Positions 1-64,000 of a stretch of DNA of 64,000 bases are shown in pieces. The first letter of the stretch is position 1, and every line of letters starts with the position of its first letter. The position numbers and the translations under genes were made by a program. The stretch comes from Pseudodesulfovibrio sp. JC047. GTDB taxonomy: Bacteria > Desulfobacterota > Desulfovibrionia > Desulfovibrionales > Desulfovibrionaceae. The notes below the pieces were generated by a model. It did no database searches. It was given only the letters and a program-made list of their open reading frames with translations, and was not told where the DNA came from. Location of the stretch: assembly GCF_010468615.1 (NCBI RefSeq), contig NZ_WUEH01000022.1:1-64000 (forward strand), given 5' to 3'.

Positions 1-264
1 GACAATTTGCCCCAACAAAAAAACGGCCCCCGCCGGGAGGGCGTGGAAGCGGTTCGGGTGCGCAGCACCCACCCTGGCTCCGCGCCAAAGGCGCATTCTT
101 TTTCTTCTCTCCTCTTCAAAAAAACATCGCCGCTGCAAGCGGCATCCCCTCTCTTCAAAGGCCGGCTGCTCGAAGCACCCCCCTTCCCCCCTATATCAAA
201 GTAGACCTTTCCTCCATTTCCCATTAGTATTCATCAATTCAAAAGCCCGACATGGAGAACACGC
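1..264. other. Non-coding GC-rich leader before lptE
   Basis: No convincing gene is seen. The stretch holds three short perfect hairpins: GGGTGC/GCACCC at 56-70, GCGCC/GGCGC at 82-94 followed by a T-rich run (97-107), and GCCGCT/AGCGGC at 129-143. The second is terminator-like and could end a forward gene lying just outside the window (leuS often precedes lptE in this group; that is inference). A short open frame at 7-204 has repetitive, low-complexity content and no ribosome binding site, so it is not called. Confidence 0.5.
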
Positions 265-762
265 ATGACCTGTCTTCGATATTACGCACTTTTTTTCATA
301 CTCATTCTGACCGGGTGTAGCGGCTATTCCTTTGGCGAAGGCGGCACTTCCGTCCTGCCACCAGAATACAGAACACTCGCAGTCCGCGAAATTTCCAATC
401 CAACCACACTGTCGTGGCTGGAACCGAGACTGCGCAAGCTGCTCCGAGACGAATTGAATAACCGCGGCACCATCACTTGGGTCGATACGCAAAATTCCGC
501 CGACTCTGTCATCTCCATCAAAATCACTCGCTACAATCGCCCCACAGCGGTTGCTGGCGGCGACGATGAAACCCTGCGCTCCGTGGCCTCCTTCTCGTTC
601 GAGGCAACCATTTACGCCACCATAGATGACTCGGTCCTTTGGCGATCAGGCGAAATCTCACAAACGTGGCCTTTTTTCACTGGCGACGAAGCCCAGGCCG
701 ATGCGGAAGTCACCAGACTCGGTATCCGACGACTGGCTGACCGTATGACCCAAAACTACTAG
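265..762 (+). CDS. lptE: LPS-assembly lipoprotein LptE
   Basis: A 165-residue outer-membrane lipoprotein that plugs the LptD barrel and helps deliver LPS to the cell surface. Residues 4-17 are a hydrophobic signal followed by the lipobox LTGC (Cys18), then GYSF, which is typical of LptE/RlpB. The remainder is a small alpha/beta domain. A GGAG ribosome binding site lies 8 bases before the ATG. It is followed after 7 bases by holA, the usual lptE-holA order. Its partner lptD is on the reverse strand at 33002-35392. The family call rests on length, lipobox and gene order, since LptE sequences diverge strongly. Confidence 0.85.
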   Translation: MTCLRYYALFFILILTGCSGYSFGEGGTSVLPPEYRTLAVREISNPTTLSWLEPRLRKLLRDELNNRGTITWVDTQNSADSVISIKITRYNRPTAVAGGDDETLRSVASFSFEATIYATIDDSVLWRSGEISQTWPFFTGDEAQADAEVTRLGIRRLADRMTQNY

Positions 763-769
763 GTGCGTC

Positions 770-1765
770 ATGACCCGTCCCAAATACCTATTCCTGATCT
801 GCCCTGACCCGCAGCTCATCAAGGCCCAAATCGAAGAACGCCTCCAGGCTTCCGGCCAAACCAACTGGGAGACAAAAACGTTTTGGGGTGACGACGAAGA
901 CCCACTGCCCAATACATTCTGGACAGATTTGACCATCAAATCACTGTTCCCCCAGCCCAAAGTCCTCGTTGTCCGGCGCGCACATACACTCAAAGCCGAA
1001 CATTGGGACAAACTCGACGCAAGCGTCAAAGGACTTGGCACAGACATTTTTCCAGTCTTTTGCCTTGAAGGGTTGTGGAAAGGGAAAAAGCCGCCAGTCC
1101 CCGTGGCATTGTCTCGCCGAGGGCTTTTCAAAAAAGCGAAAAAAGAGCAATGGCTCTGGGAATCAAAAGGACTGGATCAACGGTCACTGACCAACTTTGT
1201 CAAGGCGTGGGCCGCCCGTGAAGGGTTGACCTTTGAACCAGGCGCGGGACAAGCACTGGCCTTTGCCCTGCCCATGGATGCCGTGGCCGCACGATTGGAA
1301 CTCGATAAAATAGAACTTGCGACGGGTGACGAACGAGTCGTTCGCAAGGAATATGTCGATCTCGTGGCCCAAACCGGCGAAATGCCTTTTTTCGATTTCA
1401 TGGACGCTTTGAGCCAACCCGGTGCCGAAGTGGCGATCTGGAAGCGCGTACTGGACGACCATTCCAAATCAGCCAAGGACCAGATGCTGTTCAACCTCAT
1501 CGGATTTCTGGCCAGCCAGGCCCGAATGTACTGGATGCTCGCCAACGGAGAAAATCCCAAAGGCAACCCATACATGCTCAAAAAAAAGGCACCGGTCGCG
1601 CGGCAACTCGGCAATCGCGGCGTAGCCCGCATGATTGATCTGGCATTGGAAGCCGAACTCTCTCTCAAAACAGGCGAACGCAAATACGAAGAAGCACTGG
1701 ACATCCTTATGGCCGGACTCATTGATGTATTTCAACCCAAAAGACCCGCCCGCCGAAACCGATGA
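770..1765 (+). CDS. holA: DNA polymerase III delta subunit
   Basis: A 331-residue protein of the HolA family, the clamp-loader delta subunit that opens the beta sliding clamp. The N-terminal part (PKYLFLICPDPQLIKAQIEE) and the central LTNFVKAWAAREGLTFEPGAGQ segment followed by LELDKIEL match the family pattern (known for HolA: an AAA+ fold without a functional Walker A). The C-terminal helical collar domain contains the RKYEEALDILMAGL helix. It starts 7 bases after lptE and its last four bases overlap the radC start (ATGA), implying translational coupling within the lptE-holA-radC-acyP unit. Confidence 0.85.
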   Translation: MTRPKYLFLICPDPQLIKAQIEERLQASGQTNWETKTFWGDDEDPLPNTFWTDLTIKSLFPQPKVLVVRRAHTLKAEHWDKLDASVKGLGTDIFPVFCLEGLWKGKKPPVPVALSRRGLFKKAKKEQWLWESKGLDQRSLTNFVKAWAAREGLTFEPGAGQALAFALPMDAVAARLELDKIELATGDERVVRKEYVDLVAQTGEMPFFDFMDALSQPGAEVAIWKRVLDDHSKSAKDQMLFNLIGFLASQARMYWMLANGENPKGNPYMLKKKAPVARQLGNRGVARMIDLALEAELSLKTGERKYEEALDILMAGLIDVFQPKRPARRNR

Positions 1766-2445
1766 CCAAACCCGATACGCCGCATTACCTCGGCCATCGT
1801 CAGCGACTGAAGGCCAAACTCGTGGACAATAGCCGTAGCTTGGCGGATTATGAAATCATGGAACTCGTGCTGGCACAGGTCCTGCCTCGCCGGGACACCA
1901 AACCCCTGGCAAAAGAACTCATCGATCGATTCGGATCACTCAAGGACGCCATCACCGCGCGTCCCGATCAATTGAAAACCATCAAAGGCATTGGCCCAGC
2001 CGTTACCGTCCACTGGGCCTTGTTACAGGAATTATACGCCCGGATCGGCGAAACCCAGGCCCGAAGCGGGCAACCGTTGTCCGATCCCAGAGACGTGGCT
2101 CAGGCGGCCATGGCCCGACTCGGCGGCAAGGGAGTCGAAGAATTCTGGACCGCATTTCTGGACTCGAAAAATCGCGTTATCGCGTGGGAAAAGATCGGTA
2201 ACGGCACAGTCAACGCGGCTCCGGTATTCCCCCGGGAAATCATTGCCATGGCACTCCGTCTGGAAGCAGTCAGCATCATCCTGGCACACAATCACCCCGG
2301 CGGAGACCCAACCCCTTCCAAGGAAGATGTGCTGCTGACAGGCATGATAAAAGAAGCCGCGCGCAGTCTGGATATCACTGTCCACGATCATATCGTGGTC
2401 ACGGACACAGCCTATTGCAGTTTTTATGAAGAGGGCTATCTGTGA
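1762..2445 (+). CDS. radC: RadC family JAB-domain protein
   Basis: A 227-residue member of the RadC family (old name 'DNA repair protein RadC'; the true function is unsettled). It has an N-terminal UPF0758-type helical region, a helix-hairpin-helix stretch near residues 73-81 (TIKGIGPAV), and a C-terminal JAB/MPN metalloprotease-like domain with HNHPGGDPTPSKED at about 176-189. That is the HxH...S...D zinc ligand set, so the site looks intact. It overlaps holA by 4 bases and acyP by 4 bases (GTGA), so it belongs to one tightly packed transcription unit. Confidence 0.88.
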   Translation: MTKPDTPHYLGHRQRLKAKLVDNSRSLADYEIMELVLAQVLPRRDTKPLAKELIDRFGSLKDAITARPDQLKTIKGIGPAVTVHWALLQELYARIGETQARSGQPLSDPRDVAQAAMARLGGKGVEEFWTAFLDSKNRVIAWEKIGNGTVNAAPVFPREIIAMALRLEAVSIILAHNHPGGDPTPSKEDVLLTGMIKEAARSLDITVHDHIVVTDTAYCSFYEEGYL

Positions 2446-2717
2446 CCCACCAACTCCACGCCATCATCCATGGAAAGGTCCATGGAGTCTGGTTTCGGGC
2501 GTGGACTCGAGATGTCGCGAAAGAAAACGCGATCGTGGGATGGGTTCGCAACCGCCCGGACGGGACCGTCGAAGTCCTGGCACACGGGAGAAAAACCGCC
2601 CTTGAAGACTTTGAAAATCGCCTTCGGGAAGGACCACCATTGGCACGGGTCTCGCGCATGGATCTTTCCTGGTCCGAAACGGATACCGAACTCGCGGCTT
2701 TCGTCATTTGTCACTAA
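2442..2717 (+). CDS. acyP: Acylphosphatase
   Basis: A 91-residue small alpha/beta protein hydrolysing acyl phosphates. The family signature GKVHGVWFRAWTRD near the N-terminus carries the phosphate-binding loop and catalytic Arg, and GWVRNRPDGTVEV carries the catalytic Asn. The start is GTG at 2442, whose first base precedes the radC stop (GTGA overlap), so translation is probably coupled to radC. The length is normal for the family. Confidence 0.9.
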   Translation: MTHQLHAIIHGKVHGVWFRAWTRDVAKENAIVGWVRNRPDGTVEVLAHGRKTALEDFENRLREGPPLARVSRMDLSWSETDTELAAFVICH

Positions 2718-2745
2718 AAAGGCATTTTTCACAAAAATAATATAC

Positions 2746-2793
2746 TTGCAAACAGGATTTAACGACTTATTAGGTGTAACACACGCTGTTTGC
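2746..2793 (+). promoter_or_regulatory. Candidate lon promoter within 9-bp inverted repeat
   Basis: A sigma-70-like TTGCAA (2746-2751) and TATTAG (2768-2773) with 16-base spacing lie upstream of lon. The -35 element overlaps the left arm of an inverted repeat TGCAAACAG (2747-2755) / CTGTTTGCA (2786-2794). The arms are perfect and widely separated, as for a dimeric regulator bound at two half sites or a long-range hairpin in DNA. No heat-shock (sigma-32) consensus was recognised. Promoter assignment is by eye only. Confidence 0.35.
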
Positions 2794-2815
2794 ACTCAAA
2801 TGAGAGGTTATCCCC

Positions 2816-5356
2816 TTGAGCAAAAAGAACAAAAAGACTCCAATCCGCCCCACGCGAATCAAGCGAAAGAAATCGGATATCGTCAAAGATAAGGCTCCGG
2901 CCAACAAACCAAAAAAACCTGAATCAGACACAAAAAAATCCGGTGGTGAAGAATTACCGGATATCATCGAAGCCCTGACGAGCCAAGGCGGCAACGCAGG
3001 ACTCTTCGGCGACGGAACCGGCATGACCGGCCCTGACCCGTCTGAAATTCCTCATACTCTGCCGGTTTTGGCAGTGCGGGATATCGTGGTCTTCAATTAC
3101 ATGATCCTGCCCCTGTTCGTGGGCCGTGAAAAATCGGTACAGGCCGTTGATGCGGCCCTGTCCGGCGATCGGTACATCCTCATCCTGACCCAAAAGGATG
3201 AAACCGTCGAAGACCCCACTGATGAACAACTCTACCGGACCGGCACCGTGGGCATGATCATGCGGATGCTCAAAATGCCCGATGGCCGACTCAAGGTCCT
3301 CGTTCAAGGTCTGGCCAGAGCCAAGGTCACCCGTTTTTCGTCCACTGACCCATACCACATCGCCGAACTGGAACCGCTGCCGGAACCGGAAACAGAACCC
3401 CTGACTGCGAAACAGGAAGCCCTTGTCCGCTCCTCCCGTGAACAATCTGAAAAGATACTGACACTCCGGGGCATCTCGGCACAGGACATCATGTCCGTGC
3501 TGAACAATGTGTCGGAACCGGGCCGACTGGCTGACCTGATCGCGTCCAATCTGCGCATGAAAGTGGAAGACGCCCAGAAAATCCTCGAATGCCACGATCC
3601 CATGAAACGCCTTGAGATGGTTAATAAACAACTGCTCAAGGAAGTTGAAGTCGCCAGTATGCAGAACAAGATCCAAACCATGGCCAAAGAGGGCATGGAC
3701 AAGGCGCAACGCGATTTCTACCTGCGCGAACAACTCAAGGCCATCAAACGGGAATTGGGCGACGAAGGCGATGAATCCGAAGAAATGGAAGAACTTCGCA
3801 AGGGCATCACCACATCCGGAATGCCCAAGGATGTCATGAAAGAGGCGATCAAGCAGCTCCGACGCCTTGAGTCCATGCACGGCGAATCTTCAGAAGCCAC
3901 GGTTATCCGAACCTATCTCGACTGGATGACCGAACTGCCATGGAAGAAAACCTCCCGCGACCGATTGGATATCAAAAAAGCCGAAACCATCTTGAATGAT
4001 GACCACTACGATCTCGAGAAGGTCAAGGAACGCATTCTGGAATACCTGAGTGTCCGCAAACTCAATCCCAAGATGAAAGGGCCGATCCTGTGCTTTGTGG
4101 GTCCTCCCGGTGTGGGAAAGACCTCACTTGGCCGCTCCATCGCCCGGTCCCTGGGACGCAAATTCCATCGCATGTCCCTTGGCGGAATGCGTGATGAAGC
4201 GGAAATCCGCGGCCATCGCCGGACCTACATCGGGGCCATGCCCGGACGCATCATCCAGGCTATCAAGCAATGCGGCACCCGCAACCCGGTCATCATGTTG
4301 GATGAAATCGACAAACTCGGCTCGGATTTCCGGGGCGACCCGTCCTCTGCGTTGCTGGAAGTCCTTGATCCAGAACAGAACTTCACGTTCACCGACCATT
4401 ACCTGAACGTCCCGTTTGATCTGTCAAAGGTCATGTTCATCTGTACGGCAAATATGCTCGACTCCATTCCCAGCCCGCTGCTGGACCGTATGGAAGTCAT
4501 CCGCATTCCGGGATACACGGAACAAGAAAAGACTGTGATTACCCGCCGCTACATCCTTCCTCGTCAGATCACCGAAAATGGACTGAAGGAAAAGGAAATG
4601 ACGATCAGCGACAAACTGATTGCCAAGGTGGTCCGTGAGTATACCCGCGAAGCCGGACTGCGTAATGTGGAACGCGAAATCGGAACCCTGTGTCGCAAAA
4701 TGGCCCGCTGCAAGGCTGAAGGAGAAAAAGGCCCGTTCAAAGTCACGGCCAAAAACCTGTACACCCTGCTCGGACCGCCGCGTTTTCTGGACGATGAAAA
4801 GGAAACCACCCTGCCTCCGGGAGTTGCTGTGGGGCTGGCTTGGACACCATATGGCGGAGAGATCTTGCACATCGAGGTGACGACCATGCCCGGCAAAGGC
4901 CGACTCACCCTGACCGGCAAGCTTGGCGATGTCATGAAGGAATCGGCTCAGGCCGCCCTGTCCATCGCCCGCACCATGGCCGAAGAATATGGCATTGATC
5001 CCGGATTCTCGGAAAAAATGGACATCCATGTTCACGTTCCCGCAGGAGCAACGCCCAAGGACGGCCCGTCAGCCGGCGTCACGCTGGTCACCGCACTGGT
5101 GTCCGCCCTGACCAACATTCCTATATGCCCGGACCTGGCCATGACCGGTGAAATAAGTCTCCGAGGCCGAGTCCTGCCCGTGGGAGGCGTCAAGGAAAAG
5201 ATTCTCGCAGCGGTATCACGCGGTATGAAAAAAGTCCTGATCCCGTCTCAAAACAAAAAGGATTTAAGCGAAATTCCTGACGAATTACGAAAACGAATCA
5301 AAATCGTTCTCATTGAAAAAGTGGACGAAATCTGGCCACAAGCCAAGGTCTGCTAA
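2816..5356 (+). CDS. lon: ATP-dependent protease Lon
   Basis: An 846-residue cytoplasmic AAA+ serine protease that degrades misfolded and regulatory proteins. In order: a Lys-rich extension of about 75 residues, the substrate-binding LON domain (from [20 protein letters not shown]), coiled helices, the AAA+ module with Walker [10 protein letters not shown] and Walker [10 protein letters not shown], and the protease domain with the Ser-Lys dyad (PKDGPSAG and GGVKEKIL). The start is TTG, chosen because GAGAGG lies 8 bases upstream and no ATG fits. It stands alone with its own promoter region and a terminator. The basic N-terminal extension is longer than in E. coli Lon. Confidence 0.95.
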
Positions 5357-5378
5357 TTCCTGACCCAAAACATCTTCA

Positions 5379-5412
5379 CAGGCCCCTGAACAGCAGTTCC
5401 GGGGCCTGTTTT
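5379..5412 (+). terminator. Rho-independent terminator after lon
   Basis: The inverted repeat CAGGCCCC...GGGGCCTG, with one more imperfect step inside, is followed by TTTTC. It lies 22 bases after the lon stop. Confidence 0.85.
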
Positions 5413-5644
5413 CTTATCTGAAAACCACGTACAAAAACTTCTGGGAATCATCTGCCTGTTCCCTACGATGGAACGCAGTCCTCTTCGCATCCAGAAAAAG
5501 GACCACGAATTTCCCTTTTTCCAAGCTGGACACGGCCTATCCACGACTTATCTTCATTGCGATACATTGCCAGATCAGCCCTTTTCGGCTATGGAAACTC
5601 TCTGCCGAGGCAATTCGGTATAAAACATCATTTCGGAGCATGTC

Positions 5645-5902
5645 ATGCCCATATTTGAATACAAATGCAGCGATTGTGGCCACGAATTCGAAGAACTCGT
5701 TTTTGATCGGGATGAATGTCCCCCCTGCCCCAAATGTCAATCCGCCAACACGGGCAAACTTATGAGCGCGGTCCGCTCCAAGGTCAATGGCGGAGCCTCT
5801 GCTCCGGCAGCCAATCCGGGCGGCGGCGACTCGGGTCCGAGCTTTTCCGCGACCTCCCCGTGTTCCGGTTGCTCCGGCGGGGACTGCTCCAATTGTGGCT
5901 AA
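5645..5902 (+). CDS. FmdB-type zinc ribbon protein
   Basis: An 85-residue protein of the FmdB/CxxC_CxxC_SSSS zinc-ribbon family. The N-terminus MPIFEYKCSDCGHEFE...CPKC carries the two CxxC pairs of a single zinc ribbon. A Gly/Ser/Pro-rich linker leads to a second cysteine-rich tail, CSGCSGGDCSNCG. Members occur beside many different genes and the molecular role is unknown (the name comes from a proposed regulator of formamidase). It lies 24 bases before hemC and may be co-transcribed with it. Confidence 0.85.
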   Translation: MPIFEYKCSDCGHEFEELVFDRDECPPCPKCQSANTGKLMSAVRSKVNGGASAPAANPGGGDSGPSFSATSPCSGCSGGDCSNCG

Positions 5903-5926
5903 CATTTTATCATCAAAAGGTTTGCA

Positions 5927-6856
5927 ATGAAAAATTTGACCATCGCCACCCGAGGCAGTGAACTGGCTCTCTGGCAGGCGGACCACATCAAGGACCGACT
6001 CGAAGCCAAATACCCCGACCTGACGGTGAATTTGCTGAAAATCAAGACCAAGGGTGACAAAATTCTCGATGTGCCGTTGGCAAAGGTCGGCGGCAAAGGT
6101 CTCTTCGTCAAGGAAATCGAAGAAGCCCTGCTGGACGGTCGCGCTCAATTGGCAGTCCATTCAATGAAAGACGTTCCCACCAAATTGCCGGACGGCCTTG
6201 AAGTCGGCATCATTACGGAACGCGGTGCTTCCACCGACACCCTGCTTTCTGTCAAGTATCAGGGACTTGAAGGCCTGCCCAAAGGTGCCGTGGTCGGCAC
6301 TTCCAGCCTACGCCGTCAATCCCAGCTCGCCGCGCTGCGGTCCGATCTCAAGATCGAATCATTGCGAGGCAACCTCAACACCCGTATCCAGAAATTGCTG
6401 GACGGCAACTTCGACGCCATTGTGGTCGCCACAGCCGGACTGGAACGCCTCGGCATTTCCGCGCCCAAACGGGAAGAACTCGGCCCGCCCGAATTTCTGC
6501 CCGCAGTGGCACAGGGCGCGCTCGGCATTGAATACCGGTCCGACAACGCCGAACTGATCGAGATGCTTCAGTTCCTCGACCATGCCCCCACCAAGGTGCA
6601 GGTCATGGCGGAACGGGGCTTTCTGACTGGTCTCGACGGCGGATGTCAGGTTCCCATCGCCGCATGGTCAGTGCTCACAGACGACTCGGTTCACCTGACC
6701 GGTTTCGTAGCCGACGTGGACGGCTCTCGTCCCATTCGTCTTGAAATCGAAGGCAAGGCCGCTGATGCCTGGGACCTCGGCATGGAATTGGCCGACCAGG
6801 TCTGCAAAGCCGGTGGCAAAGAAATCCTCGACGAAGTATATAATCGCGAATCATAG
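5927..6856 (+). CDS. hemC: Porphobilinogen deaminase (hydroxymethylbilane synthase)
   Basis: A 309-residue enzyme that condenses four porphobilinogens into hydroxymethylbilane in tetrapyrrole (heme, siroheme, cobalamin) synthesis. The N-terminus [20 protein letters not shown], the substrate loop VHSMKDVPT, and the cofactor-carrying Cys in [12 protein letters not shown] are all present. Length is standard. This fits the heavy tetrapyrrole demand of a sulfate reducer, and cobT lies nearby on the other strand. A short T-run after the gene (6890-6898) lacks a strong stem. Confidence 0.95.
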
Positions 6857-7051
6857 CCGCCAACGACCGTATTTCGCGGTTTTTGACGATTTTTTTTTGC
6901 ACCACATAACTCTATGAAAAAACTCACTGGAATCCGGCTCCCGGGGGAACGCATCCCCCGCGACCCGGCCCATCCCCTAAAGGTTTGCTCCGGCACGTCG
7001 ATAAAAACAGCATACGATATATTCAACCACCCACTCACGGAGGTTCGGATT

Positions 7052-7249
7052 ATGGAAATTGCTGGATGTGATAGACAGAACATGAACCTGGCGGATCAAA
7101 TCAAAAACATTCGCAAGGTCAAACTTCAGCGGGACGTCTTGGAAAACCCGGAAATGGCCCGTCAACTTGTCAAAATTGAGGCCACCGGCATCTACAACGC
7201 CAAAGGCGACGTCATACAAGCCGTCACCGGAGATCTTGGCGATGCGTAG
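7052..7249 (+). CDS. Small conserved-looking protein of unknown function (65 aa)
   Basis: Start chosen at ATG 7052 because GGAGG lies 8 bases upstream (7039-7043). A longer in-frame extension from 6914 has no such site. The protein is acidic-to-neutral, mostly helical in pattern (ADQIKNIRKVKLQRDVLENP) with a C-terminal KIEATGIYNAKGDVIQAVTG that looks like a small beta segment. No signal peptide, membrane segment or cysteine motif is visible apart from one Cys near the start. Function not recognised. Confidence 0.65.
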   Translation: MEIAGCDRQNMNLADQIKNIRKVKLQRDVLENPEMARQLVKIEATGIYNAKGDVIQAVTGDLGDA

Positions 7250-7272
7250 ATTCGAATGGAATCTTTCACAAA

Positions 7273-7307
7273 AAAAGAGGCTGGACACATAATCCAGCCT
7301 CTTTTTT
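7273..7307. terminator. Bidirectional terminator between convergent genes
   Basis: A perfect 12-bp stem AAAGAGGCTGGA/TCCAGCCTCTTT is flanked by an A-run on one side and a T-run on the other. It serves the forward 65-residue gene and the reverse cobT gene. Confidence 0.9.
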
Positions 7308-7365
7308 TCAATAATTTCAGTAATTCAATAGTTCTTTCAACAACGAACATTTGCCATAATTCGAC

Positions 7366-8436
7366 TTAATCGTCAGCTTCATCCACACCCGCGTCCGCAA
7401 ATGTCGCCATGTCGTTGTAAATATTGGCCGCGCACCGAACCAGGAACATGGCACAGGCCGCGCCAGTCCCTTCACCAAGACGGAATCCGAGATCAAGATA
7501 GGGCTTGAGTCCCATGGCCTTGACCGCAGTCGCGTGCCCGGGCTCGGCAGAGGCGTGACTCAACAGACAATATTCCTTGACTGTGGGGCACAGCTTCCAG
7601 GCCGCGAGATATGCTGCGGTAGAAATGAAACCATCCACACACACCAGCTGCCGATTCTTGGCCCCGCCAATAACGAGACCGGCCAATGTCGCAATTTCCA
7701 ACCCACCGAGTGCAGCGAGAATCGCAAAGGCGTCACCAGAATCGACCACGTCGGCATTAACGGTCAACCCCTTCCGAATGACATTGACTTTGGAAGCTAT
7801 CTGATCAGAACCAAGTCCGGTTCCGGGTCCGGTCATGGATTCGGGATCAAGGCCCAAATAGGCACAATACAAGGCCGTTGACGACGTGGTATTGGAAACG
7901 CCCATTTCACCGGTTCCAAGGGCTTTCACCCCTTCATCGTGCGCACGGTCAGCCAGAGAAATACCAAGCTCAAGAGCCTGAAGGCACTGTTCATGCGTCA
8001 TGGCCGGGCCCTGCGCCAAATTGGCGGTTCCCGGTGCGACCTTGGCCTGAATGAGCTTGGGATGGTCCTCATAGGTACCACCGCAACATCCGGCGTCCAC
8101 CACAAAAAGTTGCGCCCCGACCGTCTGAGACATGACGTTGATTCCGGCACCGTCATTGAGGAAATTCAAGACCATTTGCCGCGTGACATCCTGAGGATAC
8201 ACACTCACCCCTTCGGCATTGACACCATGATCTCCGGCCACGGTATAAATCCGCATGGGGTCAACTACAGGCTTTTGACCTTCCTGAATCCGAAAGAGTT
8301 GGATTGCCAAATCTTCCAAACGACCAAAGCTACCCAAGGGCTTTGTCAAATTATCCAGATGAGCCTGCCCCTTCTCAATAAGAGCCACATCAAGCGGTTT
8401 GATTGCGGCCAAAGCCGCTTCAAAAGTCGTCTTCAT
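7366..8436 (-). CDS. cobT: Nicotinate-nucleotide--dimethylbenzimidazole phosphoribosyltransferase
   Basis: A 356-residue CobT/CobU-type enzyme that makes alpha-ribazole phosphate for the lower ligand of cobalamin. The family features LTKPLGSFGRLEDLAIQL, VAGDHGVNAEGVSVYPQDVT (dimethylbenzimidazole pocket), GEMGVSNTTSS and GFRLGEGTGAACAM (catalytic Glu) are present. Length is typical. It is an isolated reverse gene, and no cobalamin riboswitch is seen in the 156 bases between it and the divergent gene. Confidence 0.95.
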   Translation of the reverse strand: MKTTFEAALAAIKPLDVALIEKGQAHLDNLTKPLGSFGRLEDLAIQLFRIQEGQKPVVDPMRIYTVAGDHGVNAEGVSVYPQDVTRQMVLNFLNDGAGINVMSQTVGAQLFVVDAGCCGGTYEDHPKLIQAKVAPGTANLAQGPAMTHEQCLQALELGISLADRAHDEGVKALGTGEMGVSNTTSSTALYCAYLGLDPESMTGPGTGLGSDQIASKVNVIRKGLTVNADVVDSGDAFAILAALGGLEIATLAGLVIGGAKNRQLVCVDGFISTAAYLAAWKLCPTVKEYCLLSHASAEPGHATAVKAMGLKPYLDLGFRLGEGTGAACAMFLVRCAANIYNDMATFADAGVDEADD

Positions 8437-8592
8437 ACTCTATTTCCCCAATGTATTTTTTTGTAAAAAAGAGCGATAGCCTGTCCAATCTCAGCTGTAA
8501 ATACCCAAATTCCGCCATTGCCTGACTTTTTGAACCATGCTAGGAAATTGACGTCTGTTTATAGACTCTTTCACCAATTCTTGCACAAAATA

Positions 8593-9423
8593 ATGAAAAG
8601 AAAACTCTGTATTGTTCATGCCAACTGTCAGGGCGAGCCACTCATTCAACGGCTCATGACCTGCGCTGATTTTTCCGACACCTTTGAATGCAGACTTTTC
8701 ACCAATTATATTCACGAACCCATTCCATCGGATCTTCTGAACACCTGTTCCCTCTTTCTCTATCAGTATCTCTCTGCCGACTGGGGGAATCTGGCCTCGC
8801 ACACGCTGCTTTCACACCTACCTGACACGGCCCGGTCACTGTGCATTCCCAACATGTTTTTCACCGGCTATTGGCCCACCTGGTCAAGCAGGCCGGGATT
8901 TGATTATCGCTGCGACTATCTGGACGCGTTCGTGGACCTCGGCCTTCCGGCAGAAGAAACCATGATTCTGGCCCTGCATTCAGACATTGCGGCAAAACAT
9001 GACCTCCCAACGCGGTTGACCGAGACCTTCATGCAGGAACGGACCCGAGAGCAACACACGCCCATTCGATATACCGACATCATCGAAAAACGATTCCGGG
9101 AGGTCCGATTGTTCAATACCATCAACCACCCCGGTCCACTGCTCATGAACCACGCGGCCAAAGGTGTTCTGACTGAACTGGGATTCACTCCGCCCCCGGA
9201 CGCAACATTGGAAGCCCTGGGTGACCCGTTCCCGGAATTCCATCTCCCGATGAATCCCCGGGTCGCCGAAACATTCGGGTTGTCCTTTGGCGGTCCAGAC
9301 CACATGTATCCCGTGTATGGCCAGACAATGAACTACGGCCACTGGGTGGCACACTACATCAGTGCCAGACAGGCAAATATCACGGATTTCATCGGCTTTT
9401 TGCTGGCGCTTCACGAAGCATAA
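8593..9423 (+). CDS. WcbI-like polysaccharide biosynthesis putative acetyltransferase
   Basis: A protein of 276 residues beginning MKRKLCIVHANCQGEPL, matching the WcbI family (capsule-linked putative acetyltransferase; CoA binding has been reported for a Burkholderia homologue). An upstream in-frame TTG at 8518 would add 25 residues, but the family motif normally sits at the extreme N-terminus, so ATG 8593 is preferred. The ribosome binding site is weak. Other visible blocks are NMFFTGYWPTW and FNTINHPGPLLMNHAAK. The gene is not inside a capsule cluster; its neighbours are cobT and the 163-bp repeats. Donor and acceptor cannot be inferred. Confidence 0.7.
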   Translation: MKRKLCIVHANCQGEPLIQRLMTCADFSDTFECRLFTNYIHEPIPSDLLNTCSLFLYQYLSADWGNLASHTLLSHLPDTARSLCIPNMFFTGYWPTWSSRPGFDYRCDYLDAFVDLGLPAEETMILALHSDIAAKHDLPTRLTETFMQERTREQHTPIRYTDIIEKRFREVRLFNTINHPGPLLMNHAAKGVLTELGFTPPPDATLEALGDPFPEFHLPMNPRVAETFGLSFGGPDHMYPVYGQTMNYGHWVAHYISARQANITDFIGFLLALHEA

Positions 9424-10008
9424 GATCATGGAAAAGAAGTCGAACGATCGACGCACACGACTTCATCCCCACACCAATCTCTTCGAGCCATCAAAACCAG
9501 CAACGATGCAATCGGCCAACAGTTTCGCCCCGCAAAGACGCTTTACCCCATCACGACACAACGACATGAAGCCGAAGCTTCGAGAAGTGGTCGAGTGGGA
9601 GGCGCAAGGGGGATTCGCCCCGCAGCGGACTCTTCAGTCCGTGAGGACGCGAATTCACCGCAGCAACGATGCAATCGGCCAATGGTTTCGCCCCGCAAAG
9701 ACGCTTTACCCCATCACGACACAACCACATGAAGCCGAAGCTTCGAGAAGTGGTCGAGTGGGAGGCGCAAGGAGCATTCGCCCCGCAGCGGACTCTTCAG
9801 TCCGTGAGGACGTGAATTCACCGCAGCAACGATGCAATCGGCCAATGATTTCGCCCCGCAAAGACGCTTTACCCCATCACGACACAACCACATGAAGCCG
9901 AAGCTTCGAGAAGTGGTCGAGTGGGAGGCGCAAGGGGGATTCGCCCCGCAGCGTACTCTTCAGTACGTGAGGACGCGAATTCACCGCAGCAACGATGCAA
10001 TCGGCCGC
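9424..10008. other. Non-coding convergent intergenic region occupied by repeats
   Basis: This region between two convergent genes holds no credible gene. From 9501 it consists of three tandem 163-bp units and the first 17 bases of a fourth, which runs into the last codons of the reverse YkgJ-like gene. Open frames crossing it exist only because the repeats lack stops. The unit length is not a multiple of three, so consecutive units are read in different frames. Confidence 0.85.
9501..10006. repeat. 163-bp tandem direct repeat, 3 copies plus partial fourth
   Basis: Units begin CAACGATGCAATCGGCC at 9501, 9664, 9827 and 9990 (the last truncated). Spacing is exactly 163 bases each time and copies are about 95 percent identical by eye. 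Each unit contains the palindrome CGAAGCTTCG, two copies of TTCGCCCCGCA, and a hairpin CGGACT-CTTC-AGTCCG (9626-9641, 9789-9804, 9952-9967). In the third copy both arms change together to CGTACT/AGTACG, keeping the pairing. Other differences are scattered. Candidate roles include an RNA/DNA structural element, a recombination or protein-binding array, or a repeat family of the genome. Confidence 0.9.
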
Positions 10009-10611
10009 TTATCGAAGCTTCGGCGGGCCAAGGACGATCATTTCGGCAATAGTGTGGTCCACTTTGGGGAGTTGTTGGAGCTTTTTCCCGACAAATTGCA
10101 TCTCCAGCATGACCAGATTCTTGTACAGAGGGGTGCGATCCACAAAAGGCGGAGTCTCCATGTCCTTGGTAAGATCCTGACATCGATAACACCCCGGGAA
10201 ATGGATGGCCTGCCCGGTGGGCTTGACGAGCATGTTGGGAACGCCGTGCATCCGGCAAATCATGAGCCGATGCTTGTACAATCCACATATGCCCTGCTTC
10301 TCATCGATATTCAGGGGACACATGATGTGCGGCCGCTGGCCCTGAGACAGTGCTGCCTGCGCCTGCTCCACATAGGCCTGAGCCTTGTCCTTGATGGACT
10401 CCAGACGATCGGCTGGGAGCTGCTTCAACCCCTCCCACATGTAGGCCCATTCCACATAGGTGTGGTGCTGGAAAAACGAGAGACAACAGTTGTCCCCACA
10501 CCCGTCACACCGCATTCCAATCGGCTCGGCCACATCATTGTACCGATCAACCATTGTATCATAGATGGCAGCCAGTTTGCGAAAAGCCGCCTTGGGGGTC
10601 AATTTATTCAT
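10009..10611 (-). CDS. YkgJ-like Cys-cluster (zinc/iron-chelating) protein
   Basis: A 200-residue protein of the YkgJ/CxxCxxCC family, presumed to bind zinc or an iron cluster. Cysteine groups: CDGCGDNCC near residues 34-42, CPLNIDEKQGICGLY, MICRMHG and CYRC. The spacing fits the family; function is not established. It is last in the operon pyrR / shikimate-kinase-like / ykgJ and overlaps the preceding gene by 4 bases. Its last codons (GPPKLR) abut the truncated fourth repeat unit, which suggests that the repeat array was inserted at or expanded up to its stop codon. Confidence 0.8.
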   Translation of the reverse strand: MNKLTPKAAFRKLAAIYDTMVDRYNDVAEPIGMRCDGCGDNCCLSFFQHHTYVEWAYMWEGLKQLPADRLESIKDKAQAYVEQAQAALSQGQRPHIMCPLNIDEKQGICGLYKHRLMICRMHGVPNMLVKPTGQAIHFPGCYRCQDLTKDMETPPFVDRTPLYKNLVMLEMQFVGKKLQQLPKVDHTIAEMIVLGPPKLR

Positions 10612-11144
10612 GCAAAATCCACGTGTTCGAGAATGAGAGCCACACTTTCTTCCGGAGTATTCTCAACGGTGCTGACCACAATGTCAGCGGCGGCTCGATA
10701 CAAAGGCTCCCGTTCATGATACAGGTCGCGCATGGTCGTGCCCGGACTGATGGCAAGTCCCCGATTTTCAGCATCGCCCACGCGCTTGACAAAAGTGGCT
10801 TCGTCAATGTCGAGCAAAACCACTGGACCAAGCTTCTTGAGCTGCGCCATGGCCTTGGGACCATAGATGACACTTCCACCCGTTGAAATGACCGTGCGGG
10901 TCAAATTCAATTCAGAAACAAGCTGTTCTTCAATATGCAGGAATTCATCCAGACCGTGGGTATCAAGAAGCACCTGCAACGGCATGGCATAATATGATTC
11001 AAGATACCGATCCGTGTCGAGCTGTCCCCAACCAAGACGCTTGGCCAACAACGAGCCGAGCGTAGACTTCCCGGCAGAGGCCATGCCCACCAGCGTGATG
11101 CACGGCAACGGAATCGGGTCTCGCTCCAAGGGAGTGAATGCCAT
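10608..11144 (-). CDS. Shikimate kinase-like P-loop kinase, substrate uncertain
   Basis: A 178-residue nucleoside-monophosphate-kinase fold protein. Walker A is GMASAGKST (residues 20-28), the DTD motif follows (LDTDRYLES), and the lid and C-terminal motif REPLYRAAADIVV is normal. However, the shikimate-binding FR of AroK is FL here (DEFLHIEEQ), the GGG motif is reduced to TGGS, and RPLL is RGLA. These residues contact shikimate in known enzymes, so another hydroxyl substrate is likely. A homoserine-kinase role has been suggested for AroK-like proteins of Desulfovibrio (recalled, unverified). It is packed between pyrR (2-base gap) and ykgJ (4-base overlap). Confidence 0.75.
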   Translation of the reverse strand: MAFTPLERDPIPLPCITLVGMASAGKSTLGSLLAKRLGWGQLDTDRYLESYYAMPLQVLLDTHGLDEFLHIEEQLVSELNLTRTVISTGGSVIYGPKAMAQLKKLGPVVLLDIDEATFVKRVGDAENRGLAISPGTTMRDLYHEREPLYRAAADIVVSTVENTPEESVALILEHVDFA

Positions 11145-11146
11145 GA

Positions 11147-11689
11147 CTATTCGCCTCGCACCAGGCAGACTTTATCTTCATTGTCCCGCTCGACCACCAA
11201 CACGTTAACGTGCTCGTCGCCCAACGTATCAACCCGCTTGCCAACATAATCCGCCTGAATGGGCAATTCGCGGTGGCCCCGGTCAACCAGAACCAGCAAT
11301 TCAACACACCGGGGACGACCATAATCCAAAATGGCTTCAAGCGCGGCCCGAACCGTCCGCCCGGAATAGAGTACGTCGTCCACCAAGACGATCGTCCGAC
11401 CTTCGACATCATACCCGATTTCAGAACAATTGATGGTCGGGGCCAATTCCAGATTGGTGGTCCAGTCGTCGCGGTACAGATTGATATCGAGCTTGCCAAG
11501 CGGTACTTTGCGCCCCAGACGCTCATCCAACAATTTTTTCAACCGTTCGGCCAAATCGGCACCACGCCGTTGAATTCCAAGAATGGCAACGGTTTCGTCG
11601 TCGCCATGCCGTTCATAAATTTCAAAAGCCAGCCGCTCAAGCGTCCGGCTCATTTCTCTATCAGACAAGATGGTCCCGCATTCTTTCAT
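11147..11689 (-). CDS. pyrR: PyrR-type uracil phosphoribosyltransferase/regulator
   Basis: A 180-residue type I phosphoribosyltransferase of the PyrR family. It has the PRPP loop TIVLVDDVLYSGRTVRAAL, the N-terminal ILSDREMSRTLERLAFEI typical of PyrR, and AILGIQRRGADLAERL. In Gram-positive bacteria PyrR binds pyr mRNA; whether this one regulates RNA or only makes UMP from uracil is unknown. It is first in a three-gene reverse operon. The divergent neighbour is the HesB-like selenoprotein gene, with 166 bases between them. Confidence 0.88.
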   Translation of the reverse strand: MKECGTILSDREMSRTLERLAFEIYERHGDDETVAILGIQRRGADLAERLKKLLDERLGRKVPLGKLDINLYRDDWTTNLELAPTINCSEIGYDVEGRTIVLVDDVLYSGRTVRAALEAILDYGRPRCVELLVLVDRGHRELPIQADYVGKRVDTLGDEHVNVLVVERDNEDKVCLVRGE

Positions 11690-11855
11690 CGTGGTGGCCT
11701 CGCTCCGTTATTCGCTGTTCTCGGGATTGAGGAAAGTAGCCCATACCACCAAGGGTGGTCAACATCTCGACCGAGAATATGCAACTTTCGATTTGACAAT
11801 TACTCCTATTAACCTTACCTCTTCCTTTCCCGACCACAATTAGGAGGAAATAAAC

Positions 11856-12203
11856 ATGTTCGAAGTTACAGAAGCTGCTCAAAAACAGCTTGAAGGCTAC
11901 TTCCAGGACAAGGACGCATCCCCCATCCGCGTGTATCTCGCGGCGGGTGGCTGATCTGGCCCACGCCTGACCCTGGCTCTGGATGAGCCTAACGATAAAG
12001 ACGAAGTCATTGAAGCCGCGGGTTTGACCTTCCTTGTTGACAAGGAATTACAGGAACAAACCGGCAAAATCAAAATCGATATGACCTACTACGGATTCGT
12101 GGTGGAGTCGGAAAACCCGATCGGTGGCGGCGAAGGTGCAAGTTGCAGCTGCTCATCCTCAGGTTCATGTGATTCAGCCGGTTCCGGCGGGTGTGGCTGC
12201 TAA
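11856..12203 (+). CDS. HesB/IscA-like selenoprotein (UGA = Sec33)
   Basis: Reading in frame from ATG 11856 (AGGAGG 8 bases upstream) meets TGA at 11952-11954 and then continues open to TAA at 12201, giving 115 residues. The paralogue at 14136-14450 has Cys at exactly this place (GGCSG versus GGUSG), and similarity continues on both sides (PIRVYLAAGG before, DMTYYGFVVESE after). HesB-like selenoproteins are a known family in sulfate reducers. The tail is cysteine-rich (CSCSSSGSCDS...GCGC). A SECIS-like hairpin follows the UGA. Probable role: iron-sulfur or redox protein. Selenocysteine machinery must be encoded elsewhere. Confidence 0.88.
11975..11989 (+). promoter_or_regulatory. Candidate bacterial SECIS hairpin
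   Basis: A stem GGCTC/GAGCC with apical loop TGGAT starts 20 bases after the in-frame TGA, and the loop begins 26 bases after it. Bacterial SECIS elements lie inside the coding region just downstream of UGA and carry G/U in a small apical loop that SelB binds. The fit is good by distance and loop, but the stem is short. Confidence 0.55.
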
Positions 12204-12246
12204 CGCGACACAAACGCCTTTATACGACGATAAAAAAAAGGTCGGA

Positions 12247-12284
12247 CCTTGTGCGAAACTCCGCATAAGGCCCGGCTTTTTTTT
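12247..12284 (+). terminator. Terminator after the selenoprotein gene
   Basis: A 9-bp stem CCTTGTGCG/CGCATAAGG (one G-T pair) with partial extension is followed by eight T residues. Confidence 0.85.
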
Positions 12285-12477
12285 GTGATCGTCCCACTCC
12301 TTTTTCCTCCCATTTTTCTTTTCTTTCCTTTCCTTTCATTCTTTTTTTTCTTCCCCTCTTTTGCAAAGCATATTATTGTCGCACTACTCAGACGAAAAAT
12401 GCGCTTTTTTCTCGGCTTTAACGGTTCAACCGCTTTGAATAAAACACAATGTCACATTCAATCCAGGGAGACGACCA

Positions 12478-13922
12478 ATGCCCAAAAAGAAACTCACGAA
12501 CAATTTCGGTGCCCCAGTGGCTGACAACCAAAACGTTCAGACCGCCGGACCTCGGGGACCACAACTTTTGCAGGATGTCTGGTTTCTTGAAAAACTCGCG
12601 CATTTCGACAGGGAAGTGATCCCGGAACGTCGGATGCACGCCAAAGGGTCCGGAGCCTTCGGCACCTTCACCGTCACCCACGACATTTCCCAATTCACCA
12701 AGGCCAGCCTTTTTGCTGAAGTCGGTAAAAAGACCCCGGTATTCGCCCGTTTCTCCACCGTTGCCGGAGAACGTGGCGCTGCAGACGCCGAACGCGACAT
12801 CCGAGGATTCGCCCTCAAATTCTACACTGATGAAGGCAATTGGGACCTTGTGGGCAACAACACTCCGGTCTTTTTCCTCCGCGATCCGCTCAAATTCCCG
12901 GACCTCAACCATGCGGTCAAACGAGACCCGCGCACCAATCTGCGCAGTGCGAAAAACAACTGGGACTTCTGGACATCCCTGCCCGAGGCACTCCATCAGG
13001 TCACCATCACCATGAGTGACCGGGGTATTCCCCGCTCCTACCGACACATGCACGGCTTCGGCAGTCACACCTTCAGTTTTCTCAACGCGGACAACGAACG
13101 ATTCTGGGTCAAATTCCACTTCCGCTCACAACAGGGCATTGAAAACATGACGGACGCCGAAGCAGCCGAAGCCATTGGCGTCTGCCGAGAAACCCACCAG
13201 CGGGATCTCTATGAGAGTATCGAACACGGCGCGTACCCCAAATGGACATTACGGGTGCAGATCATGCCTGAAAAAGACGCCGCCACATACGCACACAATC
13301 CCTTCGATCTGACAAAAGTCTGGTATCACAAAGACTATCCACTCATTGACGTCGGCGAACTGGAATTGAACCGCAACCCGGAAAACTATTTTGCCGAAGT
13401 CGAACAGGCCGCCTTCAATCCGGCCAGCGTTGTTCCCGGTATCGGTTTTTCCCCGGACAAGATGCTTCAAGGTCGACTCTTTTCCTATGGCGACGCCCAA
13501 CGGTATCGTCTCGGGGTCAATCATCACCTCATTCCGGTCAACGCCGCCAAATGCCCGACGGGTATCACCGGGACGGTGCCATGCGCGTTGACGGCAACTA
13601 CGGCAGCACGCTCGGCTATGAACCCAACAGTTATGGCGAATGGCAGGAACAACCCGAGCACAAAGAGCCGCCGCTCGAACTCGATGGTGCGGCATACAAT
13701 TGGGACCATCGAGAAGACGACGATTATTACACCCAACCGGGCAAACTGTTCCGGCTGATGTCACCTGAACAACAACAGGTGCTTTTTGACAACACGGCCC
13801 GAGCCATGGGCGATGCCCCGGACGAAATCAAACAACGACACATCCAAAACTGCATGAAAGCTGACCCCAACTACGGTACCGGTGTGGCCGCAGCGCTCGG
13901 CCTCACACCGGATATTGCCTGA
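12478..13922 (+). pseudogene. katA: Monofunctional heme catalase, frameshifted
   Basis: Two frames together encode a small-subunit catalase of about 480 residues. The first (12478 to about 13557) has the catalytic His in [14 protein letters not shown], the heme region [19 protein letters not shown], and the proximal Tyr region [14 protein letters not shown]. After NAAKCP at 13557 the match moves to another frame ([14 protein letters not shown] from 13563). Family members have three residues (nine bases) between that Pro and Tyr; here there are five bases, so four bases are missing. Either an inactivating deletion or a sequencing error. Ribosome binding site GGGAG precedes the ATG. It lies between the two HesB-like paralogues. 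Confidence 0.88.
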
Positions 13923-13943
13923 TTCATCCCACACGTAACACTG

Positions 13944-13976
13944 GGAGAGCCTTTTTTTGAGGCTCTCCTTTTTTTG
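13944..13976 (+). terminator. Terminator after the catalase gene
   Basis: An 8-bp stem GGAGAGCC/GGCTCTCC is followed by a run of nine T residues. Confidence 0.9.
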
Positions 13977-14135
13977 TGCTCAACCTCTTGGGAAAAAAGT
14001 ATTTGCATCCCAAATCAACAGACAAAACCACGGTCAATTTCTCTCTTTCTCTGCAAAAAAAGATGCCCGCCCTCTTTACAAAGAACAATTCCTACTTAAT
14101 TGGTATCAAACACAACAACGTTTAGGAGAATACAA

Positions 14136-14450
14136 ATGATTACAGTCACAGAATCTGCACAGCAGGAATTGACCACATATTTTGCCGACCGCGACGTTCA
14201 ACCCATCCGGGTTCATCTGTCTGATGGCGGGTGTTCCGGCATGAAATTGTCTTTGGCTTTGGACGAAGTCCGCGATGGCGACGCCTCTGTCGAGCACGGT
14301 GGCTTCACCTTTCTCATCAACGAGGAATTGGCCGAGGCATCAGGCAAAGTTTCCATTGATATGACCGACTACGGGTTCACCATTGAATCCGAAAAACAGG
14401 TCGGTACGAGTGGTGGAGGCGGCTGCTCCGGCTGCTCATGCGGCTGCTAG
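14136..14450 (+). CDS. HesB/IscA-like protein, cysteine paralogue
   Basis: A 104-residue A-type iron-sulfur carrier-like protein. Start at ATG 14136 is set by AGGAG just upstream (TTTAGGAGAATACAA); an in-frame upstream start at 14100 lacks a site. It shows the HesB pattern PIRVHLSDGGCSGMKL, a central FTFLINEELAE, and the tail GGGGCSGCSCGC. Residue Cys35 aligns with selenocysteine 33 of the upstream paralogue, and the tails are both Cys/Gly-rich but of different length. Likely to carry or sense an iron-sulfur cluster; the two genes arose by duplication and Sec/Cys exchange. Confidence 0.88.
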   Translation: MITVTESAQQELTTYFADRDVQPIRVHLSDGGCSGMKLSLALDEVRDGDASVEHGGFTFLINEELAEASGKVSIDMTDYGFTIESEKQVGTSGGGGCSGCSCGC

Positions 14451-14490
14451 GCACACTTTTCGAAAGAAATTTCGCACAGCATAAAAAAAC

Positions 14491-14530
14491 GCCCGGGCCA
14501 ATCATCATCTCGATGCATGGCCCGGGCTTT
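14491..14530 (+). terminator. Terminator after the Cys paralogue
   Basis: A perfect 10-bp stem GCCCGGGCCA/TGGCCCGGGC is followed by TTTTA (part of the run lies in the arm) and preceded by an A-run, so it may also act on the reverse strand. Confidence 0.8.
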
Positions 14531-14583
14531 TACGTGATCTACTTTTCCATTCCGCCCAAAACGGCTCTGCCTGAAAAATCAAA

Positions 14584-14610
14584 GGGGCAGTGCTCGCTTG
14601 GCACCGCCCC
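14584..14610 (-). terminator. Terminator of the PaaK-like gene
   Basis: The stem GGGGC-A-GTGC/GCAC-C-GCCCC has a 7-base loop, and on the reverse strand it is followed by TTTGATTTTTC. It is 37 bases beyond the reverse gene stop. Confidence 0.55.
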
Positions 14611-14646
14611 ACTCGATTAGGACCGCAACCCGGCCTTAAAGCCGGT

Positions 14647-15885
14647 TTAATCGAAAGTCCTCTCATCGACGAGCCGGGGCGCGTCTTCCGGGAGTGTCCC
14701 GGGCGCGCAGGTCTCGACGACTGGTTTCAATTTCATCACCGATTGAAAATCGGTGCAGAACTTTTTCGTATTCAATGAGGTGACTGTTTCCACTGCCACC
14801 ACAAGGAAGTCCCTGCCTTTATCATTTTTCACTAAAATCTGCCAGCCCGAAACGTCAGGATATCTCGCAAAAACGGTCGAAGCCTGCTCGGGGTATACAA
14901 ACTGTCCTTTGACTTTGGTGACATCATCGACGCGCCCTTTCCATCCTGTCAATTTCCGCGCTGTTCGACCACACGCGCACACTGACGCATCAATCGATGA
15001 CATATCGCCAGTGGCCAGTCGAACAAGTGGATAGTCCGTAAAAAACGGCGTGACCACCACTTCACCGATATCTCCATCCGGCACCGGTTCCCCGGTCGTC
15101 GGATCACAGATCTCCACATGTCGGTAATTCGACAGGTGCAGGCCGCCACGCTCCGTGCATTCGTAGGCCACACATCCAACGTCCGCCGTGCCATATCCCT
15201 CACGGACCGTAATGCCAAACATCTCTTCAACGTCACCCCGAAGCTCTTCCGACAATGGCTCCGCAGCCACATACGCCTTTTCAAGCGCGAAATCTTCCCG
15301 CACATCCACCCCCAAAGCCAATGCCCGCTCTCCGATCTCTTTCAAATAACTGGCCATGCCCACAAATGCCGTCACCGGCAGTCGGGTCAGCAACTCAATC
15401 TGTGTGTCCGTGTTTCCCGGTCCAGCCGGAATCACCCCGCATCCGATATCCCGAAGCGGTTGTTCAAACATCAGCCCTGCCGGGGTCATGTGATACGAAA
15501 ATGTCATCTGAGTCAGGTCGCCAGGTCGAAAACCCGCCGCAAAAAAGGCCTCACTCCACGCCCAATAGTCCGGGTCCATACCTTCCGGATCAAAAATCGG
15601 TCCCGGGGACTGATACACTCTCGACAGTTGGCCCGGCTGACACTTCAAGAACCAGCCAAGACCATATTCCTGCTGCCATTGAATAATGTCCCGTTTCCTC
15701 AGCGGTGGAATTTTCCCGAAATCCTCCCACCCCTTGAAATCACGGGCACACGCCCCCATGGCCTCCAAACGGGCCTGAAATTCTCCTGACGAATGTTCCG
15801 CCTCAAGCACAACCTCACGCACGCCCTTCCACTTGCGCTTCATCCGCTTTTCACGAGGCTCAGTCTCATAGACGCTGTGATACAT
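14647..15885 (-). CDS. PaaK-like adenylate-forming enzyme (phenylacetate-CoA ligase family)
   Basis: A 412-residue member of the ANL superfamily, closest to phenylacetate-CoA ligases. The acyl/AMP motif GYGTADVGCVAYEC and LVRLATGD are present, and the C-terminal subdomain (KLTGWKGRVDDVTKVKGQFVYPEQ) is PaaK-like, including the invariant Asp-Asp hinge area and a Lys. The nucleotide P-loop, normally SSGTTGKP, reads QSPGPIFDPEG here, so ATP binding may be altered. Several such paralogues are common in sulfate reducers for aryl or fatty acids; the substrate is unknown. It stands alone, 169 bases downstream of the sigma-54 activator gene on the same strand. Confidence 0.75.
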   Translation of the reverse strand: MYHSVYETEPREKRMKRKWKGVREVVLEAEHSSGEFQARLEAMGACARDFKGWEDFGKIPPLRKRDIIQWQQEYGLGWFLKCQPGQLSRVYQSPGPIFDPEGMDPDYWAWSEAFFAAGFRPGDLTQMTFSYHMTPAGLMFEQPLRDIGCGVIPAGPGNTDTQIELLTRLPVTAFVGMASYLKEIGERALALGVDVREDFALEKAYVAAEPLSEELRGDVEEMFGITVREGYGTADVGCVAYECTERGGLHLSNYRHVEICDPTTGEPVPDGDIGEVVVTPFFTDYPLVRLATGDMSSIDASVCACGRTARKLTGWKGRVDDVTKVKGQFVYPEQASTVFARYPDVSGWQILVKNDKGRDFLVVAVETVTSLNTKKFCTDFQSVMKLKPVVETCAPGTLPEDAPRLVDERTFD

Positions 15886-16054
15886 ACTGCCTCCCTCTCG
15901 TCAAACACACGCTCCACCTGAGAAAAACCAGTATTCATTTACTTACGATAGATTCAGGAATATTTCACCCTAAACTTTCGAGAGATGCCTTCAGCGACTT
16001 GGGGGAAAGAGAAGGAGAGGGGAGGTCGGAGGCGAAACTCGACTAAGCGTCAAA

Positions 16055-17476
16055 TTATACGTCAACACCCTGTTTTTTATACTCATTAAGCTTATTTCGC
16101 AGAGTCCGCACGGAGATACCAAGGAGTTCGGCGGCACGAGTTCGGTTGCCGGTTGTTTCTTCAAGACTTTTGAGAATAAGGCGTTTTTCCATTTCGTGAA
16201 TGGGCATGACGGAAAGGGCCTCGTCCGGGGTGGATGGGGGGGCGGACTCGGAGACGGCCTGCTGTCCGGCATCGATTTCGGACAGATCATCAGGCATCCA
16301 CTGTTCGTCGCCCATGAGAAAATGTTTGGTCTGAATCGGTCCCTGCCCGGCGAGAAGCACCGCGCGCTCCATGAGGTTCTGCAACTCTCGCACGTTACCA
16401 GGCCAATCGTATTTCATGAGCCACTGCTTGGCATTGTCCGAAAAAACCAACGGATCAAGTCCGTATGTGGCAGTGAACTTATTCGTAAAATATTCGGCCA
16501 GAAGAAGGACATCGTCGCCACGATCCTTGAGCGCGGGCAAGGTCAGGGGAATGACATTCAGACGATAGAACAAGTCCTGCCGGAACTTGCCTTCGCGAAC
16601 GGTTGCCTCGATATCCCGGTTGGTGGTGGCCAAAACTCGAACATCGATGTGGACGGTCTCTACACCCCCCACACGATCGAATTCGGACTCCTGAAGCACA
16701 CGAAGCAGCTTGGCCTGAAGGCCTAGGTCCATCTCCGTGATTTCATCCAGAAGAATGGTCCCGCCATTGGCCAATTCAAATTTACCGAGCTTGCGATTGA
16801 TCGCACCGGTAAACGCGCCCTTTTCATGTCCGAAAAGTTCGGATTCAAGCAAATGCTCAGGCAGAGCCGCGCAGTTGATGGCGACAAAAGGCTTGTCCGT
16901 GCGATTGGAATTGTGATGCAGATAGCGGGCAAACATCTCCTTTCCTGTCCCGGAATCACCGGAAATCAACACAGTAGCCTTGGAACCGGCAACCTGTCTG
17001 GCAAGGGCCAAGACCCGCAATACGGCCTTGTGTCTGCCGATAATCTTGAATTTCCCGGGGACCGAAGACGGAGAAACAGACTTGGGTGTATTCCGCGCAA
17101 TTGGCTCAGGTTCAGGATCAGGTTCAGGTGCGGGCAGGACAAGCCTGATTTTTTCCCAGACCAATGGTTCGATCCAGTAATCACGTGCGCCAAGCTCAAG
17201 ATATTCCGTGGCCTGCTCGACAGAACCGGACGCCGTAAAGATAACGACCGGAGGGCAGCCTTCAAGAGCCTGAATCTGCGTTAAAAAAGCCCTGACATCG
17301 AACCCTCGCAAGTCTGGTCGGCATAACACGAGACAGGGGTTTGATTTCTTGATAAACCCGAGTGCGCCAGTAAGATTGTCGGCCAATCCGGCCTGCAACC
17401 CGGCCTTTTGCAAGGTAGGGAAGATGCCTGTGACGGACTGGGGTTCCGCGATGAAAAGTACTGTTCTGGCCGACAT
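16055..17476 (-). CDS. Sigma-54 activator with degenerate receiver domain
   Basis: A 473-residue NtrC-family protein. Residues 1-115 form a receiver-like domain but lack the phosphorylation set: the acidic pair is AEP (VLFIAEP), the acceptor Asp position in LVLCRPD is Arg, and the conserved Lys is Glu (DYWIEPL). The AAA+ domain is complete (Walker A GDSGTGKE, sigma-54 contact loop GAFTGA, Walker B GGTILLDEI, arginine finger area FRQDLFYRLNV). The C-terminus is a Fis-type helix-turn-helix (NRTRAAELLGISVRTLRNKL). It should therefore be controlled by something other than phosphotransfer. Similar phosphorylation-independent receivers occur in flagellar regulators. Confidence 0.88.
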   Translation of the reverse strand: MSARTVLFIAEPQSVTGIFPTLQKAGLQAGLADNLTGALGFIKKSNPCLVLCRPDLRGFDVRAFLTQIQALEGCPPVVIFTASGSVEQATEYLELGARDYWIEPLVWEKIRLVLPAPEPDPEPEPIARNTPKSVSPSSVPGKFKIIGRHKAVLRVLALARQVAGSKATVLISGDSGTGKEMFARYLHHNSNRTDKPFVAINCAALPEHLLESELFGHEKGAFTGAINRKLGKFELANGGTILLDEITEMDLGLQAKLLRVLQESEFDRVGGVETVHIDVRVLATTNRDIEATVREGKFRQDLFYRLNVIPLTLPALKDRGDDVLLLAEYFTNKFTATYGLDPLVFSDNAKQWLMKYDWPGNVRELQNLMERAVLLAGQGPIQTKHFLMGDEQWMPDDLSEIDAGQQAVSESAPPSTPDEALSVMPIHEMEKRLILKSLEETTGNRTRAAELLGISVRTLRNKLNEYKKQGVDV

Positions 17477-17775
17477 GATCCCTTCTTTTAGCCGTAAGTG
17501 GGACAGTTTACAAGAGGTTCACTGTTTTCACCGTTTGAACGGTGTTTTTGACCGCCTGTCAAGATGATTATTCCATCAACCAGCCTTCAGTTGTTTTGGA
17601 TATCACGACGCTCTAAAGAGAATACACGAAAAGGAACAGGGAGAACACCTGCCGACCCTTGAGAGAACTTGAGAAGTCTCTGATTTGAATTCCATATGGT
17701 GCCCGTGCGCGCCTTGCCCTGCCGAGTGCCATCTGGTACTTCTCGAAAGCCTAACCGCTAACAAGAAAAAAGCCC

Positions 17776-19872
17776 ATGAGAACATCCATACCTGTCCTAT
17801 GTTATCACAATGTCAACGACATTGACGGCCATACGCCGGAACTTTTTTGCGAACACCTCGACGCCATGATCGACGCCGGGTGGCACACCATCTCCGCACG
17901 GGAACTTCTGGCCGTGACCCGCGGACAGATGAAAGCCCCGAAAAAGACCGTGGTGCTCACCTTTGACGACGGACACCTGTCCAACTGGCTGACCGTTGTC
18001 CCGGAACTGGAAAAACGGAACATGACCGGCACCTTTTTCGGGCTGTCCGATTTCACAATCGATGGTCCGGTACGCACGATGGAAACCGCCCCGGACATGG
18101 TGTCCATGCCGGATGCTTTCAGAAACGCCCATCTCAACGGCGATTTCTCCCAATTCATGACGACAGAGGAATTCAAGGCCATACTCGACAAGGGAATGGA
18201 AGTCTTCTCGCATGGCCGTCGGCACCAGGGCGCGTTTCTGGACCTCAAGCCATTGCAGCGTATGGGAAACAACGCCCATTGGGGTGCCTGGTCGATCTAC
18301 CCGGGCTTCAATGCGGCCTGGCCAACCTTCAAGGTGGGCAGCGGATATGTGTATGACGGATTCCAACCCGTCCTTGACGGCTCAGGAGAACCCCGGTTCG
18401 TCCAACGCTCCACCGCTGACCGACTCGCCTTCTGCCGCCGGGACTTTCGCAAAAGCATGGACTGGATTCGTGAACTGAACGGATATGATGAACAACTTTT
18501 CTGCTGGCCATGGGGACAATTCTGCCCCGATGCACAGGATGAATTGCGCAAGGCCGGCTATGTGGGCGCATTCACCTTGGAACGGTGGGTCAACGCCAAA
18601 GGCACGAACCCATTCCGGCTCAATCGAATTGGTGTAGGCAAGAAGAAAACCGGCGCGTGGATTCAGTCCCGGTTGCGGATGTACGGGTCTGATCCGGCGG
18701 CACGCGTATTTTTCAAACTGCACACCAAACGGCCCGAGGTCCATCGAGTCTTGTTTACCACGGACTCCGTGAAACTCTCCGGTGGCAGTCGCCAGATGGT
18801 CAACAACATCAAGGCCATGTCCGAAATGGGTATCACAACGTATGCCCTGCTCACCAGTGACAGCCCCATCAATGACGCGCTCAAGGATCTGGATGTGGAA
18901 ATCATCCACTTCGACGGATTCCGACACTATCTCAAGGCCGGTCGATTCCTGAAAAAACTGGTCAAAGAACACGCTATCGACGTGGTCCACACCTTTCACA
19001 ATCGGGCATACAAAATGGGCGTGCTGGCCCGACTCATGGGGGCCAAATACAAACTGTTCATCAACCGGGGTGTCATCTCCAAGCCCAACTCGATCTTTTT
19101 TCTATGGACCGCACTGGCCAATGGCGTCATCACCAACTCCCGCCAATGCGCTGATATCCTGCGCGCCCACCATGTGCTGAAAAGACGGCTCAATGTGGTG
19201 TACAATGCCTATGTCGGACCGGATTTCGGCACGCCAAAACCGCGCAAGAAACGGGGCATCCGTTTCATCTACATCGGCAATAATGCCCATATCAAAGGAT
19301 ATGATGTCTTTCTCGATGCCGCCGCAGCCCTGTGTGAAAAAGGGTGCCGCGACATGGAATTCGTGGCCGTGGGTGTCCCTCAAGAAATATCGGGGGATCT
19401 TGCCGCACACCTGACACCGGCTGTTCGGGAACGACTTCGGGCGACCGGAACCATCCCACACAACCAGGTACTTGAAGAACTCGCATTCGCGGACGTGCAG
19501 GTTATGACATCCCGCAAGGAAAGTCTGCCCAACGTCCTGCTTGAAGGATTCGCCCTCGGCGTTCCGGCCATTTGTACCCGCGTGGGTGGCGTGCCGGAAA
19601 TCATTCAAGATGGGGTGAACGGATTTTTGTGCGACAACGAAGACAGTGCGTGTCTGGCCGAAAAGATGCAGGCAATGGCTGACGACTCGAAAATCCGGTA
19701 CTCCATGGGATATGCTGGACACGCCTTGGTCAGCACCATGTTGACCCCAGAGGCAAAAGGCCGCAATCTCATGCGCGTCTACATGGGCGAAAGACTCGAC
19801 GAGCCGCTGGATTTGAACATGTTGCCAACCGTACAGGACGAAGATGAACCCTTTGGACACAGCGAGCACTGA
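17776..19872 (+). CDS. Bifunctional polysaccharide deacetylase (CE4) - GT4 glycosyltransferase
   Basis: A 698-residue two-domain protein. The N-terminal domain is a carbohydrate esterase 4/NodB-like fold: YHNV near residue 10, TFDDG at 62-66 and SHGRRH as the metal-binding pair of motifs, with FCWPWGQFCPDAQDELRKAG matching the later motifs. From about residue 325 (HRVLFTTDSVKLSGGSRQMV) a GT-B glycosyltransferase family 4 domain follows, with the E-x7-E type region SRKESLPNVLLEGFALGVPA and TRVGGVPEII. No signal peptide is visible, so it appears cytoplasmic. The last 29 bases overlap the GT2 gene, implying coupled translation and a common surface-glycan pathway. Confidence 0.85.
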   Translation: MRTSIPVLCYHNVNDIDGHTPELFCEHLDAMIDAGWHTISARELLAVTRGQMKAPKKTVVLTFDDGHLSNWLTVVPELEKRNMTGTFFGLSDFTIDGPVRTMETAPDMVSMPDAFRNAHLNGDFSQFMTTEEFKAILDKGMEVFSHGRRHQGAFLDLKPLQRMGNNAHWGAWSIYPGFNAAWPTFKVGSGYVYDGFQPVLDGSGEPRFVQRSTADRLAFCRRDFRKSMDWIRELNGYDEQLFCWPWGQFCPDAQDELRKAGYVGAFTLERWVNAKGTNPFRLNRIGVGKKKTGAWIQSRLRMYGSDPAARVFFKLHTKRPEVHRVLFTTDSVKLSGGSRQMVNNIKAMSEMGITTYALLTSDSPINDALKDLDVEIIHFDGFRHYLKAGRFLKKLVKEHAIDVVHTFHNRAYKMGVLARLMGAKYKLFINRGVISKPNSIFFLWTALANGVITNSRQCADILRAHHVLKRRLNVVYNAYVGPDFGTPKPRKKRGIRFIYIGNNAHIKGYDVFLDAAAALCEKGCRDMEFVAVGVPQEISGDLAAHLTPAVRERLRATGTIPHNQVLEELAFADVQVMTSRKESLPNVLLEGFALGVPAICTRVGGVPEIIQDGVNGFLCDNEDSACLAEKMQAMADDSKIRYSMGYAGHALVSTMLTPEAKGRNLMRVYMGERLDEPLDLNMLPTVQDEDEPFGHSEH

Positions 19873-21424
19873 TTCCCTGACCGGGGCATGGCTGTCGTTG
19901 CCAGCCCCTCTCAAGGCCAAATTGCGTCTGGGATTTACCGGCACGCGTCATCTGCTTGATATCGCGGCATGGTGCATGGCTTCTGGCGCTCCAACCCTGA
20001 ACCCCATTGCCTTGGACGCGCTTGAAACCGCACTCCGGGAAAATCCGCTCAACGGCATTCTGGCACAAAGCCTCCTCGCCAATACACGAGTCAAACACCT
20101 GCTGTCTCAAGACAAATTGAACCAACTGGCGATCGTCACCACTCACTACCGCCCCCCGACCTCCCCTGACGACTCGCTCTCTCCGCATCACACAGCTGAC
20201 ATCGCGGCACAGCAGGACGCTATCAGTCGGCATATCAACGACACGCCAAACAACTTGTATTGGCTGGAGCAGGGAATACAAGTCGGACTCTTTGCAAAAG
20301 ACACCAAAAAAAGTGCTGAATTGTATGAATTCATCACTAAGCCAGGTGTCAAAAGAGTCTTCAAAACCGCAATAGACACCATTTTTAAAGATCGATTTTC
20401 GATAAAAGACACTCAAGATCATAATTTTCTGAAAAAGGTGGGAACAACACCATGGAATACGAACCGACTTTTGCGGACGTATGACGCACTGACCGGAGTG
20501 GCTGACGAAAAAAAACCTGTGCCGGGTTCGGTCGCGATCCTGATCCACTCATCCAATAACGCGGACGGATTGGACGCAACCCTGACTTCATTGATTGAAT
20601 CTGACATTTCCGAAGCATCGTTGTTCATCATGGATCACGGCTCGACCGACCGGACTCCAGCCATTTTAAAGACATGGGCTGGCCGATTCGCCACCCGATT
20701 CGGGCCGAATCACTGCTCGATCATCACCCTGCCCATCCCCATCGGCAACCCAGCGGCCAAAAACTGGTTGCTCCATCTGGACGCCGTGCGCGATCACGAC
20801 TTCATCTGTCTGCTTGATGACGCGGTGACCGTTGCCCCGGACTGGCTTTCCAGACTCGGAACAGCCGTCCTTCAGTACCCCGATGCCGGAGTCTGGGGCG
20901 GCAAATTGGTCAATCATGCCAACCACAACCACATCATCAGCACAGATCATCACCTGTTGGTCGAACCAGACGCGGTCATGAACCTTTCCCGGCTCGCCCC
21001 CAACCCATTCTCTTTTTCTGCACTACACAGCCAGACACGAAACAGCACCACTTTCGAATTCATGCGTCCCTGCGCCGCTTTTTCAGGTGGATGTCATCTT
21101 TTCCGCACCCCCACACTCCTGGAAACAGGCGACTTTGCCATCCAGTTGTCACCAGCCGACTATGACACGACCGAATATGCCATCCGACTGTGCTCACGCG
21201 GCCTGTTCCCGGTCTGTCACGGGCATCTGCCGTTTCACACACTCCCTTCGACGCATATTCCCGCGATGACAGGCATCCCCCATAGCAGCAACGCCCTCGG
21301 CAATCGGTACAAAATGCAAACAATGTATGATGTTGAAGAAATACAAGCTATTGCCGCAGCCGAACACGCCACTCTTGACGCTGATATCCTGACCAAACTG
21401 CAATTTTTTCAAACCGTGCGATAA
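19844..21424 (+). CDS. GT2 family glycosyltransferase
   Basis: A 526-residue protein with a C-terminal GT-A glycosyltransferase family 2 domain. AILIHSSNNADGLDATLTSL begins it near residue 229, MDHGSTDRTPAIL is the nucleotide-binding segment, and CLLDDAVTVAPDWLSRL supplies the metal-binding DxD-like DDA. The first 220 residues are not a recognised domain. Bases 20280-20450 (residues about 145-205) are clearly AT-richer and Lys-rich compared with the flanks, hinting at a mosaic gene. Start ATG 19844 lies within the preceding fusion gene (AGGA nearby). Probably modifies a surface polysaccharide with its neighbour. Confidence 0.75.
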   Translation: MNPLDTASTDSLTGAWLSLPAPLKAKLRLGFTGTRHLLDIAAWCMASGAPTLNPIALDALETALRENPLNGILAQSLLANTRVKHLLSQDKLNQLAIVTTHYRPPTSPDDSLSPHHTADIAAQQDAISRHINDTPNNLYWLEQGIQVGLFAKDTKKSAELYEFITKPGVKRVFKTAIDTIFKDRFSIKDTQDHNFLKKVGTTPWNTNRLLRTYDALTGVADEKKPVPGSVAILIHSSNNADGLDATLTSLIESDISEASLFIMDHGSTDRTPAILKTWAGRFATRFGPNHCSIITLPIPIGNPAAKNWLLHLDAVRDHDFICLLDDAVTVAPDWLSRLGTAVLQYPDAGVWGGKLVNHANHNHIISTDHHLLVEPDAVMNLSRLAPNPFSFSALHSQTRNSTTFEFMRPCAAFSGGCHLFRTPTLLETGDFAIQLSPADYDTTEYAIRLCSRGLFPVCHGHLPFHTLPSTHIPAMTGIPHSSNALGNRYKMQTMYDVEEIQAIAAAEHATLDADILTKLQFFQTVR

Positions 21425-21517
21425 GAAAAGACACGACCTTCCTGGCAAGGGATAATTTTTCGCCCAAAAAACCATTTCTTGATTGGCAGAACGGCTGTCC
21501 ACGGGTACAGTCCTCCC

Positions 21518-22852
21518 ATGTCATTCCCAGCCAACCTTCCTCTTGAGGATGTTTTCGCCTCCATTGCAGATGGACTGTTCACCGTCGATACCGATTGGAA
21601 CATCACCTATTTCAACGAGGCCGCACAACGCATCACCGGCATCGGCCAGACAGAGGCCATGGGATGCAAATGTTGGGACGTCTTCCGATCGTCTCTGTGC
21701 GATGGGCATTGTGCCATCAGCCAGTGCATGAAGGCCGGAGGCCGGATCGTCAACAAATCCATTTTCATCGTGCGAAGCGACGGTAGCACGCTACCAATTT
21801 CCATCTCCGCCTCGACCCTCCACGACAGTGATGGGCAGGTCATTGGCGGCGTGGAAACATTTCGCGATCTCACGGAAATCCACTCCATCCGACGACAGGC
21901 CAAAGATATTTACCGATTCGAAAACATTGTGGGTCGAAGTCAGGCCCTGGAAAAGATCTTTCGCATCCTCCCACGCATCAGTGACAGCGAGGCAACCACC
22001 TTGCTCCTGGGGCAATCCGGGACCGGCAAAGAACTCTTTGCCCGGGCCATCCACAACCTCAGCCCCCGCAAAGATGGCCCATTCGTGCCTGTCAACTGCG
22101 GCGCACTGCCCGACACATTGCTGGAATCCGAACTCTTCGGCTACAAAAAAGGCGCATTCACGGACGCTCGCACCGACAAACCGGGCCGATTCGAATTAGC
22201 GAATAAGGGCACGGTTTTTCTGGATGAAATCGGGGACATGCCCGGCAAGCTCCAAGTCAAACTTCTCCGGTTTCTGCAAGACAAAATGTATGAACCATTG
22301 GGCGGCGTCTCGCCTGTTCATGCGGACGTGCGCGTGATCGCGGCCACCAACCGCAATCTGGAACAAGCCGTTGCAGACGGCAGCTTTCGACAGGATCTGT
22401 ACTACCGACTCAACGTCGTCACACTGACCCTGCCACCACTCAAAAAACGGCCAGAAGACCTCCCCCTGTTGATCGACCATTTCCTCGAAGAATTCAACGC
22501 CATGCAGGACAAATCCATTCAAGGAGTGAGTGAAGACACCCTTCACATCCTCCTGCATCACGAGTTCCCCGGCAACGTCCGCGAGCTGGAAAATATCCTT
22601 GAATACGCCTTCATCCTCTGCCGAGAAGGGTTCATTCAGGTCGAACACCTCCCGGAATATCTCCAGCCGGACAAACCGGAAACCGACGGACCACATCCAC
22701 TGCGCGGAACCATGAACGATATCAAACGTCGCGCTGCACGATACGCCGTGGAACGCAACCACGGGAAAAAAATGGCGGCCTGCCGAGACCTGGGCATCAC
22801 CAAAGACACCCTGCGAAAGATGCTCTCCGTCATCCAAAAGACAAAAAAATAG
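21518..22852 (+). CDS. PAS-domain sigma-54-dependent activator (orp-locus-like)
   Basis: A 444-residue activator. The N-terminal PAS domain (DVFASIADGLFTVDTDWNITYFN) carries a Cys cluster GCKCWDVFRSSLCDGHCAISQC, suggesting redox or metal sensing. The AAA+ domain has GQSGTGKE and GTVFLDEIGD; the sigma-54 contact loop reads GAFTDA, a known variant of GAFTGA. A Fis-type helix-turn-helix ends it (AACRDLGITKDTLRKML). ATG 21518 is preferred to an upstream TTG at 21479. A strong sigma-54 promoter and a NifX-like gene follow directly, as in the D. vulgaris orp locus, whose activator is DVU2106 (recalled). Confidence 0.88.
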   Translation: MSFPANLPLEDVFASIADGLFTVDTDWNITYFNEAAQRITGIGQTEAMGCKCWDVFRSSLCDGHCAISQCMKAGGRIVNKSIFIVRSDGSTLPISISASTLHDSDGQVIGGVETFRDLTEIHSIRRQAKDIYRFENIVGRSQALEKIFRILPRISDSEATTLLLGQSGTGKELFARAIHNLSPRKDGPFVPVNCGALPDTLLESELFGYKKGAFTDARTDKPGRFELANKGTVFLDEIGDMPGKLQVKLLRFLQDKMYEPLGGVSPVHADVRVIAATNRNLEQAVADGSFRQDLYYRLNVVTLTLPPLKKRPEDLPLLIDHFLEEFNAMQDKSIQGVSEDTLHILLHHEFPGNVRELENILEYAFILCREGFIQVEHLPEYLQPDKPETDGPHPLRGTMNDIKRRAARYAVERNHGKKMAACRDLGITKDTLRKMLSVIQKTKK

Positions 22853-22869
22853 CCCACCATACTTCTTAT

Positions 22870-22884
22870 GGCGAAAAATTCGCC
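22870..22884 (+). promoter_or_regulatory. Candidate upstream activator site
   Basis: A perfect palindrome GGCGAA-AAA-TTCGCC lies 17 bases after the activator stop and 55 bases upstream of the sigma-54 promoter. The position suits binding of the adjacent activator's helix-turn-helix; a weak terminator is the alternative, but no T-run follows. Confidence 0.45.
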
Positions 22885-22938
22885 TGCTGTACTTTCTCAA
22901 TTTTCTTCAAGCATCTGATTTCATGGGACTTAATCTAT

Positions 22939-22954
22939 TGGCACGGTCCATGCT
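22939..22954 (+). promoter_or_regulatory. Sigma-54 (-24/-12) promoter
   Basis: The sequence TGGCACGGTCCATGCT matches the -24/-12 consensus TGGCACG-N4-TTGCW with one mismatch and the exact GG-GC spacing (GG at 22940-22941, GC at 22952-22953). Predicted start near 22965, about 40 bases before the NifX-like gene. Confidence 0.85.
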
Positions 22955-23002
22955 ATATAGAAAAATGACGGCAAGAGTCCTGCCGAACTTATGGAGAAAA
23001 GC

Positions 23003-23353
23003 ATGAAAGCAGATTCTACAAAACTCATCTGTCTGGCGTGCTATCAGGACCGGCTGGCATCCGTGTGTGAAAACGCGGATGGATACAAGCTTTTTGAAAT
23101 AAATGACACCAAATTTTACCCCGCAGGCCTCCTATCCCTTCCCTCAAAGGACCCTATGGACAGGACATCCGCCATATTGGCCTGCGGGGTAACTGTCTTT
23201 TTATGCGGTGCCATTCGAAACAGGACACGCACACGACTCGAAGAAGGTGGTGTGACTGTTTTGGGCTGGCTCACCGGCACACAAGAGCAAATTCTTGAAG
23301 GATTCCTCAACAAAAAGCTGCATGAACTGACCATGCCAGGCATTCAGGTTTGA
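23003..23353 (+). CDS. NifX/NifB-like dinitrogenase-cofactor-family protein
   Basis: A 116-residue protein resembling the NifX/'dinitrogenase iron-molybdenum cofactor biosynthesis' family. The pattern ICLACYQDRLASVCENADGY at the start, then ACGVTVFLCGAIRNRTRTRL and GVTVLGWLTGTQEQILEGFL fits that fold, with several Cys. ATG 23003 is chosen because GGAG lies 5 bases upstream; an ATG at 22991 is possible. It is expressed from the sigma-54 promoter and followed by an Mrp ATPase, an order like DVU2107-DVU2109 of D. vulgaris. No typical orange protein gene is seen beside it. Confidence 0.78.
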   Translation: MKADSTKLICLACYQDRLASVCENADGYKLFEINDTKFYPAGLLSLPSKDPMDRTSAILACGVTVFLCGAIRNRTRTRLEEGGVTVLGWLTGTQEQILEGFLNKKLHELTMPGIQV

Positions 23354-23464
23354 CTTTTTTCAAACGAGCATTATTTCTGAACAGCCCACACGGGACAGTA
23401 TTCCCAAGGGTGGTTATCGACATTGCAAAGGCGGCGTCATACCGTCATTTTTTAGGAGTATAGT

Positions 23465-24337
23465 ATGAGTGAATGCGAAGGATGCACTTCTGCGGCACCT
23501 GATGGGAGCTGCACCAGCTCTACAGGCTGCAATCAGGAAGAATTGAAACTGCAAAGAACCCTTGGCCGCATCAAACACAAGATCGTGGTCATGTCCGGCA
23601 AGGGCGGGGTTGGCAAATCCACTGTCGCCACCAACATTGCCGTCGCACTCTCCCTGGCCGGCAAGAAAGTCGGTCTGCTCGATGTGGACGTGCATGGACC
23701 GAGCCTCCCCCGGATGTTGTCCTTGAAAGGACAGAAGCCGCACATGGGCGACAAGGTCATGGAACCGGTTCCCTGGAGCAAAAACCTCTCGGTCATGTCC
23801 CTGGGCTTTTTGCTCGAAGATGACCGCCAGGCCGTTATCTGGCGTGGCCCAGTCAAAATGGGACTGATCAAACAATTCGTTGAAGATGTCATGTGGGGCG
23901 ATCTCGATTACCTGATCGTTGACTGCCCCCCGGGCACCGGCGACGAGCCTCTGTCCACCCTGCAAACCCTCGGACCCACGGCCATCGGCGTTATCGTGAC
24001 AACTCCGCAAGGTGTTGCCATCGACGACGTGCGCCGCTCGGTCTCATTTGTCGGCGAAGTGGGCAACCGAGTCCTCGGCATCATCGAGAACATGTCCGGT
24101 TTTGCCTGCCCCAATTGTGGCACGGTCCACGACATCTTCAAATCAGGTGGCGGCGAGGCCTTGGCCAAGGAAGCTGGTGTCCAGTTCCTGGGACGGATTC
24201 CTCTGGACCCCGAAGTGGCCAACTCCGGCGACGAAGGATTCCCCTTCCTGAAAGTGCACCGCGACACTGCGACAGGCAAGGCCATGGAAGCGATCATTCA
24301 GCCCATGCTTGAGCTGCCCGATCCGCCCACGGCATAA
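23465..24337 (+). CDS. Mrp/NBP35-type iron-sulfur carrier ATPase
   Basis: A 290-residue ParA/MinD-type P-loop ATPase of the Mrp/ApbC/NBP35 group that binds and passes on iron-sulfur clusters. The N-terminus has four Cys (4, 7, 16, 22) as in NBP35. The deviant Walker A is MSGKGGVGKST, followed by GLLDVDVHGPSLPRML, DYLIVDCPPGTGDEPL and the CPNC pair in GFACPNCGTVHDIF. A ribosome binding site TTAGGAGTATAGT precedes the ATG. It lies 111 bases behind the NifX-like gene and probably shares its sigma-54 promoter, making the orp2-like operon. Confidence 0.92.
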   Translation: MSECEGCTSAAPDGSCTSSTGCNQEELKLQRTLGRIKHKIVVMSGKGGVGKSTVATNIAVALSLAGKKVGLLDVDVHGPSLPRMLSLKGQKPHMGDKVMEPVPWSKNLSVMSLGFLLEDDRQAVIWRGPVKMGLIKQFVEDVMWGDLDYLIVDCPPGTGDEPLSTLQTLGPTAIGVIVTTPQGVAIDDVRRSVSFVGEVGNRVLGIIENMSGFACPNCGTVHDIFKSGGGEALAKEAGVQFLGRIPLDPEVANSGDEGFPFLKVHRDTATGKAMEAIIQPMLELPDPPTA

Positions 24338-24383
24338 TGTCCTGAAAGAAATGGCTTTGAATGCCATTTTAGCAAAAACAAAA

Positions 24384-24418
24384 AATCCCTCTGATGCCAT
24401 TGTATCAGGGGGATTCTT
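24384..24418. terminator. Bidirectional terminator between convergent genes
   Basis: A 12-bp stem AATCCCTCTGAT/ATCAGGGGGATT with one mismatch is flanked by A-rich sequence that reads as a T-run for the reverse HD-GYP gene. Confidence 0.75.
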
Positions 24419-24443
24419 TCATGACAGACTGAGAAACAGACAC

Positions 24444-25133
24444 TCACACATCCTTTTCCTTGGCAGACAACACATCCACCATCCCCTCGATAGCAGCGGC
24501 CACCCCTTCGAATGCCTGTACCACACGGGGATCAAACTGTGTGCCTGAACAACGGAGTACTTCTTTTCGCGCCGCCTCAAAATTCTTGGACGGTCGATAC
24601 GGGCGGTTCTGCAACATGGCGGACACGCTATCAGCAACAGCAATAATCCGCGCGCCCAGCGGGATCTGTGCTCCAGCCAGGCCATCCGGGTAGCCCGTGC
24701 CATCATACCGTTCATGATGATGCAGGACCATATCCACGACCCCAAGGCTCTTCAGGGCGGCAACAGGCCGAAGGATATCCGCCCCGGCCCGGGGGTGGCG
24801 ACGCATGGCACGCCACTCACTGGGGCTCAACGAGCCTTGTTTTTTCAACACTGCATCCGGGACACCAATTTTTCCGATATCATGCAGATGCCCAGCCACA
24901 TGGATGATATCGGCCTCATTGGGCGACAACCCCATGGACAGGGCCAATGCGTGAGAGACTTCGGCCACTTCTTCGGAATGCATGGAGGTGTACGGATCCT
25001 TGGCATCAATGGCAAACCCGAGGGATTCGGCGAACTGATGCAGAACGGTGGTCACAAAATGCGCAGAATTCGGACGAATCGGCCGAATTTTCACCCCACT
25101 CCCCCCAAAGGCAAAGCACGAGTCGGAAAACAT
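24444..25133 (-). CDS. HD-GYP domain protein (putative c-di-GMP phosphodiesterase)
   Basis: A 229-residue protein composed almost entirely of an HD-GYP domain that degrades cyclic di-GMP. Metal ligands are present: HSEEVAEVSHALA, HLHDIGKIGVP (the HD), RRHPRAGADIL, HHHERYDGTGYPDGL (the GYP loop) and IAVADSVSAML. No receiver or membrane segment is seen; about 35 residues precede the domain. The ATG directly follows the stop of the TPR-like gene (TAAATG), so its translation is coupled to it. The partner may act as its sensor or regulator. Confidence 0.9.
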   Translation of the reverse strand: MFSDSCFAFGGSGVKIRPIRPNSAHFVTTVLHQFAESLGFAIDAKDPYTSMHSEEVAEVSHALALSMGLSPNEADIIHVAGHLHDIGKIGVPDAVLKKQGSLSPSEWRAMRRHPRAGADILRPVAALKSLGVVDMVLHHHERYDGTGYPDGLAGAQIPLGARIIAVADSVSAMLQNRPYRPSKNFEAARKEVLRCSGTQFDPRVVQAFEGVAAAIEGMVDVLSAKEKDV

Positions 25134-25457
25134 TTATGCAGCCCCTGCCAAATTTGATGATGTCAATTTCGTCATGTTCCGAACAATTGCCTTGTGCAGG
25201 GAATTTCCAACTCCGGCACCTTCTACCGCACGATGTGCTGCAAGCTCGAAGCACGCCAACGCCTCTTCGGTCTTGCCAGAAACCTGATGCACCAATCCCA
25301 TATTATTTCGAACCTTGGCTTCATGCAAAACCGATCCCATTTCCTTGGCCAGACGATCTGCCTGAACAAGTTGAAACAAGGCGTTTGCCATTTTACCATC
25401 ATTGCATGCTTTCATTCCTTCCCGATTGAACAATCCAAGTTGACGTAACAGACTCAT
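25134..25457 (-). CDS. Small TPR-like helical protein upstream of HD-GYP
   Basis: A 107-residue protein starting at ATG 25457, set by AAGGAG 6 bases upstream on the reverse strand. It has helix pairs resembling tetratricopeptide repeats: GKMANALFQLVQADRLAKEMG, VRNNMGLVHQVSGKTEEALACFELAAH. A longer in-frame extension to 25697 is rejected because it covers the promoter and has no ribosome binding site. It is first in a two-gene operon with the HD-GYP gene. Function unknown; protein binding is likely. Confidence 0.75.
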   Translation of the reverse strand: MSLLRQLGLFNREGMKACNDGKMANALFQLVQADRLAKEMGSVLHEAKVRNNMGLVHQVSGKTEEALACFELAAHRAVEGAGVGNSLHKAIVRNMTKLTSSNLAGAA

Positions 25458-25607
25458 CGAAAACTCCTTATTTTTATAAACGCGACACAAAACACCGGCC
25501 CACACGCGAGTGGACCGGCCCATACACCGCTTCAACAAAAGCTCTCGAAGTACTCTGCACAATATTCTCAAACAATTCATAGGGCCTTTCGTCATTTTCA
25601 TGAGCGG

Positions 25608-25636
25608 ACTATACTGATATTGATTTTCAATTTCAA
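25608..25636 (-). promoter_or_regulatory. Sigma-70-type promoter for the TPR/HD-GYP operon
   Basis: On the reverse strand TTGAAA (25636-25631), a 17-base spacer and TATAGT (25613-25608). Predicted start near 25600 would leave a leader of about 140 bases with a hairpin. Confidence 0.6.
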
Positions 25637-25698
25637 GACTTATTTTCCATTTTTTCATCAAATGAAGAACCCCAATTGCACTCTCTGTCAAAGCCATG

Positions 25699-25740
25699 AA
25701 AAAAGGGCCAGCCCCATTTCAATGGAGTTGGCCCTTTTTG
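25699..25740 (-). terminator. Terminator of the phosphate operon
   Basis: The stem AAAAGGGCCA/TGGCCCTTTT with extra inner pairing sits 36 bases after the reverse DUF47 stop; the reverse strand continues into a T-run. Confidence 0.8.
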
Positions 25741-25775
25741 GAATATCGTCTGTTGTCTGATCGACTGAAAACCGT

Positions 25776-26450
25776 TTATCGAGCCATCATCGAACGAAGC
25801 AGTTCAGCACAATTTTCCGTGTTGTGGCCCATGTTATCCAGGCAGTCCACAAAATGAATCAGCTGATAGATATCCTTGAAATCAACGTCCTTGTTGTAAA
25901 TTTTCTTGTACAGGGCATTTTTCATATGCCGGACGTTATTTCGTTCATTCCGAACCTGACGAAACCGTTCTTTGGTCCCTTCACGGTCCAGGGATTCGCC
26001 GTGCATCAATGCAATCGTCGATTTAAGTGCCGGTCCGAGCAACACCGTGCACCGGGCAATGCCATCAAGCAGATAAATCAGATCCTTCTGAATATCTTCC
26101 GGTATGATCACCTTGCGCATGGCCAGCCAATAGAGGGCGTCCTGTGCGGCATCAAGGATGTTGTCCTGACTTTTCGTATAGTTCAGAAAAAGCGTCTTTT
26201 CCACGGGCATGAACAGGCCCTTGGGCAGGTGATTACGAATATTCCGCTTGATAGAATCTGCATGGTTTTCAATTTCATCGACCGAACGCGTCAATTCCTC
26301 AAACTCACGGCACACTCCACCGGAGACATAGCACTCCAGGGACTCATCAATAGCCGCGACGCATTCAGCGATCTTGTCATAATGCTCGACCAACCCATCC
26401 ATTGGAGACCGATTGGCAAGCAGGCCGAAAAAAGGAATTTTCAAAGACAT
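25776..26450 (-). CDS. DUF47/PhoU-like phosphate transport regulator
   Basis: A 224-residue all-helical protein of the DUF47 (TIGR00153, PhoU-like) family, usually encoded next to PiT transporters and thought to regulate them. The N-terminal KIPFFGLLANRSPMDGLVEHYDKI and helices with conserved acidic residues (DEIENHADSIKRNIRNHLPKG) that bind metal clusters in PhoU-type proteins are visible. It lies 43 bases downstream of the PiT gene, in the order kinase, transporter, DUF47. Length is normal. Confidence 0.88.
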   Translation of the reverse strand: MSLKIPFFGLLANRSPMDGLVEHYDKIAECVAAIDESLECYVSGGVCREFEELTRSVDEIENHADSIKRNIRNHLPKGLFMPVEKTLFLNYTKSQDNILDAAQDALYWLAMRKVIIPEDIQKDLIYLLDGIARCTVLLGPALKSTIALMHGESLDREGTKERFRQVRNERNNVRHMKNALYKKIYNKDVDFKDIYQLIHFVDCLDNMGHNTENCAELLRSMMAR

Positions 26451-26493
26451 ATATAAGACCTCACTTACAAAGGATTATCGTTATGTATATAAC

Positions 26494-27732
26494 CTAGCTG
26501 TAACACAACCATTTCAACAGCACAAAGATTACAATACTGGTCAAAGCCGCGATGGGAACTGTGGCCACCCAGTACGCGACAATTCGAAACAGGACACGAA
26601 AGTCCACTGCCTGAAATCCTCGGGCGAGACCGACACCAACCACGCCACCAACGGCGGCATGGGTCGTCGAAACCGGCAATCCAAGATTTGACGCCACCAA
26701 CACAGTCGAAGCCGCACCGAAGTCTACAGCAAACCCCCGGGTGTTCGTCAATGTAGTAATCTTGGTTCCGACCGTGGCCATGACCTTGTGACCAAGCAAG
26801 GCGATACCCAAGGCGATGCCACATCCGCCCAGAATCAGCATGGGCCACGGCACTTCAGCCCGTGACAACAGCACATGCTCCTTGGCGATCAGGTAAATGG
26901 CCGCCACCGGACCGATGGCATTGGCCACATCGTTTGCGCCCTGAGAAAGGGCCACATAGCAAGAGGTGCCAACCTGCATTTTACGGAAAACCCGTTCCAC
27001 ACCCTCGGCACCTTCTTCTTCGTCAATGGCAATTTTGGCAACAAGCATCTTGCCACCAAGCCAAGCAACAAAGGCCAAACCCGCAGCAATAGCCAATGAC
27101 ATGGACCAATGCAGCCCCAACGATTTGCCAACAGGGGTTTTATACAGAAACGACAAGGAAATCACGGACAATGTAATGGCGATCCAAATCGGTGCCCAGA
27201 ACAACGCCTGTTTGACAAATTGTCGTTTGTACAAAATGTACTTCCTGATGTGCGAAAAAATGAAAAAGGCGATAGCAGCCGCAAAAAAAGGAGAGATGAT
27301 CCAGGAAAGGACAATGCCCCCGATTTTCAGCCAGTTGACCACATCCGGACCGCCCGCCACCAGCCCAAACCCCATGATTGCCCCGACAATGGAATGCGTC
27401 GAGGAAACCGGGAGTGCCGTCAGCGTGGCCACCAAGACCCAGAGACCGGCAGCCAGCAACGCGGCAAACATACCGATCATGATGATCTTCGGGTCACTGA
27501 TGACTTCAGGATTGATGATACCCTTGCTGATCGTTGCCGTCACATGGGAACCGAGGAAAACCGCTCCGACGAAATTAAGCGTACCGGCGATGAACACGGC
27601 CTGCTTCACGGTGATGGCCCGTGCCCCCACAGCCGAAGCCATGGAATTCGCCACATCGTTTGCCCCGAGGTTGAAGGCCATGAGAAAGCCCGCTCCCACA
27701 GACAAATACAAAAACAGATCGTAAATATCCAT
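26494..27732 (-). CDS. pit: PiT-family inorganic phosphate transporter
   Basis: A 412-residue integral membrane symporter for phosphate (as metal phosphate, driven by H+ or Na+). The duplicated PiT signature is present: NLGANDVANSMASAVGARA near residue 22 and SQGANDVANAIGPVAAIYL in the second half. About ten hydrophobic segments are visible and the loop between halves is short. It follows the PhoR-like kinase by 28 bases and precedes DUF47, forming a phosphate uptake unit. Confidence 0.93.
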   Translation of the reverse strand: MDIYDLFLYLSVGAGFLMAFNLGANDVANSMASAVGARAITVKQAVFIAGTLNFVGAVFLGSHVTATISKGIINPEVISDPKIIMIGMFAALLAAGLWVLVATLTALPVSSTHSIVGAIMGFGLVAGGPDVVNWLKIGGIVLSWIISPFFAAAIAFFIFSHIRKYILYKRQFVKQALFWAPIWIAITLSVISLSFLYKTPVGKSLGLHWSMSLAIAAGLAFVAWLGGKMLVAKIAIDEEEGAEGVERVFRKMQVGTSCYVALSQGANDVANAIGPVAAIYLIAKEHVLLSRAEVPWPMLILGGCGIALGIALLGHKVMATVGTKITTLTNTRGFAVDFGAASTVLVASNLGLPVSTTHAAVGGVVGVGLARGFQAVDFRVLFRIVAYWVATVPIAALTSIVIFVLLKWLCYS

Positions 27733-27760
27733 TATGAAGCCCCTCTTTCGAGGGAGTTGG

Positions 27761-29563
27761 TTAGATGTTTCGCGTACCCGGCTTCAACGATTTGTTCAGA
27801 CGAAAACAAAACCGCGCTCCGCGAGTTCCTTCGCCATACCCGTCATGCCAGATTTCTCCGCCAAAATTCTTCACTATACGACGGCAGATAGCGAGACCCA
27901 ATCCCGCACTGCCAGACCCGTCGATGGTATTCTCATCAACACGATAAAACCGTTCAAAAACTTTGGTGGAATGTTCCCGGGAAATTCCCGGTCCCTGATC
28001 TTCCACAGAAAAAACAATGGACTCGCCATCGTCTTCGGCACTGACCGTGATCTTTCCGCCCTCAGGGCTATATTTCACGGCGTTATTCAACAGATTGTGA
28101 AAAACATGCAACACCCCGTCCTCTTCACCGAGGACGTCCATATCTCCGTCCGGCGTTCGCAACTCAAGCATCACGGACCGCTCTTCGGCCCACAGCGACA
28201 CGTCATTGATGGCCCGAGTCATGTATTCACGCGCGGAAACCGGAACCAGATCAAGTCGCGTTCCCATCTGCTCGGATTTCGCCAGGGCAAGCATGGACGA
28301 AATGACCTTGTCCATATGGTCCGCATTGTTCAGTACGGTCTCCAAAAAACCGCGCCCAGCTTCAGGCTCGGCAGGAGGCGTATGCAGCAGGGTTTCAGTA
28401 TATCCCTTGATAGAGGTCAATGGCGTCCGCAATTGATGTGAAGCATTGGCCACAAAATCCTTCAACCCCTTTTCACTCTGCTTCATTTCCGTAATATCAT
28501 AAAAAACCAGAATAAGCTTTCGGACACCCTTGTGGTCCGTGAATGGCTCGGCACTGACTTCAACTGTGCGTGAATCCATCAGGTCTATCTGGATGGACCG
28601 TTCTTCCCGTTCGGATTCGCCCAGCATATCATCCACCAAATCCTGAATTTCCACACGGCGGGAAACCTCGATCGGCGTTCTTCCAACGGATGAATCGGCC
28701 AGATTGAACATCTCTCGCAACGCGGTATTGTAGGATTCGATATGCCCTTCGGCGTCCAGAGTCATCACGCCTTCACGCATTCCCTGAAACACCGCCTGTA
28801 ACTGGCCCTTTTGCTCGTGGACCACCTGCATACTGTGCTCGATGGACTGGGCCATGGCATTCACGGATTCGGCCAACGGCTTGAATTCTCCGCCAGGCAG
28901 AACACGCAATCGTTTGGAATAATTGCCCTCGCCAATAGATCGGGCGAGTTCGGAAAAAGTACGGATATCGCGACTCATGTTGTGAGACATCAGCAGACTG
29001 ATCAGCACGGCACAGGCGAGAGTGCCGAGAAAAATCCAGATAAAATTGGTCCGCAGGACATGGAGTCGTTCACTGACCTTGGAAAAAGACACCGCGAGCC
29101 GCAAAACCCCTGCGGGAACCCCGGAGGCACTGTCCATCCGAGAAGCGACATAGAGCATATCTTTTTGCAGGGTGTTGGAATAGCGGACGTTCGAACCGTT
29201 TCCCGTTTCAAGAGCGGCACGAATTTCGGGACGGCTTCCATGGTCATCCAGTCCGCCAAGCTCGATATATTCGACATCGGAATCGGCAATGACCCGGCCA
29301 TCAACGATATAGGTAATTCGCGAGCCGAGTTTTTGTCCGAACGAGGCGACCCAATGGGCGAATTCCTGTTCGGAGGCAAAGGACAGATGATCGCGAATCA
29401 ACCATTTGATGGACGCGATTTCACTCTGGGAACGGATCTCGGTGTCCGTGACCAATTCGTCCCCCACGATAGACGTGGAGTAAAAAAAGATCACACCCAG
29501 AACCAGAAGCAACAGCCCCCATGTCCAGAGCAGAAGACGCATTTGAAAAGAGCCAAGCCTCAT
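27761..29563 (-). CDS. phoR: PhoR-like membrane sensor histidine kinase
   Basis: A 600-residue sensor kinase. There is a transmembrane segment at about 8-30, a periplasmic domain of about 140 residues, a second segment near 173-192 (FIWIFLGTLACAVLISLLM), a HAMP region, a PAS domain (AVFQGMREGVMTLDAEGHIESYN), HisKA with the phospho-His in FVANASHQLRTPLTSIKGY, and an HATPase domain (NLLNNAVKYSPEGG, VEDQGPGIS, GLGLAICRRIV). Architecture and neighbours (PiT, DUF47) point to PhoR, the phosphate-limitation kinase. No PhoB-like response regulator gene is in the window, so its partner is elsewhere. Confidence 0.85.
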   Translation of the reverse strand: MRLGSFQMRLLLWTWGLLLLVLGVIFFYSTSIVGDELVTDTEIRSQSEIASIKWLIRDHLSFASEQEFAHWVASFGQKLGSRITYIVDGRVIADSDVEYIELGGLDDHGSRPEIRAALETGNGSNVRYSNTLQKDMLYVASRMDSASGVPAGVLRLAVSFSKVSERLHVLRTNFIWIFLGTLACAVLISLLMSHNMSRDIRTFSELARSIGEGNYSKRLRVLPGGEFKPLAESVNAMAQSIEHSMQVVHEQKGQLQAVFQGMREGVMTLDAEGHIESYNTALREMFNLADSSVGRTPIEVSRRVEIQDLVDDMLGESEREERSIQIDLMDSRTVEVSAEPFTDHKGVRKLILVFYDITEMKQSEKGLKDFVANASHQLRTPLTSIKGYTETLLHTPPAEPEAGRGFLETVLNNADHMDKVISSMLALAKSEQMGTRLDLVPVSAREYMTRAINDVSLWAEERSVMLELRTPDGDMDVLGEEDGVLHVFHNLLNNAVKYSPEGGKITVSAEDDGESIVFSVEDQGPGISREHSTKVFERFYRVDENTIDGSGSAGLGLAICRRIVKNFGGEIWHDGYGEGTRGARFCFRLNKSLKPGTRNI

Positions 29564-29679
29564 TTCCCTTACCTCGTTGAACGCCGTAGCGGTTGCGGTT
29601 GGTCAAGGCTATGCATATATCCTTTGCCGAACGCGTGCGCTGTGTACCACAATCGTTTCCGAAATGTAATAGAACGAAT

Positions 29680-29697
29680 TGTTACGATTCTGTGACA
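29680..29697 (-). promoter_or_regulatory. Candidate Pho box upstream of the phosphate operon
   Basis: Reverse strand reads TGTCACA-GAAT-CGTAACA: two 7-base half sites in direct orientation with an 11-base period, as PhoB half sites are arranged. It lies about 117 bases before the kinase start. Match to the E. coli half site is partial. Confidence 0.45.
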
Positions 29698-29748
29698 AAA
29701 CATTTCGGGAAAGGCCGTTCTTCCATGAATTCACAGGCATTCCGGGCA

Positions 29749-29780
29749 CAAAAAAAGAGATGCCCTCTTCGGGGCATCTC
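29749..29780 (-). terminator. Terminator of the hldD-lptD-mutL-alr string
   Basis: A 9-bp stem GAGATGCCC/GGGCATCTC with a 6-base loop is followed on the reverse strand by a T-run, 23 bases after the small gene at 29803. Confidence 0.88.
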
Positions 29781-29802
29781 GCACTCTCGTCACTTCAAAA
29801 AA

Positions 29803-30024
29803 TTAAAAACCACGCATACATTCCATGAGATACATGGACACTTCAACGCGGCACACGCCATTTTCTTCAATGACACGCACATTATTTTCCGGGATCAAGG
29901 CCATATCGTCAGCCACGTTCAGCCACTTGCCTTCCAACCACTTGGGCGTCACGCCATTCTCTTCCATTTCCGTCAGAGGGTAGCTTTCAGCAACGACCCA
30001 TTCATCATCTTGCACAGCAGGCAT
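29803..30024 (-). CDS. Small protein of unknown function (73 aa)
   Basis: A 73-residue acidic protein with a clear ribosome binding site (AAGGAG, 6 bases before the ATG) and a terminator directly behind. Sequence features: WVVAESYPLTEMEENGVTP, VADDMALIPENNVRVI and a C-terminal ECMRGF. No signal peptide, membrane segment or motif recognised. It begins 13 bases after alr on the same strand and is the last gene of that string. Confidence 0.75.
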   Translation of the reverse strand: MPAVQDDEWVVAESYPLTEMEENGVTPKWLEGKWLNVADDMALIPENNVRVIEENGVCRVEVSMYLMECMRGF

Positions 30025-30037
30025 CTTGATCTCCTTA

Positions 30038-31165
30038 TTATATATATTCCCGTCGATTCATTCCCAATTGACAAAAAATCTCATACGAAATCGTATGACA
30101 CCAGTCTGCCAATTCTTCGGGCATGATGGGTTCAGTTCCCGGTCCACCAAGCAAAAAAGCCCTGTCTCCGGGAGCAACGCCCTTTCCTTCACCTATAAGA
30201 TCGGTTACGTCAACCGCTGTCATCTGCATACAGATACGTCCCCGGATCGGCACCCGTCGTCCATGAATCGTCATCTGTCCGACATTGGACAACGCCCGGT
30301 TGTAATTGTCTGCATACCCCACACCGACAATGGCCACCACGGAATCTCGCTGCGCCGTAAACGTCCACCCGTAGCTGATGGATTCTCCCGCACGCAGAGA
30401 GTGAACCTGAAGCACAGGCGCGGAAACGTCCATGGCCGGACGGTACCCGTCTCCCCGCGATTCCCACGAAGTTCCCTGAAACGGATTGCCACCATACAAT
30501 GAAATTCCCAACCGGATGGAATCATACCGGCTCTGCTCGTGAACCATGCCACCAGCGGAATTGGCCAGATTGGCTTCAACGGCAAACCCCGCAGAAGTAA
30601 GGCCATCCACCGCAGCCCGAAATCCGGCAGTCTGCATCCCCACCCGATCTTCTCGACCAGGTTCATCCGCCGAAGCCAAATGCGACGTGGCCATGACCGG
30701 CACCAACCGGCTCTTTTTCAACACTGCGACGACCTCGTTCACCTCATCGGGCAGGAATCCGAGTCGCCGCATTCCGGTGTCGAATTTCAGACAAATCGGC
30801 AGCGGTCCCCGGGTGTTCGCGATGGCCGCCACCCGTTTCAACTGATCGAAATGAGAAATGGCCGCCAAGATATCATGATCCCACAAGGCATGGATATCCT
30901 CGTCAGACACCGGACCGAGCAGGGCGAGAATCCGTTTGTCGCACCCGGAAGTCCGCAATGTCACGGCCTCCCGCACAAATCCCACGGCAAAGGTATCAAC
31001 GCCTTCCTGCTCAAGCATTCGGCTGACTTCGACCACGCCATGCCCATAGGCATCCGATTTAATGACCGGAATGACCCGATCGTGATCCTTTTTGAAAAGA
31101 CGATAATTGGCGCGCAAACGATCAGCGTGAATGGCGACACGCAGCATATTATATGAAATAGACAT
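30038..31165 (-). CDS. alr: Alanine racemase
   Basis: A 375-residue PLP enzyme that supplies D-alanine for peptidoglycan. The N-terminal TIM barrel has the PLP-lysine motif VIPVIKSDAYGHG, and KFDTGMRRLGF and NSAGGM are conserved. The C-terminal beta domain holds SYGWTFTAQRD with the catalytic Tyr, GVGYADNYNRALSN and RICMQMTAVDVTD. It overlaps the mutL stop by one base (TAATG), implying coupling. Confidence 0.95.
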   Translation of the reverse strand: MSISYNMLRVAIHADRLRANYRLFKKDHDRVIPVIKSDAYGHGVVEVSRMLEQEGVDTFAVGFVREAVTLRTSGCDKRILALLGPVSDEDIHALWDHDILAAISHFDQLKRVAAIANTRGPLPICLKFDTGMRRLGFLPDEVNEVVAVLKKSRLVPVMATSHLASADEPGREDRVGMQTAGFRAAVDGLTSAGFAVEANLANSAGGMVHEQSRYDSIRLGISLYGGNPFQGTSWESRGDGYRPAMDVSAPVLQVHSLRAGESISYGWTFTAQRDSVVAIVGVGYADNYNRALSNVGQMTIHGRRVPIRGRICMQMTAVDVTDLIGEGKGVAPGDRAFLLGGPGTEPIMPEELADWCHTISYEIFCQLGMNRREYI

Positions 31166-33000
31166 TACTTTCTCTTGAACAATTTTTCGAGATCAGACGA
31201 AGACCAACTCACGACAATGGGACGACCATGAGGGCAATATTCCCGCTCCGGCGTCACCAACCAGACTTCCAGCAGAGCCAGGGCCTCATCAACAGCCAAA
31301 GGCTGGTTGGCCTTGATCGCGGTCTTGCACGCCATCATGGTCCAGAAGTCATCCAGTCCCCGCGCTTTTTCAGCCAAGGCATCAGTCAAATATTCCCTCG
31401 CCTGTCCCGTGTCCAGTGTCGGAGGAATCCCCCGGACGAGCACCTTGGCCGGGCCATCCATTTCAAGGACAAAGCCCATGGTCCGCAAGGTTTCCCGCGC
31501 GTCCTGCAAGACTTCGGCTTCACTGGGATGTAATGAAATTTCCAACGGTACCGCCAACGGCTGAGAATCGCCCTTGGTCCGTTGTTCCCGCATGGCCGCG
31601 AGCAAGACCCGCTCATGGGCCGCATGCTGATCCACAAGAACCAACGAATCACCCTGCCGCAAAACCAGATAGGTATCGGCAATCTGACCGAGATAGGTAA
31701 AACCACTCCCGGCCAATGTCGCGGGTCTGGTCGCATCCGGCGTTGCCATCATGGATGGAGCCATCGGTTCCCGAACCATGGCAATCGAGGGCGAAAATGG
31801 CAGGTCCATTTTTTTGGGTTGATCCCTGTCCTCCGTAAAATCACGGTAGGTAGAAAATTTCGGGCCGTCGTTCAACGAGGTCGGCTGATGCGAATGTTTC
31901 TCCGGCGATGAAAAAAAGGCAGATCCATGCGCTGCGGGAATCCCACTTGGTGCCGCAGGGATATCGCCCCCCCGAGATTCCTGTGGGGGCATGGTTTCCA
32001 TACCCGGACCGGTCAAGGCCTGCATGACCCCGCCACGAATAGTCGAAAAAACCAGGCTTTCCTCGACAAACCGCACTTCCAGCTTGGCCGGATGGACATT
32101 CACGTCCACCTCGCCACACGGGAGTTCAAGAAACAAGACGATCTGCGGATATTCGCGGGACAAAAGCATCCCCTTGTACGCCTGCCTGACAGCGGACAGC
32201 ATCAACTTGTCCTGTACCTGTCGGCCATTCACGTACAATAAAATTCGGTTGCCCCGGCCCTGTGCCGTTGATGGAGCACCGGCCGCACCGTGCGCACGGT
32301 ACCCATTTCGCTCAAAGTCAAAAGGAATCAACCCGTCACAAATATTCGGCGGCCAAAACGCGGCTAGGCGAGTGGACAAATCCTGATTCGCCGGCAAACG
32401 AAAGGCTTCCCGCCCTCCCACGGTCAATGAAAATCCCGTGGATAAATGCGCCAGACTCGTCCGCATGAGTGTATCCTGGCACCGACGATTTTCCGTGGCT
32501 TCCGTCTTGAGAAATTTCAGTCGAGCCGGGGTATTGGCAAACAGATCCCGAACTTCGACACGGGTTCCGGCTGCCAAGGCCGCAGGTCCTTCACCTGCAA
32601 CGTCACCCGCCCGGACATCGATAAAGGCGGCTTCGTCCGCCCCTGAAGCCCGTGAAGTCATCACGAACCGCGACACCGACGCGATGCTGGGCAAGGCTTC
32701 ACCACGGAAGCCAAACGATCCGATAGCGGATAGATCGCCAAATTCCCGAATTTTACTCGTAGCGTGCCGAGTAACGGCGAGATTGAGCTGATCCGCGCCG
32801 ATGCCCGCGCCATTATCCTGCACGACCATCAATGACTGTCCACCTTTTTCCAAAGTCACGTCCACGCGAGTGGCTCCGGCATCAAGACTATTTTCCACCA
32901 ACTCCTTGACCACGCTGGCAGGCCGTTCCACCACTTCACCGGCAGCAATCTGATTCTTCAGGCCCGGTGGCAAAATCTTGATTTCAGGGGTGTGCGTCAT
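31165..33000 (-). CDS. mutL: DNA mismatch repair protein MutL
   Basis: A 611-residue GHKL ATPase of mismatch repair. N-terminal ATPase motifs: VKELVENSLDAGATRVDV, QDNGAGI and GFRGEALPSIASVSRF. After a low-conservation linker (residues about 330-420) comes the C-terminal dimer domain with DQHAAHERVLLAAM, ACKTAIKAN and YCPHGRPIVVSW. These latter motifs belong to the metal-dependent nicking site, but the last Glu of the DQHA(X)2E(X)4E motif is Ala here. It sits 1 base after lptD and overlaps alr by one base. Confidence 0.93.
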   Translation of the reverse strand: MTHTPEIKILPPGLKNQIAAGEVVERPASVVKELVENSLDAGATRVDVTLEKGGQSLMVVQDNGAGIGADQLNLAVTRHATSKIREFGDLSAIGSFGFRGEALPSIASVSRFVMTSRASGADEAAFIDVRAGDVAGEGPAALAAGTRVEVRDLFANTPARLKFLKTEATENRRCQDTLMRTSLAHLSTGFSLTVGGREAFRLPANQDLSTRLAAFWPPNICDGLIPFDFERNGYRAHGAAGAPSTAQGRGNRILLYVNGRQVQDKLMLSAVRQAYKGMLLSREYPQIVLFLELPCGEVDVNVHPAKLEVRFVEESLVFSTIRGGVMQALTGPGMETMPPQESRGGDIPAAPSGIPAAHGSAFFSSPEKHSHQPTSLNDGPKFSTYRDFTEDRDQPKKMDLPFSPSIAMVREPMAPSMMATPDATRPATLAGSGFTYLGQIADTYLVLRQGDSLVLVDQHAAHERVLLAAMREQRTKGDSQPLAVPLEISLHPSEAEVLQDARETLRTMGFVLEMDGPAKVLVRGIPPTLDTGQAREYLTDALAEKARGLDDFWTMMACKTAIKANQPLAVDEALALLEVWLVTPEREYCPHGRPIVVSWSSSDLEKLFKRK

Positions 33001-33001
33001 A

Positions 33002-35392
33002 TTAAAAACTCAGCAGATCAAACCCGAATTTAAACTGGGTATCGTTGGTTTTCTGGGTCAGGGCAAAATACAGGGTATAACATTCAGCGGCCCAATCAAA
33101 TTGTAAAGTCCGTTCAATATCCCGATTAGACACAAAGTCATGCCGATACTTGCCGCGAATGGTCAGATCTTCAGTGGCCAACCATTTGGCTTCAAGTCGG
33201 ATTATCGACAATTCATCGGTCCGTTCACGCAGATATTCATCAACCTCCGTCTGGAAATCATACCCAACCTGAATTTCGCCGAGATCGTCATCCAGCAGTT
33301 TAAGAGACGTCTCGCTCTGCGTCATGTCTCCCAGATATGGAGAGAACCAGTTTCTGGACGTAATTTCAATAAAAGTATCCGGCTTAATGCGCAATTCGGC
33401 CATGATATCGGAAAATGGCCGCCGCTCGTATTTTGCCCGTTCATCATTCCGGCTGCCCTCTTTCATGTCATAGGACTGTTCCAACCGGAACAACAGGAAG
33501 TCCAAGTAATCAACGGATGTCGTCGCCACCGGTTCACCATCCGTGCCCGGACTAAGCACCACACTGTCCCGTCGTCTATCGAGCGTGTTGGTCAGAGAAT
33601 ACGTCACCCGATTTTTCCCATCGATACGGTCATACATATCAAAATAGGGCAACTCGGACTGACCTGTGACCGTCGGGGTGTACCCATACTGCACACGGGG
33701 CACCACGGAATGCTTCAACCGTGTCCACTGAGACGTTCCGGCCAGACTGGGCTCAGCCGTGACAGTCTCGTTGAGATCAAAAGTCTTGGTCATCTCGGAA
33801 AAAGCGGTGAAACCTGCCGACCACAGGGCTCGGCTCTGGAAGCCGTCCTTGATCTCATCAGTATTGATGACCCGATCGCGTCCGCCCGGTCCATCCACCA
33901 CAATATCGCCGGTCTTTTCATACGACGTTAAATTGTAGGCCGTATAATCGACGGAAACCGAGGGAATCAACGTCACCAGACTCGTCTTGAACGGCAGTTT
34001 CACTTCCGGAGTCACGCGGAACCGATGCCCGGAATTGCCATATTCTCTGTGGAAATAATTATATTTCGTGTTCATGGACGCTTCAAGCGGCGTCCCGAAC
34101 AATGATTGCTGAAACGCAAAAGCATCGAGTTCCGGCATTTTCTGAACGGTATCGTTCTCACTGGCCGGATTGTTGCCGTTCATGAAACGCAGATTTTGAT
34201 CGTATTGAGCCAAGCCGACCACACCGAAACGGTCCCAGCTTCGACTGATGTATGCTGTACTGAATCGATCGAGCGAATCCTTGTTTTCAATATCGCGTCC
34301 AAAAATATCGACAAACTCATCACGGGCCGTGTCAAAACCCGTGGGACCATCTTGAAAATCGCGTAAATAATTTTGGTCGGACACCAGATCCAGATCCAAC
34401 TTGACCTTCCATTTCGGGCTGCCAAGCCAGCCGTCATACTTGCTACGCACCCACCAGCGATCCCGATTCTTCCGCGTCAGGCCGTCGCCTTGATAATCTT
34501 CCCATTCGTCCGCTTCAGTCGTGGCGCGCCGATTGTCCCGCATCACGTCAAACTGCCACATCCCCTTGGTATCGCCATCTTCGGTGTGACGAAACTGGAT
34601 GCCCTGCATGTAACCACGCTTGCTCATGTAATTCTGATAAAACGTGGCGTCCATTTCATCATTGATGACCCAATAATACGGAAGATTGACCTGTATTCCA
34701 AGCTTCTTGCTGCTCGAAGCATAGGGAATGAGAAATCCGCTCTGCCGTTTTCCCCTTCCGGGCAAAGACATGTACGGCCAGTAAAAAACCGGCACGTCCT
34801 TGACGCGAAATGCAGATCGATACAGCTTCACCCGGCCATCCAGAGACACATCGCCTTCCTCGGTCGTCACGGACCAGGAAGGTTTTTCTCCGGAACAGGA
34901 CGTCACCTTGGCATTCTTGAAGGAATAACTGTCACCCTTGTTCTTGGCGACCCGGTCGGCCTCGACATAGATATGCGGCTTGGCCATGAAGAGCTTTCCA
35001 TTCTTGAGCCAGCCAGTCATGTTGCTCAGATCAAATTCGCCTTCATCGGCCTGAAGAAAATCCCCACCCCACTGGGCACGGATATTGCCTTTGAGAAAAA
35101 CCCAGCCCGTGGACTGATAATACCGGGCGAAATCCGCTCGCAATTGATCCTCGCCAAGACTGAGGGAACAATTGCCAAAGGCCTCGATATATTCACTGGT
35201 ATGATCCCCGACCACCCGATCTGCCGAAAAAGTCCACTCTGTCTGATCCGGTTGCTTGACCGGCGCCTCAGGGACATATCGACGAACCCGATTTGGCTCC
35301 GGCGTTTTGCCGATAAGCGTCCACGGCAGGCACAACGAAAGGACCAGAATCGCCCCGACGGCAAGAAGTATGCGCTTCAGCTGCTGTTTCAA
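33002..35392 (-). CDS. lptD: LPS-assembly protein LptD
   Basis: A 796-residue outer-membrane beta-barrel that inserts LPS into the outer leaflet. An N-terminal signal (ILLAVGAILVLSLCLPWTLIG) precedes an OstA/LptA-like domain (residues about 50-200: WTFSADRVVGDHTSEYIEAFGN, LFMAKPHIYVEADRVAK), then the barrel with PVFYWPYMSLPGRGKRQSGF, a family hallmark, and a C-terminal aromatic end. Its lipoprotein partner lptE is at 265-762. It lies 12 bases after hldD and directly before mutL. Confidence 0.92.
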   Translation of the reverse strand: MKQQLKRILLAVGAILVLSLCLPWTLIGKTPEPNRVRRYVPEAPVKQPDQTEWTFSADRVVGDHTSEYIEAFGNCSLSLGEDQLRADFARYYQSTGWVFLKGNIRAQWGGDFLQADEGEFDLSNMTGWLKNGKLFMAKPHIYVEADRVAKNKGDSYSFKNAKVTSCSGEKPSWSVTTEEGDVSLDGRVKLYRSAFRVKDVPVFYWPYMSLPGRGKRQSGFLIPYASSSKKLGIQVNLPYYWVINDEMDATFYQNYMSKRGYMQGIQFRHTEDGDTKGMWQFDVMRDNRRATTEADEWEDYQGDGLTRKNRDRWWVRSKYDGWLGSPKWKVKLDLDLVSDQNYLRDFQDGPTGFDTARDEFVDIFGRDIENKDSLDRFSTAYISRSWDRFGVVGLAQYDQNLRFMNGNNPASENDTVQKMPELDAFAFQQSLFGTPLEASMNTKYNYFHREYGNSGHRFRVTPEVKLPFKTSLVTLIPSVSVDYTAYNLTSYEKTGDIVVDGPGGRDRVINTDEIKDGFQSRALWSAGFTAFSEMTKTFDLNETVTAEPSLAGTSQWTRLKHSVVPRVQYGYTPTVTGQSELPYFDMYDRIDGKNRVTYSLTNTLDRRRDSVVLSPGTDGEPVATTSVDYLDFLLFRLEQSYDMKEGSRNDERAKYERRPFSDIMAELRIKPDTFIEITSRNWFSPYLGDMTQSETSLKLLDDDLGEIQVGYDFQTEVDEYLRERTDELSIIRLEAKWLATEDLTIRGKYRHDFVSNRDIERTLQFDWAAECYTLYFALTQKTNDTQFKFGFDLLSF

Positions 35393-35404
35393 GAAGACCT
35401 CACC

Positions 35405-36385
35405 CTATCTGGAACGCAGATACGGGTTATCCTGGTTCAAGTAGTTCTGCACGTAATCCTTGGCCCCATCTTCCAGGCTGGTCATCTGCACATCACAGCC
35501 AACCGCCGCCAACTTGGACATATCAGCCTGAGTAAAATACTGATATTTATCACGGATAGATTCAGGCATCGGAATATATTCGATATTTGGCTTCTTCTCC
35601 AACGCGGCGAAAACCGCATTGGCCAGATCGTTCCATGTCCTGGCCGTGCCGGTTCCGATATTGAAAATCCCCCCTGTGTCCCGGTGTTCCAGGAACCACG
35701 CCATGATATCCACACAATCCTTGATATACACAAAGTCGCGCTTCTGGCCGCCATGGGGATATTCTTCACGATAGGACTTGAATAACTTGAGCGTGCCGGT
35801 CTCCAAAATCTGCTTATGCGCCTTGCAGATGACGGATTTCATGTCATCCTTGTGATATTCATTTGGCCCGAACACATTGAAGAATTTGAGGCAAACAATC
35901 TGATCGAGAATCCCGGAATCCTTGGCCCAGAGGTCGAACAACTGCTTTGAATACCCGTACATGTTCAAAGGCCGCAGCCGATCGATCCCGGCGTGATCAT
36001 CCTTGAATCCGAATTCTCCATTGCCGTAGGTTGCCGCACTGGACGCGTTGATGAAGCGCGCATTGTGGGCAAGGCAGAAACGGCACACATACTGCGTGTA
36101 GCGATAATTGTTCTCCATGAGAAAATCCGCATCCAGCTCCGTGGTGGAAGAACATGCCCCCATATGGATCACCGCTTCGGTCTCGAACTGGTCGTCTCCT
36201 TCGAGAATAAATTTCAGGAATTGATCGCGATGCAAATAATCCTGATATCGCAAACCTGCGAGATTATTCCATTTATCGCTCGTCGAAAGATTGTCGACAA
36301 TCAGGATGTCATCAATGCCCATCTGATTGAGCTTCCAGACCATGGCGCTGCCGATGAATCCTGCGCCACCCGTAACTATATACAT
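35405..36385 (-). CDS. hldD: ADP-L-glycero-D-manno-heptose 6-epimerase
   Basis: A 326-residue SDR-family NADP enzyme making the heptose precursor of LPS inner core. The Rossmann motif TGGAGFIGS is at residues 5-13, and the catalytic Tyr-Lys pair is in MYGYSKQLFD. HMGACSSTTELD and FFNVFGPNEYHKDDMKS are typical of HldD. Start at ATG 36385 is set by AAGGAG upstream; a longer frame to 36442 has no site. First gene of the reverse string hldD-lptD-mutL-alr. It indicates heptose-containing LPS. Confidence 0.93.
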   Translation of the reverse strand: MYIVTGGAGFIGSAMVWKLNQMGIDDILIVDNLSTSDKWNNLAGLRYQDYLHRDQFLKFILEGDDQFETEAVIHMGACSSTTELDADFLMENNYRYTQYVCRFCLAHNARFINASSAATYGNGEFGFKDDHAGIDRLRPLNMYGYSKQLFDLWAKDSGILDQIVCLKFFNVFGPNEYHKDDMKSVICKAHKQILETGTLKLFKSYREEYPHGGQKRDFVYIKDCVDIMAWFLEHRDTGGIFNIGTGTARTWNDLANAVFAALEKKPNIEYIPMPESIRDKYQYFTQADMSKLAAVGCDVQMTSLEDGAKDYVQNYLNQDNPYLRSR

Positions 36386-36557
36386 GCGATCTCCTTGTTG
36401 TCGGAAAAAGAGGACACCATCGCGGTGTAAACAACTATACATACTGTGTTAGGGGCGGAGACGCAACCCGAACACGGCCTCCTGTGCTGCAAACTTTTCA
36501 CTGAATCTTGATGTTATTTTTTCGCTCTCCCCCTTGCACCATGCGTCACTCTTGCGT

Positions 36558-36572
36558 ATGTTCAGTAAACAT
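36558..36572 (+). promoter_or_regulatory. Palindrome upstream of the VWA-OmpA gene
   Basis: A perfect ATGTT-CAGTA-AACAT palindrome 55 bases before the start codon lies in the expected promoter region of the forward VWA-OmpA gene. It may be an operator; no regulator is known. Confidence 0.3.
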
Positions 36573-36626
36573 GTGGCACCAGCTTTAATATTTTTTTGAG
36601 AAAAGGATCTCTAAAGGAGTGGAATT

Positions 36627-37673
36627 ATGAATCAATCGAGAAAAATGCTCATGTTGACCCTTGCCGCAGTCATGGTGTTCACGTTTGCCATGGCCGCGAC
36701 TGCAAATGCAAAAATGGTGAAACAAGTCGATAACTTCATCATGTTTGTGGATCAATCCGGCTCCATGGCCATGACCCACGATGGGCTTGGCGAAAAGAAA
36801 ATCGAAATGGCCGTCAAAACCATGCGCGCCATGAACCAGGCTATCCCCGATCTTGATTATAATTCGGCGGTCTTCATGTTTGCCCCATTTGACACGGTGT
36901 GCCCTCCCAAGGCCTACAACAAGGCAACAGTTGACGCGGCCATTACAAAAATCAACACAGACTTTGAAATCTTCAACCGCAACACGCCCATGGGCAACGG
37001 CCTGGCCGATGTCGCCCCGGTCGTTGCAAGCATGTCCGGCAAAACCGCACTCGTCATCTTCACCGATGGAAAATCCAATATCGGTGCCGATCCGGTCGGC
37101 GTTGCCCAGGAATTGCATCAAACCTATGGTGACAACCTGTGCGTGCATGTTGTCAGCTTTGCCGACACTCCTGCCGGAGACACCATTATCAACGGCATCA
37201 GAAACGCATTTCCTTGTTCCGTTGTCGCTGATGCAGGCACCCTGATGGACCAAGCCGCTATGGATCAATATGCTGAAGATGTCTTTTATGATGTCGTAGC
37301 TGACCCGGTTGCTGTCCCGGTCGTAACCCCCATGGCCAAGGAAGTCGTCTCCTTCAACCTGAACTTCGGGTTCGACAAATACGAAATCACCGACGAAATG
37401 GTGCCCGTGCTTGAACAGGCTAAGATGATTCTGGAAGAAGATACTTCCGCCATGTATGAAGTCTCGGGATACACGGACTCCACTGGTGCGGAAATGTACA
37501 ACCAGGGTCTGTCCGAACGTCGTGCGAATTCGGTCGTGAAATGGATGACCGACAACGGTGTTGACGCATCTCGCCTGGAAGCCAAGGGCTATGGCGAAAC
37601 CAATCCGAAATACGACAACGCCACCAAAGAAGGCCGTCGATTGAATCGTAGGGTTGAAATCCAAACCAAGTAG
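36627..37673 (+). CDS. Exported VWA domain - OmpA-like protein
   Basis: A 348-residue exported protein with AAAGGAG ahead of its ATG. A signal peptide covers residues 1-29 (ending ANA-KMV). A von Willebrand A domain follows with the MIDAS motif DQSGS, TPMGNGL and VIFTDGKSN. The C-terminal OmpA/MotB-type peptidoglycan-binding domain has LNFGFDKYEITDEM, SGYTDSTGAEMYNQGLSERRA and the Arg-rich end. Likely periplasmic, anchored to peptidoglycan and presenting a metal-dependent adhesion domain. It is followed by a hairpin and another exported protein gene. Confidence 0.88.
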   Translation: MNQSRKMLMLTLAAVMVFTFAMAATANAKMVKQVDNFIMFVDQSGSMAMTHDGLGEKKIEMAVKTMRAMNQAIPDLDYNSAVFMFAPFDTVCPPKAYNKATVDAAITKINTDFEIFNRNTPMGNGLADVAPVVASMSGKTALVIFTDGKSNIGADPVGVAQELHQTYGDNLCVHVVSFADTPAGDTIINGIRNAFPCSVVADAGTLMDQAAMDQYAEDVFYDVVADPVAVPVVTPMAKEVVSFNLNFGFDKYEITDEMVPVLEQAKMILEEDTSAMYEVSGYTDSTGAEMYNQGLSERRANSVVKWMTDNGVDASRLEAKGYGETNPKYDNATKEGRRLNRRVEIQTK

Positions 37674-37687
37674 AGCTATACTATACA

Positions 37688-37712
37688 GGTTGGGCGACAC
37701 GGTCGCCCAACC
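37688..37712 (+). terminator. Hairpin after the VWA-OmpA gene
   Basis: A perfect 10-bp stem GGTTGGGCGA/TCGCCCAACC with a 5-base loop, but only a short T-stretch behind. It could be a weak terminator or an mRNA 3' stabiliser before the next gene. Confidence 0.55.
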
Positions 37713-37741
37713 TTACTGCTCTGGTTAGAGGACTCAACGCT

Positions 37742-38251
37742 ATGAAAACATTTGCTGTATCCGCTGTTTTAGCCGCATTTCTGACTGGGGCTTTTTTCGT
37801 GTCTGCTGCATTGGCACAAGAGCCAACCGTTGCAACGGAAGTGGCCATTGCCACGCCCACCACACTGCCAAAGGTCTCCAGCACAAATCTTCCGGCCTAT
37901 CTCGACCATGACTTGGCACGCAAACATGCCGATTTTACCAGGTTCGCCAAGGTGCGCGTCAAGGCCATGGATGAAAATCATCGTTTGTCAAAATCCCGCA
38001 TGATGATCACCAAACTGTCTGACGGACGGTACAAAGCATTATATCATGCCATTGATCACGAAACCGTGATTTGTAAAGTCCGCCGATCCAGTTCGAAAAC
38101 CATTCCATATGTCGCGGTCCTGAGCTATCAGGAAATGGTCATGGCAGCCATCGGCTCTTCGCCCGAAGAGTGTCGTTCCGGAGAATTCATTCCCGTCTCA
38201 ATCATCCCCAATCGCCAGATATTCAGCCACAAGAAAGGCCGCTGGCAATAA
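37742..38251 (+). CDS. Exported protein of unknown function (169 aa)
   Basis: A 169-residue protein with a classical signal peptide (MKTFAVSAVLAAFLTGAFFV, cleavage after ALA near residue 28). A Thr/Pro/Val-rich linker leads to a basic domain with DFTRFAKVRVKAMDENHRL, SDGRYKALYHAID and two Cys (VICKV, EECRS) that might form a disulfide. The family was not recognised. It follows the VWA-OmpA gene by 68 bases and could be co-expressed. Confidence 0.7.
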   Translation: MKTFAVSAVLAAFLTGAFFVSAALAQEPTVATEVAIATPTTLPKVSSTNLPAYLDHDLARKHADFTRFAKVRVKAMDENHRLSKSRMMITKLSDGRYKALYHAIDHETVICKVRRSSSKTIPYVAVLSYQEMVMAAIGSSPEECRSGEFIPVSIIPNRQIFSHKKGRWQ

Positions 38252-38325
38252 CCCGAAGGTCGCTTTCCCTGAACAAGGTTACCCACCTGTTCTGGACGTG
38301 CGTCCATCTTTCACAGGAACCCATC

Positions 38326-38523
38326 ATGGACGGCAAAAACAGAAAAGACATCAAGCCCGGCTTGCGTGTCAATATTGTCCTGAAAAAGGACCAACGGACC
38401 GGCACACTCACCGAAGGTATTGTCGCCAGACTCCTGACCAAATCTCCGACCCATCCTCATGGCATCAAGGTCCGACTCGAAGACGGACAGGTCGGGCGGG
38501 TCAAGGAAATACTCCCGGAGTAA
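38326..38523 (+). CDS. YwbE family protein
   Basis: A 65-residue basic protein matching the YwbE (DUF2196) family: RKDIKPGLRVNIVLKKDQRTGTLTEGIVARLLTKS and HPHGIKVRLEDGQVGRVKEI. The fold resembles a small beta-barrel with nucleic-acid-binding character; function unknown. ATG 38326 is chosen because the family begins at this point and CAGGA lies upstream. It is 13 bases before the YaiI-family gene, so the two are probably co-transcribed. Confidence 0.85.
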   Translation: MDGKNRKDIKPGLRVNIVLKKDQRTGTLTEGIVARLLTKSPTHPHGIKVRLEDGQVGRVKEILPE

Positions 38524-38536
38524 GGGCCGGACATTC

Positions 38537-38998
38537 ATGACACCACATATCTGGGTCGATGCAGACGCCTGCCCCAATGTTATCAAGGACATTCTGTTCA
38601 AGGTTGCTCTTCGTCGGCAAATTCACATCACGTTGGTCGCCAACATTTCGCTGTCTGTCCCGACATCTCCGCTCATCAAGACCCTCGTGGTCCCCGCTGG
38701 ATTCAACGAGGCAGACGATGAAATCGTCCGACAAGTCGCTCCCGGAGATCTGGTCATCACTGCGGATATTCCTCTTGCGGACGCCATTGTCGCCAAAGGC
38801 GCGACAGGTCTCAATCCTCGGGGAGAATTGTACACCGAAGACAATGTCAAAGGATTGCTCCGAATGCGCAATCTGATGGAGGAACTGCGAAGCGGCGGCA
38901 TGGTCGCTGGAGGTCCCCCGCCCATTGGTTCCAAGGACAAACAACAATTCACCAACCAACTGGATCGATTTCTGACACGAAATATCCCCAAATCCTGA
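38537..38998 (+). CDS. YaiI/YqxD family (UPF0178) protein
   Basis: A 153-residue PIN-like protein. The family pattern is clear: IWVDADACPNVIKDIL at the N-terminus, VVPAGFNEADDEIV, GDLVITADIPLADAIV and GLNPRGELYTEDNV. The acidic residues (DADACP, DD, D in TADIPLAD) resemble a nuclease metal site, but no substrate is established. The start is the ATG at 38537; an in-frame upstream extension overlaps the YwbE gene and is not supported. Confidence 0.87.
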   Translation: MTPHIWVDADACPNVIKDILFKVALRRQIHITLVANISLSVPTSPLIKTLVVPAGFNEADDEIVRQVAPGDLVITADIPLADAIVAKGATGLNPRGELYTEDNVKGLLRMRNLMEELRSGGMVAGGPPPIGSKDKQQFTNQLDRFLTRNIPKS

Positions 38999-39047
38999 TT
39001 GGACGCAAAAATCCCGTTTCAAATCGAGACAGACATTTGCTATGAGA

Positions 39048-39080
39048 ATCGCCCCGAAAGTCATGGACTTTCGGGGCGAT
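39048..39080. terminator. Strong hairpin between convergent genes
   Basis: A perfect 14-bp stem ATCGCCCCGAAAGT/ACTTTCGGGGCGAT without a clear T-run on either side, placed between the YaiI-family gene and roo. A bidirectional terminator is likely. Confidence 0.6.
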
Positions 39081-39142
39081 CATTGTTTCGCAAAGACGAG
39101 GAAGCTGTTCACCACACCGGCTGAACAGTCCCGAGGATGGGC

Positions 39143-40342
39143 TTAATCCAACTTGGCCTTGATGGCAGCGGCAATGGTCTTGCCCTGTTCATAGCACTTG
39201 CCCAGCGCGTCATGATCCGGAATATATTGGTTTTTCACGGGATCAATCACGTCCATATTCATATCATTCAACCACTGGGTCAGGACCTTGACGCATTCGC
39301 CGGACCATCCAAAGGAACCAATGGCGGAACCGATCTTGTTTTGCGGACGCAGGCCCTTCATGTAGGTCAACATATCCGCCATGAGCGGCAGGATGCCGTT
39401 ATTGTGTGTCGGCGAACCAACGATCACGGCAGCCGAGTCGAACACCTCGTGCATGACTTCGGAATGATGGTTGTTCTTCATGGACATGAGTCGCACGGAT
39501 ATGCCTTCGTCAACCAGTCCGGTCGCCACGGCCACAGCCATTTTTTCTGTGGAATGCCACATGGAATCATACACGATCACAGCCTTTTTCTTGGGCTTCT
39601 GTTCGGCATATTCCACATATTTATCCATGGCCCACTGGCAGTCTTCGCCACGGAACATCAGACCATGATCCGGACACAGCATGTCGATTTCGAGATTCAT
39701 CTCTTTCAAGAGCTTCATGGTCTTGATGACCACCGGGGAGTATGGCAGCACGATATTGGCGTAATAAAACCGCATCAACTCTTCCAACTTCACGCGCTCG
39801 ACCTCGTCGGCAAACCGCTCGGATGTGGCCCAGTTCTGCCCAAAGGCATCATTGGTAAAAGCGATCTTGTCTTCGGGGCAATAGGTCAGCATGGAATCCG
39901 GCCAATGCAGCATCCGGGTTTCAAGGAACGACAGATGCCGCGTACCGATGCTGATTTCCGTGCCGTTAGGCACCACCTCGACAGGCCAATCCTTGTAATG
40001 GAAATGGGCCATCATGGCTTTTTGTCCCATGGGTGAGGTATATATCTTCTTGGGTTTGTATTTTTCAATGGCCAATGCCAAGCACCCGGCATGGTCAGGC
40101 TCAAGATGATTGATGACAAAATAGTCAATGGTCCGATCGCCCAGCACCTGCGCAATGTTGCACTGGAGGGTGCCCCAAAATTCTTCGGCAACAGTGTCCA
40201 CCAGTGTGACATGCTCGTCCAGAATCAAAAAATTGTTGTAGGTGGTGCCATACGGGGAATTGGAATAGCCATGAAAATTGCGACGATTCCAGTCCACCGA
40301 ACCAATCCAAAAAATGTCTTTCTTAATTTCAACCGGCTTCAT
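39143..40342 (-). CDS. roo: Rubredoxin:oxygen oxidoreductase (flavodiiron protein)
   Basis: A 399-residue flavodiiron protein that reduces oxygen to water (and possibly NO) with electrons from rubredoxin. The N-terminal beta-lactamase-like domain has the diiron ligands HLEPDHAGCLA (H-x-E-x-D) and later His (PDSMLTYCPED, CPDHGLMFR). The C-terminal flavodoxin domain has YDSMWHSTEKMA and SPTHNNGILPLMADML. Start at ATG 40342 is set by GGAG 7 bases upstream; a second ATG at 40354 overlaps that site. It is last in the oxygen-defence cluster, 93 bases after the two-domain rubredoxin, its likely electron donor. Confidence 0.95.
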   Translation of the reverse strand: MKPVEIKKDIFWIGSVDWNRRNFHGYSNSPYGTTYNNFLILDEHVTLVDTVAEEFWGTLQCNIAQVLGDRTIDYFVINHLEPDHAGCLALAIEKYKPKKIYTSPMGQKAMMAHFHYKDWPVEVVPNGTEISIGTRHLSFLETRMLHWPDSMLTYCPEDKIAFTNDAFGQNWATSERFADEVERVKLEELMRFYYANIVLPYSPVVIKTMKLLKEMNLEIDMLCPDHGLMFRGEDCQWAMDKYVEYAEQKPKKKAVIVYDSMWHSTEKMAVAVATGLVDEGISVRLMSMKNNHHSEVMHEVFDSAAVIVGSPTHNNGILPLMADMLTYMKGLRPQNKIGSAIGSFGWSGECVKVLTQWLNDMNMDVIDPVKNQYIPDHDALGKCYEQGKTIAAAIKAKLD

Positions 40343-40435
40343 ACTGTTCTCCACATTGAACGGTCAATCAATCGTTAAAGTAAAAAGAAACGCGAACCGT
40401 GCCACGCCTGGAGTTAAACAACTCTCATTCCAAAA

Positions 40436-40885
40436 CTAGTCTTCAGGGACAAAGCTTTCCTTGGTCGCACCGCAAATGGGACACGTCCAATCTTCGGGGA
40501 TATCTTCAAAACTGGTCCCCGCCGGGATGTCGGAATCAGGATCGCCCAGTTCGGGATCATAGACATAGCCACAAATCTCACAGACGTATTTCTGCATGGG
40601 TTCTTTCTCCTTTTGGTCGGACATGTTCGCAGTCGCTGCCGCCGCTGTCAACGTATCAGGATCGGATTCGACCGGCAATTCACAGTCGGCCGCTGTTGAC
40701 CCCGGGCCCATCAATGGACGAAAACATTTTTTTGTTCCTCCACACACAGGACACCGCCACTCGTCCGGAAGGTCTGTAAACAGGGTCCCTTTGGCAATCT
40801 TTCCCTTTCGGTCACCCTTGTCAGGGTTATAGAAATATCCACAATTAACTGTTTGACATTGATACATTTCTTCTGGTTTTGCCAT
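40436..40885 (-). CDS. Two-domain rubredoxin (CX4C + CX2C) with internal start
   Basis: A 149-residue protein of two fused rubredoxins. Domain 1 (7-60) has the unusual CX4C first knuckle ([11 protein letters not shown]) and CPVCG, like rubredoxin-2 of D. desulfuricans. Domain 2 (97-149) is a canonical rubredoxin with CEICGYVYD and CPICG. The linker (about 61-96) is acidic and Ala-rich. At the junction AAGGAG lies 9 bases before an in-frame ATG (40597), so a free 53-residue rubredoxin is probably also made from the same mRNA. It lies between dfx and roo on the same strand. Probable role: electron donor to Roo. Confidence 0.9.
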
Positions 40886-40911
40886 GAATTCTCCCCCAAA
40901 ATAGCTGGATA

Positions 40912-40940
40912 AAAAGGGCGGGCCAACAGCCCACCCTTTT
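40912..40940 (-). terminator. Terminator between dfx and rubredoxin genes
   Basis: The stem AAAAGGGCGGGC/GCCCACCCTTTT with one mismatch is followed on the reverse strand by TTTTT. It probably limits read-through, so rubredoxin-roo expression may be lower than rbr-dfx or have its own promoter. Confidence 0.7.
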
Positions 40941-40988
40941 CTGTATACGGTTCAAGCCCACTGCCAGGGCAATAGGCAATTGTCGAAA

Positions 40989-41372
40989 CTAGGCAGCCCA
41001 AAGTCCGTGCAAATTACAATAGGCCCGGACAGCAATGTCGCCGGTCAAACCACAGGCACAGAACGAGGCTTCCGGTGCATCGCCTGGTTTGAGCGCCTTG
41101 ACGAAACAGGTGTCACCAACATTCACTTCAATCCACTCGATATAATGTTTTTCTTCCATGGGATGCGCGACATCGCCCACCTTCACGGTAATGGTATCAC
41201 CATCTTTGGTCATCACGGGAACATGTTTTTCCACGGCTGCATCAACCGTATTTTCGCTCATCAAAACCATGTCCTGTCCACAACAAACCAGATCGCCGGC
41301 ACCTGCATGGATAGCGAGGACGATATTGCCACACGCCTCACATTTGTACACTTCACCGATTTTGATTCCCAT
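40989..41372 (-). CDS. dfx: Desulfoferrodoxin (two-iron superoxide reductase)
   Basis: A 127-residue superoxide reductase. Center I ligands: YKCEACGN and VCCGQDM (four Cys), which keeps the extra FeS4 site. Center II ligands: VEKHVPV, AHPMEEKHYIEW and AYCNLHGLW, the His4-Cys site that reduces superoxide. The Glu (VEKH) and Lys next to the site are normal. It follows rubrerythrin by 24 bases. Together with roo it provides superoxide and oxygen removal. Confidence 0.96.
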   Translation of the reverse strand: MGIKIGEVYKCEACGNIVLAIHAGAGDLVCCGQDMVLMSENTVDAAVEKHVPVMTKDGDTITVKVGDVAHPMEEKHYIEWIEVNVGDTCFVKALKPGDAPEASFCACGLTGDIAVRAYCNLHGLWAA

Positions 41373-41396
41373 AGCGTCTCTCCTTAGAATAATGGT

Positions 41397-41969
41397 TTAC
41401 CAGTTGGTATCTTTGAGTTCAAAATGAGCCTGGGGATGATCACAGGCCGGACATTTGCCGGGGGCCGAGGGGCCGGTATGGTTGTAACCGCAATTCTGAC
41501 ACCGCCACACGACCGCTTCCTCTTTCTTGAAAACTGTGCCCGCTTCGATATTGGCGATCAATGATTTGTACCGCTCCTCATGATAGGCTTCAGCGATGGC
41601 AATATTATCCATCACACAGGCAATATCCTCAAAACCCTCTTTGCGAGCGATCTTGGCAAAATCAGGATACATACATTCATGCTCCTCTTTTTCACCAGCT
41701 GCGGCAGCGTACAGATTCTCCAACGTGGTCCCGATCTTTCCGGCAGGGAAGGCTGCGGTCACTTCGACATCGCCACCTTCGAGAAACTTGAACAAACGCT
41801 TGGCGTGTTCCTTCTCATGGTTGGCAGTCTCTGTGAATATATTGAAAATCTGGACGTACCCTTCTTTCTTCGCCACGCTGGCAAAGTAGGTGTACTTGTT
41901 CCGAGCCTGAGATTCGCCGATAAAAGCGGTCAAAATATTCTTTTCAGTCTGAGTTCCCTTCAGTGACAT
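41397..41969 (-). CDS. rbr: Rubrerythrin
   Basis: A 190-residue non-heme diiron peroxidase. The N-terminal four-helix bundle has the diiron ligands (AFIGESQARNKY, ETANHEKEHAKR, EHECMYPDFAK, IAEAYHEERYKS). The C-terminal rubredoxin-like domain has CQNCGY and CPACDHPQAHFE. AGGAGG precedes the ATG. First gene after the regulated promoter at 42031-42087, followed by dfx. It removes hydrogen peroxide, relevant since the catalase gene in this window is broken. Confidence 0.96.
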   Translation of the reverse strand: MSLKGTQTEKNILTAFIGESQARNKYTYFASVAKKEGYVQIFNIFTETANHEKEHAKRLFKFLEGGDVEVTAAFPAGKIGTTLENLYAAAAGEKEEHECMYPDFAKIARKEGFEDIACVMDNIAIAEAYHEERYKSLIANIEAGTVFKKEEAVVWRCQNCGYNHTGPSAPGKCPACDHPQAHFELKDTNW

Positions 41970-42030
41970 TGTATGTCCTCCTGTCTTGCGATTACCGCAC
42001 TGTTCAATTCCATATTATCTTCACGTACGT

Positions 42031-42060
42031 ACACCAAATAAGTGGTGTTGTCGTATTATA
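42031..42060 (-). promoter_or_regulatory. rbr promoter with operator-like inverted repeat
   Basis: On the reverse strand a perfect -10 TATAAT (42060-42055) has only a poorly spaced TTGACA upstream (42087-42082, 21 bases). An inverted repeat ACACCA-N6-TGGTGT (42031-42048) would cover the predicted start site. This arrangement suits repression by a dimer. It does not look like a classical PerR/Fur box (TTATAATNATTATAA), so the regulator is uncertain. Confidence 0.5.
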
Positions 42061-42204
42061 AAACATCGTACAAACACATTCTGTCAAATCATTTCATTCA
42101 TAACGAAAGTCAGTTAAATTCAACATGAGAATAGTTACTAATAAGCTTGAGCAGTCCTGTCAAGCACATTTTCCCATCACCCTCAAAAAACACACAAAAC
42201 GACG

Positions 42205-42236
42205 CGAGCCAGGCTGGATAATCCCAGCCTGGCTCG
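42205..42236 (-). terminator. Terminator of perR
   Basis: A perfect 13-bp stem CGAGCCAGGCTGG/CCAGCCTGGCTCG with a 6-base loop is followed on the reverse strand by CGTCGTTTTG. Confidence 0.85.
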
Positions 42237-42273
42237 TATTCGTCTCAAAAGACGGTACGTCAAAAATTTGTGG

Positions 42274-42672
42274 TTAGTGCTGTGCTTTTTGACACTTTGG
42301 GCAAATGCCCACGAATTCCACATTGGTATACAAAACCTTGTACCCTGCGGTATGCCCTTCGGGAAGCTGCGGTATGGCAATTTCACAATCGACATCTGCC
42401 ACGGCTGTACAGACTTCACACCGAATATGCGGATGCGGCTCAGCATTACCATCAAACCGCTTTTGCTCTCCCGGACCACCCAATTTCAAAATCAATCCCT
42501 GGGTCGAAAGAAATTCCAAGTTGCGATAGACAGTCCCAAGACTAATTCGCGGAATGATCTTACGCACCATGTCATAGACTTCATCAGCCGTTGGATGCGA
42601 CGTAACCTTCTGCAATTCTTCCAATATCACTTTCCGTTGTTTGGAAAGTCGAAATCCCATCTCATGAGTCAT
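42274..42672 (-). CDS. perR: Fur-family regulator, PerR-like
   Basis: A 132-residue Fur-family repressor, most likely the peroxide sensor PerR. The winged helix is MGFRLSKQRKVILEELQK...SLGTVYRNLEFL. The structural zinc pairs are CEVC and CPKC, and regulatory metal His are present (PHPHIRCEVC). GGAGGA lies upstream of the ATG. Its gene directly precedes rubrerythrin and desulfoferrodoxin on the same strand, which fits PerR regulation of those genes. It is separated from rbr by its own terminator. Confidence 0.88.
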   Translation of the reverse strand: MTHEMGFRLSKQRKVILEELQKVTSHPTADEVYDMVRKIIPRISLGTVYRNLEFLSTQGLILKLGGPGEQKRFDGNAEPHPHIRCEVCTAVADVDCEIAIPQLPEGHTAGYKVLYTNVEFVGICPKCQKAQH

Positions 42673-42687
42673 GAGAGCTCCTCCGTA

Positions 42688-42730
42688 TTATTTAATAACA
42701 ATTACTATTATTTTTATACGTAATTGTCAA
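42688..42730 (-). promoter_or_regulatory. perR promoter region with two inverted repeats
   Basis: A TTGACA -35-like element (reverse, 42730-42725) overlaps a perfect inverted repeat ACAATTAC (42698-42705) / GTAATTGT (42720-42727). Next to it is TTATT-T-AATAA (42688-42698), a 5-1-5 palindrome of the kind bound by Fur/PerR proteins, 16 bases before the start codon. Autoregulation by PerR is the simplest reading. The -10 hexamer cannot be fixed by eye. Confidence 0.5.
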
Positions 42731-42858
42731 GACGAATCATTTTCAATTCACAACGTTTTCCTCTATCGTAGAATTCAATTTCCTGCAAACTTTCCTCCCA
42801 GGCAGAGCCGGGGCTTCTTCAACAAAAACACTATATTCACTCACTGCAAGACAAAATA

Positions 42859-42889
42859 AAGGGGAGAGCAACACTGTTGCTCTCCCCTT
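42859..42889 (-). terminator. Terminator of the heme MCP gene
   Basis: A long stem AAGGGGAGAGCAACA/TGTTGCTCTCCCCTT with minimal loop lies 20 bases after the MCP stop, followed on the reverse strand by TATTTTG. Confidence 0.85.
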
Positions 42890-42908
42890 AAAGTACGGAC
42901 AATTTGGT

Positions 42909-44927
42909 CTAATTTCTGAACTTGGCAACCAGCTCAGAAAGATTTTGCGCCATTTCAGACACTTCCAGAATCCCACGATTCGACTGTTGAATACCGGAAA
43001 GCACTTCCTGAGAAAGTGCATTGATCTGTGTGACACGGGTATTGATTTCATCTGACGTTGAAGACTGTTGCTCTGCGGCAGCAGCGATACCATTCACCCG
43101 GTCCGCAATGGAGTTGGAATGTTGCACGATTTCGTCCAACACACTTCCAGCCTTCTGCGCCATGCCGGAGGTATTCACTACCCGCACCTTGGCGCTGTCC
43201 ATTTCCTTGACGACATTTGCCGTGGATTGTTGAATGAGCGAGATGGCTCCTTCAACTTCCTTGGTCGCATCCATGGTTTTTTCGGCCAACTTCCTGACTT
43301 CATCAGCAACCACGGCGAACCCTCGCCCGGCCTCACCGGCACGAGCCGCCTCAATTGCGGCATTCAGGGCCAACAAATTGGTCTGATCCGCAATGTCATT
43401 GATGACCGCCATGACTTTCCCGATATTCTCGGCCCGACTGGACAGAGAACCCAAAGCTTCGGCCAAGTTCTCGGTGGTATCGGCAACCGTATTGATTTCG
43501 ACAACCGTTTTACCGACCACTGTCCCGCCATCAGCCGCGACCTTATTCGCCTGATTCGACGCTTCTGCGGTTTCCGACGCATTTTTGGCGACTTCAAGGA
43601 CTGTAGCGTTCATTTCTTCCATGGCCGTGGCGACCTGACTGGTCTCATCGGCCGTGGTATCCACTCCTCGTGCCAGCTCTCGCATCTGCTCGGACAAGGC
43701 ATCAGAGGATTCGTTGAGTCGGTTGGCGACTTCGGTCACCTCATTGGCAACCACCAACAAATTCTGCTGTTGCTTCTCGATATTCTTCTTGTCTCTTTCT
43801 TCACGGGTCAGATCGATGAGCACACAGATCACACCCACGGCCTTGTCGTCTGCATCCTTGAGCGGTGAAGCTTCAAACAGCAACGGGAAATCCGTGCCAT
43901 CAGCGCGATGATACACAAACCGGCCGGTCACGGGGTTGCCGTGTTCAATGACATCGGCGGCATTACACGTCGCTTCGTCCTCGGAATCACAGGTAAAGAC
44001 GTCAGAGACACGCCGTCCCTGGACTTCATCTTCAGTCAAGCCGAGGATGTTCTGAAGCGGCGGATTGATGAATTTAAGATGCAGGTCCTTGTCCGTCACG
44101 AACAGCGGAACCACAATCCCGTCAAGCACGCTTTGATTGTACTGAAGCTGGTCTCTGATCTGGTCAACCATTTCTCCCAGATATCTGGACAACGCTCCCA
44201 ACTCATCACTCCCCTTCACCGTAAATTTCGCATCCAAGTTGCCTTTGCTGACTTCTTCTGTCGTAGCGGCGATGATGGAGATTCGATTGACAATGGCCCG
44301 GCGCATGAAAATGATGAGCGCCGCGAGCAAAGCGATGACACCAAAGACAGAAATTGCAGCGGATTTCAGTTGGCTGTCCTTCAAGGCTTGAAACTGCGGA
44401 CTGACATCAATAGCCACAACCATTGATCCAAGAATTTTACGACTTTTGCCGTGGCAATGGTGACATTCGAGACTGTTGGCAATGGATTTCACCTCGGCAA
44501 AATGCAATTTGCCATTAATATCCATCAACTCTCCAGCCACAATCTTTTCATCAAGGCTGTTCTGAATCAGGTCGGGAAGACCATTTTCCGTCCGGAGATC
44601 AAAAATATTCTTCCGTTCGACGCCACGCTCGGTGGCATAGGTCACTTCGCCCTTGTAATCGGTCATGTAAATCATGGTATCCGGATAGCGCGAAGCCATT
44701 TCCGCAAACTTGATTTTCGTTCCGTCATTGTCTCCCACGGACATGGGATCTTCGATGGCCATGTACAACATGTCGGCCACGCGCTCTGCCGAGGCCTCGA
44801 CCTCTTGCAATGTATGATCTCGGGTAGAAATGGAATTGTTGGCAAACAATCCTGCAAATGCAATCACCGTCAGGATTGAAGAAAGAAGCGTAATTTTGAC
44901 ACCAAGGGAATTTCGAATAAATTTCAT
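42909..44927 (-). CDS. DcrA-like methyl-accepting chemotaxis protein with c-type heme motif
   Basis: A 672-residue chemoreceptor. A transmembrane segment at 10-29 is followed by a periplasmic domain carrying CHHCH (in LECHHCHGKSR, about 154-158), a c-type heme site like that of DcrA, the oxygen/redox sensor of D. vulgaris. A second membrane segment (AAISVFGVIALLAALIIFM), HAMP, a PAS domain with TCDSEDEATC, and the MCP signalling domain (NLLALNAAIEAARAGEAGRG hairpin tip) follow. Some methylation-type Glu pairs are visible. It starts 9 bases after a tetraheme cytochrome gene, likely its partner or redox relay. Confidence 0.92.
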   Translation of the reverse strand: MKFIRNSLGVKITLLSSILTVIAFAGLFANNSISTRDHTLQEVEASAERVADMLYMAIEDPMSVGDNDGTKIKFAEMASRYPDTMIYMTDYKGEVTYATERGVERKNIFDLRTENGLPDLIQNSLDEKIVAGELMDINGKLHFAEVKSIANSLECHHCHGKSRKILGSMVVAIDVSPQFQALKDSQLKSAAISVFGVIALLAALIIFMRRAIVNRISIIAATTEEVSKGNLDAKFTVKGSDELGALSRYLGEMVDQIRDQLQYNQSVLDGIVVPLFVTDKDLHLKFINPPLQNILGLTEDEVQGRRVSDVFTCDSEDEATCNAADVIEHGNPVTGRFVYHRADGTDFPLLFEASPLKDADDKAVGVICVLIDLTREERDKKNIEKQQQNLLVVANEVTEVANRLNESSDALSEQMRELARGVDTTADETSQVATAMEEMNATVLEVAKNASETAEASNQANKVAADGGTVVGKTVVEINTVADTTENLAEALGSLSSRAENIGKVMAVINDIADQTNLLALNAAIEAARAGEAGRGFAVVADEVRKLAEKTMDATKEVEGAISLIQQSTANVVKEMDSAKVRVVNTSGMAQKAGSVLDEIVQHSNSIADRVNGIAAAAEQQSSTSDEINTRVTQINALSQEVLSGIQQSNRGILEVSEMAQNLSELVAKFRN

Positions 44928-44936
44928 ACAGCCCCC

Positions 44937-45422
44937 TTAGTGTGCCCCGCCGTATAACAGCGGCTTGAAGTCAAAAGCATCAATTCTTTCCGGATTGTGA
45001 CACGAAGTGCAGTCGTCCATACTCAGACTGCCCTTGATCAAGTCCGGATCACCGTCGGCCTCCACATGATCGTACCCTGGTCCGTGACAGACTTCGCATC
45101 CGCAGTCGGCCATACCCGGTGTTTCCGCAAAACTGACAAACCCCCCAGGTCGCCCGTATCCGGTCATATGACACACATAACATTCAGCGACTTCCTCGTT
45201 TGTCAAATCCGCAGCCATGACCTTGACGGATTTTCCGGAATGCGCTTTTTTCGCAAATTTCTTGAAGTTCCCATACTCCTCTTCATGACATTCACCGCAC
45301 GATTCCGACCCCACAAATTGTCCGGAATTCGTTCGGCCAACGCCCGCCATTGCGACCGTCATGACACAAGCAGCCATCAAAACGCCCAGGCTTCCTTTGT
45401 ACCACACCGCTTTTTTCAACAT
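44937..45422 (-). CDS. Tetraheme c-type cytochrome
   Basis: A 161-residue exported cytochrome with a signal peptide (MLKKAVWYKGSLGVLMAACV...AMA). Four CXXCH heme sites are seen: CGECH, CYVCH, CEVCH and CTSCH, in a pattern resembling the cytochrome c554 / multiheme group (QFVGSESCGECHEEEYGNF). It is the first gene of a two-gene unit with the heme chemoreceptor, so it may donate electrons to, or report periplasmic redox state to, that receptor. Confidence 0.9.
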   Translation of the reverse strand: MLKKAVWYKGSLGVLMAACVMTVAMAGVGRTNSGQFVGSESCGECHEEEYGNFKKFAKKAHSGKSVKVMAADLTNEEVAECYVCHMTGYGRPGGFVSFAETPGMADCGCEVCHGPGYDHVEADGDPDLIKGSLSMDDCTSCHNPERIDAFDFKPLLYGGAH

Positions 45423-45451
45423 GAACCAACCCCCGTAACGTGTAGAACACT

Positions 45452-45473
45452 CGGGAGGGCCATCACCCTCCCG
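45452..45473 (-). terminator. Hairpin after purL
   Basis: An 8-bp stem CGGGAGGG/CCCTCCCG with a 6-base loop lies about 70 bases after the purL stop and upstream of the cytochrome gene. No T-run; a weak or factor-dependent terminator is possible. Confidence 0.45.
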
Positions 45474-45540
45474 ATATAATTCTATATTTCATAGATGGTT
45501 TTTGAAAGCAGGTAAAGTACTCGCTAAAATCTTTCGCCTC

Positions 45541-48537
45541 CTACCAATCAAGTGTTGCCTTGAACGCCCCTGCCATAGCGTCAACCCCTTCCCGCAACAC
45601 CGTCTTATCGGCATTTTTGACAAGAAGTTGAGAGGAGTCAAAGACTTTACCAATATAAGCACACACCTGACCGGCAAACAGTTCTTCAAAGGCGTCCGCA
45701 TTGGCGCTGTCCACCGAAACCACAAACCGGCTAGCGGATTCCGAATACAACACGGCTGTTTCGTTCATCACACCGCAGGTCGGCACCCTGGACAGATCGA
45801 CATCAGCACCGAGTCGGCCACCAATGCACATTTCAGCCAAGGCCACACCCAATCCGCCATCCGAGCAGTCGTGACAGGCGGTGATGAGTCCGCGTTGCGT
45901 GGCCTCGAACACGGTTTCATACCGAGTCTTGGCGGACACAAGGTCAACCTGAGGCACATCCGGATTGGAAAATCCGAGCTGCTGCGCCACTTCACTGCCA
46001 CCGAGTTCCGGGCGGGTCATGCCGAGCACATAGATTCGGTCGCCGTCCTTCTTGAAATCCGAAGTCAGGCACTTGTTCACATCAGGAATCACACCGATCA
46101 CCGAAAATAACACGGTCGGCGGAATGGAGATTTTCTGGCCGCCGCCCTTGTAATCGTTCTTCATGGAATCCTTGCCGGACACGCATGGAACGCCGAATCC
46201 GAGGCAATACTGGGCCAAAGCCTGATTGGCACGGACCAACTGAGCCAGCTTGTACTCACCGTCCGACGTAGACTCGGATTGAACAGGATCGCACCAACAG
46301 AAGTTGTCACAACCGGCCATGTAATTGACGTCGCCACCCACGGCCACAGCGTTCCGAATCCCTTCGTCAATAGCGTTAGCCATCATCCAATAGGTGTCAT
46401 AATCGGAAAATTGCGGACAAATACCATGTGACACGACCAACCCCTTGTCCGAACCGAGTTCGGGCCGGATCACACCGGCGTCGGACGGGCCGTCCGCCTT
46501 CACGCCCACCATGGGTTTGATGGCGGACTTGCCTTGCACCTCATGATCGTATTGACGAACCACATATTCCTTGGAGCAAATATTCAGCCTGCCGAGCATA
46601 TCCTTGAGCAGCCCACCCTGATCCTCGGGGACCGGGACCGCATCCTTGGCAAATTCAGGCCGCTTCCACACAGCAGACAATTCCATCTGGGGCACGCCAT
46701 TATGCAGGAAGTCCATATCGAGACACGTCACCACACGGTCGTTGTATCGTGTCAGGTATTTCCCTGAATCGGTAAATGTTCCGAGAACAGAGGATTCCAC
46801 ATCCATCTCCTCCGACAGGGCCATGAATGCGTCAATCTTTTCCGGCGGAACAGCCATGGTCATGCGTTCCTGGGCTTCGGAAATCAGAATCTCCCAAGGC
46901 TTCAGGCCGTCATACTTGAGCGGAGCCTTGGCAAGGTCCATATCGAACCCGCCACTGTCCTCAGCCATTTCGCCCACAGACGACGACAGACCACCAGCCC
47001 CGTTATCGGTAATGGCGTTGTACAGGCCACGATCCCGGGCGCGCATCAGAAAATCATACATCTTGCGCTGAGTGATGGGGTCACCGATCTGCACTGCGGT
47101 CGCCGGGCTGCCCTCGTGCAGTTCTTCAGATGAGAATGTCGCGCCATGAATGCCGTCCGCTCCGATGCGACCACCGGACATGACAATCAAATCACCCGGC
47201 AACGCGCATTTTTCCTGAGACGGTTTTCCGGCCACGGTGACCGGCATGGTGCCGATAGTGCCGCAATAGACCAACGGTTTGCCCAGATACCGTTCATCAA
47301 AAACAATGGACCCGTTCACCGTGGGGATACCGGACTTGTTGCCACCGTGTTCCACCCCTTCACGCACGCCTTCAAACACACGACGGGGGTGCAGCAATCT
47401 CGGCGGCAATTCACCTTCGTAAAACGGATCGGCAAAGCAGAAAACATCGGTGTTGCACAACAGGTTCGCGCCGATACCGGTGCCCATGGGGTCCCGGTTG
47501 ACACCCACAATGCCGGTCAAGGCTCCGCCGTATGGGTCCAAAGCGGACGGCGAGTTATGGGTTTCCATTTTCACACACACATTGATGGCGTCGGAAAAAC
47601 TGATGACACCGGCGTTGTCCTTGAACACGGACAGACAATAATCACCGCCATCCCGAGTCGCTGCGTTGCGTTCGCGAATCTGTTTGGTCGATCCCTGAAT
47701 AAAGGTCTTATACAGGCTGGACAACTCGGTGGTCGTCCCGTTTTCCGTATTTTCATACCGAATTTTCGCGCTGAAAATCTTATGCTTGCAGTGCTCTGAC
47801 CACGTCTGGGCCAACACTTCGATCTCCGCATCCGTGGGATCAACAGCCATGCCTCGCGCCGTCCGTTCAGCCTGCACGGCCGGATCGGCGTAATACGCCT
47901 GAATGTCGTGCAGCTCCCGCAACGACAAGGCCAATGTATTGGCCCGAGAAAAATCTGTCATCTCCTGGTCAGACATGGTCGATAATGGAATCACCGCCAC
48001 TTCGTCAGACGCCTGTCCGGTAACCTGAGCGGCCTTGGCCTCGAATCCCGGCTCGGATGTCCACGTCCCCGAAGATTTGTACTCATACCGCTGAATCAAT
48101 TCATTCGCCAACAAATCCCGTGACACACGTTGAATGTCGGCTTCGCTCATATCCGCACACATCAGGTATTGCTTGGAGGTATAAACCTTGACCGCTTCCA
48201 GCTCCACCTTGTCCAACCCGAGGACCACACCCAGCGTTTCCCGCGCGGTGCGTCCTTCATTGTCAGTGACGCCGGGACGGAATCCGACTTCGACAATCCA
48301 GTCGAAATCACGGGCCAGCGGTTTGAGGGATACCTCGTGCAACACCGGATCGTGCAGGGCTGCCCGTTCCAGAACAAGATCAACCTGTTCCTGTGACACT
48401 CCTTCCAGAGTAAAGACATTGACGATGCGCACATCCTGCACATCCATGCCGAGTTCACTCCTGATCTTGCGGGCGACACGTTCGCCCAGCACGTCACGGA
48501 CGCCTTGTTTCAGTCCAACGACGATACGACACAACAT
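45541..48537 (-). CDS. purL: Phosphoribosylformylglycinamidine synthase, PurL with N-terminal PurS-like repeats
   Basis: A 998-residue FGAM synthase subunit of purine synthesis. Residues 1-65 (RIVVGLKQGVRDVLGERVAR) and about 75-125 (WIVEVGFRPGVTDNEGRTAR, YTSKQYLM) are two PurS-like segments. The synthetase core follows (TWSEHCKHKIF, KMETHNSPSALDPYGGA, GDPITQRKMYDFL, HDCSDGGLGVALAEM). No glutaminase (PurQ) domain is present, unlike the roughly 1300-residue enterobacterial enzyme, so PurQ must be separate. This intermediate architecture merges PurS and PurL in one chain. GGAG precedes the ATG. Confidence 0.92.
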   Translation of the reverse strand: MLCRIVVGLKQGVRDVLGERVARKIRSELGMDVQDVRIVNVFTLEGVSQEQVDLVLERAALHDPVLHEVSLKPLARDFDWIVEVGFRPGVTDNEGRTARETLGVVLGLDKVELEAVKVYTSKQYLMCADMSEADIQRVSRDLLANELIQRYEYKSSGTWTSEPGFEAKAAQVTGQASDEVAVIPLSTMSDQEMTDFSRANTLALSLRELHDIQAYYADPAVQAERTARGMAVDPTDAEIEVLAQTWSEHCKHKIFSAKIRYENTENGTTTELSSLYKTFIQGSTKQIRERNAATRDGGDYCLSVFKDNAGVISFSDAINVCVKMETHNSPSALDPYGGALTGIVGVNRDPMGTGIGANLLCNTDVFCFADPFYEGELPPRLLHPRRVFEGVREGVEHGGNKSGIPTVNGSIVFDERYLGKPLVYCGTIGTMPVTVAGKPSQEKCALPGDLIVMSGGRIGADGIHGATFSSEELHEGSPATAVQIGDPITQRKMYDFLMRARDRGLYNAITDNGAGGLSSSVGEMAEDSGGFDMDLAKAPLKYDGLKPWEILISEAQERMTMAVPPEKIDAFMALSEEMDVESSVLGTFTDSGKYLTRYNDRVVTCLDMDFLHNGVPQMELSAVWKRPEFAKDAVPVPEDQGGLLKDMLGRLNICSKEYVVRQYDHEVQGKSAIKPMVGVKADGPSDAGVIRPELGSDKGLVVSHGICPQFSDYDTYWMMANAIDEGIRNAVAVGGDVNYMAGCDNFCWCDPVQSESTSDGEYKLAQLVRANQALAQYCLGFGVPCVSGKDSMKNDYKGGGQKISIPPTVLFSVIGVIPDVNKCLTSDFKKDGDRIYVLGMTRPELGGSEVAQQLGFSNPDVPQVDLVSAKTRYETVFEATQRGLITACHDCSDGGLGVALAEMCIGGRLGADVDLSRVPTCGVMNETAVLYSESASRFVVSVDSANADAFEELFAGQVCAYIGKVFDSSQLLVKNADKTVLREGVDAMAGAFKATLDW

Positions 48538-48639
48538 GATTGCTCTCTCCTCACTGGCTACCGAAAATCAATACACTCCGGCAACCACCGTTTTATTCAA
48601 ATCGGAAGGCCGATCCCCTGCCCGGGAACCGGCCTGAAA

Positions 48640-49608
48640 TTACTTGGTTCTAGTCAGCACAAAATCCGCAGCCTGTTTGAGGACCACAAGCTCTTCGCCC
48701 GGCTCAAAACTGTCCAGGCAGGCCTTGGCCTTCTCCACATAGGCAGCGGCTTCCTCTCGGGTCTTTTCCGAATATCGCCCGTCCCGGACCCGCGTCAGAA
48801 TGTCCTGACACTGCGCGTCGGTCAACGACTGCTCCTTGAGAGCCCTCAAGAGGGTCACACTCTGTTCGGCATCCCCATTTTCCATCAATAAAATCAATGG
48901 CAACGTGACCTTGCCTTCTCTGAGATCGCCGCCCTCGGGCTTGCCGGTCTCGGATGTCGGCGACGCGTAATCCAATGCGTCATCCACCAACTGGAAGGCG
49001 ATACCGAGATTCAAACCAAAGTCACCGGCCGCGTCTTCCTGTTCAGGGGTCGCTCCGGCCAAAGCCGCTCCACACCGGCAGGCGCACTCGATCAAGCGCG
49101 CTGTCTTGCCAATAATGATCTCAAGGTACTTATCCCGATTCAGGGACGGATTCTTGGAAAAAGAAATTTCCTCGATTTCACCGACCGCAGTCTCCATGGT
49201 TCCCTTGGCCAGCAGCCAGGAAAGCCGGGCATTGCCATACCGCGACGCCATCTGGTTGGCCAAGGCAAGCAACGCGTCACCGGCCAGAATGGTCTCGGTC
49301 CGACCAAACACGAGGTGTGAGGCGGGTCGGCCACGGCGCAATTCAGCGTCGTCAAGGTAGTCATCATGCAGCAAGGTCGCCGAATGCAACAGCTCCAGCG
49401 AACAGGCCATGGCGTGAAAATCATCTTTGGCATAGCCAAGGGATCGAGCGAACAGGATTGTCAGGATAGGACGAATCCGTTTACCGCCAGAGCCAATGAT
49501 ATGCTTGGCCACATCCCGAACCAGACCGTTCAGTTGATCGGCTTCCTGGTCGAGAAAGTCATTTATGCCGGGAAGTTCCCGTTGAAAACATCGTAAAAGT
49601 TCGTCCAT
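48640..49608 (-). CDS. Polyprenyl diphosphate synthase
   Basis: A 322-residue trans-prenyltransferase that elongates isoprenoid diphosphates, most likely the menaquinone side chain (octaprenyl type). The first Asp-rich motif is LLHDDYLDDAELRRGRP and the second is QLVDDALDYAS, with GGKRIRPIL at the N-terminus. Chain length cannot be read safely from sequence. It lies 47 bases after mqnB on the same strand, which supports a quinone role. Confidence 0.9.
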   Translation of the reverse strand: MDELLRCFQRELPGINDFLDQEADQLNGLVRDVAKHIIGSGGKRIRPILTILFARSLGYAKDDFHAMACSLELLHSATLLHDDYLDDAELRRGRPASHLVFGRTETILAGDALLALANQMASRYGNARLSWLLAKGTMETAVGEIEEISFSKNPSLNRDKYLEIIIGKTARLIECACRCGAALAGATPEQEDAAGDFGLNLGIAFQLVDDALDYASPTSETGKPEGGDLREGKVTLPLILLMENGDAEQSVTLLRALKEQSLTDAQCQDILTRVRDGRYSEKTREEAAAYVEKAKACLDSFEPGEELVVLKQAADFVLTRTK

Positions 49609-49654
49609 ATCTTTAACACTATGTCAGGTTGCGGGTTGAGGGACAAGCCCCGTT

Positions 49655-50353
49655 CTACGCCGTAAAAAGCTGGTTGGCAGCGAGGCCAAGCCCCTTCAGC
49701 GCACCTTTCAAATCCCAGTCCTCAGCCTCTCGGGAGCCGACCAGATTGGAGATGGTTCGCACCTCCAAAAATGGCAGTCCCATGCGCCCGGCACCAAATG
49801 CCAGACCAAAGCCTTCCATATTTTCCAGATTGGCATTGCAGGCCAGCTTGAGCCACCCGGCCCGTTCAGCCGTGCCCGTAACACTGCTGACCGTCACGGA
49901 TGACGCGCGCAGCCATTTTTGACCCAACGTCACATGCATGGTTTCAGCATCATTGACGGGATTCAATTTGACTCGATTCCAAATAAGCTGGTCGTTGATC
50001 TTTCCCTGGGGAAAATTGATTCCCTTGGGGTCAACATTGCCTTCTTCATCCAGCAATCCGTATTCAGGCCACGTCTCCTGCCAGCAATAACAGGTGGAAA
50101 GCATGGGGAATTCATCAAGATCATAGGCCCCAGCAATACCGAAATTGATGACACCGTCCACATCGTCCCGCCCCAACACAAGGCCGGTCATGAGCGAAGC
50201 ATTCACCAATCCGACGCCAGTCACGGCCAAAAGCAGTGTGCGTCCGTTGCATTCATACTCCGCCGTCTCACCCTGCTCCACTCGGGGAGCGTCGGGAAAC
50301 ACGGCCTGCATCTCATTGGATGTCGCTGTTATTACTAAAAGCATGAAACCCAT
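49655..50353 (-). CDS. mqnB: Futalosine hydrolase
   Basis: A 232-residue nucleoside phosphorylase-like enzyme that releases hypoxanthine from futalosine in the alternative menaquinone pathway. TATSNEMQAVF, GVINFGIAGAYD and NLENMEGFGLAFG (the ME(S/G) purine-ribose motif) followed by FLEVRTISNLVG fit MqnB. Its ATG immediately follows the stop of the UDP-sugar dehydrogenase gene (TAAATG). The neighbouring polyprenyl synthase and ubiE/menG support a menaquinone role. Confidence 0.88.
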   Translation of the reverse strand: MGFMLLVITATSNEMQAVFPDAPRVEQGETAEYECNGRTLLLAVTGVGLVNASLMTGLVLGRDDVDGVINFGIAGAYDLDEFPMLSTCYCWQETWPEYGLLDEEGNVDPKGINFPQGKINDQLIWNRVKLNPVNDAETMHVTLGQKWLRASSVTVSSVTGTAERAGWLKLACNANLENMEGFGLAFGAGRMGLPFLEVRTISNLVGSREAEDWDLKGALKGLGLAANQLFTA

Positions 50354-51670
50354 TTATAGTCGCCAATACTCGATATGCTCGGCGGCCAATTCCGCACGGT
50401 CCAGAATACCCTTCACATCCACAATCAACGCGGTGTCCGGGGTGGCAAACCACTTCTTCAATTCCGCAACCGGAATCTCGGTGTATGCCGCATGTGGCAC
50501 GGCCAAAATCAAAGCATCCAGATCTCGCATGGTCTCCAGGTCACACAATTCCACACCCAAAACGTCACGAGCTTCGTCGTGATCGGCCTGCGCATCATGC
50601 ACCAAGACGTCCACACCGTACTCATTCAGCTCCTCAAGGATATCCACCACGCGGGTATTGCGCAAATCCGGAACATTTTCCTTGAAGGTCAAACCGAGCA
50701 CGCCAATCCGCGCGCCTCTGACTTTGCAATCATTTTTGATAAGCCGCTTGATGGTTGACTCGGCAATAAACTTGCCCATGGTGTCATTGATCTCGCGCCC
50801 AGCCAGTATGACATGGGGATGAAAGCCCATGGCCTCGGCCTTGAAGGTCAAATAATATGGATCGACCCCGATGCAGTGTCCGCCCACCAGACCGGGACGG
50901 AAAGGAAGAAAATTCCATTTGGTGCCAGCGGCCTCAAGCACATCCAGCGTATCGATGCCCATGGTGTCGAAAATCCGGGACAACTCGTTCATAAGGGCGA
51001 TATTCAAATCGCGTTGCGTGTTCTCGATAACCTTGGCTGCCTCGGCTGTCCGAATATTCGGGGCAAGATGGGTTCCAGCCTCCACGACCATGCCATACAC
51101 CTGCTGCAACAGCTCTCCGCACGCTTCGGTCTGTCCGGCAACCACTTTCACGATGGTTTCCAGCCGATGCACCTGATCGCCCGGGTTGATCCGTTCTGGC
51201 GAATAGCCGACCCAAAAATCTTCACCGCATTTCAGACCGGACTCGGCTTCGAGAATCGGTACACAGATTTCTTCAGTCAGTCCGGGATACACTGTGGATT
51301 CATAAACCACCACGGTTCCGGGTTGCAGATATTGACCGACAGAGGTCGTGGCTCCCTTGACCGGACGCAGATCAGGGCTTCGAAATTCATCGATGGGCGT
51401 GGGCACAGCGATAATAACAAGCCGGGCCTTTTTCAAGTCGGCCAGGTCGGCGGAAAATTCCAGATCAACATCGTCGCCGACTGTGGAAAAATCAACCTCA
51501 TTCGTGCGGTCGATTCGCTGATTCAGCTCGGCCACACGCTTTTCGGAAATATCAACACCAATGACGTGGAAATGACGTCCCAAGGCCACGGCCAAAGGCA
51601 ATCCCACATAGCCCAGTCCGACAATGGCTATACTGTCGGCCTTGCTTTTCAATTCATTCAAAGAAATCAT
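50354..51670 (-). CDS. UDP-N-acetylhexosamine/UDP-glucose-type dehydrogenase
   Basis: A 438-residue nucleotide-sugar 6-dehydrogenase, probably of the UDP-N-acetyl-D-galactosamine or -glucosamine type (WbpA/TviB/WbpO). The NAD motif is IAIVGLGYVGLPLAVALG, the catalytic Cys is in LVGGHCIGVDPYYL, and the C-terminal domain has VLGLTFKENVPDLRNTRVVD. ATG 51670 gives the best ribosome-site distance (GGAG 7 bases); ATG 51673 and 51688 are alternatives. It provides a uronic acid sugar nucleotide for surface polysaccharide. Its stop abuts the mqnB start. Confidence 0.88.
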   Translation of the reverse strand: MISLNELKSKADSIAIVGLGYVGLPLAVALGRHFHVIGVDISEKRVAELNQRIDRTNEVDFSTVGDDVDLEFSADLADLKKARLVIIAVPTPIDEFRSPDLRPVKGATTSVGQYLQPGTVVVYESTVYPGLTEEICVPILEAESGLKCGEDFWVGYSPERINPGDQVHRLETIVKVVAGQTEACGELLQQVYGMVVEAGTHLAPNIRTAEAAKVIENTQRDLNIALMNELSRIFDTMGIDTLDVLEAAGTKWNFLPFRPGLVGGHCIGVDPYYLTFKAEAMGFHPHVILAGREINDTMGKFIAESTIKRLIKNDCKVRGARIGVLGLTFKENVPDLRNTRVVDILEELNEYGVDVLVHDAQADHDEARDVLGVELCDLETMRDLDALILAVPHAAYTEIPVAELKKWFATPDTALIVDVKGILDRAELAAEHIEYWRL

Positions 51671-51733
51671 CATTATTCTCCGTATCACCCATCCGGGTGG
51701 ACACAGACGGTCTTCTATGGCTATTCTTTCGCC

Positions 51734-51940
51734 ATGAACATCGACTGGTCACTTCTCATCCTTGCCATTGGGTTGGCTCTGGTTTTCGAAGGCATCCCGT
51801 ATTTTCTCTTTGCCGAGAAGATGCCGCTCATGCTCATCCGACTCGCGGAACAGCCACCGAAATTTCTGAGGTTCATCGGATTGGCCGCCATTATTCTCGG
51901 CCTGCTTATCATTTCGTTTGGTCGCTCTTTATCGTTATAA
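51734..51940 (+). CDS. DUF2065 (YjeT-like) membrane protein
   Basis: A 68-residue protein with two membrane segments: SLLILAIGLALVFEGIPYFL and FIGLAAIILGLLIISFG, separated by a short loop with RLAEQPPKFLR. This fits the DUF2065/YjeT family of unknown function. It is a lone forward gene between two reverse genes; the ribosome site is weak. A CCTTGT-CCAC-ACAAGG hairpin follows at 51947-51962. Confidence 0.75.
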   Translation: MNIDWSLLILAIGLALVFEGIPYFLFAEKMPLMLIRLAEQPPKFLRFIGLAAIILGLLIISFGRSLSL

Positions 51941-51998
51941 CCCCTGCCTTGTCCACACAAGGACAACGTCCGTTCGCCGAAACCGGCACAGCTTTTCC

Positions 51999-52745
51999 CT
52001 ACACAGGTTTTTCTGCCACATGCAAATACACGATACCTGACAGCATCGGCACGTTATACACTCGCTCGAAACCGGCGGAAAGCAACTCGTTGCCGAGCGC
52101 CCGTTCATCTGGGAACTGCTTGATGGTTTCAGCGAGATATCGATAGGCGTCCGGATCGCCAGAAATACGATCACCAATAAAGGGAAGGATCTTGTCGAGA
52201 TACAAATTATACAGCCCTTTCCAAACCCGTTTCGACCCAGTGCCGAATTCGAGAATGCAGAGCCGTGCCCCGGGCTTCAAGACCCGGTAAAATTCGGCAT
52301 AGGCATCTTCACGCGGCAAGATATTTCGAATACCGAAAGCAATGGTCGCCGCAGCCATGGAGGCATCGGGAAGCGGCAAGGCCCGACCATCGGCCTGCAC
52401 CGGGAAAATCCGTTGCTCCCGGCCCTTCTTGAGCTTCTTGGCTTTGCCATTTTCCAACATGGGCAAGGCAAAATCCAATGCCGCGACCTGACAATCCGGG
52501 TATTGCCTGAGCAATTCCACGGACACGTCCATGGTCCCGGCAGCCAAGTCAAGGATCATGCCCCCGGGTTCCGGGCGCGCGGCCTTGGCCAAACGATACC
52601 GCCAATAAATATCCTGTCCCAAAGACAGTGCGTGATTGAGGAAATCATACCACCCGGCAATGCGACCGAACATGTCGGCAACCCGCTTACCGTGCTCTGC
52701 GTGAGTGCTTGCTCCTGTGACCGATTGACATTCAGGTTTGGTCAT
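51999..52745 (-). CDS. menG: Demethylmenaquinone methyltransferase
   Basis: A 248-residue class I SAM methyltransferase of the UbiE/MenG family performing the last C-methylation of menaquinone. Hallmarks: VADMFGRIAGWYDFLNHALSLGQDIYWR, the SAM motif ILDLAAGTMDVSVELL, and IAFGIRNILPREDAYAEFYRVLKPG. Its ATG follows the stop of the 64-residue gene without a gap. With mqnB and the polyprenyl synthase it makes a loose menaquinone cluster. Confidence 0.92.
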   Translation of the reverse strand: MTKPECQSVTGASTHAEHGKRVADMFGRIAGWYDFLNHALSLGQDIYWRYRLAKAARPEPGGMILDLAAGTMDVSVELLRQYPDCQVAALDFALPMLENGKAKKLKKGREQRIFPVQADGRALPLPDASMAAATIAFGIRNILPREDAYAEFYRVLKPGARLCILEFGTGSKRVWKGLYNLYLDKILPFIGDRISGDPDAYRYLAETIKQFPDERALGNELLSAGFERVYNVPMLSGIVYLHVAEKPV

Positions 52746-52940
52746 CTACTCGCCTTCTTCCACCAATTCCGATTCGCGAGATCCATCACCCAGAGTCTCG
52801 CCCGTAATAGTCCGCATGACGTCCTTATAAATCACGTCAAAATTCTGCCCGAAATTCGACGGGGAAATCCGCCCGACTTCGATAAATTTGATGACCACTT
52901 CCTTGGCGACCTGCAAGGCCTGCTTATCGTACTTATCCAT
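52746..52940 (-). CDS. Small acidic protein of unknown function (64 aa)
   Basis: A 64-residue protein, GGGAG ahead of its ATG, helical in pattern (DKYDKQALQVAKEVVIKFIEVGRIS) with a C-terminal acidic tail (ESELVEEGE). No known motif. Its stop directly abuts the menG start, so they are co-translated. An attenuator-like hairpin lies in its leader. Confidence 0.72.
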   Translation of the reverse strand: MDKYDKQALQVAKEVVIKFIEVGRISPSNFGQNFDVIYKDVMRTITGETLGDGSRESELVEEGE

Positions 52941-52964
52941 CTATACTCTCCCGTTTTTCAATGG

Positions 52965-53019
52965 AAAAAACCGCCCGGTGGGAAATGGCCTTGACCAACA
53001 TAGTCAGGGTGCCGGGCGG
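52965..53019 (-). terminator. Terminator-like hairpin in the leader of the small protein/menG operon
   Basis: On the reverse strand the 8-bp stem CCGCCCGG/CCGGGCGG (outer arms 53019-53012 and 52978-52971), with inner CTGAC/GTCAA pairing, is followed by TTTTTT, 31 bases before the start of the 64-residue gene. There is no reverse gene upstream that it could terminate, so it may be an attenuator or end a short leader RNA. Confidence 0.55.
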
Positions 53020-53128
53020 GAAAAAAGAAAAAAACCGAAAAGCCCCTTTCTTTTTTGGAAATTCAGTAGCATGTCCCACCCCGTTCCGTCGAGGAGTTTA
53101 GCGGGCTGATTCCACCCAATCCAAACAC

Positions 53129-53203
53129 TGATTCAAACATTGTTTAAAATTTTGATTGACACCAAACAACAACGACTCTATACGGATGATTCAAACATTG
53201 TTT
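53129..53203 (+). promoter_or_regulatory. Promoter with two identical 17-bp operator candidates
   Basis: A promoter TTGACA (53156-53161), 17 bases, TATACG (53179-53184) is flanked by two identical copies of TGATTCAAACATTGTTT at 53129-53145 and 53187-53203 (58 bases apart). Each contains the palindrome AAACA-T-TGTTT, and the similarity runs on to 26 of 29 positions. One copy sits just before -35, the other at the predicted start. This is the expected layout for autorepression by the TetR-family protein encoded next. Confidence 0.75.
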
Positions 53204-53238
53204 CAAATGCTGATTAAATACTGGTGTAGAGGAAAATC

Positions 53239-53874
53239 ATGAGCAAAGAAAACACGCGAGACAAAATCCTTTTTGCAGCAAGCAGTGTCTTCTGTGAAAA
53301 AGGATATGAAAAAACAACGATCCGCGACATCTGCACGACAGCAGACGTCAATGTGGCAGCAGTCAATTATCATTTTGGAGACAAACAGAATCTCTTTTAC
53401 AAGGCCCTCGGGCTATGGATGGAGGAATTCGTTGAAAAAGCGGCACTCCGTCAACGCATGGCCTCGAAAGACACCCCCCAAGCCAAGTTCAGAGAATACA
53501 TCCACGCCGAACTGGGAGCACTTTGCATTTACAATGAGACAGGAACAACCTCTTTAAAAAAAGCCCGGCTGATTCTTCAGGAACTCACGGCAGAAAACCA
53601 CAATCCTGAAGTTTTCGAATGTCACAAGGAGCTTGAAAAAGACTTCATTTATCCTCTCATCACGGATCTAGTCTCTCCATGCGAAGACCCAGAAATCATA
53701 CACAACGCGTGTATCGCCGCCACATCAATAACAACCCATTATTTCCTCATGGCCATGGATAACCCGAAATTCGCCATTCAAAATGCGGAAGACCTCGATT
53801 CCACGACCGATTTTCTGACAACGTTCGCCCTGGGCGGACTCAAAGCCATTAAAGAGAAACAGCATGATGTATAG
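53239..53874 (+). CDS. TetR/AcrR-family repressor (CerR-like C-terminus)
   Basis: A 211-residue regulator. The N-terminal helix-turn-helix is TRDKILFAASSVFCEKGYEKTTIRDICTTADVNVAAVNYHFGDKQNLFY, the classical TetR DNA-binding signature. The C-terminal ligand domain resembles the CerR group (ILQELTAENHNPEVF, TSITTHYFLMAMDNP). GAGGA precedes the ATG. It is the first gene of an operon with the RND pump genes and overlaps the next by 11 bases; binding to the two 17-bp sites upstream is inferred. Confidence 0.9.
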   Translation: MSKENTRDKILFAASSVFCEKGYEKTTIRDICTTADVNVAAVNYHFGDKQNLFYKALGLWMEEFVEKAALRQRMASKDTPQAKFREYIHAELGALCIYNETGTTSLKKARLILQELTAENHNPEVFECHKELEKDFIYPLITDLVSPCEDPEIIHNACIAATSITTHYFLMAMDNPKFAIQNAEDLDSTTDFLTTFALGGLKAIKEKQHDV

Positions 53875-54898
53875 ATTTTTCATGAGTGCAGTGCTTTGCG
53901 CTGTTGCCCTTGTCACTGCCGGGTGTAACGACACCCCCACCGAAGCCAAAATGATCGAGTCCAAGGCGATCCGAGTTGCCACTAAAGTGGTTGAACCGGT
54001 GACCCTCATCGACCGAATCAATTTGCCCGGAGCCACCGAACCGGATGAAGACGTGTGCGTGTCGTCCGAGAGTCCCGGCACCGTAATCTGGTTGGGCGTC
54101 GAAGAAGGAGACCGCGTTAAAAAGAACGCGCTCATCGCCCGTCAAGACGTGTCCTCCAGTGGCGCTCGGTTCGACCAGGCAAAAGCAACGAAAAAGCTCG
54201 TGACCGAGCAGTTACGCCGTCGTCGAGAATTGTTGAAAAAGGGCGTGTTAGCCAAGGAAGAATTCGACCGAATGGAGGCCGAGCTGGCCAAATCTGAAGC
54301 CTCCTTGCGTGAAATGCAGGTCAGCGTCGAGTACGGCGTGGTGCGTGCGCCAGTTTCCGGAATCATCAATCACCTGTATGTGGACCGGGGAGAACGGGTC
54401 AACGCTGGCGACAAAATCGTGGATATTGTTGATCCCTCCGTCATCCGGACCACGGTCAACGTCCCTGAAATGGACATTCCGTATATCAAGAAAGGCCAGG
54501 AAGTGACCGTGACCGTGGACGCCATCCCGGGCCGCGTGTGGAAAGGGATCGTCGAATTCATCTCTTTCAAGGCAGACAACGCATCCAAAACCTTTGAAAC
54601 CCGCGTGATTACAGACAACCCGGACGGAGCCATCCGCGCGGGAATGCTCGCCCGAGTTTCTCTGGAACGACGGGTATTGAAAAATACGGTCACCACCCCG
54701 CTGTATGCCATCATCAATCAGGGCGGCGAACGACTGGTCTACGTTGAAGAAGACGGGGTTGCCCGTGCCCGGACCATCGAACTCGGTGTCATTGAAGGCG
54801 AACGAGCGCAAGTGGTCAAAGGGCTTTCCCTTGGCGAAAAACAAATCGTCTCCGGGCACACACTCGTTGAAGACGGGACCAAGGTGAACGCACAATGA
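53864..54898 (+). CDS. RND efflux periplasmic adaptor (lipoprotein)
   Basis: A 344-residue membrane fusion protein. A lipobox VTAGC (near residue 21) anchors it to a membrane. The beta-barrel/lipoyl/hairpin order is typical: ESPGTVIWLGVEEGDRVKKNALIARQD, coiled hairpin TKKLVTEQLRRRRELLKKGV, then VRAPVSGIINHLYVDRGERV. It overlaps tetR by 11 bases and the pump gene by 4 (ATGA). It joins the inner-membrane pump to an outer-membrane channel encoded elsewhere. Confidence 0.9.
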   Translation: MMYRFFMSAVLCAVALVTAGCNDTPTEAKMIESKAIRVATKVVEPVTLIDRINLPGATEPDEDVCVSSESPGTVIWLGVEEGDRVKKNALIARQDVSSSGARFDQAKATKKLVTEQLRRRRELLKKGVLAKEEFDRMEAELAKSEASLREMQVSVEYGVVRAPVSGIINHLYVDRGERVNAGDKIVDIVDPSVIRTTVNVPEMDIPYIKKGQEVTVTVDAIPGRVWKGIVEFISFKADNASKTFETRVITDNPDGAIRAGMLARVSLERRVLKNTVTTPLYAIINQGGERLVYVEEDGVARARTIELGVIEGERAQVVKGLSLGEKQIVSGHTLVEDGTKVNAQ

Positions 54899-57800
54899 TC
54901 ATCAACAGAGCGGCTCTCAACCGGCAGTCAACCGTCATGGTCCTGCTGGTCTTCATCATTATAGCGGGTCTCGCGAGTTATGCTTCCCTGCCCAGAGAAA
55001 GTGACCCGGATATCACCATTCCCTACATTTTCGTACAAACGAATTTTGAAGGCGTGGCCCCGGAAGACATGGAAACCCTGGTGACCATGCCCATTGAACG
55101 CAAACTCACCGGGCTGTCCGGGACCAAGGAAATATCCTCGATCTCGGATGACGGCATTTCCCTGATTAAAGTGGAATTCAATCCCGGAGTGGACATCGAC
55201 GACGCCCTGCAAAAAGTGCGAGATAAAGTGGATCAGGCCAAACCCGATCTGCCGCAGGATTTGCCGGACGAACCGACGATCAACGAGGTAAACCTCTCGG
55301 AACTGCCCATCCTGAACGTGGTCCTCTCAGGGCCATTCAGCCTGAAACGGCTCAAGGTCTTTGCCGAAGGGTTGGAAGATCAGATTGAAACGGTTCCCGG
55401 CGTGCTGGAAGCCAAGATCATCGGTGGACTTGAGCGGGAAATTCACGTCGAATTCGACATGGACCGCGTGGCGTTCTACAACATCCCGCTCTCCAATCTG
55501 CTGTCATCCCTGAGCAACGCCAACGTCAATACACCAGGCGGCTCCGTGGAAATCGGACAGGCCAAATACCTTGTCAGGGTTCCCGCCGACTTCAAGACCC
55601 CGGACGAAATCGACCAGATCGTCGTCTATGTGCAGGATGGAAAACCGATCTATCTTCGAGACATCGCCACCATCCGTGACCATTACGCGGACCCGACCTC
55701 CATCAGCCGGTTCAACGGCAAACAATCCGTGACCATCGAGGTCAAGAAACGGGCTGGTGAAAACATCATCGAGATCAATGATGCGGTCAAACAGATCCTC
55801 AAGGAAGAACAGGAAATCCTGCCCCCGTCATTGAACATCAATCTCACGGCGGACAAGTCCGATGACATCCGCGACATGATTACAGACCTGGAAAACAACA
55901 TCATCACCGGCCTGTTGCTGGTGCTGATCGTGGTCTTCGCCTTTATCGGCGGCCGATCGGCCCTGTTTGTGTCATTGGCCATCCCGTTATCCATGCTCAT
56001 CACGTTCGTGGTCTTGGATATCTCATCCATCACACTGAACATGGTCGTGCTGTTCTCGCTCATCCTCAGCCTCGGAATGCTCGTGGATAACGGCATCGTG
56101 GTCGTGGAAAACATCTATCGGCACATGCACATGGACAAAACCAGAATCCAGGCGGCCCGCGACGCCACGGATGAAGTGGCCTGGCCGGTCATCGCCTCCA
56201 CATTGACCACAGTCGGCGCCTTCTTCCCCATGGTTTTCTGGCCCGGCATCATGGGCGAATTCATGAGCTATCTGCCGATCACGGTTATCATCGCCCTGTT
56301 CGCGTCCCTGTTCGTGGCTCTGGTCATCAACCCGGTGTTGTCCGCCAAGTTCCAAGGCATCCCTAAAAAGGACGCACAGGACAAACCCAGCGCCATTGAT
56401 CGCATGTTGGACCGTTTCAAGGCCCTGTACAAACCGGTTCTGGAATGGTCGCTGGACCACCGGCTCACCGTGCTTGGCGGAGCTTTCGGCTTCCTGGTCT
56501 TCTCGATCGTGGCCTTTGGTGCCTTTGGCAAGGGCGTGGAATTCCTGCCCACCACAGAACCCAAACGCACCGAAGTCAAACTCAAGGCCCCTGTGGGTAC
56601 CAACCTTGAGGCCTCGGACCAATTCGTCCGCATTGTCGAAGAAATAACCAAAGACTACAAAGACATCGAATATGTCATCGCCAATACCGGCGAATCCGGA
56701 TCTCACGACAAGGTCGGGACCCACTACAGTCTGGTCAAACTCGATTATCTGGACTTGCAGGACCGTTCACGACCTTCATCCGAAATCACCAATGAAATCC
56801 GCAGCCGACTCCAGGCCGCCATTCGTGGGGTGGAAATCCAGGCCGAAGCGGAAAGGATGGGACCGCCCACTGGCGACCCCGTCAATCTCGAAATATATGG
56901 CTCCGATCTGCGCAAACTCGGGGCATTGGCCGGGTCCATCAAACGCGCCATCAAAAACATCCCCGGCATGGTTGACCTCAAGGACGACTATGTGGCCGCC
57001 AAACCGGAAATTCGCGTCAATGTGGACAAGGAAAAGGCCGCGCTGCTCGGGCTTGACGCCTATACCATTTCGCGAGCCGTCAAGACCGCCATCAACGGAT
57101 TCAAGGTCGGTGTCTACCGCGAAGGCAAAGATGAATACGACATCGTTGCCCGACTTCCCAAGAAAAACCGCGACTCCTTTGAAGACATCAAGCGCATCAC
57201 TGTTTCCGGTCCCAAGGGGGAACCCATTCCCATCACCAGTCTGTGTACAATCACACTGGGCGGCGGTCTGGGTGGCATCAACCGCATTGATCAACGACGC
57301 GTGGTCACTCTGTCAGCCGATGTGTCCGGTCGTCTGGCCGAAGACGTCATCGCGGACATCGAAACCGAACTGGCAAAATTCGAGTTCCCCCGTGGCTACA
57401 GCTATCAGTTCACCGGCGAACAGGAAGAACAGCGCAACGCCTCTGCATTCCTTGAAACCGCGTTCACTGCGGCCCTGTTCCTGATCTTCATCGTACTGGT
57501 GACCCAATTCAACTCCATCTCCACCCCGTTCATCATTCTGACTGCGGTCATTCTGTCACTGGGAGGAGTCCTGATCGGACTGTTGATTACGGGAACAGCC
57601 TTTGGCGTCATCATGACCGGCGTCGGGGTGCTCAGTCTCGCAGGCGTGGTGGTCAACAATGCCATCGTGCTCATCGACTATTATGAACAGTTGAAGGACC
57701 GTGGCATTCACGCTCGCGACGCCATCATCGAAGCCGGACTGACCCGATTCCGTCCGGTCCTGCTCACAGCCATCACCACGGTTCTGGGGCTGGTCCCCAT

Positions 57801-57999
57801 GGCAACGGGCGTCAGCTTCGACTTCATCAACTTCCGTCTGGATACGGGGAGTGAAAGTGCCCAGTGGTGGGGCCCCATGGCCGTGGCCGTCATCTTCGGT
57901 CTCGGTATCGCGACCATCCTGACACTGGTGGTGGTTCCCTGCCTCTGCTCGCTTCAGGACTCCTTTAAAAACAGACCAAAAAAACAAGCCAAAGCCTAA
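54895..57999 (+). CDS. RND efflux transporter (HAE1-type inner-membrane pump)
   Basis: A 1034-residue AcrB-like H+-drug antiporter. There is an N-terminal membrane helix ([20 protein letters not shown]), a large periplasmic loop, a first membrane bundle with [14 protein letters not shown] (the AcrB Asp407-Asp408 pair reads Asp-Asn), a second loop, and a final bundle including [19 protein letters not shown]. The start overlaps the adaptor gene by 4 bases. Substrate unknown. The operon is tetR-adaptor-pump, with a terminator directly after. Confidence 0.94.
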
Positions 58000-58018
58000 C
58001 CGGCAACACACCATACCA

Positions 58019-58051
58019 ACGGGGGGAGACAACGGTCTCTCCCCGTTTTTC
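58019..58051 (+). terminator. Terminator of the RND operon
   Basis: An 11-bp stem CGGGGGGAGAC/GTCTCTCCCCG (one G-T pair) with a 4-base loop is followed by TTTTTC. Confidence 0.92.
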
Positions 58052-58186
58052 TTTTTCAGTTCGATCCGGGAATCACCTCGGCAGGCCCGCCGCGACACGC
58101 ACGTCCCCCAAAAAGAAAACGCCCAAACCTTGCATTCAAGACCGGCTCTTGCTACTCATGCCGGAATGCAATCCTACATTTATCCC

Positions 58187-58678
58187 ATGAGGAAACGGCA
58201 TTCGGCCATTGGCCGTCTCACCCGCGTATTGATGCTTGCCTTTTTGGTATGCATGGTGGTACCCGCTCCGGTGTCTTCGGAAACCATCGGCATGGTGGAC
58301 ACTGTTTTTCATATGTTTTCCCGCGATGACGACATCGTGGTCGAGGCCTTTGACGACCCGGACATTCCGGGAGTCACCTGTTACCTGAGCCGCGCCCGCA
58401 AAGGGGGCGTCAAAGGGATGATAGGTGTGGCGGAAGATCCATCTGACGCCTCGATCGAATGTGTCTGCACCGGTGACATCACCGTGCCCGAAAAAATCCG
58501 AAGTGGTAAGATGAACGGAAAGAGGGTCTTCAAGAAAGGCACTTCGCTGGTCTTCAAATCCATGCAGGTCGTCCGTTTTTATGACAAAAAACGAAACGTC
58601 ATCGTCTACATGGTCTACAGTGATCGGATGGTTGAAGGATCACCAAAAAACAGCATCACTGTGGTTAAAGTGCAATAA
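58187..58678 (+). CDS. creA: CreA family protein
   Basis: A protein of about 163 residues with a basic N-terminus and signal-like segment ([18 protein letters not shown]) and the CreA core: [41 protein letters not shown], then [16 protein letters not shown]. Function is unknown; the E. coli gene sits in the cre locus, but a regulatory role is not shown. ATG 58187 is chosen because it directly precedes the signal; earlier in-frame ATGs (58166, 58130) are possible, none with a good ribosome site. Confidence 0.85.
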
Positions 58679-58697
58679 AGCATTCGGAGGAAAGCTC

Positions 58698-58889
58698 GTG
58701 AGTGAAGATGAAGTAACACGCCTGGTGAATGACGTGATGTCCAACCCGACTTTGGTCGATGAAGCCAAGGGAATCAAGGATCAGGCTGGAATGGCAGAAT
58801 TCGTGGCAGCCAAGGGATACTCCCTGACGGACGATGAACTCAGCCAGCTCTGGACCATGGCCGTCAATTACATGGGCGTGCAGGGATAA
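58698..58889 (+). CDS. Nif11-domain-like small protein (63 aa)
   Basis: Start GTG 58698 with GGAGG 7 bases upstream. The 63 residues show the Nif11 helix pattern: SEDEVTRLVNDVMSNPTLVDEA, GMAEFVAAKGYSLTDDELSQL. Nif11-type sequences occur as leader parts of ribosomal peptides and as short free proteins in nitrogen fixers. Here no Gly-Gly cleavage site or cysteine core is present, so it looks like a free-standing domain. It lies 19 bases after creA and before a terminator. Function unknown. Confidence 0.65.
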   Translation: MSEDEVTRLVNDVMSNPTLVDEAKGIKDQAGMAEFVAAKGYSLTDDELSQLWTMAVNYMGVQG

Positions 58890-58916
58890 CGATTTTTCCC
58901 TTCAAAAGACAGTGAG

Positions 58917-58948
58917 AAACGGACGGGATACCCTGTCCGTTTTTTTTG
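58917..58948. terminator. Terminator between the Nif11-like gene and the reverse outer-membrane protein gene
   Basis: An 8-bp stem AAACGGAC/GTCCGTTT with a 10-base loop is followed by a run of nine T residues. Confidence 0.88.
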
Positions 58949-58954
58949 CGCTTA

Positions 58955-59884
58955 TTAAAATTTCCACAACACACGAACAAACCCGCCAAAAGCGTTGTCC
59001 AATCGATAGGAATTTCTGAGCGACCCCGCAGAATTATAGAGCTTGTATTCCCGTGAATAATGATATTCCGGACCAAGAGAAATAACGACATCGTCATTGG
59101 GTGCATAGTCCATGTACACGCCCACCTTGGACCGGACCATGCCGAGATATCCACTCGGACTCACCGAATTCCCCGCATCCAATCGATAGGTCTTTTCGGC
59201 CCGGGACAGGGCAAAACTAAAATTGATGGACTCCAGTCCCTCGACCGAACCTTCGAACAATCCCAAGGCCCGCAAGGTCTTGCGCAACGTCTTTTGCGAG
59301 ACGGCCACGGCCAGCCCAAATTCGGTTTCTCCAAACAAATCCTGATTCAAGGGGGAAAGGGCTACAGTCCTTGCGGTCAACCCCAGCATCCATCCTTCCC
59401 AGAAATCATAGGCGATCCCGCCGTCAAAACCCACGCCCACCGTACCGGGAAACGTTGTCTCGAAGGAGGATGCCACTTCGCCATTAACCCAATACCGCCA
59501 CCGATCCCCAATGGTATTGTTGAGCATCCGCACCTGAAAGGTCACGTCGTGCAACAAATCCCAGGGCACAGTCTGGCTCCCGGTTTTCATGCTCGAAGAC
59601 ACGCTGGCAGGACGGGACCAGGCGAAATCCGAGGCCATATATGAAAGACGAAAAATCGAATAATCAGCCGTCAGCCCAACCCGAAAGACCTCCACGCCGC
59701 CAAGGCCATTGGAAAAATCAGCCTTCCCCACATAATCAAAGCTGCTTTCCAGATGAAATCCCTTGCTCACATTGGTTGGCGCGGTCAGCATGAAATCGGG
59801 CTGCCCCGTGCTGAACTGGGTCTCGGCCACGGCAAATGACGGGCACAGACAGACAAAAAGAAGGACCAGAAAAAATCGTGACAT
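58955..59884 (-). CDS. Putative outer-membrane beta-barrel protein
   Basis: A protein of about 309 residues starting at ATG 59884 (an upstream in-frame start adds 9 residues). A signal peptide (MSRFFLVLLFVCLCPSFAVAE) is followed by alternating hydrophobic/aromatic strands (FHLESSFDYVG, FRLSYMASDFAW, DWRYWVNGEV-like, YDFWEGWMLGLTA) and ends in VRVLWKF with a terminal Phe, all typical of outer-membrane barrels. Family not recognised. It is downstream of the FMN/ferredoxin gene on the same strand (57-base gap) and may belong to the AraC-controlled unit. Confidence 0.7.
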   Translation of the reverse strand: MSRFFLVLLFVCLCPSFAVAETQFSTGQPDFMLTAPTNVSKGFHLESSFDYVGKADFSNGLGGVEVFRVGLTADYSIFRLSYMASDFAWSRPASVSSSMKTGSQTVPWDLLHDVTFQVRMLNNTIGDRWRYWVNGEVASSFETTFPGTVGVGFDGGIAYDFWEGWMLGLTARTVALSPLNQDLFGETEFGLAVAVSQKTLRKTLRALGLFEGSVEGLESINFSFALSRAEKTYRLDAGNSVSPSGYLGMVRSKVGVYMDYAPNDDVVISLGPEYHYSREYKLYNSAGSLRNSYRLDNAFGGFVRVLWKF

Positions 59885-59940
59885 ATCGGCTATGAGTACG
59901 CGTTTGCCCAATTTCTGGCAACCCTCTCACAAGAAAGAAA

Positions 59941-60618
59941 CTATAAGGTCAGCGGGAATTCGATGGCATCCGCAGGGCACACAGTGGCGCACGAGCCACA
60001 CTCGTCACATCGTTCCCCCACAATCCGATACGGCTCGCCCGGAGCAATGGCCTTGAAGGTACAGACCTCCAGACATTCACCGCACCGCACGCACGCATCG
60101 GTAATCCAGCATCCCGCGTCATTATGGGTCATTCCGCCAAAGGAAAACCGGGTACGCAGAAGTTTATGATCGCGAAATTCTTCTTCAAAATCAAAATCGA
60201 AAATTTCACCTTTGCCCGCGTGAATGCAGAACAACCGAGTGGCCGGATACCGAGCCTGATCCTCCAAGACATACTGCATCATGGCATTTCCTCTGTCAGC
60301 CTTCTGTTCCATCTCGCCCTGAGCCACTTCCCGGACCGTCCCGGAAATCCGCACGGAAAATCCGGGCGCAAAATAGGGTTGACCATCCGCATTCTTCCCG
60401 TCCTTGCGACCACTCGGATAAATGCCACACAGCGAGACACGAGGGTCTGCCTTCAGCTGCCGATAGAAGGGCTTGATTGTGGTGGTAAGGAAATAGATGC
60501 CGTCCTCATCGCCCCCACAGACGCTGATGATACGACTGTGCATGGAATTGCTATCCAACGTGGTCATGGACACACACCCTATGGTGGCAAGAGCCTTGGA
60601 CACTTCATGTATTGTCAT
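59941..60618 (-). CDS. Pyridoxamine oxidase-like FMN barrel fused to 2x[4Fe-4S] ferredoxin
   Basis: A 225-residue two-domain protein. Residues about 1-140 form a PNPOx-like split barrel (TTIKPFYRQLKADPRVSLCG, FSVRISGTVREV) that usually binds FMN. The C-terminus is a ferredoxin with two [4Fe-4S] sites: CVRCGECLEVC and CDECGSCATVCPADAI. ATG 60618 is set by GGAGG 8 bases upstream. Likely a small flavin-iron-sulfur electron-transfer or reductase protein; substrate unknown. It follows the AraC regulator by 63 bases. Confidence 0.85.
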   Translation of the reverse strand: MTIHEVSKALATIGCVSMTTLDSNSMHSRIISVCGGDEDGIYFLTTTIKPFYRQLKADPRVSLCGIYPSGRKDGKNADGQPYFAPGFSVRISGTVREVAQGEMEQKADRGNAMMQYVLEDQARYPATRLFCIHAGKGEIFDFDFEEEFRDHKLLRTRFSFGGMTHNDAGCWITDACVRCGECLEVCTFKAIAPGEPYRIVGERCDECGSCATVCPADAIEFPLTL

Positions 60619-60681
60619 TGAAAAAACCTCCATATCTTGAATAAAGACATGGTAGGGAATCTCCTCCCTCACCAACAGGAA

Positions 60682-61647
60682 CTATCGCACAAAAGCCTGG
60701 TACTTTTCGCGCATTCTGTTCCGAAAAACGGACGGAGTGACACCGGCTTCCCGTTTGAAAAACCGGCCAAAATACGACGGGTCCTCAAAACTGAGTTCAA
60801 AACAGATCTCCGAAACATTCATGTCGGAATGGGCGAGCATCCGCTTGGCGGCCACGACCGTTTCATTACGTATGACCTGACCGGGCGTGGTTCCAGTGGA
60901 TTCTTTCACCGCCGAATTCAGACGGGATACGCTGACACCCAGATCGTCCGCATAATTCTGCACGGTCCACTGTGTCACATATTTTTCCGCCACCCGCTTC
61001 TTGAACCGGCGCACCAGGTCCGACTCTCGCCCAACCGCTTCCACATGGGTATTTTCCGCGTACATACGGTGCATGTTGACCATGAACACGTGAAAAAACG
61101 CGTGCAATACCGACATGAACCCCGGCTTTCGCGCGTTGAATTCCGTCGTCATCTTGTTCACCAGATCAAGCAGAACCGAAGCCTGTTCAGAATCCGCATG
61201 AAACACGGGCAGATGCGCGGTACTATAGAAAAATTCCAGATCGGCCATATTCACGATCGGTGCGTCAGGTGACCGCAAAAAGTCTTCGGTAAACGCCATG
61301 ACATACCCGTCCAGATCTCCGTCCGGGCACCACATGTGCAACTGATGGGGGGTCACAAAATACAGAGAATTCGGGACAATGTCATACGGTTGAAAATCAA
61401 TGACATGCACACCTTTTCCCCGAGTAACGAACTGGATGGCAAAATAATCGTGCAAATGGGGTTCACGGATATCCGAAACCGGACATCCGGTCCCTTCGGT
61501 AAACGGCCAGAGTTGAAAATTGGTCAAGGAATCGATCATGTCCTCGGCCTTGAATACGGTATGTGTCGCTGTCATCTGGCCCGTGTACCCTCTGTCTCCA
61601 TGGGCTGGCAAGATGCACGGGAAACGTTTTTCATGATGCCATGTCAT
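60682..61647 (-). CDS. AraC-family transcriptional regulator
   Basis: A 321-residue regulator. The N-terminal cupin-type ligand domain contains EPHLHDYFAIQFVTRGKGVHVIDFQPYDI and PHQLHMW. The C-terminal double helix-turn-helix is WTVQNYADDLGVSVSRLNSAVKESTG and MNVSEICFELSFEDPSYFGRFFKREAGVTPSVFR. ATG 61647 has GGAGG upstream; 61575 and 61719 are alternatives. The GGAGGTTTT...CAATGACA context is shared with the next gene. It probably controls the FMN/ferredoxin gene and maybe itself. Confidence 0.9.
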   Translation of the reverse strand: MTWHHEKRFPCILPAHGDRGYTGQMTATHTVFKAEDMIDSLTNFQLWPFTEGTGCPVSDIREPHLHDYFAIQFVTRGKGVHVIDFQPYDIVPNSLYFVTPHQLHMWCPDGDLDGYVMAFTEDFLRSPDAPIVNMADLEFFYSTAHLPVFHADSEQASVLLDLVNKMTTEFNARKPGFMSVLHAFFHVFMVNMHRMYAENTHVEAVGRESDLVRRFKKRVAEKYVTQWTVQNYADDLGVSVSRLNSAVKESTGTTPGQVIRNETVVAAKRMLAHSDMNVSEICFELSFEDPSYFGRFFKREAGVTPSVFRNRMREKYQAFVR

Positions 61648-61821
61648 TGTCGCAAAACCTCCTTGCCACCACTCCGGCAGTCTTTCCCCCATGGATACCA
61701 CGCCGCCCCCCTCAACCACAGGGACTCACCAATGCAAAAATGGCACTTTTCTCGACGCCCCATACGCGGCCTTTGTCCACCCATCACAGACGCTCACGGC
61801 AAGACCTATCCGTCACACGGA

Positions 61822-61860
61822 CAAAAAAAACGTCCCGGAAACAGTCTGTTTCCGGGACGT
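61822..61860 (-). terminator. Terminator of secA
   Basis: A perfect 14-bp stem ACGTCCCGGAAACA/TGTTTCCGGGACGT with a 3-base loop is followed on the reverse strand by eight T residues. Confidence 0.93.
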
Positions 61861-61906
61861 ATTCGTCAAGATACTGGGGCAAAAGCCCTCCGAAGCAACG
61901 GACCAA

Positions 61907-64000
61907 TCAGGCCCCGCAGCACTTCTTGTATTTTTTGCCACTGCCGCATGGGCACGGGGCATTTCTGGAGACCTTGGGAGCCTTTTTGACCGGCGCGACC
62001 TTCTTGTCCTGCTCGGTCTCATGATCCGTATATTCCAGCTCTTCCGAGCCTTCATGCTTGAATTCCTCATCCCGGACCTCGGCTTCGATCCGCAGATGGG
62101 AGAAGGCACGCAACGCGTTTTCCTTGATGGTGTACACCAATTCGGAAAAGAGTTCGAACCCTTCACGCTTGTATTCCTGCTTGGGATCTTTCTGTCCATA
62201 CCCACGCAGGCCAATGCCATCGCGAAGGTGGTCCATGTTCAGCAGGTGTTCCTTCCAGTTTCGATCCAATGAATCGAGCATGAAATACCGCAAAATTTCC
62301 TGATAATGCTCGCCGGTGGATGCCCGCAGGTACGCAAAAATATCATCCACCCATTCCGCAGCCTGTTCACGCGTGGGCAATTCCACCTCGTGCCAGGCAG
62401 CGAATCGCTCAAAATTGAAAACTTCTTCCAACCGGGCGCGCACGGAATCCAATGTTTCCTGATCCGCGTCTTTCATGGTCAAGGCAGGCTCCAGGATGTC
62501 GTCCAATAAATCGTCCGCATAGTCCCGAGCCAGCTCTTCCACTTCCTTGGCCTTCATCAGATTGTGACGCAGGCCGTAAATGGCTTCACGCTGCTGGTTC
62601 ATGACATCGTCATATTCCAGCAACTGTTTCCGGATTTCGTAGTGATGCCCTTCCACACGGGTCTGAGATTTTTCAATGGCATTGGACACCATCTTGTTCT
62701 CGATGGCCATGCCGTCTTCCAACCCGAGCTTTTCCATGATGCCCTGCAACCGATCAGACCCGAACAGCCGCATGAGATCGTCATCCAACGCCAGATAAAA
62801 CCGGGAAGAACCTGGGTCGCCCTGACGTCCGGCACGGCCACGAAGCTGGTTGTCGATACGACGGGATTCATGCCGCTCGGTGCCAATGATATGTAATCCA
62901 CCAAGTTCGAGCACGCCTTCGCCAAGTTTGATGTCGGTTCCACGACCAGCCATATTGGTGGCAATGGTGACCTTTTTCTTGTGCCCTGCCTCAAGGACGA
63001 TTTCCGCTTCCCTTTCATGCTGCTTGGCATTGAGAACGCTATGCGGAATCTTGAGTTTCTTCAGCAACCGGGAAAGCAATTCCGATTTTTCAATGGACAC
63101 GGTACCGACCAACGCGGGTTGGCCCCGGTGGTAGCAATCCGCAATATCCTCGGCAATGGCCTGATATTTCTGTTCCTGCGTCTTGTAGATGGAATCAGGA
63201 TTATCCACACGGATCATTTTCTGATTCGTGGGAATGACAACGACTTCCAAATTATAAATCTGACCAAACTCGACGGCTTCCGTATCAGCCGTACCCGTCA
63301 TGCCAGACAACGTCTTATACATACGGAAATAGTTCTGGAACGTGATGGATGCCAAAGTCTGGTTCTCCGCCTCGACCTTGACGTTCTCCTTGGCCTCGAT
63401 GGCCTGATGCAGCCCGTCAGACAGACGGCGACCCGGCATGAGACGACCCGTGAATTCATCAACCAGCACCACCTGATTGTCCTTGACGATATACTCGACA
63501 TCATTCTGGAAACAATGGTGGGCCTTCAAGGCCTGAAGCACATGGTGCTGCAATGCGATATTCTGCGGATCGAAAAGGTTGTCCAAATCAAGCAGGGCCT
63601 CGACCTTTTCCACACCAGCATCAGTCAGGGTGATGGATTTGGTCTTTTCTTCCAGCACGAAATCCCCATCGGGAATGGCGTCCTTGTCTTCCGGGTCCGT
63701 GGGCGACGATTTGATCAACTGGGGAATAATGGTGTCGATACGGCGGTACAGGCCCGAAGATTTTTCACCGGGACCGGAAATGATAAGCGGTGTTCTCGCT
63801 TCATCAATAAGGATGGAGTCAACTTCATCAACAATGGCGAAATTGAGTGGCCGCTGAACCAACTGCTCCTTGTAAAATTTCATATTGTCACGCAGATAGT
63901 CGAAACCGAATTCGTTATTGGTTCCGTACGTGATATCCGCATTGTAGGCGACCTGCCGTTCCTGATCGTTCAGGCCGTGTACGATCACGCCCACGGTCAG
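61907..64000 (-). CDS. secA: Preprotein translocase ATPase SecA (N-terminus outside window)
   Basis: At least 697 residues are in the window; the frame runs through the right edge, and about 165 N-terminal residues including Walker A lie beyond it. Visible: ADITYGTNNEFGFDYLRDNM, the Walker B region VDEVDSILIDEARTPLIISG, the preprotein-crosslinking domain, the second nucleotide fold (TIATNMAGRGTDI, GTERHESRRIDNQLRGRAGRQGDPG), the helical scaffold and the C-terminal zinc motif APCPCGSGKKYKKCCG, which binds SecB or ribosomes. It drives post-translational export of the many signal-peptide proteins seen here. Confidence 0.97.
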   Translation of the reverse strand: MTVGVIVHGLNDQERQVAYNADITYGTNNEFGFDYLRDNMKFYKEQLVQRPLNFAIVDEVDSILIDEARTPLIISGPGEKSSGLYRRIDTIIPQLIKSSPTDPEDKDAIPDGDFVLEEKTKSITLTDAGVEKVEALLDLDNLFDPQNIALQHHVLQALKAHHCFQNDVEYIVKDNQVVLVDEFTGRLMPGRRLSDGLHQAIEAKENVKVEAENQTLASITFQNYFRMYKTLSGMTGTADTEAVEFGQIYNLEVVVIPTNQKMIRVDNPDSIYKTQEQKYQAIAEDIADCYHRGQPALVGTVSIEKSELLSRLLKKLKIPHSVLNAKQHEREAEIVLEAGHKKKVTIATNMAGRGTDIKLGEGVLELGGLHIIGTERHESRRIDNQLRGRAGRQGDPGSSRFYLALDDDLMRLFGSDRLQGIMEKLGLEDGMAIENKMVSNAIEKSQTRVEGHHYEIRKQLLEYDDVMNQQREAIYGLRHNLMKAKEVEELARDYADDLLDDILEPALTMKDADQETLDSVRARLEEVFNFERFAAWHEVELPTREQAAEWVDDIFAYLRASTGEHYQEILRYFMLDSLDRNWKEHLLNMDHLRDGIGLRGYGQKDPKQEYKREGFELFSELVYTIKENALRAFSHLRIEAEVRDEEFKHEGSEELEYTDHETEQDKKVAPVKKAPKVSRNAPCPCGSGKKYKKCCGA

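Follow-up and report, generated by a model that had tools for sequence, protein, structure and literature searches.

A tandem array behind a ykgJ-like gene of Pseudodesulfovibrio sp. JC047 is probably made of copies of a dispersed 126-bp palindromic element

Background

Do the tandem repeats behind a ykgJ-like gene of Pseudodesulfovibrio sp. JC047 contain a hairpin that is maintained as a structure, or are they a local duplication without wider meaning? This question arises from a sequence-only reading of the window, i.e. the whole stretch of 64,000 nucleotides analyzed here (contig NZ_WUEH01000022.1, positions 1 to 64,000). It described 163-bp repeats with a small stem that changes in a paired manner between copies, and proposed either selection of this hairpin for its RNA or DNA structure or its conversion by template switching.

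Results and discussion

A tandem array between two convergent genes

Tandem Repeats Finder detects a single tandem array in the window (9498-10006; period 163, 3.1 copies, 96% matches), the units of which are in register with a spacing of 163 bp. A WcbI-family gene on the plus strand (8518-9423) adjoins the array region, and a YkgJ-like gene (ykgJ; 10009-10611; CxxCxxCC motif; 22.5 bits, slightly below the Pfam cut-off of 23) lies on the minus strand; the intergenic region is thus convergent, and these gene calls and repeat positions bear out the arrangement reported before. Each unit comprises a left arm, an element core and a spacer of about 50 bp and contains, also as reported, the palindrome CGAAGCTTCG and the internally repeated TTCGCCCCGCA. 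All element copies lie on the plus strand. The first (9572-9684, left arm and core 9585-9684; 91.2 bits with the covariance model described below) and the second (9735-9847, left arm and core 9748-9847; 84.6 bits) are without the gene-side arm. Only the third (9898-10023, core 9911-10010; 105.7 bits) is complete and folds as an imperfect palindrome of 126 bp with arms at 9898-9910 and 10011-10023, the right one of which overlaps the last codons of ykgJ and its stop codon (10009-10011). What had been taken for a truncated fourth unit is instead this right arm, with the ykgJ stop codon inside. A partial right-arm sequence, CAGCAACGATGCAATCGGCC, is found at the distal end of the array (9498-9517, plus strand), and this word is repeated at every duplication joint. 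Beyond the three cores, the window contains no further convincing match to the covariance model. The duplicates in the window, which lack the gene-side arm, are best explained as decaying copies.

The stems CGGACT/AGTCCG in copies 1 and 2 and CGTACT/AGTACG in copy 3 are present, and the paired change between them is real (T 9954 and A 9965 in copy 3, where copy 1 has G 9628 and C 9639 and copy 2 has G 9791 and C 9802), but its direction is the reverse of the one proposed. In the aligned elements of the family, the terminal stem has the consensus CGTA..TACG, so copy 3 is ancestral and the G:C pair of copies 1 and 2 is derived. The statement that there are few other changes also needs qualification: the three copies differ at nine columns, two of which form the paired change and four of which lie outside the core stems, but the remaining three are unpaired stem changes in copy 2. 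Support from within the array therefore consists of one paired double change, which is common to copies 1 and 2 and perhaps represents a single event; moreover, the 163-nt unit alone does not fold better than predicted by shuffled sequences (z -1.32 for the plus strand, -1.54 for the minus strand). The array by itself is weak evidence for selection.

Two long open reading frames on the plus strand cross the array (9362-9895 and 9832-10719, the second antisense to ykgJ) and look spurious. A coding repeat was rejected, as 163 is not a multiple of three and the stems covary. In copies 1 and 2, AGTCCGTGAGGACG can be read as a hammerhead-like motif, but this reading was rejected as well; the motif is broken in copy 3 and in most of the aligned relatives, and there is no Rfam match.

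Anatomy of the 126-bp element

BLAST searches with the whole 163-bp unit retrieved the window site as the only match in its own genome and DNA matches in nine relatives out of 60, each of them a member of the same genus; in G006, G017, G034 and G026 the match is located directly behind ykgJ. Read on the strand of ykgJ, the repeat pairs with the final codons of this gene, which results in a hairpin of about 126 nt including the ykgJ stop codon. The small hairpin noted before is thus only a part of the structure, which extends over the whole 126 bp and into the ykgJ codons. Eleven elements could be aligned over a core of 99 to 100 nt, for which RNAalifold gives 35 pairs, 12 of them changed on both sides, and a covariance model was built from this alignment. 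From 141 model hits in 78 chosen loci, 116 distinct elements from 50 genomes were kept; this excluded the hits in eight ykgJ or tRNA loci, second hits to a place present in two loci, opposite-strand hits to one palindrome and hits shorter than about 90 nt.

Beyond the core, the arms of these 116 elements pair in register in 50-84% of the copies over 13 positions, compared with 26-55% when arms were swapped between copies, and position 14 is at background (32% versus 27% swapped). With thirteen paired arm positions on either side of the core, the element measures 126 bp, which fits the spacing of 123-126 bp often seen between tandem copies. The length of the element is nearly fixed, and its ends show a weak consensus of about GCAGGCTGTTSAR..YTCAACAGCCTGC. 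Two internal loops are nearly invariant, one around AGGCGCAAG / GCAGCAACG and one around CCGNNGCGTA / TACGYGAGG, and the stems between and outside of them vary in sequence and stay paired. These conserved loops set the canonical orientation, which corresponds to the plus strand in the window.

The stems covary throughout the family

Covariation was analyzed in 41 non-redundant elements (40 of 49 candidate sequences and the window copy, the nine left out being mostly the most distant ones), and since the candidates had been pre-filtered for at least 7 of 12 paired arm positions, a filter that does not affect the in-register pairing of the 116 elements above, the figures for the arms lean upward: 95.6% of 1954 paired cells pair, compared with 72.4% in shuffled and at most 39.6% in slid controls, 39 of 48 pairs are changed on both sides (28.4 shuffled), double-change cells number 458 (115 shuffled), and covariation scores 0.649, compared with 0.195 in shuffled and no more than 0.143 in slid controls. 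A minimum spanning tree was drawn for 59 intact copies out of the 116, a selection that inflates double changes; on it there are 128 transitional and 110 transversional double Watson-Crick changes (110/238) and 48 other double changes, next to 82 single changes involving G.T, 13 involving A.C and 41 others. Transversional double changes cannot proceed via G.T, which points to fold-back templating or to strong selection. Close tandem neighbours show mostly single changes.

The proposal that the hairpin is selected or template-switched is supported for the family, in which covariation is very strong, but it had thin evidence in the array from which it was drawn: the conclusion of a maintained structure was right, and the array alone was insufficient to show it. 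The three modes of maintenance that can be considered, as RNA, as single-stranded DNA or by arm-templated correction, are supported as a set.

Distribution and dispersal

Of the 36 genomes of the genus, 32 are positive with the covariance model at E <= 0.01, each having 2 to at least 113 matches (scoring covered 113 candidates per genome), and the other four have none. Pseudodesulfovibrio sp. JC047 itself has nine matches, six of them beyond the window array. With E <= 1e-4 and stricter filters, 117 of 247 genomes (29 of 51 genera) in a sample of the order and 35 of 297 genomes (31 of 199 genera) in a sample of the phylum are positive, the two draws overlapping. Matching records include JACCQI010000004.1 (a Desulfovibrionaceae MAG) and, with a partial match, JADGEX010000001.1 (Pseudodesulfovibrio sp. 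OB3). Rfam yielded a single chance match for the window stretch (E 1.7, 17 bits compared with a cut-off of 70) and nothing but a tRNA for six element-bearing loci, and a blastn search of plasmids with the element from the ykgJ site returned a single short match (34 nt, E 0.3). No description of the element was found in the open-licence literature without supplements, and an earlier description elsewhere is possible. In IMG/VR, 56 contigs fit a loose pattern, one of which (L203) passed the covariance model; this viral or proviral contig record, IMGVR_UViG_2524614816_000001, contains one element at 6434-6535 with 70.9 bits.

Copies at two unrelated places in the JC047 genome, on C3 and C21, share 97% identity over 153 bp, and one pair at unrelated loci of G004 shares 96% over 154 bp. 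In both pairs the element is preceded on the left by an additional mini-hairpin of 25 nt, which is present at 5 of 73 sites in total. Filled as well as empty sites at ykgJ and in G004, described below, add to the evidence for dispersal. Long flanking direct repeats likewise occur at 5 of 73 sites, and four of them begin exactly at the right border. There is no excess of short target duplications among the 73 sites (border 4-, 5- and 6-mers 18, 8 and 1 compared with 16.8, 4.5 and 1.1 expected; no 8-mers), and TA is found in both end windows at only 7 of them. As some sites and elements are orthologous or in tandem, these counts do not represent independent events.

The view that the array is a neutral local duplication without wider meaning can draw on the whole-unit BLAST result, on the single paired change next to the unpaired ones in copy 2, and on the fact that multiplication to three copies may itself be neutral, yet for the element it is refuted by the six further copies in the same genome, by occupation of the same site in other species and by covariation throughout the family. 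The comparison with further copies and relatives that the sequence-only reading had proposed as its own test thus did not overturn it, given conservation at the ykgJ site, nine matches in the genome, spread across the order and covariation.

Palindromic, dispersed and strand-polar sequences with a replichore bias, as seen here in two complete genomes, recall REPINs moved by a RAYT (Y1 HUH) transposase, and REPINs too show compensatory changes (PMC3116915). A further likeness lies in a doublet-like palindromic hairpin with a variable yet paired middle. In contrast to REPINs, however, the conserved parts of the element are internal loops and not REPs at the ends, and a link to a Y1 transposase is missing: no mobility enzyme was found, and among the 36 genomes of the genus Y1 transposases do not track the element, as 17 genomes encode Y1_Tnp (PF01797), 18 genomes with 8 to at least 113 matches lack it, and three with Y1_Tnp lack the element. 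We therefore disfavour a REPIN-type origin and consider it very improbable.

Strand polarity and position at stop codons

The canonical strand folds better than its complement in 40 of 41 elements with RNA parameters and in all 41 with DNA parameters. Sixty-six sites had 450 bp of flank on both sides; they include orthologues (four ykgJ sites, three of one genus, and the pairs G004/G015 and G024/G035). At 36 of these sites, a minus-strand open reading frame of at least 100 amino acids ends between -16 and +5 nt from the right border, compared with two mirror cases at the left border, and 30 have no stop codon in this range of the right border. Thirty of the 36 abutting reading frames were scanned, of which 29 match Pfam, and the families are unrelated (PhoU, MoaC, HisA-like, ribosomal protein L19 and ABC transporters among them). 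Six of the remaining sites adjoin the 5' end of a tRNA gene (tRNA-Gln in G001, G002, G024, G027 and G035, tRNA-Pro in G000), at distances from a 1-nt overlap to a 3-nt gap (ARAGORN, loci scanned). Because the reading frames end at the right border on the minus strand, the strand that folds better is the one from which the abutting protein gene is transcribed. Orientation also follows the replichore in two complete genomes: 26 of 35 copies in G004 and 52 of 60 in G023 have their gene-sense strand as the leading strand, with replichore halves assigned by eye (20 GC-skew samples for each genome, positive skew taken as the leading strand); about 0.44-0.51 of the genes used for comparison lie on this strand according to a crude gene caller, which in a check on the window placed a plus-strand reading frame where cobT lies.

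Could the element act in cis as a structured RNA at gene 3' ends, influencing mRNA stability or processing or blocking antisense read-through, as has been proposed for ERIC, with dispersal being secondary? Its fixed polarity relative to the gene and its conserved internal loops are consistent with such a role, and so is the predominance of G.T over A.C cells (309 versus 50 in the core, 36 versus 11 in the arms, which lie outside the model). But a small number of fixed columns account for much of the core excess, and the variable inner stem appears roughly balanced between G.T and A.C, as read from a list that shows eight types per column. Among 30 multi-copy loci (two of which, L036 and L054, are pairs about 250 bp apart), the copy next to the stop codon is top-scoring in 20, tied in two and not so in eight, compared with 12.5 expected, yet this result is confounded by the loss of gene-side arms in duplicates. 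In addition, the better-folding strand is the template strand, so the transcript of the abutting gene itself has the worse fold, the element adjoins the 5' end of tRNAs, and a scan of the window array detected no promoter-like site. Taken together, we consider a function as structured RNA rather unlikely, though it is the alternative that fares best.

Less likely still is an ordinary bidirectional terminator that has grown long. Its supporters could point to the location at gene 3' ends and to T runs in the arms of some copies outside the window; within the window elements, a terminator scan detected none, and the one weak terminator-like site for ykgJ (9429-9452, minus strand; stem 9452-9439 and tail) lies past the array and compares with 0.9 sites expected in shuffles. 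Occupied sites at ykgJ and in G004, however, have ordinary terminators beyond or beside the element. One G004 site shows a terminator hairpin on each side of the element, with empty sites of relatives having one at the same place, and at another the element sits exactly between the stop codon and the native terminator. A nearly fixed length and internal loops are also untypical of terminators, and elements next to tRNA 5' ends do not fit such a function.

Arms that mirror the host gene

All 36 genomes of the genus contain ykgJ, and among 30 ykgJ loci inspected by eye an intact element is present at the gene end in six (G000, G006, G017, G022, G026 and G034). The element seems degraded in three (G024, G025 and G035), and 20 show none within the 230 nt read; for G033 the motif gave no reading. 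The coding arm is CCGAAGCTTCGA in one species and CCTCGGCTCCGA in another, a difference that amounts to Lys -> Arg and one silent change, and in each species the non-coding distal arm carries the matching complement. The arms at tRNA-Gln sites similarly differ between species and match within each. This pattern suggests fold-back synthesis in which one arm serves as the template for the other. Downstream of ykgJ in G025 (L112), short arms, CCGAAGCTCCG / CGGAGCTTCGG, are left and the core is gone, as judged by eye; their complementarity has survived a change compared with related species.

Relationship to known elements

ERIC/IRU/RU-1, NEMIS, RUP and YPAL are bacterial MITEs, i.e. dispersed palindromes of small size (about 100-200 bp) that do not code for proteins and form long stem-loops, as does the element described here. 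ERIC measure 127 bp, are sometimes fused to gene 3' ends and have orientation-dependent effects on mRNA (PMC2229807, PMC2759123). The element shares with ERIC and MITEs a small size, dispersal, a long stem-loop and terminal inverted repeats (13-position arms with a weak end consensus), but not TA termini or a TA or short target duplication, and it differs in sequence, in its fixed polarity over stop codons and in arms that mirror host codons. Membership in ERIC proper is not claimed. On the best reading it is a new family, kin in type to ERIC and MITEs, with no TA ends, with stop-codon polarity and with codon-mirroring arms. Palindromic multicopy intergenic families of related bacteria, the 'multicopy nucleotide sequences' of Geobacter and Pelobacter, are presented in PMC2700814 and PMC3543383, and the element may or may not be identical with one of them.

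The attC sites of integrons are imperfect palindromes of variable sequence just behind a stop codon, of which one strand is preferred for folding. The element resembles them in these features only: the RYYYAAC and GTTRRRY boxes were found at the two ends of 0 of 73 sites in either orientation, and its neighbours are unrelated chromosomal genes and not cassettes, so an attC identity was rejected.

Origin and maintenance

On balance, we think the array is probably built from three tandem copies of a dispersed palindromic element of 126 bp that is non-autonomous, ERIC/MITE-like in kind and new in sequence. Such an element would spread as a mobile element, with its pairing being kept by selection on those copies that are retained or propagate. 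The window element that lies over the ykgJ stop codon would have been duplicated locally to give three copies. Fold-back (template-switch) synthesis from one arm to the other, to which the pattern of changes points, would account for a distal arm that mirrors the final codons of the host gene, and templated repair of this kind probably helps to keep the arms paired. One-step template switching has been proposed to create stems and multi-base compensatory changes (PMC8794818); the hairpins described there belong to RNA genes, whereas in the present case the hairpin is a dispersed DNA element and the partner arm is the end of a coding sequence.

A more far-reaching interpretation, which we put forward only tentatively, is that the family represents a new class: a mobile hairpin based on single-stranded DNA that would insert with fixed polarity exactly at stop codons or tRNA 5' ends, preferably of leading-strand genes, and whose distal arm would be built by fold-back as an inverted copy of host codons, the outer stem then co-evolving with the host. 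Sulfate-reducing bacteria and their relatives in any case gain a large set of structured repeats, up to at least 113 per genome, that tie coding sequence to a non-coding arm. As the coding arm is constrained by the protein, these sites allow a direct test between selection via intermediates and one-step template switching. For genome annotation it is relevant that the element, which is absent from Rfam, sets or overlaps the C-terminus of several genes.

Two smaller sequences were observed in association with the element. The 25-nt mini-hairpin on its left occurs at L109 and L110 (G004), L092 and L093 (G000) and L062 (G419, of another family) and has a conserved ACAAAG loop, e.g. CAGATTGATTACAAAGTCCAATCTG; its stem varies among sites with pairing kept. 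Upstream of tRNA-Gln, L147 (G006) and L159 (G032) share a nearly identical insert of about 55 nt, beginning with CGCCTAAGGTGTAAGGTCTTCTAAGCGAAC, at the same point of the right internal loop, which is perhaps another small mobile sequence that targets the element.
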